Source: Arcticibacter svalbardensis MN12-7
Lineage (GTDB): Bacteria; Bacteroidota; Bacteroidia; Sphingobacteriales; Sphingobacteriaceae
Assembly (NCBI RefSeq): GCF_000403135.1
Contig: NZ_AQPN01000023.1
Span: forward strand, 1-63,949
Length of the DNA: 63,949 bases
Reading direction: 5' to 3'
Shown here: positions 1 to 63,949 of the stretch, piece by piece
Numbering within the stretch: position 1 is the first letter of the stretch
How the letters are laid out: the number at the start of each line of letters is the position of its first letter
Notes under the pieces: generated by a model
What the model was told of the DNA's origin: nothing
Seen by the model: the letters and a program-made list of their open reading frames with translations, nothing else
The model's database searches: none
Translations under genes and position numbers: made by a program

Positions 1-26
1 AGCAGATGGTGTAACCCTTTTTTTTG

Positions 27-110
27 TATCCGAGATGAGATTCGAACTCACACACCCGTACAGGCGCCACCCCCTCAAGGTGGTGCGTCTACCAATTTCG
101 CCACCCGGAC
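27..110 (-). tRNA. tRNA-Leu (anticodon GAG)
   Basis: Read on the minus strand this 84-nt stretch folds as a class II tRNA. The acceptor stem GTCCGGG pairs with CTCGGAT through G-U wobbles. The D-arm contains AATTGGTAGAC, the anticodon stem CCACC/GGTGG encloses loop TTGAGGG (anticodon GAG, leucine, codons CUU/CUC), a long variable arm follows, and the T-arm is GTGAG-TTCGAAT-CTCAT. CCA is not encoded. A second tRNA-Leu lies 21 bp away at higher coordinates, so the two are probably co-transcribed. Confidence 0.95.
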
Positions 111-131
111 ATATTAACCTTTATACTTTAG

Positions 132-214
132 TGCCCGAGAAGAGACTCGAACTCTCAAGGGAAACTCCCAACGGCTTCTGAGGCCGCAACGTTTACCAAT
201 TTCGCCACTCGGGC
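132..214 (-). tRNA. tRNA-Leu (anticodon CAG)
   Basis: The minus strand gives an 83-nt class II tRNA with acceptor stem GCCCGAG/CTCGGGC. Its anticodon stem GCGGC/GCCGT encloses loop CTCAGAA (anticodon CAG, leucine, codon CUG). It has a long variable arm and the T-loop TTCGAGT. CCA is not encoded. It is transcribed first of the tandem pair and shares D-arm sequence with the GAG isoacceptor next to it, which fits an old duplication. Confidence 0.95.
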
Positions 215-589
215 ATAAAGGATTGCAAATATAGGATGTAGATTGAGAACAGAGGTCAATAAAAAGAAATAAATTAGGCACATAGAGCTGAAGGGTTAAG
301 GCATAGGAGGATAGTTTTTTTCGAAAAAAGAGAAATAGGAATTTCTTCTAAGAGATTTGTATTGAATACATGTGTTTAAGGATTTCTTCACTGTTTTTTA
401 ACCTGTTTAGAAGATTTAAAACCCTTATTATGATCTAGACTGAGTTAGTAGATTTACTTATCTTTTATCTGGTTATTATAAGCGATGAATGGTCTATATT
501 AGCTTAATTTTATTGATAGAAAAGATGATATACAGGAAAATTCTTTTCTATGTTGTACAGGCTAACCGCTGTTGTTAATAAGATGAATT
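215..589. other. intergenic region upstream of the GH3 gene
   Basis: AT-rich spacer between the divergent tRNA-Leu pair and the GH3 gene. It should hold promoters for both directions. I see no clean TAnnTTTG -7 element close to the GH3 start. A short self-complementary run TTTTTTCGAAAAAA lies near 316-330. No coding sequence is evident. Confidence 0.5.
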
Positions 590-2812
590 ATGAGAAAATC
601 TTTTTTATTTATTTTAGTATTTATACTTTTTAACACCTTATTATTTGGTCAGAAACAGACTTACAAGTTTCAAAAAACAAACCTATCTTTCGAAGAAAGG
701 TCTGTAGATTTGGTCAGTCAGTTGACCCTGGAAGAAAAAGTAGCACAAATGATGAATACTGCGCCAGCTATTCCCAGGCTAGGTATCCCTGCATATAATT
801 GGTGGAATGAAGTTCTTCATGGTGTGGCACGTACCTCTTATCATGTTACGGTTTACCCTCAGGCTATTGCTATGGCTGCCACCTTTGATCCTGATGCTTT
901 AAATCGGATGGCCGATTATTCCGCTTTAGAAGGCAGAGCAATATATAATGATGCTATTGCATCTGGAAAGGCAGGAGAACGATATGTGGGTTTAACTTAC
1001 TGGACGCCTAATATTAATATCTTTCGTGATCCGCGTTGGGGAAGGGGACAGGAAACATACGGGGAAGACCCTTATTTGACCGGCACATTAGGAAAGTCTT
1101 TTGTAAAGGGACTTCAGGGGGACGATCCCAAGTATTTAAAAGCTGCTGCATGTGCTAAACATTATGCCGTACATAGTGGTCCGGAGTCATTACGCCATGT
1201 GTTTGACGTATCTCCAAGCGATTATGATTTATGGGATACCTACTTGCCTGCTTTTAAGGAATTAGTAGTAAATGCTAGTGTGGCCGGAGTGATGTGTGCT
1301 TATAATGCTTTTAAAGGTCAGCCTTGTTGTGGTAGTGATCAGTTAATGATGGATATTCTTAGGAATCAATGGAAATTTAAGGGCTATGTTACTTCGGATT
1401 GCTGGGCTATTGATGACTTTTTTAAAAATCATAAAACACACCCTGATGCAGCCAGTGCATCTGCTGATGCTGTTTTTCATGGTACTGATATTGATTGTGG
1501 TACTAGTGCTTACCTGGCATTGGTTGATGCTGTTAAACAGGGAATCATTACTGAAAGTCAGATCGATGTGTCGGTGCGACGACTGTTTATGATTCGTTTT
1601 CGTTTAGGGATGTTTGATCCGGTAGCGATGGTACAATATGCTCAAACACCTAAAAGCGTGATTGAAAGTGAAGATCATCAGGCTCATGCTCTAAAAATGG
1701 CTCAGGAGTCTATTGTGTTGCTCAAAAATGAAAACAATACGCTTCCTTTAAGTAAGAATATTAAGAAAATTGCTGTGTTGGGCCCTAATGCAGACAACTC
1801 CATTTCTATATTGGGAAATTACAATGGAACGCCATCCAATATCGTTACGGCATTAAAAGGGATTAAAGAGAAAGTAGGAAATCAGGTTGAGGTCACTTAT
1901 GAAGCTGCTATTAATTTCACCAATGATTTTGAGGGAGAAGGTAAGGACTCAAGTGGAGTTGGCTCAAATGAAAAAGCTCATTTTGCGGCATTGGTCAATC
2001 GGGTGAAGGATGCAGATGTTATCGTGTTCGTTGGTGGAATCTCACCCCAATTAGAAGGGGAAGAAATGAAAGTAGACTATGAAGGTTTTAATGGTGGTGA
2101 CCGGACTTCTATTCAATTACCCCGTGTTCAAACCCGTTTAATGAAGGCATTACAGGAAACAGGAAAACCAGTTGTATTTGTAATGATGACGGGGAGTGCT
2201 ATTGCAATTCCGTGGGAGGCAGAGCATATTCCTGCAATCGTCAATGCATGGTATGGTGGCCAGTCTGCTGGTACTGCTATTGCTAATGTATTATTTGGTG
2301 ATTACAATCCTTCAGGCCGTTTACCCGTTACCTTTTATAAGGCAGATGCGGATCTTCCTGCTTTTGAAAACTATAGTATGGATAATCGTACGTACCGGTA
2401 TTTTAAAGGAAAAGCTTTATATCCATTTGGCTACGGTTTAAGTTATACTACATTTGCATACACATGGAAGCAGCAGCCTGCAAAAAAGGAATATAAGGGA
2501 AAGGATAAAATTAGCTGTACCATTAAAATAAGTAACACTGGTTTAATGGATGGTTCCGAAGTAGTGCAGGCCTATATTGAATATCCTCAAACCAACACTG
2601 TGTTGCCGTTAAAAGAGCTTCGGCAGTTCGACCATGTGTTTATTAATAAAGCGGGTTCAAAGGAATTAAATATAGAGATTCCTGTTGAAGCTTTAAAAAA
2701 GTGGAGTACTGAAAAGAAAGAATTAAGATTGGTACCGGGTGATTATCATTTAATTATTGGTTCTCACTCAAGCGATAAAAAATTAAGTTTTGCATTTAAG
2801 TTGATTGAATAA
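590..2812 (+). CDS. secreted glycoside hydrolase family 3 (beta-glucosidase/beta-xylosidase type)
   Basis: A 740-residue GH3 enzyme that should remove beta-linked glucose or xylose from oligosaccharide ends outside the cytoplasm. Residues 1-20 form a signal peptide ending ..LLFG-Q. The (beta/alpha)8 domain follows, with KHY at 190-192 and the nucleophile motif VTSDCW, Asp270. The alpha/beta sandwich domain starts near residue 365 and a C-terminal fibronectin III-like domain covers about 640-735. The family has mixed specificities, and the xylosidase-like SDC-x-AI context does not settle the substrate. A GH97 gene follows after 64 bp on the same strand, so an operon for glucan or xylan breakdown is likely. 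No SusC/SusD partners are present in the window. Confidence 0.93.
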   Translation: MRKSFLFILVFILFNTLLFGQKQTYKFQKTNLSFEERSVDLVSQLTLEEKVAQMMNTAPAIPRLGIPAYNWWNEVLHGVARTSYHVTVYPQAIAMAATFDPDALNRMADYSALEGRAIYNDAIASGKAGERYVGLTYWTPNINIFRDPRWGRGQETYGEDPYLTGTLGKSFVKGLQGDDPKYLKAAACAKHYAVHSGPESLRHVFDVSPSDYDLWDTYLPAFKELVVNASVAGVMCAYNAFKGQPCCGSDQLMMDILRNQWKFKGYVTSDCWAIDDFFKNHKTHPDAASASADAVFHGTDIDCGTSAYLALVDAVKQGIITESQIDVSVRRLFMIRFRLGMFDPVAMVQYAQTPKSVIESEDHQAHALKMAQESIVLLKNENNTLPLSKNIKKIAVLGPNADNSISILGNYNGTPSNIVTALKGIKEKVGNQVEVTYEAAINFTNDFEGEGKDSSGVGSNEKAHFAALVNRVKDADVIVFVGGISPQLEGEEMKVDYEGFNGGDRTSIQLPRVQTRLMKALQETGKPVVFVMMTGSAIAIPWEAEHIPAIVNAWYGGQSAGTAIANVLFGDYNPSGRLPVTFYKADADLPAFENYSMDNRTYRYFKGKALYPFGYGLSYTTFAYTWKQQPAKKEYKGKDKISCTIKISNTGLMDGSEVVQAYIEYPQTNTVLPLKELRQFDHVFINKAGSKELNIEIPVEALKKWSTEKKELRLVPGDYHLIIGSHSSDKKLSFAFKLIE

Positions 2813-2873
2813 TTGTTAGGAAATACAAATAATAAACCTTAAAGATCAGGTACTTGTATCTGTATAAAATTAA

Positions 2874-4985
<2,112 letters not shown>

Positions 4986-5031
4986 GGGTTTATAATCAGT
5001 TCATTAATATAAACAGCCATAAAATATCCTG

Positions 5032-5063
5032 TACGGTGTAACAAATCTAATTGTTGCACCGTA
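5032..5063 (+). terminator. 13-bp hairpin after the GH97 gene
   Basis: Two 13-nt arms, TACGGTGTAACAA and TTGTTGCACCGTA, pair around a 6-nt loop with a single G-U position. The hairpin lies 47 bp after the GH97 stop and 15 bp before the next start codon. No strong T-run follows, so it could be a weak terminator, an mRNA-stabilising 3' end, or a structure that limits translation of the next gene. Confidence 0.45.
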
Positions 5064-5077
5064 TAATTTAGGATTCA

Positions 5078-5611
5078 ATGGGGAAATTTAAAGCATATTC
5101 TGAAGAAGTTGAGGTAGTAGGCCAGACCATAATGTGCTTTATATATGGTATTCCTAAATATGAAGACGAAATGCGTGAACTTCTGGTACGCCATGGTCTC
5201 GAAGATATCCAGCCAGATGGTTGGTATCCACAACAGAAATGGCTTGATGCTTTTTCAGAATTGTTTGATAGTTATGGACCCTATACTTTATTCACATTAG
5301 GTAAGTCTATTCCTGAACAAGCCGCTTTCAGGCTTCAATTTACAGAACTTGAGCAGACTTTAAGAGCAGTTGACGTTGTTTATCAAATGAATCATCGTAA
5401 TGGAGAAGTAGGACATTATACGATAACAAAGTTCGATGCTGAATTGAAAGAAGCATTAATTGAATGTACAAGTCCTTACCCTGCAGATTTTGAAAGAGGA
5501 GTTCTGGTAGGAATGATTCGGAAATATAAAACCCATGTTGGTTCGGTTCCTAAAGTTGAATTGCTATCTCCTCTAACTGAAGGCTTCAGAACATTCAGTA
5601 TTAACTGGTAA
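5078..5611 (+). CDS. conserved hypothetical protein, function unknown
   Basis: A 177-residue soluble protein with no signal peptide or membrane segment. I do not recognise the family with confidence. The C-terminal half has an HRNGEVGHY segment followed by CTSPYPADFERGVLVG, which recalls small ligand-binding proteins of the V4R or heme-NO-binding superfamily (a conserved His followed by a Cys-containing Gly-rich loop), but this is only a resemblance. It is in the same direction as the GH97 gene, 92 bp away and behind a hairpin, so it may be transcribed separately. A 7-bp inverted repeat just downstream (5627-5647) may mark the transcript end. Confidence 0.7.
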   Translation: MGKFKAYSEEVEVVGQTIMCFIYGIPKYEDEMRELLVRHGLEDIQPDGWYPQQKWLDAFSELFDSYGPYTLFTLGKSIPEQAAFRLQFTELEQTLRAVDVVYQMNHRNGEVGHYTITKFDAELKEALIECTSPYPADFERGVLVGMIRKYKTHVGSVPKVELLSPLTEGFRTFSINW

Positions 5612-5954
5612 AATATAAGCTACCGAAGTATTCTGTTTATGAATACTCTGTCACAGCATTGTTAATCCCTAAGATTACATTCTATAATATGTTGTAAATT
5701 TTGTACAAGAAAGAGTCATCCCTGCCCTTTAATTTTGTAAACTGTTACTTTTCTAACCAAAGGAATCTTTAACCAAAACGTTGTCCGGGTTATCATCGTT
5801 AAGGATAAAAACAGGAAAGAAATCTCAAATTTCATCTTTCAAATTGGTTAGAAATTTTGATGTTAAAATAAAGCTATTTACTGTGCCATTTCGATCATTT
5901 ATTGATGTTATTTTATTAACTAAAGGCAGTAGGTATAAACCTAAACAAATCAAT

Positions 5955-5990
5955 ATTTGCAAGAAAGAACAATCGATATTTCTTGCAAAT
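5955..5990. repeat. perfect 12-bp inverted repeat, 12-nt spacer
   Basis: Arm ATTTGCAAGAAA (5955-5966) is exactly complementary to TTTCTTGCAAAT (5979-5990), separated by 12 nt. No T-run follows, so it is not a standard terminator. It may be an operator for a dimeric regulator or an RNA hairpin in a leader. Confidence 0.75.
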
Positions 5991-6008
5991 TGACTATAAC
6001 TAGCTATT

Positions 6009-6032
6009 TTACATCGCTAATTAGCGATGTAA
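6009..6032. repeat. perfect 24-bp palindrome
   Basis: The 24 bp centred on TAATTA, with flanks ACATCGC and GCGATGT, are identical on both strands and have no spacer. It lies 18 bp after the inverted repeat at 5955-5990. A perfect palindrome of this length without a loop suggests a protein-binding site (operator, partition or recombination site) more than an RNA structure. Confidence 0.75.
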
Positions 6033-6119
6033 CTTTAACTAATCAACTTAAGTTTTCAACCCTTTATAACCAATTAAGTATTTCGCTATCGGCCCCCAGC
6101 AAGTAGAATTTTACAAAGA

Positions 6120-6166
6120 CGGTACTCTCATGAGGGACTGATTCATGATTCAGCCCTAAAATACCG
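6120..6166 (+). repeat. nested imperfect hairpin
   Basis: Outer arms CGGTA/TACCG enclose an inner stem GGG-A-CTGA/TCAG-CCC with an 8-nt loop containing CATG. The inner stem has one bulge. Possible structured leader RNA of the downstream GIN-type gene; nothing shows its function. Confidence 0.4.
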
Positions 6167-6286
6167 ACAGCAAATCACAAACCCGAAATTTTAATTATTA
6201 GTGCTGAAGTACAGTCTTTTAACCTAAAGATCTTTAATAGCTATTTCCCTCTAACTGGGAATCAATCTGAAAATTTAATTATAGAA

Positions 6287-6877
6287 ATGAAAAATTTATT
6301 AAGAACATTAGTAGTTATTGCAATCATCAGTATTTCTTTTTTGGCGAACGTATTTGCAGCTAATCCCGAAAAAACATCTATTAAAAAGATAATTATAAAG
6401 GGAAACGTAAAAGTATTTTTGATTCAAAGAGATAAAGAGGCCGTGGTAATAAAAGATACCTATGATCCTAACAAAACTAGGGTAACCACAAATGGAATAT
6501 CGCTCCTGATAAATTCCGATGAAAAAGAACCTGTCACTGTGGTGGTCTATGCAAAAAGTCCCTTTCGTATAGATGCCTCAAATAACTCCTACGTTAAAAC
6601 AATAGGAGAGTTCAACCTGCCTTATCTTCAGGTATTTGTAAATGACAATGCAAAAGCAGATATCAATTCCATTACGCAAAGTTTGTATACCCGTGTGAAT
6701 CAGCTTGCAACCTTAAAAATAAGTGGAATATCGGATGAACATTTTATGGTTCGAAGTAATAATGCAAAACTCAAAATGGATAAATTATATTGCATGAAAA
6801 CCAGTACTACTTATTTTAAACCTTACCAGATCGATAAGAGTAAACTTACAGCCGAAAATCTAAAAGATAATAGGTAA
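6287..6877 (+). CDS. secreted GIN-domain (DUF2807)-like protein
   Basis: A 196-residue exported protein with a clear signal peptide (MKNLLRTLVVIAIISISFLA..FAA). The body looks like the repetitive beta-strand GIN/DUF2807 fold found in Bacteroidota: IIIKGNVKVFLIQRD, then a turn with TTNGISLLI, then the repeated IDASNNSYV, VNDNAKADI and VRSNNAKLKM. These proteins are thought to form a right-handed beta-solenoid at the cell surface; the function is unknown. It is shorter than many family members. A strong terminator follows 3 bp after the stop, so it ends its own transcript. Confidence 0.72.
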   Translation: MKNLLRTLVVIAIISISFLANVFAANPEKTSIKKIIIKGNVKVFLIQRDKEAVVIKDTYDPNKTRVTTNGISLLINSDEKEPVTVVVYAKSPFRIDASNNSYVKTIGEFNLPYLQVFVNDNAKADINSITQSLYTRVNQLATLKISGISDEHFMVRSNNAKLKMDKLYCMKTSTTYFKPYQIDKSKLTAENLKDNR

Positions 6878-6880
6878 CAT

Positions 6881-6934
6881 AAAGGGTAGGTGTTTTTAAG
6901 AATACGGTTTTAAAAACATCTACCCTTTTTATTT
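6881..6934 (+). terminator. rho-independent terminator of the GIN-type gene
   Basis: Stem GGGTAGGTGTTTTTA pairs with TAAAAACATCTACCC through one G-U pair, flanked by A- and T-runs. It directly follows the stop at 6877. Confidence 0.9.
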
Positions 6935-7313
6935 ATCGTTAAATAGGTTAACACTAACCGGGCCCAATATACCTGAAGATTCCAATCCAACCCTTGCGTC
7001 AGGATCATACAAAGCAGATGTTTTTCTTTGATCTGCTGGTAAAAGAGCATCACCTAATAAGCTTTTAAAATCTGCGAATTAATCGGGGTATAGGTTGTTT
7101 TTAGAAGTGATTTGTCCTTTTGTCCCGGTTACTGTGAAACAAAATTAAATCAGATATAGGGAGAACTTTTGTTATGGCCTCATGGTTATTAGCATCGGTT
7201 AACACATCTATACAACCTTGGAGGAAGATAGATCTGGTAAGATAGTAATAAATGAAATCATCTGGACAATTCCATCTTTCATACCATCTTGTTGGATACT
7301 GATATATTCTCAT
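6929..7313 (-). pseudogene. degenerate minus-strand coding remnant
   Basis: Two minus-strand stretches have protein-like composition but do not make a gene. One open stretch of 51 codons (7081 down to 6929) has no start codon and contains GDALLPADQRK, SALYDPDARVG and LGPVSVNLF. The other, 70 codons at 7313-7101, begins MRIYQYPTRWYERW. They are in different frames with stops between. The most economical reading is a decayed gene read leftward toward the terminator at 6881-6934. I cannot name the family, and chance open reading in AT-rich DNA is not excluded. Confidence 0.3.
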
Positions 7314-7408
7314 AACCTAACTTCTGTTTCCATTATTCTAACAAAATGATTAGTAAATTGATATGCAATTGCTTGTTAGTATAATAATTTGTTATTATCA
7401 TTATTTAA

Positions 7409-7597
7409 GAAGGAAATTATGCACTAACAGCATTTATACATGAAAATTTGTTAGTAGACACTAATTTATCTGGTCTTGTAAGTACAACTACGACTGCTAA
7501 TAATGCACATGTTGTAGATGTTAATGATAATTTGAGAAAAATTGATACGCTCACTAAAGGACAAAGAATATTTCATGATAAAACTAACTCGGTCTGA
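7409..7597 (+). pseudogene. possible C-terminal fragment of a secreted protein
   Basis: This frame is open for 62 codons, has no ATG, and reads like a protein end: YALTAFIHENLLVDT, then AHVVDVNDNLRKIDTL, then a stop. The first segment resembles the beta-strand plus partner text seen in Omp28-like Bacteroidota lipoproteins, but this is weak. It overlaps the start of the next gene by 23 bp. It could be a truncated gene left by a deletion, or a chance open frame. Confidence 0.25.
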
Positions 7598-8069
7598 ATA
7601 TATATTTGTGGGTTTTTTTATAGCCCTTTGTTTTCATTTTGTTTTGCATCGGTATGTGAGCATATACCCTTCATTAGTCTTCCCCGCATTTTCTGATGCG
7701 CCTAAAATAGTTGATGAGGTTAAATTTCCGGACGTTCAATTATACGCTTTAACAAATAAAGACCATAGTATTAAATTATCCAAAGAAACTTTTTTTTCAA
7801 ATCTATATGCTGATCATGCAAACTTTTTTTTGAAAACGATATCAAAAAGAGAAAGTGGGTATAATAAAAGTGCTTTATTAAGACAAAGAAGGTCGGCTTT
7901 TATAAGTTATGCGATAGGCCAATTAAGGAAGATATATCCAAATCAAGACTTTATAGGATTAGAACTTATAAAAGCAAACAGATATTACAGTGTAAAGAAA
8001 GGGCATTTAATTCCGCCGGTAATTGCTAACCAAAACCGAACTGTTATATATTTCAACAATGAAAATTAA
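7575..8069 (+). CDS. hypothetical membrane-anchored protein
   Basis: About 164 residues starting at the ATG at 7575 (MIKLTRSEYIFV); the upstream TTG at 7542 adds an unlikely hydrophilic tail. One N-terminal transmembrane anchor (about residues 8-28) precedes a basic extracytoplasmic domain. I recognise no family. The stop overlaps the start of the HTTM gene by 11 bp, so the two were probably translationally coupled and functionally linked. In vitamin K-dependent carboxylase-like (HTTM) pairs a small anchored partner is plausible, but that is inference. Confidence 0.6.
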   Translation: MIKLTRSEYIFVGFFIALCFHFVLHRYVSIYPSLVFPAFSDAPKIVDEVKFPDVQLYALTNKDHSIKLSKETFFSNLYADHANFFLKTISKRESGYNKSALLRQRRSAFISYAIGQLRKIYPNQDFIGLELIKANRYYSVKKGHLIPPVIANQNRTVIYFNNEN

Positions 8070-8652
8070 AGCGATAATTGATTCTTACTATATAAAGCCT
8101 GAGTATTTATCTGCGTATAGAATATTATACGGTCTTATTGTGATTGTTTTTGTGGGGCTTCCTTCCTATTCATGGTAAGGAAATAGTATCGATTATTTAT
8201 TTAATCCACCAACCATTAGTCTTTCCAATTTATTTAATGGTTTTCCTGGAAGAATTTTTTTTAATGTACTTACCTTTTTGAACTTGGTTTTTTTTATAGG
8301 TATGTTTTTGGGGATTCAGTGCAAGTGGTCTTCTCTTTTTTTCTCTTTGACCTGTATAATTGGTTCTAATTATTGGTATTCTTTTGGGAAAATAGACCAT
8401 TTACTATTATGGATAATTGCACCCATGTTTTTAGGGTTTGCCGGCTGGGGAAACTATTTTAATGTGTATACGCTGTTAGGAAACAAGGAGTTGAATGAAC
8501 AAAAACCCATTTCTACTGAAACTATATCTTTAATCATTAGTCTTTTTGCGCTTTCAATTGCTTTTTCAATGCTTACTTCGGGAATAGCAAAAGTAATGGG
8601 TGGATGGCTAAGCTGGAGTCATGAGACAACCTCCATCAATTGTATTAAATAA
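8059..8652 (+). pseudogene. HTTM / vitamin K-dependent gamma-carboxylase-like membrane protein, broken by in-frame TAA
   Basis: The frame starts at ATG 8059 (MKIKAIIDSYYIKPEYLSAY), reads 39 codons, meets TAA at 8176-8178 inside ..PSYSW-stop-GNSIDYLFN.., then continues in the same frame through several transmembrane segments to 8652. The layout fits the HTTM family: an N-terminal amphipathic entry, repeated hydrophobic helices, and SGIAKVMGGWLSW near the end. At about 197 codons it also looks shorter than typical HTTM proteins (about 300), so the 3' end may be lost too. The break is one substitution, TAA for a sense codon. It overlaps the anchored protein upstream. Confidence 0.7.
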
Positions 8653-8801
8653 GCAATGATTCTTCACGAATATAAACGAATTCCAACCTATTTGTTAGTT
8701 TTACAGCTTAGTGCGAAAATCTGAAAGAGTGCTCAAAATAGGGCCTTCAATATCTCTCACCAGAATTAAACACAGAAATAAATAATTAAACATAGAAACG
8801 A

Positions 8802-9212
8802 ATGAATCATTGGCTCGTCAAGTCTGAACCTCATAAATATAGCTGGGATAAATTTAATGAAGATGGCAGCACCTTTTGGGATGGTGTGCGTAATTATCAG
8901 GCAAGAAATAACCTGAGAGCCATGGAAAAAGGCGATTTGGTTCTTTTTTACCACAGCAATGAAGGGAAGGAAGTTGTTGGGATAGCCAAGGTGGTTAAAG
9001 AGTTTTATCAGGATCCTACTACTGAAGATCCGAATTGGGTGGTAGTCGATCTGGCGCCTTTAGAAAAGCTTAAAAGGGCAGTCACATTGGAAGAGATCAA
9101 AAAAGATTCGCGTTTGGAGAATATTGGTTTGGTTAAACAAGGGCGCTTATCGGTAATGCAATTAAAGGCTGAGGAATTTGACCGTATCGTTGAATTAGGA
9201 AACGGGGATTAA
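8802..9212 (+). CDS. EVE-domain (PUA-like) protein
   Basis: A 136-residue single-domain protein of the EVE family (PUA-like fold, related to thymocyte nuclear protein THYN1). Visible family marks are MNHWLVKSEPHKYSWDKF at the N-terminus, WDGVRNYQARNNLRAMEKGDLVLFYHS, VGIAKVVKEFYQDPT and the LVKQGRLSVMQL strand near the end. EVE domains bind modified bases, and many prokaryotic copies act in modified-DNA restriction or RNA-related processes. As a stand-alone copy beside DinB-like and thioesterase genes, its role here is not shown. Length is normal for the family. Confidence 0.92.
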   Translation: MNHWLVKSEPHKYSWDKFNEDGSTFWDGVRNYQARNNLRAMEKGDLVLFYHSNEGKEVVGIAKVVKEFYQDPTTEDPNWVVVDLAPLEKLKRAVTLEEIKKDSRLENIGLVKQGRLSVMQLKAEEFDRIVELGNGD

Positions 9213-9339
9213 TTTTTTGGTCTTATTGTCGTACTGTAAATTTATGTATATATTTGATTATCAGGGTTCACTCTCTTAATAAAACGCCCTGTTTTTTGAA
9301 CTTCATAAAACATTAAAAAGACATCGCTGTATTTTTCGT

Positions 9340-9825
9340 ATGGATTATATTAGAAGCAAGGACATTGTTGCAGAACTTACTCAACTAATAAAAAAAGGAA
9401 ACGCCCATGTTTCTTTCGAAGAATCAGTGGAAGGTCTTCCTCCTGAATTGCGGACTAAAATTGCTTACGATTTGCCTTACAGCATCTGGCAGTTGACCGA
9501 GCATATCCGCATTACCCAATGGGATATTCTGCAATTTTGCAAATCATCGGACCATGTTTCGCCTAAGTGGCCCGATGAGTATTGGCCTGATCCTATTAAT
9601 CAAATTGAGGATAGTCAATGGGATTCCTCTCTGGAGCAGATTAGAGCGGACAGACTAGAGTTTTTTGAATTACTTAATAACTCTACCTTACACTTTGTAG
9701 AACCGATCCCCTATGGAGACGGTCAAACTTTGTTGCGGGAAGCGATGGTAATTGCTGATCATACTTCGTATCATATCGGGCAGATTATCATTATCCGCCG
9801 TTTGCTTCATGATTGGAAGTCCTGA
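9340..9825 (+). CDS. DinB-superfamily protein
   Basis: A 161-residue four-helix-bundle protein of the DinB/YfiT-like superfamily. The metal-binding histidines are visible at His55 (WQLTEHIRI), His141 and His145 (ADHTSYHIGQ). The superfamily includes thiol-dependent transferases and many uncharacterised metalloproteins, so the reaction is unknown. This is one of three DinB-like genes in the window, at unlinked sites and with low mutual similarity. It is convergent with the thioesterase gene, 15 bp apart, without an obvious terminator between. Confidence 0.85.
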   Translation: MDYIRSKDIVAELTQLIKKGNAHVSFEESVEGLPPELRTKIAYDLPYSIWQLTEHIRITQWDILQFCKSSDHVSPKWPDEYWPDPINQIEDSQWDSSLEQIRADRLEFFELLNNSTLHFVEPIPYGDGQTLLREAMVIADHTSYHIGQIIIIRRLLHDWKS

Positions 9826-9840
9826 TATGGTCCCGAAAAC

Positions 9841-10365
9841 TTATAATTCAGGGAAGAACAGTGCTTTAAGCTGAGTCGCATTTTCAGGTTTCATCTTTCC
9901 TGCCAGGATCAAACGAAGTTCTCTTCGGGAAAGGGCAGTAATATAAAGCTGTTTTTCTTCTTCAGTCTCTGGAATAATTTCTGGTACTAACGTTGTTTTG
10001 CCGGTATCGTCAAGCGCTACAAATGTATAATAGGCTTCGTTACTTTTGATCCTGCTATTAGGCTGTATATTTTCGGAAAATACTTCAATCCGAATTTCCA
10101 TAGAGGTATGAAATGATCGGGTTACTTTGGCCTGAATAGTGATTACATCACCCAATTTTACGGGATGTTTGAAAGAAACATTATCTACTGAAGCGGTAAC
10201 TACGATATGGTTGGAGTGTTTTTGTGCGGAAATTGCCGCTGCAATATCCATCAGATGGAGTAATCGTCCCCCCATAAGATTATGAAGCGGATTGGTATCA
10301 TTGGGAAATACTAACTCATTCATAACGGTGAATGAATTGATTGCGGGCTTGGAGCTAACTGTCAT
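9841..10365 (-). CDS. acyl-CoA thioesterase, hotdog fold
   Basis: A 174-residue cytosolic hotdog-fold thioesterase like YciA/BACH, hydrolysing acyl-CoA to free acid and CoA. The signature NPLHNLMGGRLLHLMD (about 24-39) carries the catalytic Asn/Asp region. VTASVDNVSFKHPVKLGD and the FVALDDTGK strand complete the core. A short C-terminal extension rich in Glu and Arg is typical of Bacteroidota copies. It lies 8 bp downstream of the T9SS plug gene and may be co-transcribed with it and the ABC-F gene. Confidence 0.9.
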   Translation of the reverse strand: MTVSSKPAINSFTVMNELVFPNDTNPLHNLMGGRLLHLMDIAAAISAQKHSNHIVVTASVDNVSFKHPVKLGDVITIQAKVTRSFHTSMEIRIEVFSENIQPNSRIKSNEAYYTFVALDDTGKTTLVPEIIPETEEEKQLYITALSRRELRLILAGKMKPENATQLKALFFPEL

Positions 10366-10373
10366 AGAGTTTG

Positions 10374-11672
10374 TTATTTATTGAATTCCTGGTATCCTAC
10401 CAATTGATCCCATCTTGATCCGGGGCGGCGGTAATACAAGAAAGCCTGATAAGCATTTTTTGTTTCAAAGAATGACCCTTCAAGAGGAGTGGAATTTGTT
10501 TCCGCGTTATTTGAAGAGTTGGCCCATACATACTGATAATCGTACAAACCTTGTTTTAAATAGATGGAGCCATAAAATCGGTTTCGGCTGTCATCATAAG
10601 TGAGTTTGTTTTCCCTACTCAACTGGTAATTATTAAATTGACCAACAAGATACAGGTCCACTTTGGGAGAGGGCTTTGTCGATTCCAGCGTAAAGGTAAC
10701 GTAGGCATAGTCTGCTTCGATACGATTATCCTGCCCATCTTGATTGCGGATAAAAAAGTTGCCGTTCTCATCAAATAAGTAGGAATATTTGGTGTTGGTA
10801 TTGGGCAGATCGGGAAGGAGCTGTACCGTGTTTACGGAATCTTTGTAAATACGATCTACCCGTTCGGTCTGTAACCGCAGGCTCCTGAAGTCGAATTTAC
10901 GGAATTCATTACCTCCCTCAAATTCTAATGTGTTGAGGTCATTGTAGATCAGCTGGTCCTGACGGACGATAGCAGGCCGGTCAACAGTCTGCTGTTGGTC
11001 GGGACGGCCATTCTGTTTAACGATCAGCTTAACGTCGGTATATGGGTTCGTAAGAGGTAATTGGGCGTGATTGACGGTGATGTTTATTTTTTGATTTTTA
11101 GTACGGTTTATTACCTTCGGTGATGCGACCATCTCGGTAGTAAGAGTAGCAAGCGGGGATAAGACATAAAATCTACGGGTGATAATAATCTTAGAGGGGT
11201 CGCCATCTTCGTACACTTTGAGAATGTAATTACCATCAATTTTAGGATTGATGTTTGCATTTGGAAACAGAAGTTCGTAATGCGTATACTGTTGCAGGGT
11301 ATTTAATGAATTGAAATAATTCGTGATCCGGTCTTCATTAAAACTTTCCAGATAGTCGATAGGAGAGAGCTCACTGCTTTGCCAGTTGACATCACAATGT
11401 TCAATGGTATAATAGTAATCTTTATGGTCGGCTTGTAAATCATCAAAGCTCAGGAGCAACTCTTCAGTGGAATGAAGCGTAATAACGGGCATCGACTGCT
11501 CTTTGTAGCTGTTATAAAGTTGAACTGTTTTAATCTGTGCACTAAATACCTGGTTGCTGAAAACCTTTTCCTGCGCGCAAAGCTGCAAATTGCTGTAAAG
11601 CAAAATAGCCAGGACTATAGCATAAAGCTTAGTTCCCGGCAATTTGAAAAATATGTTTTGTGGCTTACTCAA
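10374..11672 (-). CDS. type IX secretion system plug protein (DUF5103)
   Basis: A DUF5103-family protein of about 432 residues. Related proteins were identified as the plug that closes the unused SprA translocon of the type IX secretion system. A signal peptide ([18 protein letters not shown]) is followed by DUF5103 features: [44 protein letters not shown] and a C-terminal beta-rich domain with [15 protein letters not shown]. No ATG exists before the signal peptide. The best start is TTG at 11672, overlapping the ABC-F stop by 8 bp, with TTG at 11693 as the alternative. The overlap implies translational coupling to the ABC-F gene. Confidence 0.87.
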
Positions 11673-13578
11673 GCTCCATGATTTGTTCTGCAAGACTTTC
11701 CCATTCCGCCTGTGTGATTTTAAGCGTTGCTTTTACGGTTTGGTAGGTGGCATTGGCGGCATCCAGTTTCTTTTTATCCTGGTAAATGTCTTCGTGACCC
11801 AAAACTAACTCTGCCTGAGCAAGTTCCTTTTCTAATTCAGCTATTCGTTCTTCAACGTGCTGTAAAGTGTGGTTCAGCTTTTTAAGCTGTTTGCTTTTTT
11901 CATCCGGGGCATGAGAAGCTTTTACGACAGGCTTTTCTTCCTTTTTAGGCTGAATAACAGCCTGAGGTTTGGGTACATAAGCCGGACGTTTGGATTGCCA
12001 TTCTTCATATTCCGCATAGGTACCTGGATAGATCTTAATCTTATGATCTTCGATAAACCAGATCTTATTGGCTACATTGTCCAATAAATACCTATCATGG
12101 GATACCACGATAAATGTTCCTTCAAATTGGTTAAGTGCCTGAATCAGGATATTAACCGATTGCATATCAAGGTGATTGGTAGGCTCATCCAGAATAAGGA
12201 AATTGGCGTCGGCAGTAAGTGCTTTGGCCAGTGCTACACGTGATTTTTCACCACCTGATAGTACCTTAATCTTTTTGAATACGTCGTCGCCTGTAAAAAG
12301 GAAACTTCCTAATATAGAACGAAGTTCAGTGTCTGTATGTTTAGGTGCAAAAGCTTGCAGTTCTTCCAGGATCGCATTTTCGAGATGCAATGATTCCAGC
12401 TGATGCTGAGCAAAGAAAGTTTCTGTTACGTTATGTCCGGTGATACACTCTCCTTCAAAAGGTTCAACACCTGCGATAATGCGTAGTAAGGTAGATTTAC
12501 CACGTCCGTTGGCACCGATTAAGGCAATTTTATCACCTTTTTCAATCACAGCATCGGTATGATCCAGAATGACGTTGGAAGGGTAGGCCTTGCTCACGTC
12601 TTCGATACGGATTACATGACGGCCGGATTGCTTGCTGAACTTGAATGAAAAGTTAACGCTTGGATTCTCATCATCTACGTCTTCAATACGTTCCATTTTA
12701 TCGAGCATCTTGATGCGCGATTGGGCAAGTTTAGCTTTACTGGCTTTTGCCCGGAAACGATTGATCAGTTGCTCTTCCTGTTTGATTTTTTGTTGTTGGT
12801 TTTTAAACTCACCTTTCTGAATTTCTCCTCTTAAGGATTTTTCTTCCAGATAAAAGCTGTAATTACCGGCGTAAACAGTCAGTTTTCCCTTGCGTGATTC
12901 TACTGTACGGTTAATTACCTTATCTAAAAACCACCTGTCATGCGATACGATCACGATCGATCCTTCGAATGCCAGTAAATAGGTTTCCAGCCACTTGATG
13001 GAAGGTAAGTCAAGGTGATTCGTAGGCTCATCCAATAAAAGAATATCGGGAGTCTGTAATAATATCTTTGCAAGCATTACACGCATTCTCCAGCCTCCGG
13101 AGAATTCAGCAAGCTGACGTTTTTGATCGTCTTCGCTAAATCCTAAACCTGCAAGAATTTCGTGTGCTTTAAATTCAATGCTGTATCCATCAAGATTTTC
13201 AAACTCATGCTGTTTGTCACTTAGTTTATGCAGCACTTCTTCCGAATAATCTGTTTCCAGTTTATTGAGTAAGAGTTCTATTTCAGCATGGAGTTGATTT
13301 TGACGTGCAAATGCTTCCATTGCTACGTGTAAAATGCTTTTATCTGATTGATATGAAAGTAAATCCTGGTTTAAATAACCGATCTTAATGTCTTTGGACA
13401 TCGAGATGGTACCGCTGGTTGGTTTAGCATCACCAACTATTAATTTAAGAAGGGTAGTTTTCCCTGTTCCGTTCGCTCCAATTAATCCGGTTTTATCACC
13501 TGGCTTGATGTGCCAGTTCGCTTCGTCATATAATGCCCTCGCACCGATCTCGAAGGTAAGGTTGTTTATTGCAATCAC
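11665..13578 (-). CDS. ABC-F family ATP-binding protein (ribosome-associated)
   Basis: A 637-residue protein with two ABC ATPase domains and no membrane domain, typical of ABC-F factors that act on the ribosomal E site. Walker A motifs are GANGTGKTT (34-42) and GANGRGKST. The first signature is divergent (FSGGWRM), the second LSGGEKSR; both domains have [22 protein letters not shown] Walker B motifs. The charged linker about 250-310 corresponds to the interaction motif, and a basic coiled-coil C-terminus covers about 570-635. The start is GTG at 13578, with TAATTTTG 4 nt before it. It overlaps the T9SS plug gene downstream. Confidence 0.93.
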
Positions 13579-13713
13579 TTTGCAAAATTACAAAATTGAT
13601 TCTAAATGAGGAACTTGATTGTGATGATTCTTTATAATAGCCCTATTGTGTTAAAATATTGGATAATAATTCATTAAATCGCTTTAATTATTGAGGAGCT
13701 GGGTGGATTGAAA

Positions 13714-13763
13714 TCATAAAAAAACCCTTCAAGCGACAACAAATGCTGCAACTTGAAGGGTTT
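13714..13763 (-). terminator. terminator of the DUF4142 gene
   Basis: AAACCCTTCAAG (13722-13733) pairs perfectly with CTTGAAGGGTTT (13752-13763). On the minus strand the stem is followed by a run of T, so it ends transcription from the DUF4142 gene at 14388 before the ABC-F gene. Confidence 0.9.
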
Positions 13764-13797
13764 ATTATTTTTAAATTAAAAAACAAATTGAATTATA

Positions 13798-14388
13798 TTA
13801 GTCAACAGCGTCTTTAATTGCTTTTGCAGAATCAAGATGTGTATTTAAAACTGGAAGCGTTTTCGTTGCGAAAGCTTTAATATCTGCATCCGGTGCGTTT
13901 TTTGATGCTTTCTCAAAAAGATCGATGTCTTCCTTATGATCGTCAGTCATCATACTCATATAATGTTTGTCGAAATCAGCTCCCTTCATCTTCTTCATTT
14001 CGTTAATGTGATTTTGCATCTCAACTGGCATCGTAGAGGGGATTGTAATGCCTTTGCTGGTTGCCAAAGCCATTAATTCTTTGTTTGCCTTTGTATGATC
14101 TTTAACCATCATAGCACCAAAACCTTTTACTCTTGGGCTTTTTGCATTTTGTTGAGCTATAGTACCTAATTCGACTTCCATCATCCCTCCTGCACCTGCT
14201 TTTACCGCAAATGTGGTATTGAAGTTTGACGAGGTATCAGAAGCGTCATGTACGGTTGTTGAAGCATCATAGCTTGAAGGCGTGCCTGCCAAACCTACTG
14301 CATTTTCGGATTTTTTAGCGTCACTATTGCAGGAAAATAGGGTAAAAATAACGGCTACAGCCGAAATTGATAAACTTAGATTTTTCAT
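13798..14388 (-). CDS. DUF4142 lipoprotein
   Basis: A 196-residue lipoprotein with lipobox LFSC near residue 20, so probably anchored in the outer or inner membrane. The DUF4142 domain covers about 55-195: AVKAGAGGMMEVELGTIAQQNAKSPRVKGFGAMMVKDHTKANKELMALA, then EMKKMKGADFDKHYMSMMTDDHKEDIDLFEKAS. The domain is a ferritin-like helical bundle; its His and Glu residues suggest metal binding, but no activity is established. Related copies are often linked to envelope stress. The gene stands alone, with a strong terminator behind it. Confidence 0.88.
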   Translation of the reverse strand: MKNLSLSISAVAVIFTLFSCNSDAKKSENAVGLAGTPSSYDASTTVHDASDTSSNFNTTFAVKAGAGGMMEVELGTIAQQNAKSPRVKGFGAMMVKDHTKANKELMALATSKGITIPSTMPVEMQNHINEMKKMKGADFDKHYMSMMTDDHKEDIDLFEKASKNAPDADIKAFATKTLPVLNTHLDSAKAIKDAVD

Positions 14389-14630
14389 AGATAGATTTTT
14401 TTTACTTTTCTAACAGACTGGCAATTAGTTTGTTTTTAAAGTTTTTTATCTAAGTTTTAGCCCTTTGGGATTGTATAATTTGGTTTTTAACCTATTTGTT
14501 GAACCATCTAACCAGGCGATCTAAATGAAGAATACGGATAAGAACAAGCGACATTATGCTGTTGGAGCGAGTTTTCATGATGAACACAATTAAATACATT
14601 GCTTTAAACTGTTCTATTGTAAGATTATTG

Positions 14631-15812
14631 TTAAGCTTTAGTCCTTTTTTTCTCATTTACACTCACCAGGATCAAATATCCGCCAACACCAGCAAAGAAT
14701 GAAGCGATCAGGATGGAGAATTTAGCCTCTGATTGAAAATAAACATCATTAAAGGATAACAAGGCGATAAATACAGACATAGTAAAACCTATGCCTCCTA
14801 ACATTCCTAGTCCTAATATATGAGGCCACCGTGCCCCAGAGGGAAGCTGAGCCCATTTTAATTTAACGGACAACCAGGAAAAAGAAAATATGCCTACCGT
14901 TTTTCCTACCACAAGACCTATAATTATTCCTAAGCCGAGTGAACTTCCCAAACCTTCTACCATACCTTTTTCAAAATGTATAAGGGTATTGGCAAGTGCA
15001 AAAATAGGCATGATGATCATATTTACAGGTTTTGCTAAGAAATGTTCTAATTTCTCCAAAGGAGAACACGCATCAGAATTATTGGTAGGTATAGTAAAAG
15101 CAAGCAATACCCCTGCTATGGTAGCGTGTATGCCAGAATGATGGATAAAATACCATAAAAATAGTCCCGGAATGAGATAGAATACCAGGCTTTTTACCCC
15201 AAATCTGTTAAATAGAACCAATAAAGCAAGAATGCCTGCAGCGTAAAGGAGCTGATCTACATGTACATTACCAGTATAAAAGATAGCGATTACGAGGATT
15301 GCACCTAAATCATCAACTATAGCAAGGGCGGCAAGGAATATTTTAAGAGAAGCGGGAACTGATTTGCCAAGCATGGAGATCACAGCGAGTGCAAAAGCAA
15401 TATCTGTGGCCATGGGGATTCCCCAACCGCTTGCTGTAAGAGTGCCTCTATTAATTAGGAAATAAATTAAAGCGGGAACCAGCATGCCTCCCAATGCGGC
15501 AAATACAGGCATTGCGGCTTTTTTTACCGAGGATAATTCGCCTTCTACTATTTCTCTTTTTATTTCCAGACCTACTAATAGAAAAAATATAGCCATTAAG
15601 CCATCATTTATCCATAATTCGGTGGAATATTTGAGTTCTATGTTTGGGGTATTGAAGCCGATTTCGTAGTGAAGCAGACTTGCGAATCCTTCAAATAAAG
15701 AGCTGTTCGCGATCAATAAAGAGATGACAACAGAGATCAGTAAGATCACTCCTCCGATTTGTCCTGATCTTAAGAATTCTTTAAATGTATCCAGATTAAT
15801 TTTTCGGAGCAT
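14631..15812 (-). CDS. nhaA: Na+/H+ antiporter NhaA
   Basis: A 393-residue NhaA antiporter of the inner membrane, exchanging external protons for internal Na+ to control pH and salt. About twelve hydrophobic segments are visible. The sensor and exchange region has the DD pair in ALAIVDDLGAILVIAIFYTG, equivalent to Asp163/Asp164 of E. coli NhaA, and WGIPMATDIAFALAVISMLG before it. LEIKREIVEGELSS in the N-terminal part is the usual family loop. The length is normal. TATATTTG lies 4 nt before the ATG, which hints at a very short leader. The TsaC/YciO gene upstream is 20 bp away in the same direction. Confidence 0.96.
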   Translation of the reverse strand: MLRKINLDTFKEFLRSGQIGGVILLISVVISLLIANSSLFEGFASLLHYEIGFNTPNIELKYSTELWINDGLMAIFFLLVGLEIKREIVEGELSSVKKAAMPVFAALGGMLVPALIYFLINRGTLTASGWGIPMATDIAFALAVISMLGKSVPASLKIFLAALAIVDDLGAILVIAIFYTGNVHVDQLLYAAGILALLVLFNRFGVKSLVFYLIPGLFLWYFIHHSGIHATIAGVLLAFTIPTNNSDACSPLEKLEHFLAKPVNMIIMPIFALANTLIHFEKGMVEGLGSSLGLGIIIGLVVGKTVGIFSFSWLSVKLKWAQLPSGARWPHILGLGMLGGIGFTMSVFIALLSFNDVYFQSEAKFSILIASFFAGVGGYLILVSVNEKKRTKA

Positions 15813-15832
15813 CCCGCAAATATACGGTTTTA

Positions 15833-16459
15833 CTAAATTAGCTCATCCAGCTTGCCTTTTCCCTCACGAAGTATAGTGAATTCATCTGTTGTACAATCAA
15901 CCACTGTGGATGCCACATTCTCTCCATAACCCCCATCAATTACGATGTCTACCTGATCCTGATACTTTTCGTAAATCAATTCAGGATCGGTTGAATATTC
16001 AAGGATATCATCGTCATCCCGGATAGAGGTGGAGATAATAGGATTGCCTAAAAGTTTAACTATTTCACGGGCAATGTCATTGTCAGGAACACGGATACCT
16101 ACTGTTTTCTTTTTAGAACTTAACATTTTGGGCACCTTATGCGATGCGTTAAATACAAATGTAAATGGCCCGGGCAGTGTCTTTTTTAACATACGGAAAG
16201 TGGCCGTATCAATGGGTTTGATGTATTCCGCAATATTTTGAAGGTCGTAGCAGACAAATGAGAAATTTGCTTTATCTAATTTAATTCCCCTGATCTGACA
16301 GATTTTTTCAATTGCTTTATGATTGGTAATGTCGCAACCTAATCCGTAAATGGTATCAGTGGGGTAAATAATTAATCCTCCATTTTTAAGCACTTCAACT
16401 ACTTGTTCAATAGCTTTTGGATTAGGGTTCTCTGGATATATTTTTAATAGCATACTCAT
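15833..16459 (-). CDS. L-threonylcarbamoyladenylate synthase (Sua5/YrdC/YciO family)
   Basis: A 208-residue YrdC-fold protein. The family makes threonylcarbamoyl-AMP from Thr, bicarbonate and ATP for the t6A37 tRNA modification. Motifs are GGLIIYPTDTIYGLGCD near the N-terminus, KAIEKICQIRGIKLDKANFSFVC, LPGPFTFVFNAS and ISTSIRDDDD. The short single-domain form lacks the Sua5 C-terminal domain and is closest to YciO, so TsaC activity is likely but not certain. Start options MSM or M two codons later are both possible. It lies between asnS and nhaA, separated from asnS by a terminator. Confidence 0.9.
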   Translation of the reverse strand: MSMLLKIYPENPNPKAIEQVVEVLKNGGLIIYPTDTIYGLGCDITNHKAIEKICQIRGIKLDKANFSFVCYDLQNIAEYIKPIDTATFRMLKKTLPGPFTFVFNASHKVPKMLSSKKKTVGIRVPDNDIAREIVKLLGNPIISTSIRDDDDILEYSTDPELIYEKYQDQVDIVIDGGYGENVASTVVDCTTDEFTILREGKGKLDELI

Positions 16460-16473
16460 CTTATATATAATGC

Positions 16474-16507
16474 AAAAAGGCCCGAATTGTTTAAATACAG
16501 GCCTTTT
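16474..16507 (-). terminator. terminator of asnS
   Basis: AAAGGCC and GGCCTTT arms separated by an AT-rich loop, with a T-run on the minus-strand side. It lies 17 bp beyond the asnS stop and ahead of the YrdC-family gene. Confidence 0.85.
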
Positions 16508-16523
16508 GATTCATGTGATAATT

Positions 16524-17969
16524 TTAAAACTCGGCATTATTCGGTGTTCTAGGGAAGGCGATAACATCACGGATGTTGGTCATTCCGGTAACAAAAAGAA
16601 CTAAACGTTCGAATCCAAGTCCGAAACCTGCATGTGGAGCTGAACCGAAACGACGTGTATCAAGGAACCAGGACATCTCTTCTACAGGGATATGCATTTC
16701 GTACATCCTTTGTTCTAGTTTGTCTAAGCGTTCTTCTCTTTGCGATCCACCGACAATTTCACCTATCCCTGGAAATAAGATGTCCATTGCGGCTACTGTT
16801 CTGCGACCTGTTTCATCGGGTTCATTCTGGCGCATGTAGAATGATTTGATGTCGGCAGGGTAATCTGTTAGGATAACGGGTTTCTTAAAGTGTTTTTCAA
16901 CCAGGAAACGTTCGTGTTCGGATTGCAGATCTGCTCCCCATTCGTCAATCAGGTATTTAAACTGTTTTTTCTGATTGGGTTTGGAGTTTTTTAATATTTC
17001 TATTGCTTCTGTATAGGTGATGCGCACAAAGTCGTTGTCTAAACAGAAATTTAGTTTGGTAACCAAGTCGAGTTCAGAACGATCGTTTGCAGGTTTTTGC
17101 TTTTCCTCTTCCAGCAGACGTGTACTTAAAAATTCAAGTTCATCACCACAGTGGTCTAAAGCATAACGGACTACATATTTTAACAGTTCTTCTGCCATGT
17201 CCATATTGTCCTGCAAGTTACAGAATGCCATTTCGGGCTCTATCATCCAGAATTCTGCAAGGTGACGGGTGGTATTGGAATTTTCTGCACGGAAGGTGGG
17301 CCCGAAGGTATAGATCTCTCCAAATGCCATAGCGGCAAGTTCGCCTTCAAGTTGTCCGGATACGGTCAGGTTAGTGGATTTGCCAAAAAAGTCTTCTTTA
17401 TAATTTACGGTACCATCGTCATTGCGGGGTACCTTGTCAAAGTCGATAGTTGAAACGCGAAACATTTCACCTGCGCCTTCTGCATCGGAACCGGTAATGA
17501 TGGGGGTATGCATGTAAACAAAGCCCTTATCATTAAAGAACTTATGAATGGCAAAAGCTAGGGCATGTCTGATTTTGAAAACAGCATTGAAGGTTGTGGT
17601 GCGGAAACGCAGATGTGCAATTTCGCGAAGAAACTCCAGACTGTGTTTTTTAGGTTGAAGGGGATATTTCTCTGGATCGCTGTCGCCTAGGATTTCAAGT
17701 GTTTTCACTTTAAGCTCCACACGTTGGCCTTTACCCAGGGATTCTACTAAGGTTCCTGTTACAGAAACTGCAGCACCTGTAGTAACGCGCTTTAATAATG
17801 CATCATCTGTATTGAGGAAATCTACAACCACTTGTACATTATTTATAGATGATCCATCATTTATAGCTATGAACTGATTGTTTCTAAAAGTTCTGACCCA
17901 ACCTTGAATGTTAATTTCCTGACCAAAGTCAGTGGTATTGAGGATGTCTTTAATTTTTGTACGCTTCAT
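16524..17969 (-). CDS. asnS: asparaginyl-tRNA synthetase
   Basis: A 481-residue class IIb aminoacyl-tRNA synthetase that charges tRNA-Asn. The N-terminal OB-fold (about 15-105, [13 protein letters not shown]..) binds the anticodon. The class II core follows: motif 2 [26 protein letters not shown] and motif 3 [29 protein letters not shown] at the C-terminus. The [13 protein letters not shown] ending distinguishes AsnRS from AspRS. On the minus strand TAGATTTG lies 7 nt before the ATG, so transcription may start at or next to the start codon. Confidence 0.97.
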
Positions 17970-17976
17970 GTTGCTG

Positions 17977-17984
17977 CAAATCTA
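17977..17984 (-). promoter_or_regulatory. putative -7 element TAGATTTG for asnS
   Basis: Exact match to the Bacteroidota -7 consensus TAnnTTTG on the minus strand, ending 7 nt before the asnS ATG. No clear -33 TTTG partner is visible at the usual distance. If used, the asnS mRNA would be nearly leaderless. Confidence 0.45.
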
Positions 17985-18000
17985 AAAAAAGAAAATTTAT

Positions 18001-18258
18001 ATTTAATGAAACATCTATATTTAGGTAAGGGAGTTTTGTGAGAATCAATTTGCTGCCGAAATGGATGATGTAAATAGTGTTGAAATTTAATGAAACATTC
18101 CTTTTTGGGTAAGGGTGTATGCGAGGATGACTGAATTTGAATTTGTTATGGAATTGAATTATTTGGGCAGTGTTAAACATCTATATTTAGGTAAGGGAGT
18201 TTTGTGAGAATCATCAAAATTATAATTTGTTATGGAATTGGATTATTTGGACAGTGTT
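18001..18258. repeat. three tandem 82-84-bp imperfect repeats carrying a gene start
   Basis: Units begin with AAACAT at 18009, 18093 and 18175. Units 1 and 3 share a 39-bp identical left part containing TTTAGGTAAGGGAGTTTTG. Units 2 and 3 share the right part TTTGTTATGGAATTG..ATTATTTGG..CAGTGTTAA. The right part of unit 3 is the real start of the DUF1572 gene (MELDYLDSVK). Unit 2 holds a second, aborted start (MELNYLGSVK then a stop) and unit 1 a diverged one. This is a tandem duplication of a promoter and start region with mosaic divergence. Confidence 0.85.
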
Positions 18259-18810
18259 AAAAAGCAATTTGCTTATTATAAGATGCTGGGTGATAAAACG
18301 TTCAGTCAGCTTTCAGATGAACAGCTTTTTTGGCAATACCATTCAGAAAGTAACAGCATCGCCATGATTGTAAAACATTTGTGCGGAAATATGCTGTCGC
18401 GCTGGACTAACTTCATGAGTTCTGATGGTGAAAAGAGCTGGCGACATAGGGAATCAGAGTTCGATAATGATATTTAAAGTCGTGAGGAACTGTTAGTTAA
18501 ATGGAACGAAGGCTGGTTGTGTTTATTTAATACACTAGATTCGCTCAACGATTCTGATTTAGAACATGAGGTGTATATTAGAAACATGGGTCATACCGTT
18601 ATAGAAGCAATAAACAGGCAATTGGCTCATTACCCTTATCATATTGGGCAGATTGTATTTATTGGCAAAATGGCTTGTAATGAAAGCTGGCTTTCGTTGT
18701 CTATACCTAGAGGGAAATCTGCTGATTATAATGCGGACAAGTTCGCTCAAGATAAGCATAAGGAGCATTTTACGGATGAGTTTTTAAATAAGCTCAACGA
18801 TCAAAGTTAA
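18232..18810 (+). pseudogene. DUF1572 (DinB-superfamily) gene split by in-frame TAA
   Basis: From ATG 18232 the frame encodes MELDYLDSVKKQFAYYKMLGD.. with VKHLCGNMLSRWTNFM, reaches TAA at 18475-18477 after EFDND-I, then continues in the same frame with SREELLVKWNEGWLCLF..YIRNMGHTVIEAINRQLAHYPYHIGQIVFIGKM to 18810. The joined product (about 192 residues) matches the whole DUF1572 family, including its metal-ligand histidines. Only one substitution is needed to repair it; family members have a Lys, Thr or Gln-like residue here. The upstream region is triplicated. lspA starts 8 bp downstream, so both may share a transcript. Confidence 0.85.
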
Positions 18811-18818
18811 AAATAGAG

Positions 18819-19325
18819 ATGAGGCTGAAAAAAGGGATACGAAATTTAATGATAGTGCTGATTATCGCATGTAATATTGGTTGCGACCAGATTTCAAAGA
18901 CTATAGTACGCGAAGAAGTTGATTATAACGAAAACATAACATTGATAACACGTTTTCTAACACTTACTAAAATAGAAAATTCAGGTGCTTTTTTAAGTGT
19001 GGGCGATTCTCTCCCTTTTGTAGTTCGGTTTATTGTATTGTCATTAATTCCGTTAATTGCTCTTGGTATCGGTTTGTACATTGTTTTAACACGAACTAGT
19101 ATGAAGAGACCTATTGTGATCGGCATCTGCTTTGTGATAGGGGGAGGCATCGGTAATCTATACGATCGGATGTTATATGGCTCGGTAACTGATTTCCTGC
19201 ATATGGATTTCGTGTTGTTTAAAACGGGAATCTTTAATATGGCAGATGTGTCGATCATGATTGGGATTGGAACCCTGATTGTTTTCTCTTATATAGCTAA
19301 AAATAAAAGGATCCAGTATTCTTAG
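18819..19325 (+). CDS. lspA: lipoprotein signal peptidase (signal peptidase II)
   Basis: A 168-residue inner-membrane aspartyl protease that cleaves the signal peptide of diacylglyceryl-modified prolipoproteins. Four transmembrane segments are visible. The catalytic aspartates are Asp125 (GSVTDFLHMDF) and Asp143 (IFNMADVSI), with GNLYDR before them and DQISK and KIENSGAFLS in the N-terminal part. Length is normal. It follows the broken DUF1572 gene by 8 bp. Bacteroidota often carry more than one lspA, so this may not be the only copy. Confidence 0.95.
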   Translation: MRLKKGIRNLMIVLIIACNIGCDQISKTIVREEVDYNENITLITRFLTLTKIENSGAFLSVGDSLPFVVRFIVLSLIPLIALGIGLYIVLTRTSMKRPIVIGICFVIGGGIGNLYDRMLYGSVTDFLHMDFVLFKTGIFNMADVSIMIGIGTLIVFSYIAKNKRIQYS

Positions 19326-19462
19326 ACCTGCTATATCCGAAGCTGGTAATTTTTGCCTAGCTTTTGTTGTGTTAAACTATTGATCAAAAAACAAGAGTTT
19401 TCGGTATTCGTGATTTTCTTATTTCAATATCAGTTAAATTTCTGGTGTATAAAAAAGCCTAA

Positions 19463-19517
19463 AAATAAAGAACCCTGATTATGCTTCCTTGTGAAACATA
19501 ATCAGGGTTCTTTATTT
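19463..19517. terminator. strong bidirectional terminator
   Basis: A perfect 21-bp stem: AAATAAAGAACCCTGATTAT at the left and its complement at the right, with a 13-nt loop. A- and T-runs flank it on both sides. It separates the convergent lspA and the secreted protein at 19528-20043. Confidence 0.95.
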
Positions 19518-19527
19518 AATGAAAAAT

Positions 19528-20043
19528 CTATTTTTTACCACGGTTACCGTTGTCCTTGCTATTGCCTTTTTGTGCGTTGTTTGGACGATTAGCTGGTGCA
19601 TTGTTACGAGCAGGGGATGATTTGACCGCTGGAGTTGCATTTCTTTGAGGTGTTGCATCTCCTCTATGATCTCTAAGTGAGTTTTGCGCACCCTTCTTAT
19701 TTTTGAAAGAGCTGTATTTGTTAATATGATTTCCATGGTTTAGATACGGCCTTTTGGTATTCATCACTACTTTGTAGGAATTATACATATCATGACCTCT
19801 ATATCTTGCAGGGAGACTATTTCTCCAAACCCAATCATTGTTTTCCTGATAAATATATTGCCTTGAAGGAACATAGTAATACACGTCCATATCAGGTAAA
19901 TAATAATAATCTACATGGTTATAGCCAGTTGGACCCCATTCTGGTTGTGATGAAAGATTAATGTTTAGGTTTATCTGTGCTTCTGACTTTAAACTTCCAA
20001 AACTTAATAATCCCATTAGGGATGCAAATAATAACTTTTTCAT
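19528..20043 (-). CDS. hypothetical secreted protein, Tyr-rich N-half and basic Asn-rich tail
   Basis: A 171-residue exported protein with signal peptide MKKLLFASLMGLLSFGSLKSEAQ. The mature N-half contains PEWGPTGYNHVDYYYLPDMDVYYYVPSRQYIY and an aromatic stretch, a pattern seen in small Bacteroidota envelope proteins of unknown function. The C-terminal 60 residues are low-complexity, rich in Asn, Lys, Arg and Pro, probably disordered and positively charged. I know no assigned role. It ends at a strong shared terminator and appears monocistronic. Confidence 0.8.
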   Translation of the reverse strand: MKKLLFASLMGLLSFGSLKSEAQINLNINLSSQPEWGPTGYNHVDYYYLPDMDVYYYVPSRQYIYQENNDWVWRNSLPARYRGHDMYNSYKVVMNTKRPYLNHGNHINKYSSFKNKKGAQNSLRDHRGDATPQRNATPAVKSSPARNNAPANRPNNAQKGNSKDNGNRGKK

Positions 20044-20254
20044 TTGTTCTAATTTGTATACTGATGTTCAAAGCACATGCCATCACAGGCTATACTTGAC
20101 ACTTGCCGACATACGGAGGCTCATCGGTTACGAAAGAGTCAGGTCTGCCGACTAATAGGAATAAATTAATATTAGCAACATGTGCAGTTTTTATTCAATT
20201 TCACTCATTGTGAGTATAAAAGTGGGCAGGTTACTTAAACAAATAATACACACG

Positions 20255-21622
20255 CTATATGTTAGGCGTTTTAATACCATTCAGAGTTTTGATTAAATCT
20301 TTTATTTTGGTAGGGTTTAACTTCTTTTCTTTAGCTATTAATATGGCTTTACTTTGCATGTATTTTGCTTCTTTATACATGTTTAAGCGATATAGCAGAT
20401 GGGCATAGGTATCATAAGTATAGTATGTGGGTTCTATGGCCAGCGAACGTCTACACCATAAGATTGCTTTTAAGAGGTGGTCTTCATTTGTTGTTCCTGA
20501 TACATAAAAATCCCACGCAGCGTTATTCAATGTGGTGGCAGTTCCGTTTGCTGTCGGTTTGATCATGCAAATTAGGCAGGTGTTTTTAGCATTTTTACTT
20601 TTTGAAGCTATTTTCTCCTGTCTGCTTTTTGCCAAATCCAGCTGCTTTTGTTGCAGCCGCTTAGCCGAATCTATGCTGATGGACATATAATAATTGTCAT
20701 AAAAGTAAACAGCCTGCCTCAAATAAGTGCTACTATCCTTTATCCCTTTATAGAAATTAAGCATATTACTTTGTTTCACCCATTGGCCCCTATTATAGTC
20801 CCGATCATAGGTGCTTTGTGCGAAATTTCCTGCTTTATAGGCAAGATCTGCATCTTTTTTAGCAATCGCTCTATCAAAAGAATTTTTAATAATTCTTCTA
20901 TTGATCGTTATTTTCATGTCCATGGGTTGGGTTTTGTAGATACTGTCACGGAGAGATTGGTACAAATAAGTCACTTTCATTGCTCTGCTATCTACAGCAG
21001 GTCCAGCCTGTAGTATAAAAAGCATTTTATTATAGGTGTTAATGTCTTTAAGCTTGATTGACTCGACATAATAATCAATAAGATCAGCATTGTCTATAAA
21101 ACCTAAATGGATTTTAGCGGAGATATAAGCGCTTAAAAGTCGTTCCGATTTATCTCCTGATTCATATCGTGTTTGGTAATCAGCGATATTATTTCCTGAT
21201 TTTAATAGGGTTGTAACGTAATCAACGAGTTTGATATATTGCTCTGCCTTGTCCATAAATCCGGCACTCCGGTGTACCAGTTTCCCTTCACTGTTTAGAA
21301 ATAAAAAGCTGGGGAAAATAGCTGACTCATACTGTTTCTGCAATTGAGTGGATTCTTTACTCCCCATAGCTGCGCGATAACAAATAAAGTTATCATGAAA
21401 AACCTCGGCAACTTTGGTTTGATATAATACACTGCGCTGTTTGTATTGCTCGCTCTTTTTAGTGATGACCGGCCCATCAAGAAAGATCAGTATAGGTTTT
21501 CCGCTTAATCTAGCCTTTTCTAAAACTATACTCATTGGTCCTTTTTCAAAATGAAAGCCCTGAGCCTGGCAAGCGAACGACATGAAAAAAGTAAAGATAA
21601 ACGATATTATAATTGGTTTCAT
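20255..21622 (-). CDS. secreted thioredoxin-fold protein without CxxC, TPR-like C-terminus
   Basis: A 455-residue exported protein (signal peptide ending ..FACQAQ). Residues 25-145 look like the DUF255/thioredoxin fold: ARLSGKPILIFLDGPVITKKSEQYKQRSVL, FHDNFICYRAAMGSKES, then IFPSFLFLNSEGKLVHRSAGF with the cis-Pro. The CxxC position reads FLDGPVITKK, so it cannot do dithiol redox chemistry. The C-terminal half has helical, TPR-like text (NNAAWDFYVSGTTNEDHLLKAILWCRRSLAIEPTYYTYDTYAHLLYRL). A CLICM pair remains near residue 352. Role unknown; a periplasmic binding or scaffold protein is plausible. Confidence 0.75.
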   Translation of the reverse strand: MKPIIISFIFTFFMSFACQAQGFHFEKGPMSIVLEKARLSGKPILIFLDGPVITKKSEQYKQRSVLYQTKVAEVFHDNFICYRAAMGSKESTQLQKQYESAIFPSFLFLNSEGKLVHRSAGFMDKAEQYIKLVDYVTTLLKSGNNIADYQTRYESGDKSERLLSAYISAKIHLGFIDNADLIDYYVESIKLKDINTYNKMLFILQAGPAVDSRAMKVTYLYQSLRDSIYKTQPMDMKITINRRIIKNSFDRAIAKKDADLAYKAGNFAQSTYDRDYNRGQWVKQSNMLNFYKGIKDSSTYLRQAVYFYDNYYMSISIDSAKRLQQKQLDLAKSRQEKIASKSKNAKNTCLICMIKPTANGTATTLNNAAWDFYVSGTTNEDHLLKAILWCRRSLAIEPTYYTYDTYAHLLYRLNMYKEAKYMQSKAILIAKEKKLNPTKIKDLIKTLNGIKTPNI

Positions 21623-21807
21623 CCTGCTAGGTTTAGAGTGCTAATCTATGATTAACAATCTTAGAAACATATAATTATTTGAATAGCTTACCCCTTTTAT
21701 ATGTGACTAAATAAGTAATATATAACGCTGTTAAGTAATACGATTTAAAATTTGTAAATATTGAAATCATTGAACATCTTTGGCTTGAAAATAATCATAA
21801 CCTTATC

Positions 21808-22773
21808 ATGAAGATTTCCCTGTATTTTCTGCTTTTTATAAGCTTGGCTTGTCATGCTCAAAATGAAAAAATTACCTATTACATCAACAAAAAAGGGCAG
21901 GAAGTCAAACATCTTGACAGTGCAGCTTTTATTAGGGTAATACAAGTGCCGGATTCCGGATCAGCTAACTTTAGTCTTTATGAATACTATCCGGATAAAA
22001 CAAAAAAGACGGTTGGATATGTTTCCCAATATCAACCAAAACTTATTTATCAAGGTGAACTGGTTTCTTATTATAAAAATGGTAAGACAAACGAAATCTT
22101 TAACTACGTCAATGGAAAGTTAAAAGGTAACTCATTCGAATATTATGAAAATGGTCAGCTTAAACAATCAGGAACGTATGATGAAGGGGCAAATAGTAAA
22201 GTGCCTGGCTCGTTAACTCAAGTTTCCTTTTTTAAACTTATAGATTATTTTGACTCCACAGGAGTACAGATGATAAAAAGCGGGGACGGCTATTTAAAAC
22301 AATATAATGCTAAAAACTTTGGAGATGAAGGGTATTATAAAAATGGTTTAAAGAATGCTGAATGGAAAGGTAGGTGTTCAAGTGGGTCATATACAGAAAA
22401 TTATGCGCAAGGAGTATTCACTGAAGGTGTTGCTCTATGGGCAGATGGATCAGAGCATAAATATGATAAAGTGGAAGCTATGCCTGAATATAGAGGGGGA
22501 ATGCGTAGTTTCTATGCCTATGTAGGGAAAAACTATGTATATCCACCACTGGCTAGGAAGGCAGGTGTACAAGGAAGATTATTATTGTCTTTTGTTGTTC
22601 AAAAAGATGGAAGCCTGACAGATATAGTTTTGTTAAAAGATATTGGATTAGGGACAGGGGAAGAAGCACTTAGACTGTTGAGAGAATCGCCTGACTGGCA
22701 ACCTGGTTTGCAACATGGAATGCCTGTTCGAGTAGCGTACGTATTACCAATAATGCTTAATTTGGGACGTTAA
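21808..22773 (+). CDS. MORN/YwqK-repeat protein with TonB C-terminal domain
   Basis: A 321-residue exported protein. The signal peptide (MKISLYFLLFISLACHAQ) precedes MORN/YwqK-type repeats: ELVSYYKNGKTNEIFNYVNGKLKGNSFEYYENGQLKQSGTYDEG and later EGYYKNGLKNAEWKG. Residues 235-321 are a TonB-C domain (KNYVYPPLARKAGVQGRLLLSFVVQKDGSLTDIVLLKDIG). In Bacteroidota such TonB-C proteins lack the N-terminal TM anchor of true TonB and usually act in the periplasm or outer membrane. Its partner is unknown. It stands alone between two intergenic spacers. Confidence 0.85.
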   Translation: MKISLYFLLFISLACHAQNEKITYYINKKGQEVKHLDSAAFIRVIQVPDSGSANFSLYEYYPDKTKKTVGYVSQYQPKLIYQGELVSYYKNGKTNEIFNYVNGKLKGNSFEYYENGQLKQSGTYDEGANSKVPGSLTQVSFFKLIDYFDSTGVQMIKSGDGYLKQYNAKNFGDEGYYKNGLKNAEWKGRCSSGSYTENYAQGVFTEGVALWADGSEHKYDKVEAMPEYRGGMRSFYAYVGKNYVYPPLARKAGVQGRLLLSFVVQKDGSLTDIVLLKDIGLGTGEEALRLLRESPDWQPGLQHGMPVRVAYVLPIMLNLGR

Positions 22774-22974
22774 TTAATTTTACAATATTAAAGAGGTTAT
22801 TTTAGCTTTATGGCCATTTGAATGTTACATCGTTCGTAAGGTGTTGAACGTCCACTTATCTTTTGGAATCCCAATTTATTATATAAACTTATCGCTGGTT
22901 TTAACACCGTGTTACTTTCGAGGTAGTGTAGTGATTTGATGTTTTGTATACCTACATATTTGGCAATATTTCAC

Positions 22975-23006
22975 ATCAATTAACTTGATTTTTCATGTTA
23001 ATTGAT
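22975..23006. repeat. 10-bp inverted repeat upstream of xthA
   Basis: ATCAATTAAC (22975-22984) is the exact complement of GTTAATTGAT (22997-23006), with a 12-nt spacer. It lies just upstream of the putative -7 element TATATTTG at 23014-23021. Position and symmetry suit an operator for a dimeric regulator of the exonuclease gene; no binding protein is indicated. Confidence 0.5.
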
Positions 23007-23024
23007 AATATTTTATATTTGAAC

Positions 23025-23801
23025 ATGAAGATAGCTACTTACAATGTAAATGGAGTTAACGGACGCTTACCAGTACTTTTGCGCTGGCTTGAAGAAACAG
23101 CTCCTGATATAGTTTGTCTACAGGAATTAAAAGCACCTCAGGAGAAGTTTCCTGTTGAATCCCTTCAGGCAGCAGGATATAATGCAATCTGGCATGGACA
23201 AAAAAGCTGGAATGGAGTGGCTATTCTTGCACATAATACTGAAATTAAAGAAACTAAACGAGGACTTCCAGGTGATCCTGACGACGAGCAAAGCCGTTAT
23301 ATTGAGGCATTTGTTAATGGTATTGTAATTGGTTGTTTATATTTACCTAACGGAAATCCTGCACCCGGACCCAAACTTGAATATAAGCTACGCTGGTTTG
23401 AACGGTTGCAAGCCCATGCAACAACACTCCTGAAATATGGAATGCCTGTAGTGTTGGCTGGAGATTATAATGTGATGCCAACTGAACTTGATGTATATAA
23501 ACCGGAACGTTGGATTGATGATGCCCTCTTTAGACCAGAAGTTCGTCAGGCATTTAAAACACTTGTCGAACAGGGATGGACTGACGCCATTAGAAAGATC
23601 TATCCAAATGAGACGATTTATACCTTTTGGGATTACTTTCGTAATGCCTATGGACGTGATGCAGGTTTACGCATTGATCATTTTCTACTTAGTCCTGATT
23701 TAGATAGCCGTCTTCTTGCTGCAGGTGTAAATCGTGATGTTAGGGGATGGGAAAAATCAAGTGATCATGCTCCTGTATGGATAGAATTAGCCGACCTTTA
23801 A
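23025..23801 (+). CDS. xthA: exodeoxyribonuclease III
   Basis: A 258-residue Mg-dependent AP endonuclease and 3'-5' exonuclease of the EEP superfamily, used in base excision repair. Motifs in order are KIATYNVNGVNGRL, DIVCLQELKA (metal-binding Glu), GCLYLPNG, LAGDYNVMP, and the C-terminal LRIDHFLLSP and SSDHAPVWIEL with the catalytic His. The family start MKIATYNVNG is ATG 23025. An upstream ATG at 22995 would add ten residues and overlaps an inverted repeat. TATATTTG ends 3 nt before ATG 23025. Confidence 0.95.
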   Translation: MKIATYNVNGVNGRLPVLLRWLEETAPDIVCLQELKAPQEKFPVESLQAAGYNAIWHGQKSWNGVAILAHNTEIKETKRGLPGDPDDEQSRYIEAFVNGIVIGCLYLPNGNPAPGPKLEYKLRWFERLQAHATTLLKYGMPVVLAGDYNVMPTELDVYKPERWIDDALFRPEVRQAFKTLVEQGWTDAIRKIYPNETIYTFWDYFRNAYGRDAGLRIDHFLLSPDLDSRLLAAGVNRDVRGWEKSSDHAPVWIELADL

Positions 23802-23946
23802 CCACCATTATTTCTAAAATTAGTATACTTTATAGCAAAGTGTGAATAGTTTTATTCATTTTGAAAACGAAGTCATAACCTTTTCCCCAGGAGATGTAAC
23901 CATTTTTACATGGACAAAAGCTTAATTCGTTTATAAATAGTTGGAA

Positions 23947-26049
23947 TTAATCAAGCGGCAGTGTGAACCAAAAGGTACTGCCTTGGCCAATATCACTGTT
24001 TACGCCAATGTCCCCGCCATGTTTATTAATAATTTCTGAATTAATGTACAGGCCTAGGCCTAAGCCTGAAAACTGGACGCCACTATAATCAGCACGGTAA
24101 TAACGGTTAAATATATGAGGAATCATTTCTGGTGAAATGCCTGGCCCATTGTCTATTACGGAAACTTTTACAAATGCCTCTTTTTTCTCTATTACAATTC
24201 TAATATGTTTGGAGTCAGGTGCATATTTGACTGCATTATTTACAAAATTAATAAGAACCTGGTCCAGCTGATGTTCGTCCGCATAAATCTCCACATTAAT
24301 ATCCCCCTCTAAGGAGATTTCATGCGTTCCTGCAGTACGCACATGATTACAGCAATCATTGATCATCTGGGCCAACGAAAACCTTGTTCTATTTAACTGC
24401 AACTGCCCTTGGGCAATGCGGTTTACGTTAAGAAGATCACTTACCAGGTTATTTAGTTTTTCCAGACTCCTATTCGATTGAATGATTAAATTTCTCAATA
24501 TTGCAGGAGAAGGATTTTCCTTCATCCTGTCCATTAGTTGTAAAGAGGCCTTTAAGCTGGTTACAGGCGTCTTTAATTCATGGCTCGCAATGCTAATGAA
24601 CTCATCTTTTTGCTGTATCAGTTTCCTTCGATTGGTTACATCCATAAATGTACCAATGCCTCCGGTCAGGTTACCATCCTGATCTAAAAGTGGAGCTGCA
24701 TTAATGGAAATATAAAACCGTTCGCGACCTATTGGTTGCACCGCAATTTCCTGATCATAAATAGGCATTCCTGTGGACATCATAACAGCCATAGGGTGGT
24801 CCGCTTCAGGTAATGGTGATCCATCTATTCGCAAATTTTGCCACTTTGAATCACTTATAAATGTTAGGTTATTAATATCATTCGTATCAATACCTAATAT
24901 TTTTTGTGCCATCAGATTTGCATAAACCATTTTACCCTGCACATCTACAATACCTACACCCTCTGCCATGGTATCCAGAATACTTTGCAAACGTTGTTGG
25001 TTTTCCATTAGGGTTATTTCCAGTGTATTTTTCTCTTCTATAATCTGTTCCAGATGCTGTCTTGCCCTAACCTGCTCCGAAACTTCATTAGCTACAATCA
25101 TAATGCTTTCTGTAGCACCCGATTCGTTTTTAAGGGGATGGTAAACGAAGGTGTAAAAATTTTCAACAAGCATACCTTGTCTTTCAAAATTAATCTGTGT
25201 TTCTTGTGCAGAGTAAGGTTGACCACTAGTAAAAACGTTATGAAGAACATCAAGGAATGACTGCTTTTCAATTTCAGGAATGGCAATATGAAGAGGCTTA
25301 CCAAGAATCGTTTTATCTTTGCCCCAAAACTCCAGCATTTTGTCATTTGCAGATTCCACAATGAGTTCTGATCGGGTCAGTACAGCAATACCAACAGGTG
25401 CATCAGCAAGCATATAACGTGCCCTGGCTTCACTGATTGATAAAGCTTTGGTCCGGCTTGCCACTCGTTCTTCCAACTCCTTATTTAGTAAATGCAACTT
25501 ATCTTGAGTTTGCTGAAGCTCCTGATTGGTAGCATATAACTGTTCATTTGAGGACATTAGTTCTTCATTCATAGTTTGTTCCCGCACCAAAGCTGCTTCA
25601 TATTGTATAGATTTTTGCAGAATTTGTTCCTGAAGTACCTGTGTGCTAATATTAGCAGTGGTGTTAATCAGGTAAGCCACATTACCTTCTTCATCCAGGA
25701 TAGGCTCATTGACATTAGACCAATAAAAAGTTTCTGGTAATCCGGTTTCATCTACCACTATTTCATATTTAAACACAGGCATCTCATCCATTACCTTATT
25801 TTTAATTACCCGCATAAAGGAACTGATTACTTTCTCCTTTTCAGAGGGGTCAACCTGACTACCCGGGAAAACGTTAAAGATGTCAAGGTTTAAAATTTTA
25901 CTTCTGCTGATGTGCAAAAGATCAAGGTAATGATCACTAACGGCAAGCACCTTAAAGTGCGGTAACTCCACTTTGAGGATTAAAGATTGATTGGATTTTT
26001 TAAAGAAATCCTGAAACTGTACGCTGGTATAAAACCAATCTTTATCCAT
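23947..26049 (-). CDS. multi-PAS sensor histidine kinase
   Basis: A 700-residue cytosolic sensor kinase without signal peptide or membrane segments. PAS-like domains cover about 20-135, 205-330 and 345-470, with a coiled coil (about 145-205) between the first two. The HisKA domain has FISIASHELKTPV with phospho-acceptor His490. The HATPase domain has the N box NFVNNAVKYA, G1 DNGPGIS and G2 GLGLGLYI. Stimulus unknown; PAS domains could sense light, redox or small ligands. No response regulator lies next to it, so its partner is elsewhere. It is convergent with xthA. Confidence 0.92.
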   Translation of the reverse strand: MDKDWFYTSVQFQDFFKKSNQSLILKVELPHFKVLAVSDHYLDLLHISRSKILNLDIFNVFPGSQVDPSEKEKVISSFMRVIKNKVMDEMPVFKYEIVVDETGLPETFYWSNVNEPILDEEGNVAYLINTTANISTQVLQEQILQKSIQYEAALVREQTMNEELMSSNEQLYATNQELQQTQDKLHLLNKELEERVASRTKALSISEARARYMLADAPVGIAVLTRSELIVESANDKMLEFWGKDKTILGKPLHIAIPEIEKQSFLDVLHNVFTSGQPYSAQETQINFERQGMLVENFYTFVYHPLKNESGATESIMIVANEVSEQVRARQHLEQIIEEKNTLEITLMENQQRLQSILDTMAEGVGIVDVQGKMVYANLMAQKILGIDTNDINNLTFISDSKWQNLRIDGSPLPEADHPMAVMMSTGMPIYDQEIAVQPIGRERFYISINAAPLLDQDGNLTGGIGTFMDVTNRRKLIQQKDEFISIASHELKTPVTSLKASLQLMDRMKENPSPAILRNLIIQSNRSLEKLNNLVSDLLNVNRIAQGQLQLNRTRFSLAQMINDCCNHVRTAGTHEISLEGDINVEIYADEHQLDQVLINFVNNAVKYAPDSKHIRIVIEKKEAFVKVSVIDNGPGISPEMIPHIFNRYYRADYSGVQFSGLGLGLYINSEIINKHGGDIGVNSDIGQGSTFWFTLPLD

Positions 26050-26323
26050 AATATTCTCTCAGCTTAGTATTGAAAATTTAAAACTTTACAGCGAAATTTC
26101 TAAATTACAATGATTAAAAGAGGTTATTGTTTAAAAAAATACAAATTAGTAAGCTTAATTATATGATTCTTTTAAATGTTTGATGATTAGGTCATTAACT
26201 GCTTTTATGTTACATTTAAAATATTTATGTTAGTTTAATTAAGCAATAGTATAAGGTCTGGGTGATCATGAAATGAAGAACTAGTTAAATATAAAAAAGG
26301 GCATTTTATAGTCAATACTTATT

Positions 26324-26818
26324 ATGAAAATAACAGAGTTAATTGCGCAAAACATCATTGATGTACAAGAGGGAGACAACTGGACAGAGGTCAACATAAA
26401 AACCACTGTACAAGATATTTCTGTAGAAGAAGCAAATAGTACAACTGCCGCATCTACCAATACCATTGCTACATTGCTCCATCATTTAACTTATTGGAAC
26501 CGCGTAATGGTACAAAGGATGAATGGAATTGATGTAGTAGTGCCGGATACAAATGGTTTTGATATGTCAGCTATTCAAACAGAAAAAGAGTGGGATTTGC
26601 TCAAAGAAGATAATGTTCATTCAGCTCATGAGCTTGCAACAGCAATAATCGGTTTAGATGAAACCCTTTTAACATCTCCAATACTTCCTGGATATTCATC
26701 AGCCTATAAACATTTGCAGGGGAGTTGCGAACACATTCATTATCATTTAGGCCAAATGGTTATACTTAAACAGCTTGTACGAGCTACCATGCGCTCCCGA
26801 TTAGATCCATTTGCGTAA
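26324..26818 (+). CDS. DinB-superfamily protein
   Basis: A 164-residue helical protein. Candidate metal-ligand histidines are in TLLHHLTYW (His53/His54) and CEHIHYHLGQM (His137, His141), matching the DinB/YfiT bundle arrangement. The function of this subgroup is not established. It is the third DinB-like protein of the window and the most divergent in its middle part. No operon partner is clear: a decayed gene follows and a divergent kinase precedes it. Confidence 0.85.
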   Translation: MKITELIAQNIIDVQEGDNWTEVNIKTTVQDISVEEANSTTAASTNTIATLLHHLTYWNRVMVQRMNGIDVVVPDTNGFDMSAIQTEKEWDLLKEDNVHSAHELATAIIGLDETLLTSPILPGYSSAYKHLQGSCEHIHYHLGQMVILKQLVRATMRSRLDPFA

Positions 26819-26880
26819 GATTTCTAACATTCCGCAAAAGTCATCCTAAATTTAAATAGTTTATACGTAAAAATATAAAA

Positions 26881-27392
26881 ATAAATCTTCTGAAAAAGAC
26901 TATCTTATTGATTGTCCTTATTTTGTTTTGCGGTACAAAGATACTGCTGTCTCAAACTCCAGAAGATGAGGCATCGAAGAAATTGGTATCCCTGGAAACG
27001 GAAGCCTTTTATAAATGTGATTCGACTACCTGGAAAAGCCTTTACGTGCAAGATAGGAAGACAAACAAGACCTACGTTCAGAACGGATATTGCTCCAGCG
27101 TTACCATAGATACTTTGTCATGTACATCAACCAGACCCGAATATATAGAAGATCTGTTCAATGCAACAGGTTATAGTTTTTTAAGGGACAAAAAGTTAAA
27201 AGAAGCCATCGGGGTATTTAAATTCAATGTAAAAATGCACACCAAGGCTTCGAGTACCTACGATAGTCTGGGAGAAGGGTATGCTGCCATGAGAGATAAA
27301 AAACTGGCTAAAGAAAGCTATGAAATTCAGTCGAACTCAACCCGGAAAATACAATGGCCATAGAGATATTGAAAACGTTGAAGGGTAAATGA
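26881..27392 (+). pseudogene. broken secreted protein with TPR-like tail (lost start and 1-nt frameshift)
   Basis: The frame contains a signal-like segment (NLLKKTILLIVLILFCG) but no ATG before it; ATA at 26881 sits where ATG is expected. The N-terminal part (EASKKLVSLETEAFYKCDSTTWKSLYVQD) resembles SnoaL/DUF4440-type domains. The C-terminal part (STYDSLGEGYAAMRDKKLAKESYE) is a TPR-like tail as in many Bacteroidota hydrolases. At 27322-27327 the frame shifts: restoring one A yields NSVELNPENTMAIEILKTLKGK and a stop at 27390-27392. It is therefore a decayed or mis-sequenced gene. Confidence 0.65.
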
Positions 27393-27652
27393 TTCTTTAA
27401 CTTTCTGAATATGAGCTGATAAATTAGAAATATAATTTTCCAGGATCAATTATTCCTTTTTAACCGTACGCAACAATGTATGAGGGAATGTATAAATGGA
27501 ATTATTTAACTATTTTGCCTATAATTCTGTATTCTATTATTCTAGTATATATATTTGAAAAAAATATATAGTAAATAATGGTTGGTATATCAGGGTGCAT
27601 TCATTGATATCTACCCTGGACTGATCAATAAAACAATACATCCCTAAGGAAT

Positions 27653-28825
27653 ATGTGTATAAGAAATATCCAATTAAGTTTCATTTTTATGGTCACATGC
27701 AGTGTGTTTCTCTCATCTTGCAAGCAAAAGACTACTCAAACCGCAAAAACTCAAAATACATCTACACCTGTATTAAAGAAAACGGCAATTTGTTGTGAGT
27801 CAAATATCCCTTCCCGCTTTGCCGTTGCAAAATCTTCAGAAGTCATTGCACCAACCCAAAAGCAAGATCATAAAAACATGGTTTTTGTTCAGGGAGGCGA
27901 TTTTATGATGGGTGGCGATAATAAACAAGCATCTCCAGACGAATACCCCAAACATAAAGTAACCGTAAATGGCTATTGGATAGATGTAACAGAAGTTACA
28001 AATGCCCAATTCAAAAAGTTTGTAGATGTAACAGGGTACATCACTACAGCGGAGAAAAAGCCGGACTGGAACGAATTAAAGAAACAAGTTCCACCAGGAA
28101 CACCCAAACCTGATGACAGTTTATTAACTGCATCATCGCTGGTATTTAAACCATCAAAAGAGGCAGTTCCTTTAACGGATTATTCGCAGTGGTGGGTTTG
28201 GGAGAAGGGGGCCGACTGGAAGCACCCACACGGACCTAAAAGCAATATTAAAGGGAAAGAAAATTATCCGGTGGTCCACATATCCTACTTTGATGCACTT
28301 GCCTATTGTAAATGGAGTGGGAAACGTTTACCCACAGAAGCAGAGTGGGAATGGGCAGCACGAGGAGGGTTAAAAAATAATATTTATCCCTGGGGCAACG
28401 AACCGGTTGCAACAGGTAAAGCAAAAGTGAATTGCTGGCAAGGAAAGTTTCCGTATAAAAATAACTTACAGGATAAATTCTATTATTCATCACCTGTTAA
28501 GTCTTTCCCTGCTAATGGGTATGGGCTCTATGATATGGCAGGAAATGTATGGGAATGGTGTGCCGATTATTATGATGGACGTTATTATTCAACCTTAGCA
28601 CAAGGTGTGAAAAATCCGCATGGACCTAAAACATCTTATGATCCTGACGAGCCATATGCTATAAAACGTGTAGTCAGGGGAGGTTCCTTTTTATGTAATG
28701 ATAGCTATTGTTCCGGATACCGTGTTGCACGACGAATGAAAACTACGGAAGACAGCGGTATGGAACATTTGGGTTTCCGATGTGTACAAGATAACCTAGT
28801 AACAGCAAATAATAAAGTTCAGTAA
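27653..28825 (+). CDS. formylglycine-generating enzyme family lipoprotein
   Basis: A 390-residue lipoprotein (lipobox FLSSC, Cys23) with one SUMF1/FGE-sulfatase domain (about 75-378). FGE oxidises a Cys or Ser of sulfatases to formylglycine. Family marks are MVFVQGGDFMMGGD, GYWIDVTEVTNAQFKKFV, LPTEAEWEWAARGG, NGYGLYDMAGNVWEWCADYY and the C-terminal RGGSFLCNDSYC. Cys348 and Cys353 have the spacing of human SUMF1 Cys336/Cys341, the copper-binding catalytic pair, unlike many family relatives (for example GldK/GldJ) that lack it. Here the protein would be outside the cytoplasm, and no sulfatase lies within the window. Confidence 0.9.
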   Translation: MCIRNIQLSFIFMVTCSVFLSSCKQKTTQTAKTQNTSTPVLKKTAICCESNIPSRFAVAKSSEVIAPTQKQDHKNMVFVQGGDFMMGGDNKQASPDEYPKHKVTVNGYWIDVTEVTNAQFKKFVDVTGYITTAEKKPDWNELKKQVPPGTPKPDDSLLTASSLVFKPSKEAVPLTDYSQWWVWEKGADWKHPHGPKSNIKGKENYPVVHISYFDALAYCKWSGKRLPTEAEWEWAARGGLKNNIYPWGNEPVATGKAKVNCWQGKFPYKNNLQDKFYYSSPVKSFPANGYGLYDMAGNVWEWCADYYDGRYYSTLAQGVKNPHGPKTSYDPDEPYAIKRVVRGGSFLCNDSYCSGYRVARRMKTTEDSGMEHLGFRCVQDNLVTANNKVQ

Positions 28826-28830
28826 ACAAA

Positions 28831-28856
28831 AAAGGTTGCCCTATCAGGCAACCTTT
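28831..28856. terminator. terminator between FGE-like and ice-binding-like genes
   Basis: AAAGGTTGCC pairs perfectly with GGCAACCTTT around a 6-nt loop, 5 bp after the FGE-like stop. A-runs on one side and a short T-run on the other make it usable in both directions, for the convergent pair. Confidence 0.85.
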
Positions 28857-28882
28857 AAATAAATCAATAATTAAAATATATA

Positions 28883-29761
28883 TTATGGTTTAACAGTGTT
28901 CGCAATCATAGTAACTGCTGTTTGAGCAAATAATTTGCCTTTAACAGTAGCACCAGTATTTAAAGCTATTAATGTTTTACACAAGATTACCCCGCTGAAA
29001 GCAGAATAGGTACCCAAAGTAGTTTGTCCGGATACTACCCAGAAAACGTTTTTAGCTTGTGCACCGCCTGCCAAAGTAATTTTGGCAGTATTGTTTACAA
29101 TAAGGTCTTGTGCAATTTGGAAAACCCATACATCATTAGGACCACCTGTAAGTGTAACACCTGCATTCGTAACTAAAACGTTAGTGCTAAATTTGTAAAG
29201 ACCCGCTTTAATAGTGCGTCCACTCAAGTTACCAGCATAAAGTTCTACTACAGGAGATGGATCCACTATACCGTTTGCTGTAGTGAAAGCAGTTTCCATG
29301 TCACCAATAGCGGTAGTCATTTTTGAAGGTGTAGGAGCAGCATAATTGGGACCGTAAACTTTTCCAGTTACAATGGGAGTATGTGATGATTGATTATCAG
29401 TCGACATAATTAAGTCAAAACCAGTTATTGCAGTTGAGCCTATGGGACTAGTACCAATATCACCAAGAACTGAAGTAACACCAGTAGTAGTAATACCAGT
29501 TTCTGTTAAAATCGTAAAGTCATTGGCTGTTCTAAGGTTAATTGGAGCCAAGGCTGCAGTAGATGTTAATGTACTTGTCAAAGCAGATGCTGATGTAAAT
29601 GCAGTGAGGTCAAGGTTTTCTGCAGTAGCATCCTCCTTTTTACATCCTGAAACAAAAATGAGAGCGAGTAGGGTTAATGATCCAATAAGTTGTAAGAACT
29701 TCGAATAATTACGATATTGACTTGATCTGATACTTGAAGTCCCATTGCTGTTCGTATACAT
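28883..29761 (-). CDS. DUF3494 (ice-binding-like) lipoprotein
   Basis: A 292-residue lipoprotein (lipobox FVSGC near residue 40) with a DUF3494 domain, the fold of bacterial and fungal ice-binding proteins (right-handed beta-solenoid plus alpha-helix). Visible family text: LRTANDFTILTETGITTTGVTSVLGDIGTSPIGSTAITGF, VYELYAGNLSGRTIKAGLYKFSTNVLVTNAGVTLTGGPNDVWVFQIAQDL and NVFWVVSGQTTLGTYSAFSGVILCKTLIALNTGATVKGKLFAQTAVTM. Long N-terminal region before the lipobox suggests the true start may be the Met about 30 codons in is absent; ATG 29761 is the only candidate. Ice binding is inferred, and some relatives serve as adhesins. Confidence 0.88.
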   Translation of the reverse strand: MYTNSNGTSSIRSSQYRNYSKFLQLIGSLTLLALIFVSGCKKEDATAENLDLTAFTSASALTSTLTSTAALAPINLRTANDFTILTETGITTTGVTSVLGDIGTSPIGSTAITGFDLIMSTDNQSSHTPIVTGKVYGPNYAAPTPSKMTTAIGDMETAFTTANGIVDPSPVVELYAGNLSGRTIKAGLYKFSTNVLVTNAGVTLTGGPNDVWVFQIAQDLIVNNTAKITLAGGAQAKNVFWVVSGQTTLGTYSAFSGVILCKTLIALNTGATVKGKLFAQTAVTMIANTVKP

Positions 29762-30079
29762 GATTTAATTTTTATGTTAAAATATTTTGTTATTTAGATA
29801 AGAATTAAGGCATTACAAATATAAATCAAAGACAAGGGGGTGTTTGAGGGATCAGATCAACCTATAATATGATACCAGTCATTTATTAGGTAAAACAATT
29901 TAGCAAGTGGTTGGTTATAGGAGACAGAACTTTTTATACCTCTTTAAGGTGGGGAAATATAAACTTAGGTTAGTTTCGCTTCCTTGATAAAGGAACAGAT
30001 ACGGTCGGAACTTTGCAAGAATTTAAGGGCTGGCTTTTCCATGAAAGCATTGCATTTGATCCTGATCAATAGCTTTTTC
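29762..30079. other. intergenic region with a -7 element for the DUF3494 gene
   Basis: A 318-bp spacer between two minus-strand genes. On the minus strand TATATTTG at 29823-29816 matches TAnnTTTG, about 54 nt before the DUF3494 start, without a clear -33 partner. No strong terminator for the Abi gene is visible. No gene is supported. Confidence 0.4.
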
Positions 30080-31024
30080 TTAAACTATCTGATCTCTATT
30101 GAATTTCCAAATTATTTCAGTCTGCCAAGAACCACTAAATCCCATTGCCGAAAGATCAACAACAGAATATCTGTCTAAAAGGTTAAATAGCCGTTGTTTG
30201 AATTTATTATTAGGACTAACCGTGTTTAAAAGATATATAATCATTGATAAAACGAAATAGGTTTTATTATTGATAGGCTTTGTGGTCCCGTTAATTTCTA
30301 TGTCGACAACTGAAAGCCATGAATTTGTAGGGGTAATAGGTAAAGAAGGTGTAATTCTCATCGACCTGTTCCATAATCTTGAATGATGAGCACAAACATT
30401 ACGTACATAAACTATGGTATGTAACCATGATTCAAATGTGGAATCATCCAATCCAAAGTATTTAGAAATTTCTCTTTTCTTTCTATTGGGTTTTAAGTTT
30501 TTGTATAAACTAGATAAGGTTCCAAATGAAGATATTTCAAGTATCATCCAACTTGGCGGCAAAGGATCATTGTAGTTTTCTTTAAACGATTTAATGAATT
30601 GTTCATCACTTCTTTCAAAATCCTTTTTTAGCTTTATTATTGTTTGGTTTAAACTTACACTGTTTTTGAAAATACCTGTATTATTTAGCCAGTTAGGACC
30701 ATACTCATGTGATAACAAATAGATCATTTTAGCCCTGATAGCCACTTCTATCTTTTCAAGTTCCGCCCCCACCAATTTTCTTAATTCTCTATCAAAACAG
30801 TATAATTGGAAAGCCAAATCAAACGATGCATCTTTTTTAAAAAGGTGAGTTGATTTTGGGGCCTGAATCATAGGATACCAGTAACCACTGAGCCTATAGT
30901 AACTAATATTCTCTAAAAGAAATAACGCTTTAGAATCATCTTCTATTTTCAGACCTCTGTCTTTTAATTGTTGAAGTTGAACTTGGTAAGAAAGTGCAGG
31001 TTTATGATAAGGTATTCTGGACAT
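30080..31024 (-). CDS. Abi_2 / AbiF-AbiD family abortive-infection protein (HEPN)
   Basis: A 314-residue Abi_2-family protein, a group named after lactococcal AbiD/AbiF phage-exclusion proteins. The N-terminus (PALSYQVQLQQLKDRGL, then LLENISYYRLSGYWYPM) and DRELRKLVGAELEKIEVAIRAKM are typical. The HEPN active-site motif R-x4-H is RNVCAH, Arg208 to His213, followed by HSRLWNR. HEPN proteins are usually RNases that act as toxins when released from control. A hairpin RNA with a U-run ends 3-4 nt before the ATG, so expression or activity is probably controlled by that RNA. No other defence gene is adjacent on this side. Confidence 0.9.
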   Translation of the reverse strand: MSRIPYHKPALSYQVQLQQLKDRGLKIEDDSKALFLLENISYYRLSGYWYPMIQAPKSTHLFKKDASFDLAFQLYCFDRELRKLVGAELEKIEVAIRAKMIYLLSHEYGPNWLNNTGIFKNSVSLNQTIIKLKKDFERSDEQFIKSFKENYNDPLPPSWMILEISSFGTLSSLYKNLKPNRKKREISKYFGLDDSTFESWLHTIVYVRNVCAHHSRLWNRSMRITPSLPITPTNSWLSVVDIEINGTTKPINNKTYFVLSMIIYLLNTVSPNNKFKQRLFNLLDRYSVVDLSAMGFSGSWQTEIIWKFNRDQIV

Positions 31025-31027
31025 GTC

Positions 31028-31082
31028 AAAAAAAAAGCTTACCCTGAGCGCGCTGATCTAAAGGGAAGCGGGGTAAGCATGT
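31028..31082 (-). ncRNA. hairpin RNA upstream of abi gene (abiF-RNA-like)
   Basis: On the minus strand GCTTACCC (31078-31071) pairs with GGGTAAGC (31044-31037). Between them CGCT (31070-31067) can pair with AGCG (31054-31051) around a loop containing CCCTTTAG. Nine T follow at once, then GAC and the Abi ATG. A TACATTTG promoter motif ends 5-7 nt before the stem. The layout is a short autonomous RNA of about 50-55 nt ending in an intrinsic-terminator form, in front of an AbiF-type gene. This is the position of the abiF RNA motif known from comparative genomics (Weinberg and colleagues). Direct identity with that motif is not checked. Confidence 0.72.
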
Positions 31083-31087
31083 TAATA

Positions 31088-31095
31088 CAAATGTA
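31088..31095 (-). promoter_or_regulatory. putative -7 element TACATTTG for the abi leader RNA
   Basis: Exact TAnnTTTG match on the minus strand. The expected start point lies just before the hairpin RNA, so the RNA would begin at its 5' stem. No clear -33 TTTG is visible upstream in this very AT-rich stretch. Confidence 0.5.
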
Positions 31096-31273
31096 AATAA
31101 AATATTAATCATATATTTATGTTATTTTAACATATTAATCTCAATTTTAATTTATTCTCTTTCACTTTAGATAGAATTTATTAGAAAAAATAGAGTAGAC
31201 ACCGGTATGCTGATTAGTATTTCAAACTAGGGTTGCATTGTGAAAGTTGATACATATATTCAAAACTCTAGGG

Positions 31274-32239
31274 CTAACTTTTTTTAAATGAAACCCTTCC
31301 TTTCTTAATCAGATCCGTGACAAATACCTTTTCTTTAACCTTTTTACTGGTTGCAATGGCCCGTTTACTAACCTTATTATCCATGCCCAACATGAGGAGG
31401 TTACCTTTATAAAACATCTCTATTATTTTCTCTTCTCTGCCTGGATAGTTGGATGGTTGCATATCAACCTCTTTTAAAGGGTAATTCGAAGGATTTAAGG
31501 ATTGAAATGTGCCGATAATAGCGCAGGGACTAAAATCCTTACTATTCAACAATATACTTTCATCAGTTTGACTGATTGTAGAATATAACATTAGTGACAT
31601 ACTCACCAATGCCAGGCAATCCTCCGGGATTTTTTCATTAAAAGTGATTATTTGTTCTTCAGTGGTTTGATATCCTTCCAGATCGACATCCTGAAACCCC
31701 AGGTTTTCATAATACTCCTCCCTGAAGTTAAAGGCAACCAACATCAAACGGATCCTGTGTTTCATATAGGCTCCACTCAGCCCTTTAGGCCTTTTAATCC
31801 CTGTTTTAGTGTCCAAAGATCCTAAAGTAATATGCACCAAACCTTCAAGATTTTTACTAACAGAGTGGCTCATCTGCAGGACCTCAGCTAATTTACTGTT
31901 CGCATTGAAGTCCAATCCCTGTAAATAGGAAAGGTCCCCATCATGCAAATCTCTTTTCCCTTTATCTCCACTTACATTGTTCAAGATTGACCGGTACACC
32001 AATTGCGTGCTTCTGTAGGCTGCTGTCCCGTCCTTAAAAAAATAAGCCGGTTCAAATGCATTCCTGATCACTGCTGCCGAAGAACTCGAAAGTCCAAACT
32101 CCGTAGCGCTCCTGATCGTTTTTTCAGTTTGCTTAAATTCCTTTGTCTTACCCTGAATGATGTTCTTTCCCCGATACTCCCGGTAAATTACAGAACCTGC
32201 AGTTCCATGGATCATTCCTTTCTTATCTATTGTTGCCAT
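31274..32239 (-). CDS. conserved hypothetical protein (Sphingobacteriales family)
   Basis: A 321-residue soluble protein without signal peptide or membrane segments. The N-terminus (IDKKGMIHGTAGSVIYREYRGKNIIQGKTKEFKQTEKTIRSATEFGLSSSSAAVIRNAF) resembles a recurrent Bacteroidota family in which a G-x-x-Y-R-x-Y-R-G start is followed by a repeated Thr/Ala-rich helix; related DUF6266-type proteins share this general plan. Function unknown. It lies upstream of the Abi unit in the same direction, 190 bp from the RNA promoter, and has a basic C-terminus (SKKVKEKVFVTDLIKKGRVSFKKS). A link to the Abi unit is only positional. Confidence 0.75.
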   Translation of the reverse strand: MATIDKKGMIHGTAGSVIYREYRGKNIIQGKTKEFKQTEKTIRSATEFGLSSSSAAVIRNAFEPAYFFKDGTAAYRSTQLVYRSILNNVSGDKGKRDLHDGDLSYLQGLDFNANSKLAEVLQMSHSVSKNLEGLVHITLGSLDTKTGIKRPKGLSGAYMKHRIRLMLVAFNFREEYYENLGFQDVDLEGYQTTEEQIITFNEKIPEDCLALVSMSLMLYSTISQTDESILLNSKDFSPCAIIGTFQSLNPSNYPLKEVDMQPSNYPGREEKIIEMFYKGNLLMLGMDNKVSKRAIATSKKVKEKVFVTDLIKKGRVSFKKS

Positions 32240-32347
32240 ACTTTTATGTTATTTGCATAAAGTAATCGCTAAAGATTCTTAAGAGCGAAAAAAACTTTAA
32301 AATTTCTTAAATCTTCTCGAAAAAGGCATGAATTGTCAATAAAAGAC

Positions 32348-32497
32348 ATGACGATCATTGAACAAATTAAATTAAAAAAGATGCGTGCTTCATTTTATCC
32401 TATTATCAATCTGATTTTCAAAAGAAAAGGCCACGGACATGCTGTAAAAAAATTCTTGACTTCTTCTAAAAGGAAAGCTATTGAATCAATAAATTAA
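32348..32497 (+). CDS. small basic ORF, 49 residues
   Basis: ATG 32348 opens a 49-codon frame MTIIEQIKLKKMRASFYPI.. with many Lys and Arg (about pI 11 by eye) and a GHGHAVKKF segment, ending at TAA 32495-32497. No clear ribosome site is seen, as is common in this phylum. A hairpin with a T-rich tail (32517-32556) follows 20 bp later, which supports a separate transcript. I recognise no family. It could be chance; the codon pattern is not strongly biased. Confidence 0.35.
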   Translation: MTIIEQIKLKKMRASFYPIINLIFKRKGHGHAVKKFLTSSKRKAIESIN

Positions 32498-32516
32498 CGA
32501 ATAACCATGCAGTATA

Positions 32517-32556
32517 AGTCCGACTTAAACTAGCCAAAGTGGGACTCATTTTGGAC
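32517..32556 (+). terminator. possible terminator after the small ORF
   Basis: AGTCC-g-ACTT pairs with AAGT-g-GGACT, with a 10-nt loop and one internal G-G mismatch, followed by a T-rich run ending in seven T. Confidence 0.45.
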
Positions 32557-32713
32557 TTTTTTTGGAATCTTATCGGGATGAAATATTGAAAGCTACCATC
32601 AATCCTGTAAAGCATTTTAAATTTTATTAATCAAGCGGAATGCAGGTAAACCAGAATGGTTTGGATGAAACTATGATCTTATGATGATTCTGCCAAAATA
32701 CGCTGATCTCATA

Positions 32714-33604
32714 CTACTTTTTATGGAATGTAAAGGCTATAGGCGTTAATGTATATCCCTTGTTTTTGAGTGAATTAACTAAACCGTCTTTACCGCCAAG
32801 ATGCCCAGCTCCAACAGCAATCATAAGGCTTTGAGTTCCGATAAGAGCATCGATCCGATTAGCCATAATTTCATTGCGTTTAGTAACAAGTTCGCCATTA
32901 AAGCTGTCATCTAGAGGCATCATCTTGCTAAGATCTTCTATCATATGGTGGATGTCTTGTCTGACATACACGCGCATCACTTCATTCAGCATCTCATTTT
33001 GCGACATGTTTTGTTTCAGCATTGTAGATAGCATTTTTGCCTGCTCAATAATAGATATCGCATCAACTGCTTTAAGTTGTTCATTAAGTGTTTCTATTCC
33101 ACCGATACTATCTTTTAAGAGTAAGGCTTTCTTATATAATTCCATATCCAAAGAAGGGGTATGTGTGCCAGCCATTAAAAAAGTGGAAACGTAGATTGGT
33201 TTAAGCTGGAAAAGTTTGTTTCCAAGTGCCTTTAAAACCGATGAGGTTGCCACAGCCTGTGATAGTTTAGTTAGGGACGCGGTATCTAATATTTTATTTA
33301 AATATTGGGTGCTGTCTTTTATCCAAAGGGCTTGCATCAATTCGGCCTGATTAAGATGTCCAAAATCTAGTTCAAAATAGACGTTTCTAACAGTTTTTAA
33401 CCGATCGAAAATAGCTTCTGGTAATTCGTATTGTAAGGTATCAAACAAATGTATCGTTCCAACAAGGTAAACAGGTTGATTAATATGCTTTCCTGAAATT
33501 TGCCATAGTACACTTTTATCAGATTGTGCAAATGCAAATGAGAGATTAAGTAGCAGCCCAATTAATAATAAGAGCCTTTTTAAGTTAAACAAATGAGGGT
33601 TCAT
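32714..33604 (-). CDS. TraB/GumN family protein
   Basis: A 296-residue exported protein with signal peptide (LLLLIGLLLNLSFAFAQ). The TraB/GumN domain fills the rest: LWQISGKHINQPVYLVGTIHLFD (the GT-x-H pair), NVYFELDF with an acidic residue, and AVGAGHLGGKDGLVNSLKNKGY near the C-terminus. The conserved GT..H, E and GxxH residues resemble a metalloprotease-like site (Tiki/TraB relatives), but bacterial members are mostly uncharacterised. No operon partner is visible. Confidence 0.92.
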   Translation of the reverse strand: MNPHLFNLKRLLLLIGLLLNLSFAFAQSDKSVLWQISGKHINQPVYLVGTIHLFDTLQYELPEAIFDRLKTVRNVYFELDFGHLNQAELMQALWIKDSTQYLNKILDTASLTKLSQAVATSSVLKALGNKLFQLKPIYVSTFLMAGTHTPSLDMELYKKALLLKDSIGGIETLNEQLKAVDAISIIEQAKMLSTMLKQNMSQNEMLNEVMRVYVRQDIHHMIEDLSKMMPLDDSFNGELVTKRNEIMANRIDALIGTQSLMIAVGAGHLGGKDGLVNSLKNKGYTLTPIAFTFHKK

Positions 33605-33926
33605 ATTTACTAGATAAGTTAGTATACTAAGATGAAGGAAACTTACAGTTATTTTTTAATATTCAATTTAAAAAAAAATAACTATGAAAGTAGCCGCCTA
33701 CATGATCACAACTTAGAAAATAATAAAGCCATGTCATAACGAAGATTCGCTCTCAAATTAAAACCAATTAATAGTTTAAAAACTTAAATATAACAGCTCC
33801 TTTTTCTATTAGTAATTTATAAAGGTCTTATTATTTCCCCCGTTTTATAGGCTACAACTTTGACTGTTTTGGCTAATCTTGGAGTTAAAAGATTAATGAC
33901 CTTTGTGTTATAAAGAAACACGTACA
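33605..33926. other. intergenic region between divergent genes
   Basis: A 322-bp AT-rich spacer between the TraB/GumN gene (minus) and the SDR-AraC chimera (plus). I see no gene, strong hairpin or exact TAnnTTTG element within usual distance of either start. A near match, GACCTTTG, lies about 20 nt before the chimera's ATG. Confidence 0.4.
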
Positions 33927-34787
33927 ATGGAAAACAACACAAATCGAATTAAAGGAAAAGTAATTGCAATCACAGGTGCAAGCAGTGGGATTGGTGAGGC
34001 AACAGCAATGATGCTGGCAGAGCTTGGAGCAAAAGTTGTTTTAGGCGCAAGAAGATTGGATCGTTTAGAAGAGCTTGATGGTCGAATTAGAGCAGTAGGA
34101 GGTGATTCCACTTATCTGGTAACAGCTGTTAAAAATCGTGTGGATGTAGATAATTTGGTTAAACTGGCTTGTCAGCAGTATGGCCGGTTAGATGTAATTA
34201 TCAATAATGCAGGAATTAGCCATCTTTCCCGAATAGATGAGTTGCAGGTTGAAGAGTGGGAAGAGATGATTGACGTAAACTTAAAAGGTGTTTTATATGG
34301 AATTGCAGCTGGATTGTCCGTTTTTAATGAATTGGACAATAACATTGATTCTTTTAGTCAGGATGTTTTGGTTTCCCAGATAGAACTGATATTAATTCAT
34401 AGTAACCGCTTTTATACACGACAGTTTAATACCCGTAAGACGGTTTATATTGATTTGATAGATACAATGAATGCTTATTTGGACGAGCGTTTCGATCCGG
34501 AAAGGTCAGTTGTATTCGGCCTGCCAACTGTTCAGGAAGTATCGGATCATCTTCATATTTCAGCTAGGTATCTAACAGATTTACTTAAGTCGCTAACAGG
34601 CCAGAGTACCCAGCAACATATTCATAATAAGTTAATTGAAAAAGCGAAGGATAGATTGAGTACGAGTCGTCTCACTATTGCTGAGATCGCGTATCAGCTA
34701 GGTTTTGAACATCCGCAATCATTTAATAAGCTTTTCAAGCGATATACTGAAATATCTCCAACAGCCTATCGTCAATCATTTAACTGA
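33927..34787 (+). CDS. chimeric SDR oxidoreductase N-half fused to AraC-type regulator C-half
   Basis: A 286-residue frame from ATG 33927 (a TTG at 33903 is unlikely). Residues 1-130 are a short-chain dehydrogenase start: GKVIAITGASSGIGEATAMMLAELGAKVVLGAR (cofactor Gly motif), NNAGISHL and DVNLKGVLYGIAAGL. Then the text changes to an AraC regulator: SVFNELDNNIDSF.., LVSQIELILIHSNRFYTRQFNTRK, and two helix-turn-helices (TVQEVSDHLHISARYLTDLL; LTIAEIAYQLGFEHPQSFNKLFKRY). The catalytic Tyr-x3-Lys of the SDR is gone. Adjacent SDR and AraC genes are common in Bacteroidota, so an in-frame deletion near 34308-34326 joined them. DNA binding may persist. Confidence 0.85.
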   Translation: MENNTNRIKGKVIAITGASSGIGEATAMMLAELGAKVVLGARRLDRLEELDGRIRAVGGDSTYLVTAVKNRVDVDNLVKLACQQYGRLDVIINNAGISHLSRIDELQVEEWEEMIDVNLKGVLYGIAAGLSVFNELDNNIDSFSQDVLVSQIELILIHSNRFYTRQFNTRKTVYIDLIDTMNAYLDERFDPERSVVFGLPTVQEVSDHLHISARYLTDLLKSLTGQSTQQHIHNKLIEKAKDRLSTSRLTIAEIAYQLGFEHPQSFNKLFKRYTEISPTAYRQSFN

Positions 34788-34924
34788 AGGTTGCTATGCA
34801 AGGTATATAGCAATGTGAAGCATTAAGATTATCACACAAAAAAATTCTATAAATAAATTAAAATCAGGTAATTTGTGTTTCTTTTAGCCAATATAAACAA
34901 GGTGAAATACGTTAGTCTACAATT

Positions 34925-36085
34925 ATGCCTGATAATGAAGAGAAAATAAGACAATTAGAGGAAGAGATTAATCTTTTGAAATCGGGTAAACCTACTTCAA
35001 AGGAAATACGCAAGAAGGATTCCCTGGATCTGGAAAACAAAAATAGTCACCTTCGTTTTAAAACGATTTTTGAGCAGACGTCTCTTGGCAATAAGTTCAT
35101 TAATTCTGACTTGCAAATAATTAAAGTAAATAAAGCTTTAGTAAGATTGTTAGGGTACAGTGCAAAAGAGTTAATTGGAACTAGGATCACTGACATTGTG
35201 CTTCCAGAATTTGTTGAAAACTGGAAGAAATTACAGCATGAACTTTGGTCAAACAAAAATCCCTCATTTAGTATAGACACTTGTATTTATAAGAAAGATA
35301 GAAACATCGTATGGTGCCATATTACATCTATCTTGCTGACAGATCGAGGCGAGACGCTTGGGTATACTATTCTTGAAGATGTTACGGAACGAAAAGTCCT
35401 GGAGAATGATCTAAAAGAGGCAGCTAGCCGGGAATCGTTATTTCAGCAGCAGTTATTAGAAGCTACTATAGATACACAGGAGAAAGAACGGTCGCGTATT
35501 GCCGAAGATTTGCATAATGGGTTAGGTCAGATATTATATGGTATTAAGCTGAGCCTTGATCAGGTAAAATTTGAAAATGCAAAACAACAAATGGAAGGTG
35601 TATTAGCTATTAAAAAAGCTAAAGAATTAATTTCCGTATGTATCAAGGACACGAAGCGCATATCCCATGATCTTATGCCAACGATACTTGAAGATTTTGG
35701 ACTTAAAGAAGCGGTTCAAGATATTTGCCAGCAGATTAATGGAACAATAACTATGAATTGTCGATTTTCAGGATTAGAGGATAGACTTCCAAAACATGTT
35801 GAAATAGCTATTTATCGTATTATACAGGAACTAACTACAAATATAATTAAACATGCTAATGCTACCAAAGCTTCTTTGCGAGTAGGTGTTAGCAGGAGAG
35901 AGATCAGAATTCGGGTAGAAGATAATGGCAATGGCTTTAATGTTTCAAAATCTAACGAGGGAAGCATCGGTATTAGATCAATAAAAAGTAAGCTTTATCT
36001 TTTAAAAGGTAAATTAGAAATTTCCTCTAAACCTGATACAGGAACTGTGATAGATATTCAACTTCCACGTATGGTTCAAAATTGA
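34925..36085 (+). CDS. PAS sensor histidine kinase, HisKA_3 (NarL-type) family
   Basis: A 386-residue cytosolic kinase. A short N-terminal coiled coil (1-30) precedes one PAS domain (about 42-160). The HisKA_3 dimerisation helix has EKERSRIAEDLHNGLGQ with phospho-acceptor His197. The HATPase domain has ELTTNIIKHANATKA and VEDNGNGF. Such kinases usually pair with LuxR/NarL-type response regulators; none lies in the window, so it is an orphan. No membrane segment is seen, so the signal is intracellular. A Fur-family gene starts 41 bp downstream in the same direction. Confidence 0.9.
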   Translation: MPDNEEKIRQLEEEINLLKSGKPTSKEIRKKDSLDLENKNSHLRFKTIFEQTSLGNKFINSDLQIIKVNKALVRLLGYSAKELIGTRITDIVLPEFVENWKKLQHELWSNKNPSFSIDTCIYKKDRNIVWCHITSILLTDRGETLGYTILEDVTERKVLENDLKEAASRESLFQQQLLEATIDTQEKERSRIAEDLHNGLGQILYGIKLSLDQVKFENAKQQMEGVLAIKKAKELISVCIKDTKRISHDLMPTILEDFGLKEAVQDICQQINGTITMNCRFSGLEDRLPKHVEIAIYRIIQELTTNIIKHANATKASLRVGVSRREIRIRVEDNGNGFNVSKSNEGSIGIRSIKSKLYLLKGKLEISSKPDTGTVIDIQLPRMVQN

Positions 36086-36126
36086 GTAGAAAAGAACAAA
36101 TTCAGGCAGATCTCATTTATATAGAT

Positions 36127-36543
36127 ATGAAACAGGAAGTAGAAAGTATGCTTAAATCAAAAGAAATTAATCCAACAGTCAACCGAATGTTAGTGCTGGA
36201 TTATTTGCTTGAATTAAAATCTTCCATAAGCTTAACTGATTTAGAATTATCCTTGGAAAGTTTTGACAGAGTGACCCTTTACCGTACGCTTAAAACTTTT
36301 GAAGAGCGTGGATTGGTGCACAAAATAGAAGATGGAATGGGTATCACGAAGTTTGCAATTTGTCAGGATAGTTGTAAGGCTGGCATGCACCACGATCTGC
36401 ATGTTCACTTTTATTGCCACAATTGCAAGCAGACCTTTTGTTTGCCTAAAACACAAATACCAGAAGTGAAGCTTCCTGAAAACTATCAGCGCCAGGAAAT
36501 GGAGTTGATAGTGAAGGGCATTTGCTCGGCATGCGCTAAATAA
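36127..36543 (+). CDS. Fur-family metalloregulator (zinc or peroxide type)
   Basis: A 138-residue Fur-family repressor from ATG 36127 (an upstream TTG at 36082 would overlap the kinase). The N-terminal winged helix is PTVNRMLVLDYLLELKSSISLTDLELSL..DRVTLYRTLKTFEERGLVHKIE. The C-terminal dimer domain has HHDLHVHFYCHNCKQTFCL and GICSACAK, with two CxxC pairs for structural zinc and a His-rich cluster for metal sensing. Which metal it senses is not certain. It lies directly before a Zn/Cd P-type ATPase and a palindromic site, so zinc or cadmium control is a good inference. Confidence 0.9.
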   Translation: MKQEVESMLKSKEINPTVNRMLVLDYLLELKSSISLTDLELSLESFDRVTLYRTLKTFEERGLVHKIEDGMGITKFAICQDSCKAGMHHDLHVHFYCHNCKQTFCLPKTQIPEVKLPENYQRQEMELIVKGICSACAK

Positions 36544-36555
36544 AAATTGCAATAC

Positions 36556-36590
36556 AGTTGCATGCTGTTTGTATGCAACTTTGTATACAA
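36556..36590. promoter_or_regulatory. palindromic operator between the Fur-type gene and the P-type ATPase
   Basis: AGTTGCAT (36556-36563) and ATGCAACT (36573-36580) form an exact inverted repeat with a 9-nt spacer. A second palindrome TTGTATACAA (36581-36590) follows at once. It ends 13 bp before the ATPase ATG. The architecture suits a dimeric Fur-family repressor overlapping the ATPase promoter; the neighbouring Fur-type protein is the obvious candidate. Confidence 0.6.
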
Positions 36591-36603
36591 TAAATTCAAA
36601 TGT

Positions 36604-38604
36604 ATGAGTGCGCATTGCTGTGATAATGAAAACCACCAGTCGGATATACTAGATAAAAAAAAATCAGTCCAACTTAAACATACTGAAGATAGTCATGATG
36701 ATGATGACGACGGACATCATCACGGTGAACAAATTGCTTCTGATCAACCTGTATGGATAGCACATTGGAACTTGCTATTGTCCTTGTTTATTCTAACCGT
36801 TGTATTGGTGTTAGAATATGCATTTGATATCAAACTGCCCAAATTAATTTCGCTGGCTGTAAATGGTATAGCTTATTTATTGGCGGGATGGAATGTTTTA
36901 GATCTGGCATTCCGTAAGATAAAAAGGGGCGACATCTTTAATGAGTTTGTATTAATGAGCGTAGCTACTATAGGTGCGTTTAGTATCGGCGAATATTCCG
37001 AAGGGGTGGCCGTAATGGTGTTTTATTCAATAGGGGAGTGGTTTCAGGATGCTGCAGTGAATCGTGCTCAGCGAAATATAAAAGCTTTGCTTGATATCCG
37101 GCCTGATGAGGTAACCGTGATCAGAAACGGAAAGGCACAGGTGACAAAACCAGCTGAGGTACAACTGGAAGAAATAATTCAGATTAAACCAGGTGAAAAA
37201 GTGGCACTGGATGGAGAACTAATTTCGGATAGCTCTTCTTTTAATACGGCTGCGCTTACCGGTGAAAGTAAACCCGACACGAAGTATAAAGGGGAGCAGA
37301 TTCTTGCCGGGATGATCAATTTAAATACGCTTACGGATGTAAAAGTGACGGCTTTATTCAAAGACAGCAAGCTTAGCCGGATCCTCGAAATGGTGCAGGA
37401 TGCTACTGCTAGAAAATCGCAAACTCAATTGTTTATTTCCCGCTTTGCTAAAGTGTATACCCCAATCGTGTTCTTTCTTGCTTTGGCGGTTGTTGTAATT
37501 CCTTACTTTTTTGTCGGTAATTATGACTTTACGGATTGGCTGTACCGGGGATTGGTATTTCTGGTGATCAGTTGTCCCTGTGCATTGGTTGTATCCATTC
37601 CGCTGGGCTACTTTGGGGGAATTGGTCTGGCATCAAAAAATGGTATCCTATTTAAAGGAGGAAACTTTCTGGATGTGATGACGAAGATCAATACCGTTAT
37701 TATGGATAAAACGGGGACACTTACCAAAGGTGTCTTTAAAGTTCAAAAGGTAGTTGCACAGGAAATTGATGAAAAGGAACTTGTTCGCCTTGCTGCAGTG
37801 CTGGAGAAAAACTCAACCCATCCTGTTGCTAAAGCTGTGGTGGATTATGCCGGAGAATCTGTTGGAAATTCTGTCGCAACTCAGGTGGAAGAGATTTCGG
37901 GACATGGTTTAAAAGGAATAGTTGATGGGAAAGAGGTGTTGGCCGGTAATGTCAAGCTGATGAAGAAATTCAATGTGACTTTTCCTGCGGAGATCGAACA
38001 GGTTGTTGATACCATCGTAGTGATAGCGCTTGATCAGAAGTTTGCCGGTTACATGACAATTGCCGATGAAATAAAAGAAGATGCTGCCGATACAATTAAA
38101 CAAATGCATGCGCTTGGCTTAAAGACAGTGATGTTATCTGGTGACAAGCAATCCGTTGTTGATCATGTGGCCAAACAAATTGGCCTCTCCGAAGCATTTG
38201 GCGATTTATTGCCAGATGGCAAAGTGGAAAAGGTTCAGGGGTATAAAGATCAGGGACTCCACATTGCCTTTATTGGGGATGGTGTAAATGATGCTCCTGT
38301 GATCGCGTTGGCTGATGCCGGAATTGCTATGGGCGGTTTGGGCAGTGATGCTACCATCGAAACTGCTGACATTGTGATCCAGAACGATCAGCCATCGAAA
38401 GTTGTCGTTGCCATTAAAATTGGAAAAATAACAAGAAATATCGTCTGGCAGAATATCATCCTTGCCATGGTAGTTAAGGTTATTGTTTTGGGATTGGGTG
38501 CTGGCGGCGTTGCCAACCTTTGGGAAGCTGTGATTGCTGATGTGGGTGTGGCATTGTTGGCCATACTGAATGCGGTGAGAATACAGCGCATTAATCTTAA
38601 ATAA
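36604..38604 (+). CDS. heavy-metal P1B-type ATPase (Zn/Cd/Pb exporter)
   Basis: A 666-residue inner-membrane ATPase from ATG 36604 (MSAHCCDNEN; the TTG at 36547 is unlikely). It moves Zn2+, Cd2+ or Pb2+ out of the cytosol. No HMA domain is present; instead residues about 25-42 are rich in Asp and His (DSHDDDDDGHHHGE). Core motifs: TGES loop (AALTGESKP), Cys324-Pro-Cys326 in TM6, DKTGT with phosphorylated Asp368, HP locus (NSTHPVAKAV), GDGVNDAP. The last TM region has ADVGVALLAILNAVR, the Asp-Gly and Lys pattern of P1B-2. It follows a Fur-family gene and palindrome. Confidence 0.94.
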   Translation: MSAHCCDNENHQSDILDKKKSVQLKHTEDSHDDDDDGHHHGEQIASDQPVWIAHWNLLLSLFILTVVLVLEYAFDIKLPKLISLAVNGIAYLLAGWNVLDLAFRKIKRGDIFNEFVLMSVATIGAFSIGEYSEGVAVMVFYSIGEWFQDAAVNRAQRNIKALLDIRPDEVTVIRNGKAQVTKPAEVQLEEIIQIKPGEKVALDGELISDSSSFNTAALTGESKPDTKYKGEQILAGMINLNTLTDVKVTALFKDSKLSRILEMVQDATARKSQTQLFISRFAKVYTPIVFFLALAVVVIPYFFVGNYDFTDWLYRGLVFLVISCPCALVVSIPLGYFGGIGLASKNGILFKGGNFLDVMTKINTVIMDKTGTLTKGVFKVQKVVAQEIDEKELVRLAAVLEKNSTHPVAKAVVDYAGESVGNSVATQVEEISGHGLKGIVDGKEVLAGNVKLMKKFNVTFPAEIEQVVDTIVVIALDQKFAGYMTIADEIKEDAADTIKQMHALGLKTVMLSGDKQSVVDHVAKQIGLSEAFGDLLPDGKVEKVQGYKDQGLHIAFIGDGVNDAPVIALADAGIAMGGLGSDATIETADIVIQNDQPSKVVVAIKIGKITRNIVWQNIILAMVVKVIVLGLGAGGVANLWEAVIADVGVALLAILNAVRIQRINLK

Positions 38605-38605
38605 G

Positions 38606-38644
38606 AATAGTATAAAGCCAGGCAATTTCTGGCTTTATACTATT
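38606..38644. terminator. bidirectional terminator of the P-type ATPase
   Basis: AATAGTATAAAGCCAG pairs perfectly with CTGGCTTTATACTATT around a 7-nt loop, flanked by A- and T-rich runs. It serves both the ATPase (plus) and the adaptor gene (minus). Confidence 0.92.
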
Positions 38645-38649
38645 TTAAT

Positions 38650-39852
38650 TTATTCCTCTTCTTCAGTATTTTTCATTTTTGCTAACAAGTCGTAAGCCCC
38701 GTTTATTACAACCTGTGTATTTTGTCTGTTAAAGTTTTCCGGTAAAAGCACTTCTGTATAACCTACTTCATTAGTACCCGCTTTAACTGCAATCATTTTG
38801 AACTGGTAGACATTTGCTGTTTGTTGCTTTTGGGATTTAGGCTGAGGAGATCCAATGAAAATATACTTGTTGCCTTGATAATCAACGACAGCCTTTTCAG
38901 GTAAAGACGGTTTATCCATGGTTCCGGCTTCAACGAATGCTTTCAAATACATGCCGGGTAAAAGCTGTCTATCTTCGGCAGTTAGATGACAATGGATATT
39001 TACCGTTCGATCAGTACTGATTTCGCGACCAATTAAATAAACGGTTGCTTCTCGCTCTTTGTCCTCATTGGCTAAAGTGAACCGTACTTTCTGACCTACT
39101 TTAATTTTAGGGATATCTTTTTCAAAAACGGTTAACTCTGCATGGAGATGTTCGGTATCTACTATCTCAAACATCACGTCCGATGGATTAACATAAGAGC
39201 CGATGTTTACATTAACTTTAGTCACATATCCGCTAATAGGGGCATACAGATTTACGGTGTTTTGAATGTTGCCTTTTTCAAGTGATGTGAGATTGACGTT
39301 TAACATTTGAAGCCTTTGGCGCAGACCCTGTACCCTTGCCTTCATGCTTTGATAATTAGAGGAGGATTGTTGCAGCGTTTTTTGAGAATTGACATTTTCT
39401 TTAGCCAGTTCTTTTTGTCGCACATTTTCCTGAGATAAGTAGTTGAGCTGACTCTTATTATCTAGGTAATCCTGTTGTAACTGGATATAATCGGGGTGCT
39501 GCATCACCGCGATCACCTGACCTTTATTCACTTTTAAGCCCTGTAAAAGAGAAGTCTGCTTGAGGATTCCCCCCATAATAGCAACAACCGATACTTTACT
39601 TTGAGGCGGTACATCCAGCATTCCATTAACCTTAATAACGCCACTAAGGGGACGATCTTTAATTGAATCTAGTTGGATATTTGCCGTTTTATATTGACCT
39701 GAAGTGAGTTCGACAATGTTTGGTTCATTGGTGTTGACTTGCTCCTCCTGCTTTTCTTCCGGTGCCTTTGTATTGCCACATGCAGCGATTAAACTAACTG
39801 TGCATATTGAAAGTAGGATATTTAGAAAAATTTTCATTTTATGTATTTTCAT
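38650..39852 (-). CDS. RND efflux periplasmic adaptor (CusB/CzcB type)
   Basis: A 400-residue membrane-fusion lipoprotein (lipobox LIAAC) linking the inner-membrane pump to the outer-membrane channel. Visible parts: a beta-barrel start (IVELTSGQYKTANIQLDS), the biotinyl-lipoyl half (LKQTSLLQGLKVNKGQVIAVMQHPDYIQLQQDYL), a long alpha-hairpin (about 130-195), and the second half APISGYVTKVNVNIGSYVNPSDVMFEIVDTEHL. No metal-binding C-terminal extension is obvious. It is 10 bp downstream of the RND-TolC gene, in one operon, completing a three-component pump with only two polypeptides. Confidence 0.93.
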   Translation of the reverse strand: MKIHKMKIFLNILLSICTVSLIAACGNTKAPEEKQEEQVNTNEPNIVELTSGQYKTANIQLDSIKDRPLSGVIKVNGMLDVPPQSKVSVVAIMGGILKQTSLLQGLKVNKGQVIAVMQHPDYIQLQQDYLDNKSQLNYLSQENVRQKELAKENVNSQKTLQQSSSNYQSMKARVQGLRQRLQMLNVNLTSLEKGNIQNTVNLYAPISGYVTKVNVNIGSYVNPSDVMFEIVDTEHLHAELTVFEKDIPKIKVGQKVRFTLANEDKEREATVYLIGREISTDRTVNIHCHLTAEDRQLLPGMYLKAFVEAGTMDKPSLPEKAVVDYQGNKYIFIGSPQPKSQKQQTANVYQFKMIAVKAGTNEVGYTEVLLPENFNRQNTQVVINGAYDLLAKMKNTEEEE

Positions 39853-39862
39853 TTCTATTGAA

Positions 39863-42800
39863 TTATTGATTGTTACCTATTAAAAACTCAAGCTGCACCA
39901 CGCTTTGATTGTACTCATTTAAAGCTTGTAAATAGCCTTTACGAAGGGCAAGAGCATCTCTGACGCTAATGAGGTATTCGGCAAAACTGATATCTCCACT
40001 TTTATAAGCAGATTGAATTTGTTTGAGTATTAATTCGGCGTTGGCTAAAGCAGAACTTTTGTAATAAGCGAGGCTGTTTTTATTTTTCAAATATTCCTGT
40101 ACCGATTGTCGGTACTGCCGGTTGACATTGTTTTGCTGCAAAGAATAATCACTTTCTGCTACTTGAGCATTGATCTCTGCAGCGCGTACTTTGGCTTTAA
40201 AAGATGAAAAAATAGGCAGACTAATACCAAGCTGAAATCCCTGAAAGCGGTCACCGGAGCCATAATATACTTCTGTGCCATTCACACTTTGATTACCAAT
40301 TAATGTTTGGCTAAAATAGCCCAGGGTAATATCAGGTAAAGCTTTAGCGACTTCCACTCTTTTTTGATTTTGAGCTATTTCCACTTGTTGTTTAATCAGG
40401 GCTAATGAAGGATTATTAGTTAGTGAAATCGTATCTGACAGATTGAAAGATCTTTCTACTAATACTGTATCAGCAATAACAACTATTGTATTTTCATTAT
40501 TCAACAAGGATGTTAACTGTTCCAGTTGGATTTGGGTATCGGCCTGGTTTTGCTGAATTTGGTTATGCAATTCATTAAGCTGAGTTTCGGCTGTTGTCTT
40601 TTCCAGTAAATTGGTTTCACCTGTCCGGTACCTAAGATCAGCAGACTTTAAAAAGCCTCTGTAAAGACTATCTTCCCGTAATAACTGGCCCTTTTTGGAC
40701 ATTAAATACTGCAGTTGGAAATAAGTTGATTTTACCTGAAAAGCCAGATCATTTTCTGTTGCAGCCAGTTTGAACTTACTGCTTTTTATCATCGAATTAC
40801 CTAAAGCAGCTTGTGCGGAAAAGTAAGTTGGAAAAGGAATTTTTTGAGTAATGGTCACATTATTATCTGTTTTATTCAAGGTATTATACTGACCATATAA
40901 TAAAGAGACATCCGTTTTGGATATTTCTTTATTTACCTTCTTTAATTGCTGCTGATAGTCAACATCCAAACGGGCAGAGTATAGGCCTTTATTGTTTTGT
41001 AAGGCTTGTTGTAGCGCCTGATCCAGTGTTACAGGATTTTGCAGTTCCTGAGCATGGCTTTTATTAGATAATAAGGAAAACAGCAAAATGCCTGTGATTC
41101 CCATTATTTTTGTACTCTTTTTTTTAATCCGTTCAAAAACAATATATAACACGGGTAAAACGAGTAAAGTAAGAAGAGTGGCAGTGAGCAGACCCCCCAT
41201 TACTACTGTGGCTAAAGGTTTTTGTACTTCAGCTCCGCTACCATTAGAAAACGCCATGGGTAAAAATCCCAGAGATGCCACTAAAGCTGTCAGCAGTACA
41301 GGTCGCAACCTGATCGCCGTACCTTTTAAAACTATTTCATGTAAATCCGTCATTCCTTCTTCTTTTTTTCTGTTAAACTCTGCAATTAATACGATGCCGT
41401 TTAATACAGCTACACCAAACAAGGCAATAAAACCGACGCCTGCTGAAATACTGAATGGCATTCCCCTTAACCATAAGGCAAATACACCCCCTATGGCAGA
41501 TAAAGGGATCGCGGTAAAGATCAATAAGGCGTGTTTGAATGAGTTAAAGGCTATAAACAATAAGATCAGAATGAGGAGCAGGGCTACGGGAACAGCAATA
41601 CCCAAACGGGTTCTTGCTTCATTAAGGTTTTCAAATGTTCCCCCGAATTTTACTGAATAACCGGGTTCAAACTTGATCTGTTGATCTATCTTTTGCTGCA
41701 TTTCATTCACTATACTGGAAACATCCCTTCCGCGGACATTGAATCCAACTATGATTCTACGCTTGGCATCATCCCGCTGAATTTGATTTGGACCAACTTC
41801 ATAGTCTATGTCCGCCAGTTGATCCATAGGGATTTGATTACCGTTTGGTGCTGTTACCGATAGGTTTTTGATATCGGTTAGATTTTCACGGCTTTCTTTT
41901 CGCAAACGGACAATCAGATCAAATCTTTTTTCATCCTCAAATACTTGTCCTGCTGACTCACCTGCAAAACCGGCTCTAAGCACCTGGTTAACGTCTTCAA
42001 TGTTCAATCCAAACTGTGCAATTTTATCTCGTTTAAACTTGATCACGATCTGGGGTAATCCGGTAACCTCTTCCACGTATACATCAACAGCACCGGAAGT
42101 TTTACGGGCAATAGCACCAGCCTGAGCAGCATATTGAGCGAGTTTGTCAAGATCTTCACCGAATATTTTAATAACAACATCCTGACGGGCACCGGTCATT
42201 AATTCATTAAACCGCATCTGAATAGGTTGTTGAAAAGAAAAGGTAACTCCGGGAATTTCTCCTTCCAGTTTTTTTTGCATTGCATCAGCCAACCCTTCTC
42301 TAGATGATGCGCTAGTCCATTCCGATTTATCTTTCAGGATAACCATGATATCTGCAGCCTCTACTGGCATGGGGTCTGTAGGGATCTCGGATGAACCTAC
42401 CTTACCTACCACTTCTTTCACTTCGGGGAAATTTTTCAATAAAATTTTAGCACTCCGCTCTGTGGCTTGGATGGTTTCAGACAGGCTGCTGCCAGTCATT
42501 ACTCTTGTTTCTACAGCAAAATCACCTTCTTCAAGTTGAGGGATAAACTCGCCTCCCATGTTCATGAAAACAATTAAACTTGCTCCGAAAAGTACAACAG
42601 AACTGACAATGACTATTAATTTGTGTTTTAAGGCAAGTAGTAAAGCCGGGCGATAGATACCTTGTATTTTTGCAATGATCCGGTCGGATATATTTATTTT
42701 ATGCTCTGTTTTTCGGTTTAAAAAAGCAGCAGAGATCATGGGTACATAGGTTAAAGAAAGGATGAAAGCACCTACTATGGCAAACATAACTGTTTGGGCC

Positions 42801-44242
42801 ATGGGACGGAACATTTTACCTTCAACACCCACTAAAGCCAGAATAGGAATGTAGACAATCAGGATGATGATCTGACCGAATACGGCAGAGTTCATCATGC
42901 GGGAAGAAGCACTTTGTACCTCATGATCCATTTCAGTTGAAGAAAGCGTTTTTATACCTGAATGATGTGTTTTACTCATCGTTATACGATGCAGGACGCT
43001 TTCTACAATGATGACAGCACCATCTACAATCAGACCAAAGTCGAGGGCACCTAAGGACATCAGGTTACCGGAGACGCCAAATAAATTCATCATGATTACG
43101 GCAAACAGCATAGAGAGCGGTATTACAGAAGCTACAATTAATCCTGCTCTTAAATTTCCAAGGAGCAATACCAATACGAAAATAACGATCAAGGCACCTT
43201 CAGCAAGGTTTTTGGTCACCGTTCCAATGGCATTATTAACCAACTTTGTTCGGTCCAGATAGGCTTCTATTACTACTCCTTCAGGAAGTGTTTTTTCAAT
43301 TTGGGTTATGCGTTTCTTCACGTTCTTAATCACCTCGGATGCATTTGCTCCTTTCAGCATTAAGACCAGAGCTCCAACAACTTCTCCTTTGCCGTTCCTG
43401 GTCATAGCGCCATAGCGTACAGCCGATCCATATTGCACTGTTCCTACATTTCGGATCAAAAGGGGGATGCCATTTGCATAGGTCTTAACCACGATGTTTT
43501 GAATGTCCTCCAGACTGGTAATTAAACCTTCGGTGCGGATGAAATAGGCATTCGGTTTTTTATCAATGTAAGCGCCCCCTGTGTTTTGATTGTTCTTTTC
43601 CAGGGCATTATATACATCGGTAATCGTTAGGTTGAGGCTTCTTAATTTATCAGGGTCTAAGGCAATTTCGTATTGCTTTAAATAACCGCCAAAACTGCTC
43701 ACATCAGCTACGCCTTCTGTTCCAAGTAATTGCCTGCGAATAATCCAGTCCTGGATGCTCCGCAATTCCATAGGGGGATATTTCGTTTCGTAACCAGGCT
43801 TAGCCAAAACAATGTATTGAAATATTTCGCCTAAACCAGTTGTTACGGGAGACATTTCGGGACTCCCCATACCTGGAGGGATTTCATTTTTTGCCAGTGA
43901 AAGACGTTCATTCACCTGTGAGCGGGCAAAGTATATATCGATATTCTCTTTAAAAACCACGGTAACAACAGAGAGTCCAAATCTGGAAAACGATCTTACT
44001 TCTTCGATTCCTGGAATCGTGGCCATCGTTTGTTCCACCGGAAAGGTTACAAAACGTTCTATATCTTCGGCAGCATTTGATGGAGATACGGTAATGATCT
44101 GTACTTGATTATTGGTGATATCGGGCACGGCATCTATGGGAAGCTGCGTAACCGCATAGGTTCCCCATACAATAAGGGCGAGTGTAAAAAGCCCTATAAT
44201 AAACTTATTATTTATAGAAAAATGGATGATTTTCTCTAACAT
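39863..44242 (-). CDS. heavy-metal RND pump (CzcA type) fused to TolC-like channel
   Basis: A 1459-residue fusion. Residues 1-1040 are an HME-family RND pump with twelve TM segments and two periplasmic loops. The TM4 motif LGALDFGLIVDGAVIIVES (near 395-413) has the Asp, Asp and Glu of divalent-metal CzcA types and not the CusA (Cu/Ag) form. Residues about 1064-1459 follow a second hydrophobic signal-like stretch (GITGILLFSLLSNKSHAQ) and form a TolC/OEP domain (VTLDQALQQALQNNKGL, repeated coiled-coil hairpins). The channel half must be exported, so the linker presumably acts as a signal or is processed. Such fusions occur in Bacteroidota. Confidence 0.92.
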   Translation of the reverse strand: MLEKIIHFSINNKFIIGLFTLALIVWGTYAVTQLPIDAVPDITNNQVQIITVSPSNAAEDIERFVTFPVEQTMATIPGIEEVRSFSRFGLSVVTVVFKENIDIYFARSQVNERLSLAKNEIPPGMGSPEMSPVTTGLGEIFQYIVLAKPGYETKYPPMELRSIQDWIIRRQLLGTEGVADVSSFGGYLKQYEIALDPDKLRSLNLTITDVYNALEKNNQNTGGAYIDKKPNAYFIRTEGLITSLEDIQNIVVKTYANGIPLLIRNVGTVQYGSAVRYGAMTRNGKGEVVGALVLMLKGANASEVIKNVKKRITQIEKTLPEGVVIEAYLDRTKLVNNAIGTVTKNLAEGALIVIFVLVLLLGNLRAGLIVASVIPLSMLFAVIMMNLFGVSGNLMSLGALDFGLIVDGAVIIVESVLHRITMSKTHHSGIKTLSSTEMDHEVQSASSRMMNSAVFGQIIILIVYIPILALVGVEGKMFRPMAQTVMFAIVGAFILSLTYVPMISAAFLNRKTEHKINISDRIIAKIQGIYRPALLLALKHKLIVIVSSVVLFGASLIVFMNMGGEFIPQLEEGDFAVETRVMTGSSLSETIQATERSAKILLKNFPEVKEVVGKVGSSEIPTDPMPVEAADIMVILKDKSEWTSASSREGLADAMQKKLEGEIPGVTFSFQQPIQMRFNELMTGARQDVVIKIFGEDLDKLAQYAAQAGAIARKTSGAVDVYVEEVTGLPQIVIKFKRDKIAQFGLNIEDVNQVLRAGFAGESAGQVFEDEKRFDLIVRLRKESRENLTDIKNLSVTAPNGNQIPMDQLADIDYEVGPNQIQRDDAKRRIIVGFNVRGRDVSSIVNEMQQKIDQQIKFEPGYSVKFGGTFENLNEARTRLGIAVPVALLLILILLFIAFNSFKHALLIFTAIPLSAIGGVFALWLRGMPFSISAGVGFIALFGVAVLNGIVLIAEFNRKKEEGMTDLHEIVLKGTAIRLRPVLLTALVASLGFLPMAFSNGSGAEVQKPLATVVMGGLLTATLLTLLVLPVLYIVFERIKKKSTKIMGITGILLFSLLSNKSHAQELQNPVTLDQALQQALQNNKGLYSARLDVDYQQQLKKVNKEISKTDVSLLYGQYNTLNKTDNNVTITQKIPFPTYFSAQAALGNSMIKSSKFKLAATENDLAFQVKSTYFQLQYLMSKKGQLLREDSLYRGFLKSADLRYRTGETNLLEKTTAETQLNELHNQIQQNQADTQIQLEQLTSLLNNENTIVVIADTVLVERSFNLSDTISLTNNPSLALIKQQVEIAQNQKRVEVAKALPDITLGYFSQTLIGNQSVNGTEVYYGSGDRFQGFQLGISLPIFSSFKAKVRAAEINAQVAESDYSLQQNNVNRQYRQSVQEYLKNKNSLAYYKSSALANAELILKQIQSAYKSGDISFAEYLISVRDALALRKGYLQALNEYNQSVVQLEFLIGNNQ

Positions 44243-44343
44243 TTCACGCGTACATATAATTATGAAAATAGCACTGAACTGTTTCGTTAAACGACAGTTA
44301 CAGGATTAGATAGGTTGCTATGGAAGACAATCTTAGAAAGAAA

Positions 44344-44748
44344 TTATGCGGAAATTTGAGGGGGTTGCCAAATTGTTCTGGCTAATAAAGGAGGGGTTTT
44401 TTCGGTATAATGGGATGTGTCAAACCTGTTTATGGGATAGAATTTAAAATCCACTCCGTCAAAATAGCTGATTACATAAAAGGTTAAGGTGTGACAGCAG
44501 GTGTGTGATTGAAAAGGTAAATCTTCATCATGTTCATCGTGGTCCTTTTTATGATTATCGGCAGCTTCACTAGCTGCGCCATAATGGATTTGAATAAATT
44601 CCAGAATAGAGGAGTCTGGTTTTTCATTAAGATATTCCTTGACGTGTTCCACTAAGTTTGAAATTTTTAGCAAGTCATGTACGTCAGCATCAGCTTTACC
44701 GCCGATGAAGAAATATAAAATGAAGTAGATGTAAGCTAATTGTTTCAA
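44344..44748 (-). CDS. small His/Asp-rich protein of the metal-efflux operon
   Basis: A 134-residue protein with an N-terminal hydrophobic segment (LAYIYFILYFFIGG), probably exported or anchored. The middle is metal-ligand rich: DNHKKDHDEHDEDLPFQSHTCCHT. This suggests a metal-binding chaperone or sensor in the periplasm. I know no assigned family; similar small genes precede Bacteroidota CzcA operons. The start is TTG at 44748; no ATG is available. TATCTTTG lies 5 nt before it. It lies 101 bp upstream of the RND fusion gene in the same direction. Confidence 0.65.
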   Translation of the reverse strand: MKQLAYIYFILYFFIGGKADADVHDLLKISNLVEHVKEYLNEKPDSSILEFIQIHYGAASEAADNHKKDHDEHDEDLPFQSHTCCHTLTFYVISYFDGVDFKFYPINRFDTSHYTEKTPPLLARTIWQPPQISA

Positions 44749-44753
44749 TATTC

Positions 44754-44761
44754 CAAAGATA
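44754..44761 (-). promoter_or_regulatory. putative -7 element TATCTTTG of the metal-efflux operon
   Basis: Exact TAnnTTTG match on the minus strand, 5 nt before the TTG start of the small His-rich gene. It would start transcription of the three-gene efflux operon. A -33 partner is not clear. Confidence 0.45.
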
Positions 44762-44782
44762 GGACTAATTGTTATATAATTA

Positions 44783-44820
44783 AAAAAGGGCGGTATCCTG
44801 ATCAGATACTGCCCTTTTTA
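44783..44820. terminator. terminator downstream of sucC
   Basis: AAAAAGGGC-GGTATC pairs with GATACTGCCCTTTTT around CTGATCA, with A- and T-runs on both sides. It lies 16 bp beyond the sucC stop and before the efflux operon, so it is the sucC terminator and can also insulate the operon. Confidence 0.9.
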
Positions 44821-44835
44821 ATCTTTTGGAGCTTT

Positions 44836-46036
44836 TTAAGCTTGCTCTTCCAGTACCTTAGTAACCAGATCAGCAGCTTCTTTTAACAAGATTGCGGAAT
44901 AAACCTGCAGTCCTGAATCGTCAATCAGCTTCTTTGCTTCTACAGCGTTTGTTCCTTGTAAACGTACAATGATGGGAACGCGGATGTTACCAAGTTCCTG
45001 ATAGGCATCTATTACACCTTGAGCAACACGATCGCAACGAACAATACCACCAAAGATATTGATCAAAATCGCTTTTACATTTGGATCCTGAAGAATCAGG
45101 TTGAAGGCTGCTTTTACAGTTTGAGCATTGGCGGTTCCACCAACGTCAAGGAAGTTAGCGGGTTCTCCACCTGCAATCTTGATAATGTCCATGGTAGCCA
45201 TAGCAAGGCCTGCACCGTTTACCATACAACCTACGTTTCCGTCAAGTTTAACAAAGTTGAGGTTAGATTTGCTGGCTTCTACTTCCATTGGATCTTCTTC
45301 GCTTTCGTCGCGCATTGCGGCATAATCCTTATGACGGAATAAACCATTGTCATCCAGGTTAACCTTTGCATCAACAGCAAGGATCTGGTTGTCGGAAGTT
45401 TTAAGTACCGGGTTGATCTCAAACATGGCAGAGTCAGTTTCCTCATATGCTCTGTACAAAGCGGTAACAAACTTGCTCATCTCTTTCATGGCGACACCAC
45501 TTAAACCGAGGTTGTAAGCGATACGGCTTGCCTGAAAGGGGCGAAGACCAATTAATGGATCAATTTCTTCCTTGTAAATCAGTTCCGGCGTATGCTCTGC
45601 AACATGTTCGATGTCCATGCCTCCTTCAGTGGAATACACAATGATATTACGGCCTTTTGCCCGGTCCAATAATACACTCATGTAATATTCCTTAGTTTCT
45701 GATTCGCCGGGATAATAAACATCCTGTGCCACAAGAACTTTACTTACTAATTTGCCTTCAGGACCGGTTTGAGCGGTAATAAGTTGCATACCGATGATTT
45801 GTCCGGCTATTTCTTCTACCTGAGCCAGGTTTTTGGCGAGTTTAACACCTCCGCCTTTACCGCGGCCTCCAGCGTGAACTCTGTGCCTTGATGACTACCC
45901 AATCCGAGTTGAAATCTTCTTTTAATTTCTTAGCCGCTTCAACAGCTTGTTCAGGGGTATCGGCAACGATGCCTTCCTGGATTTTAACACCGAAGCTTTT
46001 AAGTATTGCTTTGCCTTGATATTCGTGAATATTCAT
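44836..46036 (-). pseudogene. sucC: succinyl-CoA synthetase beta subunit, full length but frameshifted by one extra base
   Basis: The minus strand encodes [32 protein letters not shown], then the frame breaks; the rest (MQLITAQTGPEGKL..) is open to 44836. Removing one base at 45880 restores [16 protein letters not shown], the family ATP-grasp loop. The span of 1201 bp equals 400 codons plus one base, so the gene is otherwise normal in length. SucC and SucD make succinate and ATP or GTP from succinyl-CoA in the TCA cycle. Motifs DVGGTANA and NIFGGIVRCD are intact. The break is not in a homopolymer; sequence error or a recent mutation are both possible. sucD is not nearby. Confidence 0.93.
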
Positions 46037-46130
46037 TAGTTTGAAGTTTGCTTGCCGTAAAGCTAATATTTTTTTCTTTATAGTTTCGCCTATACAATGG
46101 AAGATTCATTCTTTTAAGTAATTTCGTCAC

Positions 46131-46787
46131 ATGCTGCAAGCAACTGGTATTTATAAGAATTATGGTAAGTTGGAGATCTTGAAAGGGGTAGATCTGCATG
46201 TTTCGAAAGGTGAAATTGTGACTATTCTAGGAGCTTCGGGTGCGGGGAAAAGTACTTTGCTGCATATTATCGGGACGCTGGATAAGTCGGAAGCCGGACA
46301 GGTAATAATTGATGGCATCAACGTGTCGACGCTGTCTTCTTCACGTTTGAGCGCTTTTCGCAATCAACGCCTGGGATTCATTTTTCAGTTTCACCACTTA
46401 CTTCCTGAGTTTACGGCATTAGAGAATGTGTGTATTCCTGCTTTTATTGCTAAAGTGGGCAGGAAGGAAGCGAGCAAAAGAGCGCTGGAGTTGTTGGAGA
46501 TGCTGGGTCTGGAGAGCCGTGCGGAACATAAACCTGCAGAATTATCAGGTGGAGAGCAACAACGCGTGGCAGTAGCCCGTGCGCTGATCAATAAACCTTC
46601 CCTTATTCTGGCTGATGAACCTTCAGGGAACCTGGATTCGGAGAGTGCCTTAAACCTGCATAATTTGTTTATAGAATTAAGGGATAAGTTTGCGCAAACT
46701 TTTGTTATCGTGACACACAATGAGGAGCTTGGCGAAATGGCAGACCGCAAAGTTTTTATGAAAGATGGATTAATATTAAACGATTAA
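46131..46787 (+). CDS. lolD: lipoprotein-releasing ABC transporter ATPase LolD
   Basis: A 218-residue ABC ATPase of the MacB/LolD/FtsE group. Walker A is GASGAGKST, the Q-loop [18 protein letters not shown], the signature [15 protein letters not shown], Walker [13 protein letters not shown] and the H-loop THNEE. The [15 protein letters not shown] text is the LolD hallmark, which distinguishes it from FtsE. It powers transfer of lipoproteins from the inner membrane to LolA. Membrane partners LolC/E are not adjacent. It is divergent from sucC; a TTG-starting gene follows 3 bp later. Confidence 0.93.
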
Positions 46788-46790
46788 AAA

Positions 46791-47222
46791 TTGAATATTC
46801 TGATTACTGGTGCAACAACTTCACAGGCGTATCAACTGGAACGATTAATGAGTCCTGAGGACGATATTATTCTGGCTGATGTGGAAGAACTTCCTTCGTT
46901 TCTTTTAAAAAGTAAACGTTTTGTAAAAATATCATACGGACTTTCGGATTCCTATGCGCATGAGTTATTGACTTTATGCCTGGATCAGGATATTAAAGAG
47001 GTTTATCCGATCAGGAAAGCGGAGATCATCGCTTTGGCAAGTGCAAGGCAGCTCTTTGAGGAGTATGGGATTTTGGTACTTGTGCCCGATCTTACTGAAT
47101 TATACAGGTGGGCTATGAAATGTCAGCCTGGAAAAATTAAGATAGTAAGGGAAGAAACAGGACGGGGAGTATTTTTGTTAGATGGTGAAGAAACTTTTAT
47201 TTTTGCTGTAGAAAATGATTAA
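46791..47222 (+). CDS. small protein resembling the pre-ATP-grasp domain
   Basis: A 143-residue protein starting at TTG 46791, 3 bp after lolD. The start MNILITGATTSQAYQLERLM is a Rossmann-like beta-alpha unit, and ILADVEELPSFLLKSKRFVKISYGLSDSYAHELLTLCLDQDIKEVYPIRKAEIIALASARQLFEEYGILVLVPD resembles the pre-ATP-grasp domain of carbamoyl-phosphate synthase-like ligases, but the ATP-grasp part is absent. The C-terminus reads GRGVFLLDGEETFIFAVEND. Function unknown. It overlaps the HAD-like gene by 8 bp (ATGATTAA), so they are coupled. Confidence 0.7.
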   Translation: MNILITGATTSQAYQLERLMSPEDDIILADVEELPSFLLKSKRFVKISYGLSDSYAHELLTLCLDQDIKEVYPIRKAEIIALASARQLFEEYGILVLVPDLTELYRWAMKCQPGKIKIVREETGRGVFLLDGEETFIFAVEND

Positions 47223-47817
47223 GTATTCTGATTTTGACCCTTCAAAGAAGGCTTTTATATTTGAACTAGACCAGGTTCTGATTCCTGAAAGGGACTATCT
47301 CTTACAGGTATACTACCTTTTTGCTAATTTTTTAGAATATACAGAAACTGTTCCTCTATCTGCTGAGCTGGTTGAGTTCATGAAAAAAGCATATGACAAT
47401 CAGGGTAAACAACTCATCTTTGAGAAGTCAAAAGAGGTGTATGGCTTTGATGAAAAGTACGCTGTTAATTTTGCCAGACTGCACAGGGAGGCTAAACTTC
47501 CACTTCCTTTATTACTAAATGAAGGGATGCTGGATTTATTACAAGCGATTGTGGTGGATAGAAAGTTGGTGTTTATTGCTACTGCAGGCGATCCTGTTCA
47601 ACAGCTTAATAAGATCAGGCAAACGGAATGGAATGGATTGGAGCATTATCTGAAGGTGTATTTTACGGATGAACTTAAACCAAAACCTGCTCCAGATATA
47701 CTTTTGGAGATTTTAAATAAGTATCAGCTTCAGGCTAAAGACGTAGTGTTGGTTGGTGCCGGTCAGGAGGATCAGGTATTTGCTAGTAATGCCGAAATAG
47801 ATTTCGTAAGTGTATAG
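47215..47817 (+). CDS. HAD-superfamily protein with altered catalytic motif
   Basis: A 200-residue HAD-like protein. Motif I, normally DxDx(T/V), reads FELDQVL, so the nucleophile position is Glu, not Asp. Motif II (FIATAGDP), motif III Lys (ELKPKPAPDILLE) and motif IV (VVLVGAGQEDQVFAS) are recognisable, though motif IV lacks the usual first Asp. A helical cap covers about 25-95. The nucleophile change suggests loss of phosphatase activity and a binding or regulatory role. Its start overlaps the previous gene by 8 bp, implying coupled translation. It is convergent with smc. Confidence 0.8.
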   Translation: MIKYSDFDPSKKAFIFELDQVLIPERDYLLQVYYLFANFLEYTETVPLSAELVEFMKKAYDNQGKQLIFEKSKEVYGFDEKYAVNFARLHREAKLPLPLLLNEGMLDLLQAIVVDRKLVFIATAGDPVQQLNKIRQTEWNGLEHYLKVYFTDELKPKPAPDILLEILNKYQLQAKDVVLVGAGQEDQVFASNAEIDFVSV

Positions 47818-47823
47818 CTTTTA

Positions 47824-50800
47824 TTAAGCGACTTCCCTAAGGTCTACAGCAACAACAATAGAAACACCCTGTTCTACCATTGTTACGCCGTATACAACAT
47901 CGGTACTGGCAATGGTACGTTTGTTATGGGAAACCACAATGAACTGTGATTCAGATGAAAACTTCCGGATAATTGAATTGAATTTGTCAATATTGGAATC
48001 GTCCAAAGGGGCGTCTACTTCATCAAAAATACAAAAGGGAGCAGGCTTAAGCAGGTAAAGGGAAAATAGGAGTGCCGTTGCTGTTAATGTTTTCTCTCCA
48101 CCGGAAAGCTGGTTGATGGACAGAGGTCGTTTTCCTTTGGGCCGGGCAATGATGTCAATATCAGATTCCAATGGATTCTCCGGTTGAGTAAGGATCAGGT
48201 CGCAGCTATCTTCTTCATTGAAAAGTGAACGGAATACCTCAATAAAGTTTTCTCTTACCTTTAAAAAGGACTCCATGAATTTACTTTTAGCACTCTCGTC
48301 TATTTCCTTAATCGTTGCCATTAAGGTGGCTCTGGCTTCAGCGAGATCTTTCTTTTCACTCTGAATAAAGCTGTACCGTTTGGTCATTTCCTGAAATGCT
48401 TCCATAGCCATGGAATTGATGCCACCAAATTCATCCAGTTGTTTTTTGAGTTGTTGGGTTCTCTCCTTCAGCTTTTCCTCATCTTCTCTTTCGGGCGTTT
48501 CTGTATCCAGCAGATCGGCAATATCTACGGAAAACTCAATGGAGAGTCGTTCTTTTAAGGCATTTAGTTCCAGTTTTAGATCGTTCTTTTGGGTGTTCAA
48601 AGTGGTATTGACCTGGTCGTTTTGGTCTTTGTTCCTTCGGACCTGGGTTAGCTTGGCTTCCATTTCGGTGATAAAATCCCTGGATTGTAAATAGATCTTT
48701 TCTGCTTCTTGTACTCCTTTTTCAAACTCTTCTTTCTGAATGTACATCTGGATCAAGTCTTCATCGGAATGGTCAGCGGCTTGAAGAATGCTGGTAATCT
48801 CCTGATTAATTTGAATGAGCTCCTTGCTATTGTCAGTGATTTTGACTTGAAATGTTTGCTCCTGTGCTTCACGGTAATCAAGGTCTTTCAGGAGTCCGGA
48901 TACTTTATTCTGTTGCTGATGAAAGCGGATGTTTTCCTGGTTATAACGGCTTGATTTTTCAGTCAGCAATTCGGTAATTTCCAGGTATTCCTGCTGTTTT
49001 TCCATCAGCTGCAGGTTCAGTTCATGTCTTGAATCTCTTAAACGGAACAGTTCTGGTTGGGCTATTTCCCTTTTATTGGTAATGGAAATGATCTTCAGTT
49101 CGATGTCCTGTTTTCGGCTTTGACTACTTTCAATGAAGGTGATATATTGTTCGCGACGGGTATGCAGGGTAAGGCGCTCATTATTTAAGCGGATCATATC
49201 CTGATCTATTTGTTTGGTGAGTGTTTTTTTAGATGATGATTTCAGGATTTCATGTCGCTTTACTTCCTGTTCAAGGGAAGTTTTTAAGGCGTTGATTTGG
49301 ATTTGTAGGGTTAGGATGCTCTTATCCAATTTATCCAGGTTACGTGCTCTTCCGATTCGTTTACCTTCAAAAAGACCTATTGATCCACCTGACATGGTAA
49401 TGCGGCTCCGGCTGAATTGACCTGTGCGACTTAAAAACACGAGATTTTTGTCTGGCAGATGTTGGGAAATCTCTTCTTCATCGCCTGAGGTTAAGATAAA
49501 TACATTTCGCAAAAGCTGCCTGCAGAGCCGGCTATACTTGGGGTCGGCATCAATGATATCTAATGCGGGTATAAGATTAGGTCCTGATACTGCTATCATT
49601 GGCTGTTCTGAAAGTGATTCAAGCGCATCCATGATGAAGAAATTAGCCCTTCCTTTTGAGGTGTTACTCAATAGTTGGATGGCCTTTACTGCTTCGGCTT
49701 GTGTGTCTACCACATAGTGATTCATGACCGGCTCCAGGTAATTTTCTATGGCCACCCGATATTCTTCCTTACAAAAGAGTACATCAGAAAGGAGGGGAGC
49801 CTGTTTGGTCCAGGATGTATTCTTCTTTAAAAAGCGGATCGATTCAGGAAAACCCTCCAGGTTATCCACCAGCGACTTGGTTAAATTGTATTCGTTTTGT
49901 CGGGAGTCGAGCTTGCGGCTATCTACAACCAGCTGCTCCTTAGTTTTAAAGATCTGCTCTTCGGCGAGTTTTATTTGTCCTTCGAGATCTGTTTCAAACT
50001 GTTGAAGGGCATTGAATTCTTTTATTTTGGAAACAATTTTGGTGTCAAGATCCTGGATGTCGGTATTAAATACCTCCAGTTCGGTCTCCCTTGATGTGGT
50101 ATCAGCTATATGTCTGCGGCTTTCCTGGAGCAGGGCCTCTTTTTGAATATCCAGCATGCCGAGGTCTTTCTCTGCCTGATAGACACGATTTTGTATCTCG
50201 TTATTTTGCCTGATACAGGCATCTAACTGGGCTTTATAACTGAGCTGTTGTTGGGCTGTTTCATCTTGCTCTGCTTTGATTTCAGCTAATCCGGATTGAA
50301 TAGAGCTCAGGTTTTCTTGTTCCTGAAGATGTTCTTCCTGGAGACGTTTTATCGAGTAAAGTACATGATTAAGCTGGTTTTTATCTTTTTCCAGTTCTTC
50401 AGTCAGTCGTTTTTCTTTATCCTGTAAAAAGCGGATCTGTTCATTTTTAATTCGCTTGTCACTTTCGTATGTTTTAATTTGAGCAGTGAAAGCGGTGCTT
50501 GCTTTTTGCTGAATGGAGAGGTTTTGTTCTTTAATCAGCTGATCCTGTTTAAGCTGTTTTAGATCGGTTTCCAGCTGTTCAATTGCTGCAAGTATGTTTT
50601 GTTGGTCTTGCTTTTGTGCTTTTTCCTTTTCAGATAAGGTATCCAATGCCTGGCGGAAGCCTGAAATGCGAAAGGAGGCTAACTTGATGCTGCTATTTTT
50701 ATATTGATCTTTCAGACGGTAATATCTTTCCGCTTTTTTTGACTGGTTCTCCAGTGTTTTCAGGTTCTTTTCCAGTTCAAAAAGAAGGTCATCTACGCGG

Positions 50801-51366
50801 CTTAAATCTAATTCTGTTTCTTTTAGTTTGTTAAAGGTTTGTTTCTTGCGCAGTTTATACTTGGAGATTCCTGAAGCTTCTTCAAACAAGGATCTTCGGG
50901 AACCTTCCTTATTAGCAATAATTTCTTCGATCATCTTTAGTTCAATGATGGAATAGGAATCTGTTCCCATACCGGTATCCAGAAAAAGATCGGTAATGTC
51001 TTTTAATCGGCAGTGCACATTGTTTAAACGGTATTCACTTTCACCGCTACGGTATAATTTACGGGTGATGGTGACCTGAGAAAACTCGGTAGGCAGAATG
51101 TTTTTAGTATTATCGAAGCTTAAGGATACTTCCGCCATTTGCGAAGGTTTTCTTGTTTTGCTTCCATTGAAGATGATGTTCTCCATCTTTTCTGAGCGAA
51201 GCATTTTTGTGCTTTGTTCACCCAATACCCAACGGATGGCATCTACGACATTGGATTTTCCACAGCCATTAGGTCCGGCTATTCCAGTAATGCCTGCATT
51301 GAAGTTGATGGTTATTTTGTCTCCAAAACTTTTAAAGCCTTTGACTTCCAGCCGCGTTAACTGCAT
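47824..51366 (-). CDS. smc: chromosome segregation protein SMC
   Basis: A 1180-residue SMC protein that compacts and organises the chromosome with ScpA/ScpB. The N-terminal ATPase half has Walker A GPNGCGKSN (31-39). Long coiled coils (about 170-500 and 680-1020) flank a hinge (about 510-670) with the NYLEPVMNHYVVDT and GRANFFIMD text. The C-terminal half has the signature LSGGEKTLTATALLFSLY and Walker B FCIFDEVDAPLDDSN. Length is typical. scpA and scpB are not in the window. It is monocistronic; the plus-strand gene downstream is convergent. Confidence 0.97.
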   Translation of the reverse strand: MQLTRLEVKGFKSFGDKITINFNAGITGIAGPNGCGKSNVVDAIRWVLGEQSTKMLRSEKMENIIFNGSKTRKPSQMAEVSLSFDNTKNILPTEFSQVTITRKLYRSGESEYRLNNVHCRLKDITDLFLDTGMGTDSYSIIELKMIEEIIANKEGSRRSLFEEASGISKYKLRKKQTFNKLKETELDLSRVDDLLFELEKNLKTLENQSKKAERYYRLKDQYKNSSIKLASFRISGFRQALDTLSEKEKAQKQDQQNILAAIEQLETDLKQLKQDQLIKEQNLSIQQKASTAFTAQIKTYESDKRIKNEQIRFLQDKEKRLTEELEKDKNQLNHVLYSIKRLQEEHLQEQENLSSIQSGLAEIKAEQDETAQQQLSYKAQLDACIRQNNEIQNRVYQAEKDLGMLDIQKEALLQESRRHIADTTSRETELEVFNTDIQDLDTKIVSKIKEFNALQQFETDLEGQIKLAEEQIFKTKEQLVVDSRKLDSRQNEYNLTKSLVDNLEGFPESIRFLKKNTSWTKQAPLLSDVLFCKEEYRVAIENYLEPVMNHYVVDTQAEAVKAIQLLSNTSKGRANFFIMDALESLSEQPMIAVSGPNLIPALDIIDADPKYSRLCRQLLRNVFILTSGDEEEISQHLPDKNLVFLSRTGQFSRSRITMSGGSIGLFEGKRIGRARNLDKLDKSILTLQIQINALKTSLEQEVKRHEILKSSSKKTLTKQIDQDMIRLNNERLTLHTRREQYITFIESSQSRKQDIELKIISITNKREIAQPELFRLRDSRHELNLQLMEKQQEYLEITELLTEKSSRYNQENIRFHQQQNKVSGLLKDLDYREAQEQTFQVKITDNSKELIQINQEITSILQAADHSDEDLIQMYIQKEEFEKGVQEAEKIYLQSRDFITEMEAKLTQVRRNKDQNDQVNTTLNTQKNDLKLELNALKERLSIEFSVDIADLLDTETPEREDEEKLKERTQQLKKQLDEFGGINSMAMEAFQEMTKRYSFIQSEKKDLAEARATLMATIKEIDESAKSKFMESFLKVRENFIEVFRSLFNEEDSCDLILTQPENPLESDIDIIARPKGKRPLSINQLSGGEKTLTATALLFSLYLLKPAPFCIFDEVDAPLDDSNIDKFNSIIRKFSSESQFIVVSHNKRTIASTDVVYGVTMVEQGVSIVVAVDLREVA

Positions 51367-51473
51367 TTTTCTTGTTTAATCGGATAATCCACAATCCTTG
51401 TTCCTAATGTATGACAAAGTAATGAAATTAGTACGAATTAGGAGAATCAGCAATTAAACCTTAACTTTAAAAT

Positions 51474-51926
51474 ATGGAACAGTATTTCCCTTTTATCATT
51501 GCTGGCGGCTATTTTGCTTATAAGATTTATACCAACTTTCAGAAGATGCAGGAAGAGGCAAAGAAAAGGAATCCTGCAGTTCCTCATGATGGTAGGGTAG
51601 TAGAAAAGCCTAAAACTAAAGGACCTGTTCCCTCAACAATGCCTAAGCCCTCATTAGCGGGACAGCTTAAACCTGCTCCATTTCTAGTTCAGGAAGTGGA
51701 TGATCCTAGACATGCTGAACCTACTTACAAGTCAGTTTATGAACAACCCTTACATGAAAAACGGGCGGCTAAAAATAAAACTTCCAGACCTGTTAAAAGT
51801 GCCATTCCTTCCCGAATTAAACTATCAGACAAGATCATTCATGATGATGTTCCCGAAGAGGTTTTTCATTTTGATATGCGGGAGGCCGTAATTAATCAGG
51901 CTATATTAGAAAGGCCTCAGTATTAA
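51474..51926 (+). CDS. hypothetical membrane-anchored protein
   Basis: A 150-residue protein with one N-terminal membrane segment (YFPFIIAGGYFAYKIYTNF), then a cytosolic basic, Pro-rich, probably disordered region (VPHDGRVVEKPKTKGPVPSTMPKPS..) and a short C-terminal part (VFHFDMREAVINQAILERPQY) that looks like a binding motif. I recognise no family. It is divergent from smc and 50 bp upstream of the PIG-L gene in the same direction. Confidence 0.72.
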   Translation: MEQYFPFIIAGGYFAYKIYTNFQKMQEEAKKRNPAVPHDGRVVEKPKTKGPVPSTMPKPSLAGQLKPAPFLVQEVDDPRHAEPTYKSVYEQPLHEKRAAKNKTSRPVKSAIPSRIKLSDKIIHDDVPEEVFHFDMREAVINQAILERPQY

Positions 51927-51976
51927 TTTTTTGCATTCATAAGGAAGATAATTTAAATCCTACAACTTATTAACGC

Positions 51977-54522
51977 ATGTTAAATCGTAGTACGCTATTC
52001 AGTAATGGCTTGATGGTATTGAAGAATGAGATAGTTTTTCAGCTGTTTAAATATATTCCCTTTATAATCCTGCTGTTATTTAGTGGCAGGTCGTTTAGTC
52101 AGGCACCCGAACATCCTACTGCCTCCAAGATTCTTCTTGATATGAAGAAGCTAAATGTGCTGGGTACTGTGCTTTATATGGCGGCGCATCCGGATGATGA
52201 GAATACCATGTTGATTACCTACATGTCTAATGAAAAACTGTATAATACAGGTTATCTTTCGCTGACAAGAGGTGATGGTGGACAGAATCTGATTGGTCCG
52301 GAGATCAGGGAAAAGCTGGGCATCATCCGTACTCAGGAATTGTTGCAGGCAAGGCGTACAGATGGGGGAAAACAATTCTTTACCCGGGCAGTAGACTTTG
52401 GCTTTTCAAAGAGTCCGGAGGAAACCTTTACGATATGGAACAGGGAACAGGTTTTGTCTGATGCCGTATGGGTCATTCGGAAATTCAGACCGGATGTGAT
52501 GATCACCCGTTTTCCTAAGGATTCCCGTGCCGGTCATGGACATCACAGTGCCTCCTCTATTCTTGCAGAAGAGGCTTTTGATGCAGCAGCAGATCCGAAA
52601 CGTTTTCCAGAACAACTCAAATATGTGCAGGTATGGCAGGTGAAAAGACTGCTTTGGAATACCAGCAGTTGGGCATTTAAAAGTGCATCTGAATTTAGTA
52701 AATATGCGCAAGGGTTTTTGAAGATCGATATTGGGGGATTTAATCCTTTGCTGGGTAAGTCGTACGGTGAGATTTCAGCGGAAAGTCGCAGTATGCATAA
52801 GAGTCAGGGTTTTGGCTCAACAGGTCGTCGTGGGGAGAGTATAGAATATTTTGAACACACAAAAGGAGAGAAAGCGACAAATGATCTTTTTGATGGGATC
52901 AATACCAGCTGGTCAAGAGTATCGGGCTCAGCTAATGTAAGTAAGCTCATTCAGAAAGCAGTAACCGATTATACTTCATCCAATCCTGCAGCGGTTGTTC
53001 CTACCTTACTCGCAGCGCTTAAAGAGATGCGAAAACTTCCGGATAGTTACTGGAAGCCGATCAAAATACAGGAGTTGCAGAACGTAATTCAGGATGCTAT
53101 GGGATTGTATATGGAGGTTACGGCTGGTGACTTTGATGCTGCACCCGAAACTCAGGTACAATTGAAAGTTGAAGTGATTAATCGTTCCGCTGTTCCCGCT
53201 ATTCTGGAAAACATTCGATATGGTTTTGCCGGAAAAGATACTAGTATTCAGGTTTCCTTAAAGGAAGGGCAGGATTACAATTTCAACGCGCAGTATGTTT
53301 TACCAGCTGATGTCTCGATTTCACAGCCTTACTGGTTAAGGAAACCAGGTACTGTGGGTATGTTCAGTATTGAAAGTCAGCAGGAAGTTGGTCTTCCAGA
53401 GAATGTTCCTGCTACACAAGTGGAATTGAACCTACGGATAGGAGGCGAATTAATCAGCTTCAATGTTCCTGTTGTTTATAAACGTACAGATCCGGTGAGT
53501 GGAGAGATTTACCGTCCTTTTGTAATTAACCCTCCTGTGTTTTTAAATTTAGCAGAAAACGTGTATATGTTTGCTTCAGCAGAGCCACGTCAAGTGTCGG
53601 TTCTGGTAAAGGCGGGCAAAGATAATCTGACTGGTACTATTGCGCTTCAGCTTCCAACAGGCTGGAGGGCTGAGCCTGCATCTATTCCTGTTAGTATGAA
53701 CAGGAAAGATGATGAGAAGCAGGTGACCTTTACTGTTTATCCTTCTGCGAATCAACAGGTAGGTGAATTGAAAATGATCGCTACTATTGAGGGGAAAAAG
53801 TATGATAAGAGTTTAAATGTGATTAATTATGCACATATACCTGCCCAGGTTGATTTTCCGGATGCAACGGCACGGGTTGTGCGATTGGATTTGAAAAAGA
53901 AGAACACGAAGATTGGTTATTTGATGGGTGCTGGTGATGATGTCCCCCAGAGCCTTCATGAAATAGGGTATGAGGTGACGATTCTACAAGAAAAGGATAT
54001 GACGCTGGATCACCTAAAACAGTTTGGTGCTGTTATTTTAGGCGTCAGGGCTTATAATACAGTACCCAGGTTAAGATATTATCAGGCTGATCTGATGAAA
54101 TATGCGGAAGAAGGAGGGACTGTGATTGTTCAATACAATGTAGATCAGTCGCTTTTGATGACTAATATCGGGCCTTATCCACTGAAGTTGTCACGGGATC
54201 GGGTTACAGATGAAAATTCAAAGATCCGTTTTTAAAACCAACCCATCCTGTATTGAATGTGCCTAATAAGATTACGAGTGCTGACTTTGAAGGCTGGGTA
54301 CAGGAGCGAGGCTTGTATTTTCCAAGCGAATGGGATAGCCGGTATGAGACTATACTATCGACCAATGATTTGAATGACCCCCCTCTTGAGGGAGGGTTGC
54401 TAGTTGCCAAGTATGGGCAAGGTTATTATATATACACTGGTTATTCCTGGTTCAGGGAGTTGCCTGCCGGAGTTCCGGGGGCTTATCGTCTTTTCGTAAA
54501 TATGATTTCTTTAGGAAAATAA
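51977..54522 (+). pseudogene. PIG-L/LmbE-family deacetylase, frameshifted by one missing T
   Basis: A secreted PIG-L (LmbE-like) N-acyl hydrolase of about 848 codons. The signal peptide (FIILLLFSGRSFSQ) precedes the zinc motif MAAHPDDEN (His71, Asp73, Asp74) and RAGHGHHSASS with the third His ligand. Beta-rich domains follow. At 54229-54233 the run CGTTTTTAAAAC contains five T; with six T the text continues from DENSKIRF to LKPTHPVLNVPNKITSADFEGWVQERGLYF and stops at 54522. Without it, the product ends at 54235 (752 residues) and loses about 95 residues. The class acts on GlcNAc-linked substrates; the substrate here is unknown. Confidence 0.88.
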
Positions 54523-54530
54523 ACAATATA

Positions 54531-54568
54531 AAAGAGCCTGTAATCATGATTTATGATACAGGCTCTTT
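54531..54568. terminator. bidirectional terminator of PIG-L and amidase genes
   Basis: AAAGAGCCTGTA pairs perfectly with TACAGGCTCTTT around a 14-nt loop. A T-run follows on the plus strand. It lies between the convergent PIG-L and amidase genes, 8 and 6 bp from their stops. Confidence 0.92.
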
Positions 54569-54574
54569 ATTTTT

Positions 54575-55217
54575 TTATTCTGCGGTTCCCTTCAAATTAA
54601 GATCTTTCACTTTCTTTCTTATTCTTTTCATGAATTTAATTCCAGGATCTGTTTTTTCTGTCAGATAGGTAGAATCAGTTTCCTTCCATAGGGGCTTACC
54701 TATAAATTTAGTGTATTCATAATGTCCTATAAGATATTCAATGGAATACTTCGACTTCAGGTAGCGGATCAATGCTTCATTTGCTTTCAATTGAGCATTT
54801 GTTAATTGAGCTTTTTCACTTCCAACATTTTCAACTCCAATAGCGCAGTAATTTAGCCCTATGACATGTCTTGCAAATGTGGTATCAGGAAGAAGTTGAA
54901 AAATTGTTCCATCCCGGTCAATTAAGAATTGGGATGAAACATTTAAATTACTTGCTGATGCGATACCTTTTCTGGCACCTGGCAGTGTAGGAGAATTAAA
55001 AGCCTGAAATGTTTGTTCAATCGAGGGTATCGCTGTCCAATGAAGGACAATCATTCTTGGCTGTATAGTAGCCTCAGTTTTTACAATACCATGTCTGTTT
55101 GTGATATTCAATGGATAACTAAGCAGTAACTTTTCCAGTTGTTGTCTTTTGTTGCGCTTTTGCTTGCATAATACATAAAGACAGACCTAAAATGAATAAA
55201 AGTAACTGTTTTTTCAT
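54575..55217 (-). pseudogene. secreted N-acetylmuramoyl-L-alanine amidase, signal peptide out of frame
   Basis: The amidase_2 domain (from about RHGIVKTEATIQPRMIVLHWTAIPS, zinc His, to the second His in LIGHYEYTKF and the Asp in TEKTDPG) is open at 54575-55111 but starts with TTG and has no signal peptide. Just upstream the minus strand gives a clean signal peptide (MKKQLLLFILGLSLCIMQAKAQQ) in another frame. They join if one base is removed from the four-A run (plus T at 55147-55150); the span of 643 bp is 214 codons plus one. It would cleave the Mur-peptide bond in recycling or remodelling. A second ATG at 55220 is possible. Confidence 0.8.
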
Positions 55218-55478
55218 CATAAATTTGTTGATTGTTTAGGTAATAGACCATTTTGGGGTTAAATGCTCGTCCAATATATAGAAAATTATTAATATTTATG
55301 CAAAAGTAGATTAAAATACCGCACAAAAACGCAAAAGATTCTATATTTTAATATTTTGCGTATGAATAGTCGGGGTAATTGCTTAAAAAAAAGTTATAAT
55401 GGTTATAAGGCAATATAAATTGGTAGTATGAAGGGAAATAATCAAAGTTGATTTAACGATTGTAGTGGCTTAAGAATT

Positions 55479-56339
55479 CTAGCCTAAATAAGATTTAAGA
55501 ATTTTACTTCTTGATGCATGTCTCAAGCGCTGTAATGCTTTGTCTTTAATCTGGCGCACTCGTTCACGGGTAAGTCCAAACATTTCACCAATCTCTTCCA
55601 ATGAAAGCGGTTGATTGTCTGTAATGCCAAAGAATAGGGAAATGATATGTTGTTCCCTTTCGGTTAAGCTCAGTAGAGACCTTTTTATTTCTTCGGAAAG
55701 TGATTCATTAATCAAAATACTATCTGTATTTGGTTGTGGGTTTTCAAGCACATCAAGCAGTGTATTCTCTTCACCCTGAACAAAGGGGGCATCCATAGAA
55801 ATATGTCGACCTGAATTGCTCAAGGTATCAGAGATTTTTTCTGCTGTAGTTTCAAGTGTATCGGCGAGTTCTTCAGGAGAGGGTTCACGTTCAAATTCTT
55901 GCTCTAGTTTGGAATAAGCCTTACTTATTTTACTTAAAGATCCTACCTGATTAAGCGGTAACCGTACAATGCGGGATTGCTCGGCAATAGATTGTAAGAT
56001 AGATTGACGAATCCACCATACGGCATAAGAAATAAACTTAAAACCTTTGGTTTCGTCAAAGCGACTTGCTGCTTTAATCAGACCCAGGTTTCCTTCGTTG
56101 ATTAAGTCGCCTAGTGTGAGTCCCTGATTCTGATATTGTTTAGCAACAGAAACCACGAAGCGCAAATTTGTTTTGGTTAACTTTTCAAGGGCAGCCTGAT
56201 CGCCTTCCCTTATTTTTTGGGCAAGTGCTACTTCTTCTTCCGCTGAAATCAGGTCTACTTTACCTATTTCATGGAGGTATTTATCGAGAGACTGAGACTC
56301 CCGGTTCGTTATTGATTGAGATATTTTTAGCTGTCTCAT
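55479..56339 (-). CDS. rpoD: primary sigma factor (RpoD/SigA)
   Basis: A 286-residue group 1 sigma factor, short as in Bacteroidota because region 1.1 is lost. Region 1.2 starts [36 protein letters not shown]. Region 2 has [56 protein letters not shown]. Region 3 ([16 protein letters not shown]) and region 4 ([44 protein letters not shown]) follow. It directs RNA polymerase to TTTG/TAnnTTTG promoters, which fits the motifs seen in this window. No linked operon genes are evident. Confidence 0.97.
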
Positions 56340-56630
56340 TTATGTCAAACCTTTTCTTGATTTCTAAATCCAAGTTAGTGAAAATAACAAATGATTATAA
56401 CAAAAAGTTAGGCTTTTATATATTTTTTTTGTTGTAAGTCATTCTTAAATATTCAACTTCAAATTTTCCAAAGCGGATTAAGTCATTTCTTCTCCATGCT
56501 TCTCAACTAAATTCCCTTGCCCGTTCATCTAGTTATCATTTCTAATATTATATTATTGTTAATAGAAGTAGCTTGTTTTTACTATATGTTTAGTTTTTAA
56601 CCTCTCCATTTACATATGTGTATAATTAAA

Positions 56631-58070
56631 TTAATTAATATTTAACCATGCAGGATTTGTTAAGGCCAGTAAATCGCCCTGTGCATTGCGCACTTCAACT
56701 CTTAAAAAGGTAGGTGCATCACCGTTTAACTTCCAATTTATGGATTCATCAGAGGTCTTGATTGCAATTGTTTTTAGTATTCCTAAAGCACTGTGTAGCG
56801 TAACGATAGTGTCAGGGCAATTTTTTACTCGTAATAATATATTGAAACGTTGTCCTGCTTTCAGTAGTAGCGTATCACCTAAACCCACATTTTGACTCTC
56901 TGCGGTAAGTGAAAGATTGATATCCATATCATCCATTGAGGTTACATACGCCTTACCTTGTTTGATCCCATTAATAATGGCATTTTTAGAAAGCCCCGAA
57001 GCATACACCACAGTTTGTGGAACTCCAAGGTAATTAGGAGAGCCTGCTTTTTTATGAGTATCACTTGCCCCTATAGCAATTTTCTTTTTTCCCTGGCGGA
57101 GTTGTTCATCCCACCATTTGAGCGCACGATCATTTAAACCGTTCCAAGTACCGTTCCACACCTCTATACAATCAAATAAATCAGCGTCATAATAAAAGCT
57201 GTTTATGTATTTTACATTAAAAAAGGGATGATTAATCACAGAGAGGCCGCCATTATTATGAACCTTGCTAATCATCTGGCCAATCCTATTCTGCTCAGGT
57301 GTAAACCTCCAATCTATATACGTATCCGCATTAAGGCCTATTGCATTCCAATGCCCATATTGCGTAGAAGTAACTTCCTCACCGTTAATTATTAACAGGT
57401 TTTCAGTATTATACAGGCCCCAGCTGATATTTGCACTGTTAGTATTGTGCTCTGTTGAAATGATAAAATCCAGATGTTTTTCTTTCGCTTCATCAATGAG
57501 CTCTTGCTGAGTGCGTTTGCCATCTGAATGAAGGGTATGCGTATGCAGATCCCCACGATACCATCCTGGTTTATTATTTATAGATTTAGGTGTAGGGGAG
57601 ACCTTAAATTCATTGTTGTCTTTCCCAGCTATTAATTTGACCTCTAATTTCCAATCTATACCAGCAGGAATGATTGTGGAAGGATAAATTAGAATATTCC
57701 ATAAACCCTTTTGAATCTTTCCTGGGATATATCCCGTGGATGCCTGATCGGCCTGAATAAAGAATTCTTTTTTAGCACCACCAGACCAACCTCTGAACCC
57801 TAAAGGGTTAGCCGGAGTATACCCTCTTGGGTCATAAATGCCCATATTTAATACGTTTTTATCCGGATTGCCACTTTCGTTGTAAGATTCCTTTACCTCG
57901 ATCTTTGTGATTCCAGCAGGTACTGCAATAGGTACATATAGTAATTTAAATAAACCGCTGGAATCTATATGGCCGGTTTTTATAACGATTGAACTATCTT
58001 GAGCGCAAACTCCTGTACCTATTGATAAGAATATGATCAGGATAATACTGTTTTTGATGATGTACAACAT
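56631..58070 (-). CDS. CehA/McbA-type PHP-domain metallohydrolase
   Basis: A 479-residue secreted protein with signal peptide (IILIIFLSIGTGVCAQ). An N-terminal beta domain (about 25-175) contains a segment with GIYDPRG. The PHP domain (about 180-380) has the metal motifs WYRGDLHTHTLHSDG, FIISTEHN, VINHPF and IGASDTHK. A beta-rich C-terminal domain closes it. This class hydrolyses phosphoester or carbamate-type substrates, or is uncharacterised; related proteins include carbaryl hydrolase CehA. The substrate here is unknown. No partner genes lie beside it. Confidence 0.88.
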   Translation of the reverse strand: MLYIIKNSIILIIFLSIGTGVCAQDSSIVIKTGHIDSSGLFKLLYVPIAVPAGITKIEVKESYNESGNPDKNVLNMGIYDPRGYTPANPLGFRGWSGGAKKEFFIQADQASTGYIPGKIQKGLWNILIYPSTIIPAGIDWKLEVKLIAGKDNNEFKVSPTPKSINNKPGWYRGDLHTHTLHSDGKRTQQELIDEAKEKHLDFIISTEHNTNSANISWGLYNTENLLIINGEEVTSTQYGHWNAIGLNADTYIDWRFTPEQNRIGQMISKVHNNGGLSVINHPFFNVKYINSFYYDADLFDCIEVWNGTWNGLNDRALKWWDEQLRQGKKKIAIGASDTHKKAGSPNYLGVPQTVVYASGLSKNAIINGIKQGKAYVTSMDDMDINLSLTAESQNVGLGDTLLLKAGQRFNILLRVKNCPDTIVTLHSALGILKTIAIKTSDESINWKLNGDAPTFLRVEVRNAQGDLLALTNPAWLNIN

Positions 58071-58138
58071 GCAGCTAACCTAGACAGTTAACTTTAAGCT
58101 ATTATTAAGGTTGTATCAAGATTTAGGATTTTTAGTAT

Positions 58139-58978
58139 TTAAAGGTCTTTGAGCAGAAAAGTATCGGCTATACGAACACCCTTTTCGGTCATTTGCAAGG
58201 TGCAGCATTCAATATAAGGGTCATGCTCAAAGAATAAGATGTAGTTATTATCAACTGCCTCTTGAAGAAATGATCGTTTTTCATCCATTGATTTCAGCGG
58301 ATAAACATCATAACCTGGAACATAAGGAATTGGAATATGTGATACAGTTGGAATCAGGTCGGCAACAAATACAATGGTTTTACCTTTATATTGAATTATA
58401 GGAAGCATCATCGATTCGGTATGACCAGATACTAACTTGATTGTGATTTCTTGTGGAAAAAGGTTGTGCTGATCTCCATCAATAAACTTTACGACGTTCT
58501 TTTTTCTGAGGGGAAGGAAGTTTTCTCTTAGGAAGGATGCTTTTTCGCGATCATTAGGATGGAGTGCCCAGTTCCAGTGTACGGAATTTGACCAATAAAC
58601 AGCGTTTGGAAAGGAGGGGATAAGCACCTCGTTTTCTTTCATTACAGCGGCACCAGCATGGTCAAGATGAAGATGGGTGAGGAACACATCGGTAATATCC
58701 TTACGGGAAAAACCATGGGAAGCAAGAGAATGATCCAGCGTATGCTCACCATACAAATGGTAGTAACTCAGGGCTTTTTCACTTTGTTTATCCCCGATTC
58801 CTGTGTCCACTAAGGTAAGACGGTCATCCGTTTGAATCAGCAGGCAGCGCATGGCCAGTTCAATCAAGTTATTTTCATCGGCAGGATTCGTCTTGTTCCA
58901 TATTGTTTTAGGAACGACGCCAAACATGGCACCGCCATCTAATTTGAAATGACCGGTATTAATGGAGTAAAGATTCAT
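58139..58978 (-). CDS. MBL-fold metallo-hydrolase (lactonase-like)
   Basis: A 279-residue cytosolic metallo-beta-lactamase-fold enzyme. The metal motif is FLTHLHLDHAG (His-x-His-x-Asp-His), followed by SGHTE, the bridging Asp in VFVADLIPT and the C-terminal FEHDP. The order and length resemble the AttM/AiiA-like lactonase group within this superfamily, but the substrate cannot be read from sequence. It lies 96 bp downstream of lpd and after its terminator, so it is transcribed separately. Confidence 0.9.
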   Translation of the reverse strand: MNLYSINTGHFKLDGGAMFGVVPKTIWNKTNPADENNLIELAMRCLLIQTDDRLTLVDTGIGDKQSEKALSYYHLYGEHTLDHSLASHGFSRKDITDVFLTHLHLDHAGAAVMKENEVLIPSFPNAVYWSNSVHWNWALHPNDREKASFLRENFLPLRKKNVVKFIDGDQHNLFPQEITIKLVSGHTESMMLPIIQYKGKTIVFVADLIPTVSHIPIPYVPGYDVYPLKSMDEKRSFLQEAVDNNYILFFEHDPYIECCTLQMTEKGVRIADTFLLKDL

Positions 58979-59011
58979 GTTTTAGTTTTAACAGGTAATC
59001 AGTTTTAAAAG

Positions 59012-59059
59012 TTCAACAATAAAAAAACCTGCTTGAAGGCAGGTCTTTTTATTGTTGAA
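59012..59059 (-). terminator. terminator of lpd
   Basis: TTCAACAATAAAAAAACCTGC pairs with its mirrored complement GCAGGTCTTTTTATTGTTG with one mismatch and a 6-nt loop. It lies 15 bp beyond the lpd stop on the minus strand. Confidence 0.9.
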
Positions 59060-59074
59060 AATCTAATTCATTTA

Positions 59075-60463
59075 TTATAAGTGAATCACTTCGCCATATG
59101 CATCAGCAGCAGCTTCCATAATCGCTTCACTCATAGTGGGGTGGGGGTGAACCGTTTTCACGATGTCCATACCTGTAGTTTCCAATTTACGGGCTACACA
59201 AACCTCTCCAATCATTTCAGTAACATTGGCACCGATTAAATGAGCTCCAAGGAATTCACCGTATTTAGCATCAAAGATCAACTTAACGAAACCATCTTTG
59301 GTACCGGCAGCACTAGCTTTACCAGACGCAGAGAAAGGAAATTTACCTACTTTGATTTCGTAACCAGCATCTTTAGCACCTTTTTCAGTGTAACCTACAG
59401 AAGCAATTTCAGGAGAGCAATACGTACATCCCGGGATATTGTTGTAATTCAAAGGCTCAGGGTGATGACCTGCGATCTTTTCTACGCAAATGATACCTTC
59501 TGCAGAAGCTACATGAGCTAATGCCTGACCTTTAACGATATCGCCGATAGCAAATACGCCATCAATGTTGGTTTTGTAGAAATCGTCTACTAATACGCGT
59601 CCTTTTTCAAACTTCACACCAACTTCTTCTAAACCGAGGTTTTCAATATTTGGAGTGATACCTACTGCAGAAAGAACGATGTCTGCTTCAAGTGTTTCAG
59701 TACCTTTAGCCGATTTAACCTGTACTTTACAACCTTCACCAGAAGTATCAACAGATTCTACATTTGCACTAGTCATGAAGTTGATACCAGTCTTTTTCAG
59801 ACTACGTTCTAGTTGTTTAGAAATTTCTTCATCTTCAACAGGAACAATACGGTCCATAAATTCGACAACGGTCACTTTAGTTCCCATTGCATTGTAGAAA
59901 TAGGCGAATTCGATACCAATAGCACCAGAACCTACAACAATAAGGCTCTTTGGTTGCTCAGGAAGGTTCATTGCCTGACGGTATCCAATTATCTTTTTGC
60001 CATCCTGTTTCAGGTTAGGCAATTCGCGTGAGCGAGCACCAGTTGCCAGGATCGTGTTTTTAGCCGTATATTCTTTGGAAGATCCATCAGCCGCTTTCAC
60101 GTCTATTTTGCCGCCTTTTTTAATCTTGGCAGTTCCCATGATCACGTCGATCTTGTTTTTCTTCATCAGAAACTGGATTCCTTTGCTCATTCCATCGGCA
60201 ACACCTCTACTGCGTTTAATCACAGCACCAAAATCAACTTCTCCACCTTGTACATTGATACCATATTCGGCAGCATGATTTAGGTATTCAAATACTTGCG
60301 CACTTTTAATAAGTGCCTTTGTTGGGATACAACCCCAGTTAAGACAAATACCACCTAAAGATTCGCGTTCTATAATGGCTGTTTTAAGCCCTAGCTGGGA
60401 AGCACGAATTGCAGCAACATAACCGCCGGGTCCACTTCCGATAACTATCAAGTCGTAATTCAT
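59075..60463 (-). CDS. lpdA: dihydrolipoyl dehydrogenase (E3)
   Basis: A 462-residue flavoprotein that reoxidises dihydrolipoyl groups of 2-oxoacid dehydrogenase complexes or the glycine cleavage system with NAD+. The FAD-binding GxGxxG (VIGSGPGGYVAA), redox pair Cys40-x4-Cys45 (GGICLNWGCIPTK), NAD-binding VVGSGAIGIEFAYFYNAMG, and C-terminal HPHPTMSEA with the active-site His are all present. TAGATTTG occurs on the minus strand about 30 nt before the ATG. Length and motifs are standard. Confidence 0.97.
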   Translation of the reverse strand: MNYDLIVIGSGPGGYVAAIRASQLGLKTAIIERESLGGICLNWGCIPTKALIKSAQVFEYLNHAAEYGINVQGGEVDFGAVIKRSRGVADGMSKGIQFLMKKNKIDVIMGTAKIKKGGKIDVKAADGSSKEYTAKNTILATGARSRELPNLKQDGKKIIGYRQAMNLPEQPKSLIVVGSGAIGIEFAYFYNAMGTKVTVVEFMDRIVPVEDEEISKQLERSLKKTGINFMTSANVESVDTSGEGCKVQVKSAKGTETLEADIVLSAVGITPNIENLGLEEVGVKFEKGRVLVDDFYKTNIDGVFAIGDIVKGQALAHVASAEGIICVEKIAGHHPEPLNYNNIPGCTYCSPEIASVGYTEKGAKDAGYEIKVGKFPFSASGKASAAGTKDGFVKLIFDAKYGEFLGAHLIGANVTEMIGEVCVARKLETTGMDIVKTVHPHPTMSEAIMEAAADAYGEVIHL

Positions 60464-60860
60464 AGAATTCTTTATTTTATATATTATAAGGCCAAATCTA
60501 CAAATTGTATGTGGTTTTTAGAAACGAATATAAATGTGTAATTGGGCAGCAATAGATTTAAAATATAACTGAATTATTGGATTTCTAAATCATGGAATTG
60601 TCCTTTTTTAAAGACATAGTTGATGGATTCCATATTAAAAGATCAAAAAGTTTAATAAAACTGTACAAATTGTGAGTAATTAATGAAATCCTTAACATTA
60701 ATTTAATGTTAATTCCACTTTAATTCAGGAAATCGTATCTATCTTTGCCGCCATATTCATATTTAATTATATAAAATCGGTATTGTAACATTTAAGACCG
60801 ATGGATATGTACTTGTTAAATAGAATTGAAAATTATAGTGTTTAATTTAAAGAGAAAACT
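60464..60860. other. regulatory region between lpd and the TonB receptor
   Basis: A 397-bp divergent spacer with no gene. On the minus strand TAGATTTG (about 60493-60500) is a -7 candidate for lpd. On the plus strand TATCTTTG at 60740-60747 is a -7 candidate for the receptor, giving a leader of about 105-110 nt. Confidence 0.5.
60740..60747 (+). promoter_or_regulatory. putative -7 element TATCTTTG for the TonB receptor gene
   Basis: Exact TAnnTTTG match about 113 bp before the ATG at 60861. The -33 region has TTTA, not TTTG, so the match is partial. Confidence 0.45.
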
Positions 60861-63800
60861 ATGAGGAAGAATTTACTTCTTGTTGCAATTTTTATGTTAA
60901 CTGCATGTGTAACCTTTGGGCAGGTTACAACCAGTAGCTTAACAGGTCTTATTAAAGACGCTAAAGGCGAGGCTCTTATTGGCGCAATTGTTAGAGCTGT
61001 TCATCAGAGTACAGGTACAAACTACAGTACAGCGACAAACGGTGATGGAAGGTTTACAATACCAAATATGCGAGTTGGTGGACCATACCGTGTTGAGATC
61101 TCCTATATAGGATATCAAAAGAATACAACTAATAATATTACTCTTAGTTTAGGTGAGCCTTACATCTATAATGCAACCTTAAGTCAGGAAGGTCTTAGTC
61201 TTACTGAAGTACAGGTAACAGGTCGTAAAGATGCGATTATGAACAGTAGTCGTACAGGTGCTTCTACAAACATTAGTCAGGCACAGATTGAAAATCTACC
61301 TACACTATCTCGCTCATTACAGGATTTTACACGTTTAACCCCACAAGCAAATGGAAATTCATTTGGTGGAGCTAGTAACAGGTTTAACAATATTACTATT
61401 GATGGAGCTGTTAATAATGACGTGTTTGGTCTTTCAGGTTCAGGAACGCCAGGCGGTCAAGCAAGTACTCAACCTATATCCCTTGATGCGATTCAAGAAA
61501 TACAGGTAGTATTAGCGCCTTATGACATTACTTACGGTAACTTTACAGGAGGTGGAGTAAATGCAATTACCCGTTCAGGTACAAATGAAGTACAAGGATC
61601 TGTTTATTTCTATGGCAAAAGCCAGGGTTTAATAGGTGAAAATCCTTTAACTAAACAGAAGTATCAAAATTTTACTGATAATCAATATGGTTTTAGATTA
61701 GGAGGACCTATTATACCCAATAAGCTATTTTTCTTTGTGAGCGGTGAATTAGGAAGAAGAGCAGCACCTACATCTTTTAATGCAGGTGAGACAGGTTCAG
61801 CAATAACTGAAGCTACAGCTAATTCTATACGGGATTATACATTACGCACGTATGGTTATGATGTTGGGGAGTCTGGTCCTATAGATTTAAAGAGAGAAAA
61901 TGATAAGGTTTTCGCACGTTTGGATTGGAATATCAATGATAAACATCAGTTAACCTTACGTCATAATTATGTTAATGCATTTGACGATAATTTAAGCAGA
62001 TCTGGTACATCTTTCTCTTTTGGAAATAATGCTTACAAATTCAACAACAAACAGAATATTACTGTTGCTGAATTAAGAAGTAACTTTTCAAGTAAGTTTT
62101 CAAATAATCTAATTTTAGGTTATTCTGCAATACGCGATAACAGAGAGGTTGCGGGAGCTTCAATATTCCCTCAAATTCAAATAACTAATTTGGAAGGTGT
62201 ATCTGCTAATAGTGCTTATTTTGGTTCTGAAAGAAGTTCTGTAGCCAATACACTTGACCAGAATATATTTGAAATTACAGATAATTTTAAGTATTATTCA
62301 GGTAAACACACCTTTACTGTAGGTACTCATAATGAGTTCTTCAGCTTTGAAAATTTATTCATTAATAACCTAAATGGTAGATGGGATTTCAATGGTGCCA
62401 CTAATTACCTCAATAATAATCCTCTAAGAGCCAGAGTTTCGTATTCTTTAATTCCGGGTGACAACACTCCGGCTGCTAAGTTTAGCGCTGCACAACTAGG
62501 TTTTTATGCTCAGGATGAATTCAATGCGTTTGAAGGATTTAAACTTACTGTTGGTTTGCGTGCTGATGTACCAATCATAAGTGATAAACCATTGTTTAAT
62601 CAGACTGTAAGTGATACTTTCGCTGGAGTAAGAACTGATGAAACACCTAGTGGTAAGTTTTTATGGTCACCTCGTTTGGGCTTTAACTACGATGTAAATG
62701 GTGACCGTTCTTTACAATTAAGAGGTGGTGCTGGTATATTTACAGGCCGTGTTCCTTTCGTATGGTTATCAAATCAATTTATTAATAGTGGTTTAGTTTT
62801 AGGCACAGTTGATATCACTGATGATGTTAGAGTAACTTCACCTTTAAATACTGTTAACGGTGGAAATGGGTTTGAGCCAAATATCGATAATCAGAAAAAT
62901 GTAGGTGGTCCTGTTGCTACTACAGAGATAAATGCGGTTGACAAAAATTTTAAAATTCCTCAAGTTGCAAGATTTAACTTGGCAGCGGACATTAAACTGC
63001 CTTATGGTTTAATAGGAACTGTTGAAGGTATCTACTCTAAAACATTGAATAATGTTAATTATAGGGATATTAATCTAAAGCCATCTGTAGCAACTATTAA
63101 TCCTGCCTATTCAAATGGAGCAGATAATAGACCGTTGTTCAGTACAGCAGCAGCAGGTAAGGTTAGTACAGCTTATACCAATGTTGTTTATTTAGAAAAT
63201 ACAGATAGAGGGTATAACTACAGTTTAACAGGTCAGTTGCAGAAACAATTTAATTTTGGTTTTAACGCCATGTTTGCTTATACCTATGGAAGAGCGACAG
63301 ACGTCAATTCAGGAACCAGCAGTACTGCATTGTCAAATTGGGAGTTTGTTCAAAATGTAAATGGTCCTAATGATGTGCCATTAGCTACATCTTATTATGA
63401 AACCCGCCATCGTTTGGTTGGAAGTGGTAATTATAAAATAAGCTATGGTAAAGGAAATGCATTCGCTACAGGTTTGTCTTTGTTTTATTCAGGTTTTTCT
63501 GGAACCCCATTTACTTACTTGTATAATGGTGATTTAAATGGTGATGGACGTTTTGGTAATGATTTATTATTTGTACCAGCAGACCAGAGTCAGATTAATC
63601 TTGTGACCTATACAAATAGAGTTACTCTAGAAGTTCTTACTCCAGCTCAACAATGGGCAAATCTTGATAAATTCATTAGTGATGATCCTTACCTAAGTAA
63701 GCTTAGAGGTCAGTATACCAAAAGAAATGGTGCTACTACACCTTGGGAACATCATTTTGACCTACGTATCACACAAGACATTGGTGGTATAGTTATGGGT

Positions 63801-63949
63801 AAAAAGAATGCGCTTCAATTGACTTTTGACATTTTCAATGTTGGAAACCTACTTAATAAGGATTGGGGACGTTCATACTTTAACTCAAATCAAGCAGTGT
63901 CACTCATCGCCACAAGTGGTACTGGTTTCAATTATATTAGAACAAATCC
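60861..63949 (+). CDS. Oar-like TonB-dependent receptor, truncated by window end
   Basis: The frame opens at ATG 60861 and runs open to the last base (at least 1029 codons, no stop). The signal peptide (MRKNLLLVAIFMLTACVTFGQ) precedes a carboxypeptidase regulatory-like domain (about 25-110, GLIKDAKGEALIGAIVRAVHQST..GDGRFTIPNMRVGGPYRVEISYIGYQ). A TonB plug (about 120-240, with NRFNNITIDGAVNNDVFGL) and a beta-barrel follow. This is the Oar-type OmpA-related receptor group common in Bacteroidota. The substrate is not given; no SusD gene is visible before the window ends. Confidence 0.93.
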   Translation, partial: MRKNLLLVAIFMLTACVTFGQVTTSSLTGLIKDAKGEALIGAIVRAVHQSTGTNYSTATNGDGRFTIPNMRVGGPYRVEISYIGYQKNTTNNITLSLGEPYIYNATLSQEGLSLTEVQVTGRKDAIMNSSRTGASTNISQAQIENLPTLSRSLQDFTRLTPQANGNSFGGASNRFNNITIDGAVNNDVFGLSGSGTPGGQASTQPISLDAIQEIQVVLAPYDITYGNFTGGGVNAITRSGTNEVQGSVYFYGKSQGLIGENPLTKQKYQNFTDNQYGFRLGGPIIPNKLFFFVSGELGRRAAPTSFNAGETGSAITEATANSIRDYTLRTYGYDVGESGPIDLKRENDKVFARLDWNINDKHQLTLRHNYVNAFDDNLSRSGTSFSFGNNAYKFNNKQNITVAELRSNFSSKFSNNLILGYSAIRDNREVAGASIFPQIQITNLEGVSANSAYFGSERSSVANTLDQNIFEITDNFKYYSGKHTFTVGTHNEFFSFENLFINNLNGRWDFNGATNYLNNNPLRARVSYSLIPGDNTPAAKFSAAQLGFYAQDEFNAFEGFKLTVGLRADVPIISDKPLFNQTVSDTFAGVRTDETPSGKFLWSPRLGFNYDVNGDRSLQLRGGAGIFTGRVPFVWLSNQFINSGLVLGTVDITDDVRVTSPLNTVNGGNGFEPNIDNQKNVGGPVATTEINAVDKNFKIPQVARFNLAADIKLPYGLIGTVEGIYSKTLNNVNYRDINLKPSVATINPAYSNGADNRPLFSTAAAGKVSTAYTNVVYLENTDRGYNYSLTGQLQKQFNFGFNAMFAYTYGRATDVNSGTSSTALSNWEFVQNVNGPNDVPLATSYYETRHRLVGSGNYKISYGKGNAFATGLSLFYSGFSGTPFTYLYNGDLNGDGRFGNDLLFVPADQSQINLVTYTNRVTLEVLTPAQQWANLDKFISDDPYLSKLRGQYTKRNGATTPWEHHFDLRITQDIGGIVMGKKNALQLTFDIFNVGNLLNKDWGRSYFNSNQAVSLIATSGTGFNYIRTN

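Follow-up and report, generated by a model that had tools for sequence, protein, structure and literature searches.

A single deletion fused two genes of one operon

The fused gene of Arcticibacter svalbardensis MN12-7 is a real fusion, the product of an 839-bp deletion that joined the gene of a short-chain dehydrogenase (SDR) to the adjacent gene of an AraC-family regulator. It lies in a 63,949-nucleotide stretch of DNA, contig NZ_AQPN01000023.1, which is called the window here. The locus provides a clean example of gene fusion by one deletion inside an operon.

Translation of the open reading frame (ORF) and its Pfam domains confirmed that both parts are read in one open frame (Table 1), as proposed in an earlier sequence-only reading of this DNA. 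The first ~133 residues are those of an SDR and the last ~152 those of an AraC-family regulator. The adh_short profile matched residues 11-131 with 103 bits (profile positions 1-121 of 195), HTH_18 matched with 75 bits against a cut-off of 33.6, and HTH_AraC also matched the C-terminal region with 69 bits. Among the NCBIfam rows listed, there were solely broad SDR and AraC models, scoring below their cut-offs. The sequence-only reading had let the SDR run to about residue 130 and the AraC part start at about 140; the AraC part was found to begin at residue 134/135. An alternative TTG start is possible at 33903, but it lies inside the promoter-like box. In the plasmid database, the best 20 of 53 matching records cover 10-14% of the query, and SDR or HTH-regulator genes are annotated in 19 of these 20.

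Table 1. Positions of the fused gene, its parts and its upstream elements in the window.
Feature	Position	Strand	Description
Likely AraC-type operator, GGCTAC-AACTTTGACTGTTTT-GGCTA	33850..33875	+	Direct repeat, half-sites 21 bp apart
Promoter-like -7 box GACCTTTG, Bacteroidota type	33898..33905	+	Identical in A. eurypsychrophilus
Fused SDR-AraC ORF	33927..34787	+	ATG start, 286 aa plus stop, no internal stop
SDR-derived part	33927..34327	+	Residues 1-133/134; over 33829-34327, DNA 89.2% identical to that of A. eurypsychrophilus
Codon 67	34125..34127	+	Ala; Asp in 20/20 compared SDRs
Deletion breakpoint interval, TTTTTAA	34321..34327	+	Overlap of two BLAST matches; A. eurypsychrophilus (L045) parents TTTTTAA (SDR) and TTTTCAA (AraC)
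AraC-derived part	34328..34784	+	Residues 134/135-286, with the remainder of linker helix 1, the long linker helix 2 and the HTH; DNA 88.0% identical to that of A. eurypsychrophilus
AraC-type helix-turn-helix (HTH) domain	34542..34775	+	Residues 206-283, HTH_18

Breakpoint of the deletion

In the sister species A. eurypsychrophilus MJ9-5 (NZ_MDFN01000007.1), the SDR (249 aa) and the AraC regulator (305 aa) are both whole and adjacent on the same strand, and the AraC gene begins 32 bp past the SDR stop codon. DNA BLAST of the window against this species gave five blocks of 81.6-89.2% identity that are collinear through the locus. Positions 33829-34327 of the window matched positions 7026-7524 of the sister locus (L045), and 34321-34785 matched 8357-8821. 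Between these two matches the offset shifts by 839 bp. They share 7 bases, which fall inside the region 34290-34340 where the junction had been placed from the sequence alone. The DNA shared at the breakpoint, TTTT(T/C)AA, amounts to 4 exact bases, or to 7 with one mismatch. A loss of 839 bp is not divisible by 3, but the reading frame remained open because the parent genes are in different frames; the chance of this was 1 in 3.

No copy of the deleted stretch was detected at another place in the assembly: a 1061-bp query matched with just its two ends, both at this locus. Relocation of the stretch was rejected on this ground. A long repeat as the driver of the deletion was also rejected, since none of the 20 listed of the 22 repeat families of the sister species joins the two breakpoints. 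Because separate adjacent pairs are present in many other genomes, the event was a deletion in the lineage of the window and not an insertion in that of its sister. The origin by deletion that the sequence-only reading had claimed is strongly supported by the 839-bp offset, the absence of the stretch elsewhere and the intact parents in the sister species. The deletion may have arisen recently in the lineage of the window by microhomology-mediated recombination, either slipped-strand or end-joining. It had also been suggested that the junction used a similarity of SDR LPVF to AraC LSVF. LPVF is indeed frequent in SDRs of other genera, but in this genus the SDR itself carries LSVF; near the breakpoint, the SDR of A. 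eurypsychrophilus reads GLSVFKTQ and its AraC regulator KSIFNEL.

Distribution of the fusion

With the whole protein as the query, a match spanning both parts was found in its own genome only among the matches listed for 60 relatives. For a junction-spanning protein fragment, its own genome was likewise the only one with a spanning match in 6 genomes of the same genus (one per species), among the matches listed for 399 genomes of the family, and in 395 genomes of the phylum; the four samples overlap. In the searches of 399 and 395 genomes, no more than 9 candidates were scored in each genome, with E limited to 1e-18 and 1e-22, respectively, which would miss fusions of unrelated or less related SDR and AraC genes. 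A spanning match should outrank matches of single halves, and none did in the matches listed for the 60 and the 399 genomes. Among 2657 stop-to-stop ORFs of at least 80 aa in the loci compared, both parents were matched by the window's own ORF alone (four overlapping loci).

The same fusion across many genera, which the sequence-only reading had named as a case against its proposal, was looked for and not seen among the matches listed. A conserved SDR-AraC fusion family was rejected, as no other spanning match was found in the genomes and loci searched. A full-text literature search, judged from its listing, made no SDR-AraC fusion of such kind evident. The words AraC, short-chain, deletion, fusion and pseudogene do not occur in the main text of a comparative paper on two Arcticibacter strains (PMC5435697), and a survey of AraC/XylS proteins counts 106 companion domains, with 'dehydrogenase' absent from its main text (PMC5882156).

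The parental cassette

Comparison with relatives that have separate SDR and AraC genes, proposed earlier as a check of the fusion, showed both genes intact and adjoining in A. eurypsychrophilus, and the same arrangement in numerous further Bacteroidota. A scan that covered genomes of 84,980 species gave at least 573 relatives, and the best 80 loci were analysed. In 57 of these 80 loci, the gene immediately before the regulator is an SDR on the same strand, and in 36 of the 57 it is a close SDR (>45% identity). The SDR-AraC pair is a common cassette in Bacteroidota. The window has the promoter type, the operator-like repeat and the gene order in common with the cassettes of A. eurypsychrophilus (L045/L064) and of Pedobacter, Mucilaginibacter, Dyadobacter and Chitinophaga, whereas it differs from them in missing 839 bp and in having one gene rather than two.

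The nearest solved structure to the parent SDR by sequence is 3tfo (E 2e-53). The parent regulator matched PF02311 with 24.0 bits (cut-off 21.1) as well as HTH_18, and its model matched chains of Rns, ToxT and AraC with low whole-chain TM-scores. In Dyadobacter sp. MSC1_007 (L114:3684-4514), the cassette SDR is split into two ORFs of the same frame by a single stop, which is another sign that the SDR of the cassette can be lost.

A repeat with a fixed spacing upstream of the cassettes

The pattern GGCTACA-N14-GGCTA matched 28 of 35 cassette promoters, a part of all cassette promoters, compared with 0.34 expected from Markov-random promoters, and this expectation is flattering because the motif was written after the same 35 promoters had been inspected. 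Better evidence is the single spacing of the half-sites, which is 21 bp, or two helical turns, in all 28 matching promoters although five gap lengths were allowed. The half-sites of AraC's own araI are spaced alike. In the same 35 promoters, AATTTTG was present in 15 and ACCTTTG in 7 (words counted at any position). The box GACCTTTG of the window is similar to the -7 box of Bacteroidota, which has the consensus TAnnTTTG.

The seven promoters without the motif are those of L082, L074, L096, L095, L071, L047 and L050. An operator matrix found degenerate sites in L082, L074, L096 and L095, and a site in L071 that is 215 bp upstream of the wrongly set gene start used in the motif count; no site was seen in L047 and L050. 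Over all 57 SDR-led loci together with the window, the strict motif was present in 31 of 58 promoters. The count that gave 28 of 35 also had 2 matches among 19 'control' promoters; these are promoters of related regulators and cannot serve as independent controls.

The matrix was built without the locus under test, with the relatives of that locus kept in. With this matrix, the best match in a locus (mostly ~10 kb) preceded the first gene by less than 250 bp in 58 of 80 loci. These comprise 32 of the 36 loci with a close SDR, 13 of the 21 whose SDR is distant and 13 of the 23 with no SDR. The best match of the window in its whole length was the repeat given in Table 1. There were 10 misses among the loci with no SDR, and in 9 of these the best match precedes the regulator by 1.1-1.9 kb, where a different gene may come first. 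GGCTACA-N14-GGCTA was observed upstream of SDR/AraC genes in loci within L064-L143, including some without a close SDR first. Since the repeat is also found before regulators without a close SDR, it probably belongs to the regulator. The sequence evidence suggests that the regulator probably binds the GGCTACA repeat and that the cassette is probably autoregulated.

In the whole genome, the exact operator pattern had 7 matches and a control pattern also 7, with no signal beyond the locus itself, and a regulon of the exact pattern was rejected at this chance level. The other six copies sit in stop-free stretches of 224-631 codons in some frame. The literature on AraC operators was searched thinly, from listings, and we do not claim that the repeat is undescribed. 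As a direct repeat of 21-bp spacing before Bacteroidota SDR-AraC cassettes, it is a concrete candidate operator for a group of regulators. Of all the results, this repeat of the parental cassette most deserves further work and is perhaps more useful than the fusion itself, which is of modest interest.

What the two halves keep and lose

Like classical SDRs (PF00106), the first ~133 residues have the glycine-rich TGASSGIG (residues 16-23, in agreement with the cofactor motif TGxxxGxG), the NNAG motif and alternating strands and helices. Unlike them, the chimera is without the second half that bears Tyr-x3-Lys, and it has Ala at an invariant Asp. The sister SDR carries the catalytic residues as YAGTK (Y159/K163), which is beyond the breakpoint; the translation and the sister alignment therefore agree with the earlier statement that the catalytic Tyr-Lys and the C-terminal half were lost. 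With both gone, the chimera would have no dehydrogenase activity. The Asp after β3 of SDRs lines the adenine pocket, and in the chimera this conserved residue is Ala67. When 20 SDRs were compared, Ala67 was the sole change of the chimera among 44 invariant columns, while the sister had 0 among 43. This one change (Asp67Ala) is suggestive of lost constraint on the SDR.

The AraC half showed no change at 52 invariant columns, and N164T at one column common to 18 of 19 outgroups. Its C-terminal HTH of the AraC type is present; the sensor domain PF02311 was not listed for the chimera at E ≤ 0.001, and an N-terminal ligand-binding domain was not found. The intact regulator was modelled with a mean pLDDT of 83 (25 rows). 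Its cupin strands end at ~106, two linker helices span 138-156 and 161-207, and the HTH starts from 221; the breakpoint cuts through the first of these helices. With its cupin domain lost, the chimera cannot sense the ligand of the regulator, and because the first linker helix is cut, it probably dimerises poorly. In AraC and ExsA, the helices in the linker position make the dimer, according to a passage in PMC4552939. With AraC/XylS regulators that have a cupin sensor, the chimera shares the HTH, the long linker helix and direct repeats with a 21-bp spacing that resemble an operator, but it has lost the cupin domain and the beginning of the first linker helix.

The AlphaFold model of the chimera had a mean pLDDT of 68 (11 rows). 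Residues 96-167, which join the halves, were below 50, while block means were 73-93 for residues 11-90, 74-89 for residues 171-260 and 59-69 for the last ~26 residues; all these values are rough because the alignment used for modelling contained 10 fragments, 5 of SDRs and 5 of AraC proteins. A fold search with the chimera listed SDR-type enzymes in its best 50 rows.

Age and selection

The dN/dS against the sister species was 0.127 for the SDR half and 0.145 for the AraC half, compared with 0.027-0.185 for six neighbours, one of which was compared over 265 codons only. The SDR half is above four of the six neighbours and the AraC half above five; the HTH part alone gave 0.118. Derived amino-acid changes in the SDR half were 3 on the chimera branch and 4 on the sister branch, with 6 assigned to neither, and those in the AraC half were 4 and 6, with 8 assigned to neither. 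For these counts, the 19 outgroup pairs were taken from the highest-ranked loci of the list, with L069, L071 and L077 skipped and all below L095 omitted. Triplet tests with four single outgroups gave chimera-sister counts of 4-4, 4-4, 4-4 and 4-1 for the SDR half and 6-7, 4-6, 4-3 and 6-4 for the AraC half, and no consistent excess on the chimera branch was found in them. Obvious decay as a pseudogene was rejected, given the open frame, the low dN/dS and the lack of a branch excess. Judged from these rates, either the deletion would be recent or the chimera would be under constraint, and the lack of visible decay fits both equally. The sequence-only reading had allowed for a dead chimera. This is possible, although a clear acceleration of change was seen in neither half.

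Possible roles of the chimera

We propose that the chimera is a recent deletion allele of a probably autoregulated SDR-AraC cassette, most likely with loss of function of both genes. The window has retained the promoter region, the operator-like repeat, the promoter-like box and the HTH. The remaining product would be an HTH attached to an only partly folded Rossmann remnant. At most, it could bind weakly and in an uncontrolled way to the GGCTACA repeats of its own promoter; such residual, unregulated binding to its own operator appears possible from what is retained. The double loss would be tolerated because the cassette is dispensable. Against a loss of function stand the open frame, the intact invariant columns of the AraC half and the low dN/dS, which are expected of a useful chimera too. 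Since the parental state is present in the sister species, claims of a working chimera are directly testable.

One such claim, which we regard as unlikely, is an active regulator free of a sensor. Expressed from the kept promoter, its HTH would bind GGCTACA constitutively and lock the locus on or off. The retained HTH and operator-like repeat and the low dN/dS of the HTH part are in line with it, and single-domain AraC proteins such as MarA exist, as mentioned in the same passage (PMC4552939). Like MarA and SoxS, the chimera would work, if at all, sensor-free; unlike them, it bears an SDR stub of ~130 residues, and its truncation arose by deletion in one genome and is not shared by a family. 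The first of the helices that make the dimer in AraC and ExsA is, however, cut mid-way, and no useful target beyond its own promoter is known, because exact copies of the operator pattern elsewhere are at chance level.

An assembly artefact, or a mutation of the sequenced culture in a species that has both genes when living, is very unlikely. Misassembly or a culture mutation is still conceivable because the fusion rests on a single genome, the genome set having one genome per species, and this is probably a 454 draft. The assembly to which the window belongs has 4,687,695 bp in 149 contigs, with the junction 34 kb from the contig start, and the published MN12-7 genome was described as 4.69 Mb in 151 contigs from Roche 454 data at 23x (PMC3709154). 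The breakpoint repeat of 4-7 bp is, however, too short to collapse an assembly; there is neither an orphan copy of the deleted stretch nor, among the repeat families listed, one that links the breakpoints. A run of five T is a place where 454 sequencing may err, but the run at the breakpoint fits the SDR parent exactly, and therefore no homopolymer error is needed for the frame.

DNA binding under NAD(P) control, which the sequence-only reading had considered, found no support: a half Rossmann fold that senses the cofactor and signals through the fused helix to the HTH agrees with the kept TGASSGIG and NNAG and the well-modelled residues 11-90, but it is hardly credible with the Asp invariant in 20 of 20 SDRs lost, the second half of the nucleotide fold missing, the joining residues 96-167 unreliable in the model and the fusion seen in one genome only. 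The α-E helix of SDRs helps them to pair. It is just as improbable that the chimera is a newborn transcription factor, in which the SDR stub would replace the lost AraC dimer helix so that the protein pairs via its SDR part; it would then bind the GGCTACA operator of its own gene, perhaps with modulation by NAD(P).

The surrounding region

Upstream of the locus, ~4 kb of the window (29823-33828) are unmatched in A. eurypsychrophilus, which has just ~0.8 kb between the corresponding aligned blocks. This stretch has three ORFs, all on the minus strand (30080-31024, 31274-32239 and 32714-33604), and the first of them presumably encodes a protein resembling the Abi family. Downstream of the cassette, a gene that by eye is PAS/histidine-kinase-like is present at 34925-36085 of the window and 9143-10224 of L045. 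It is one ORF of 386 codons in the window and two overlapping ORFs of 265 and 108 codons in A. eurypsychrophilus, which suggests that the gene is frameshifted in the latter.
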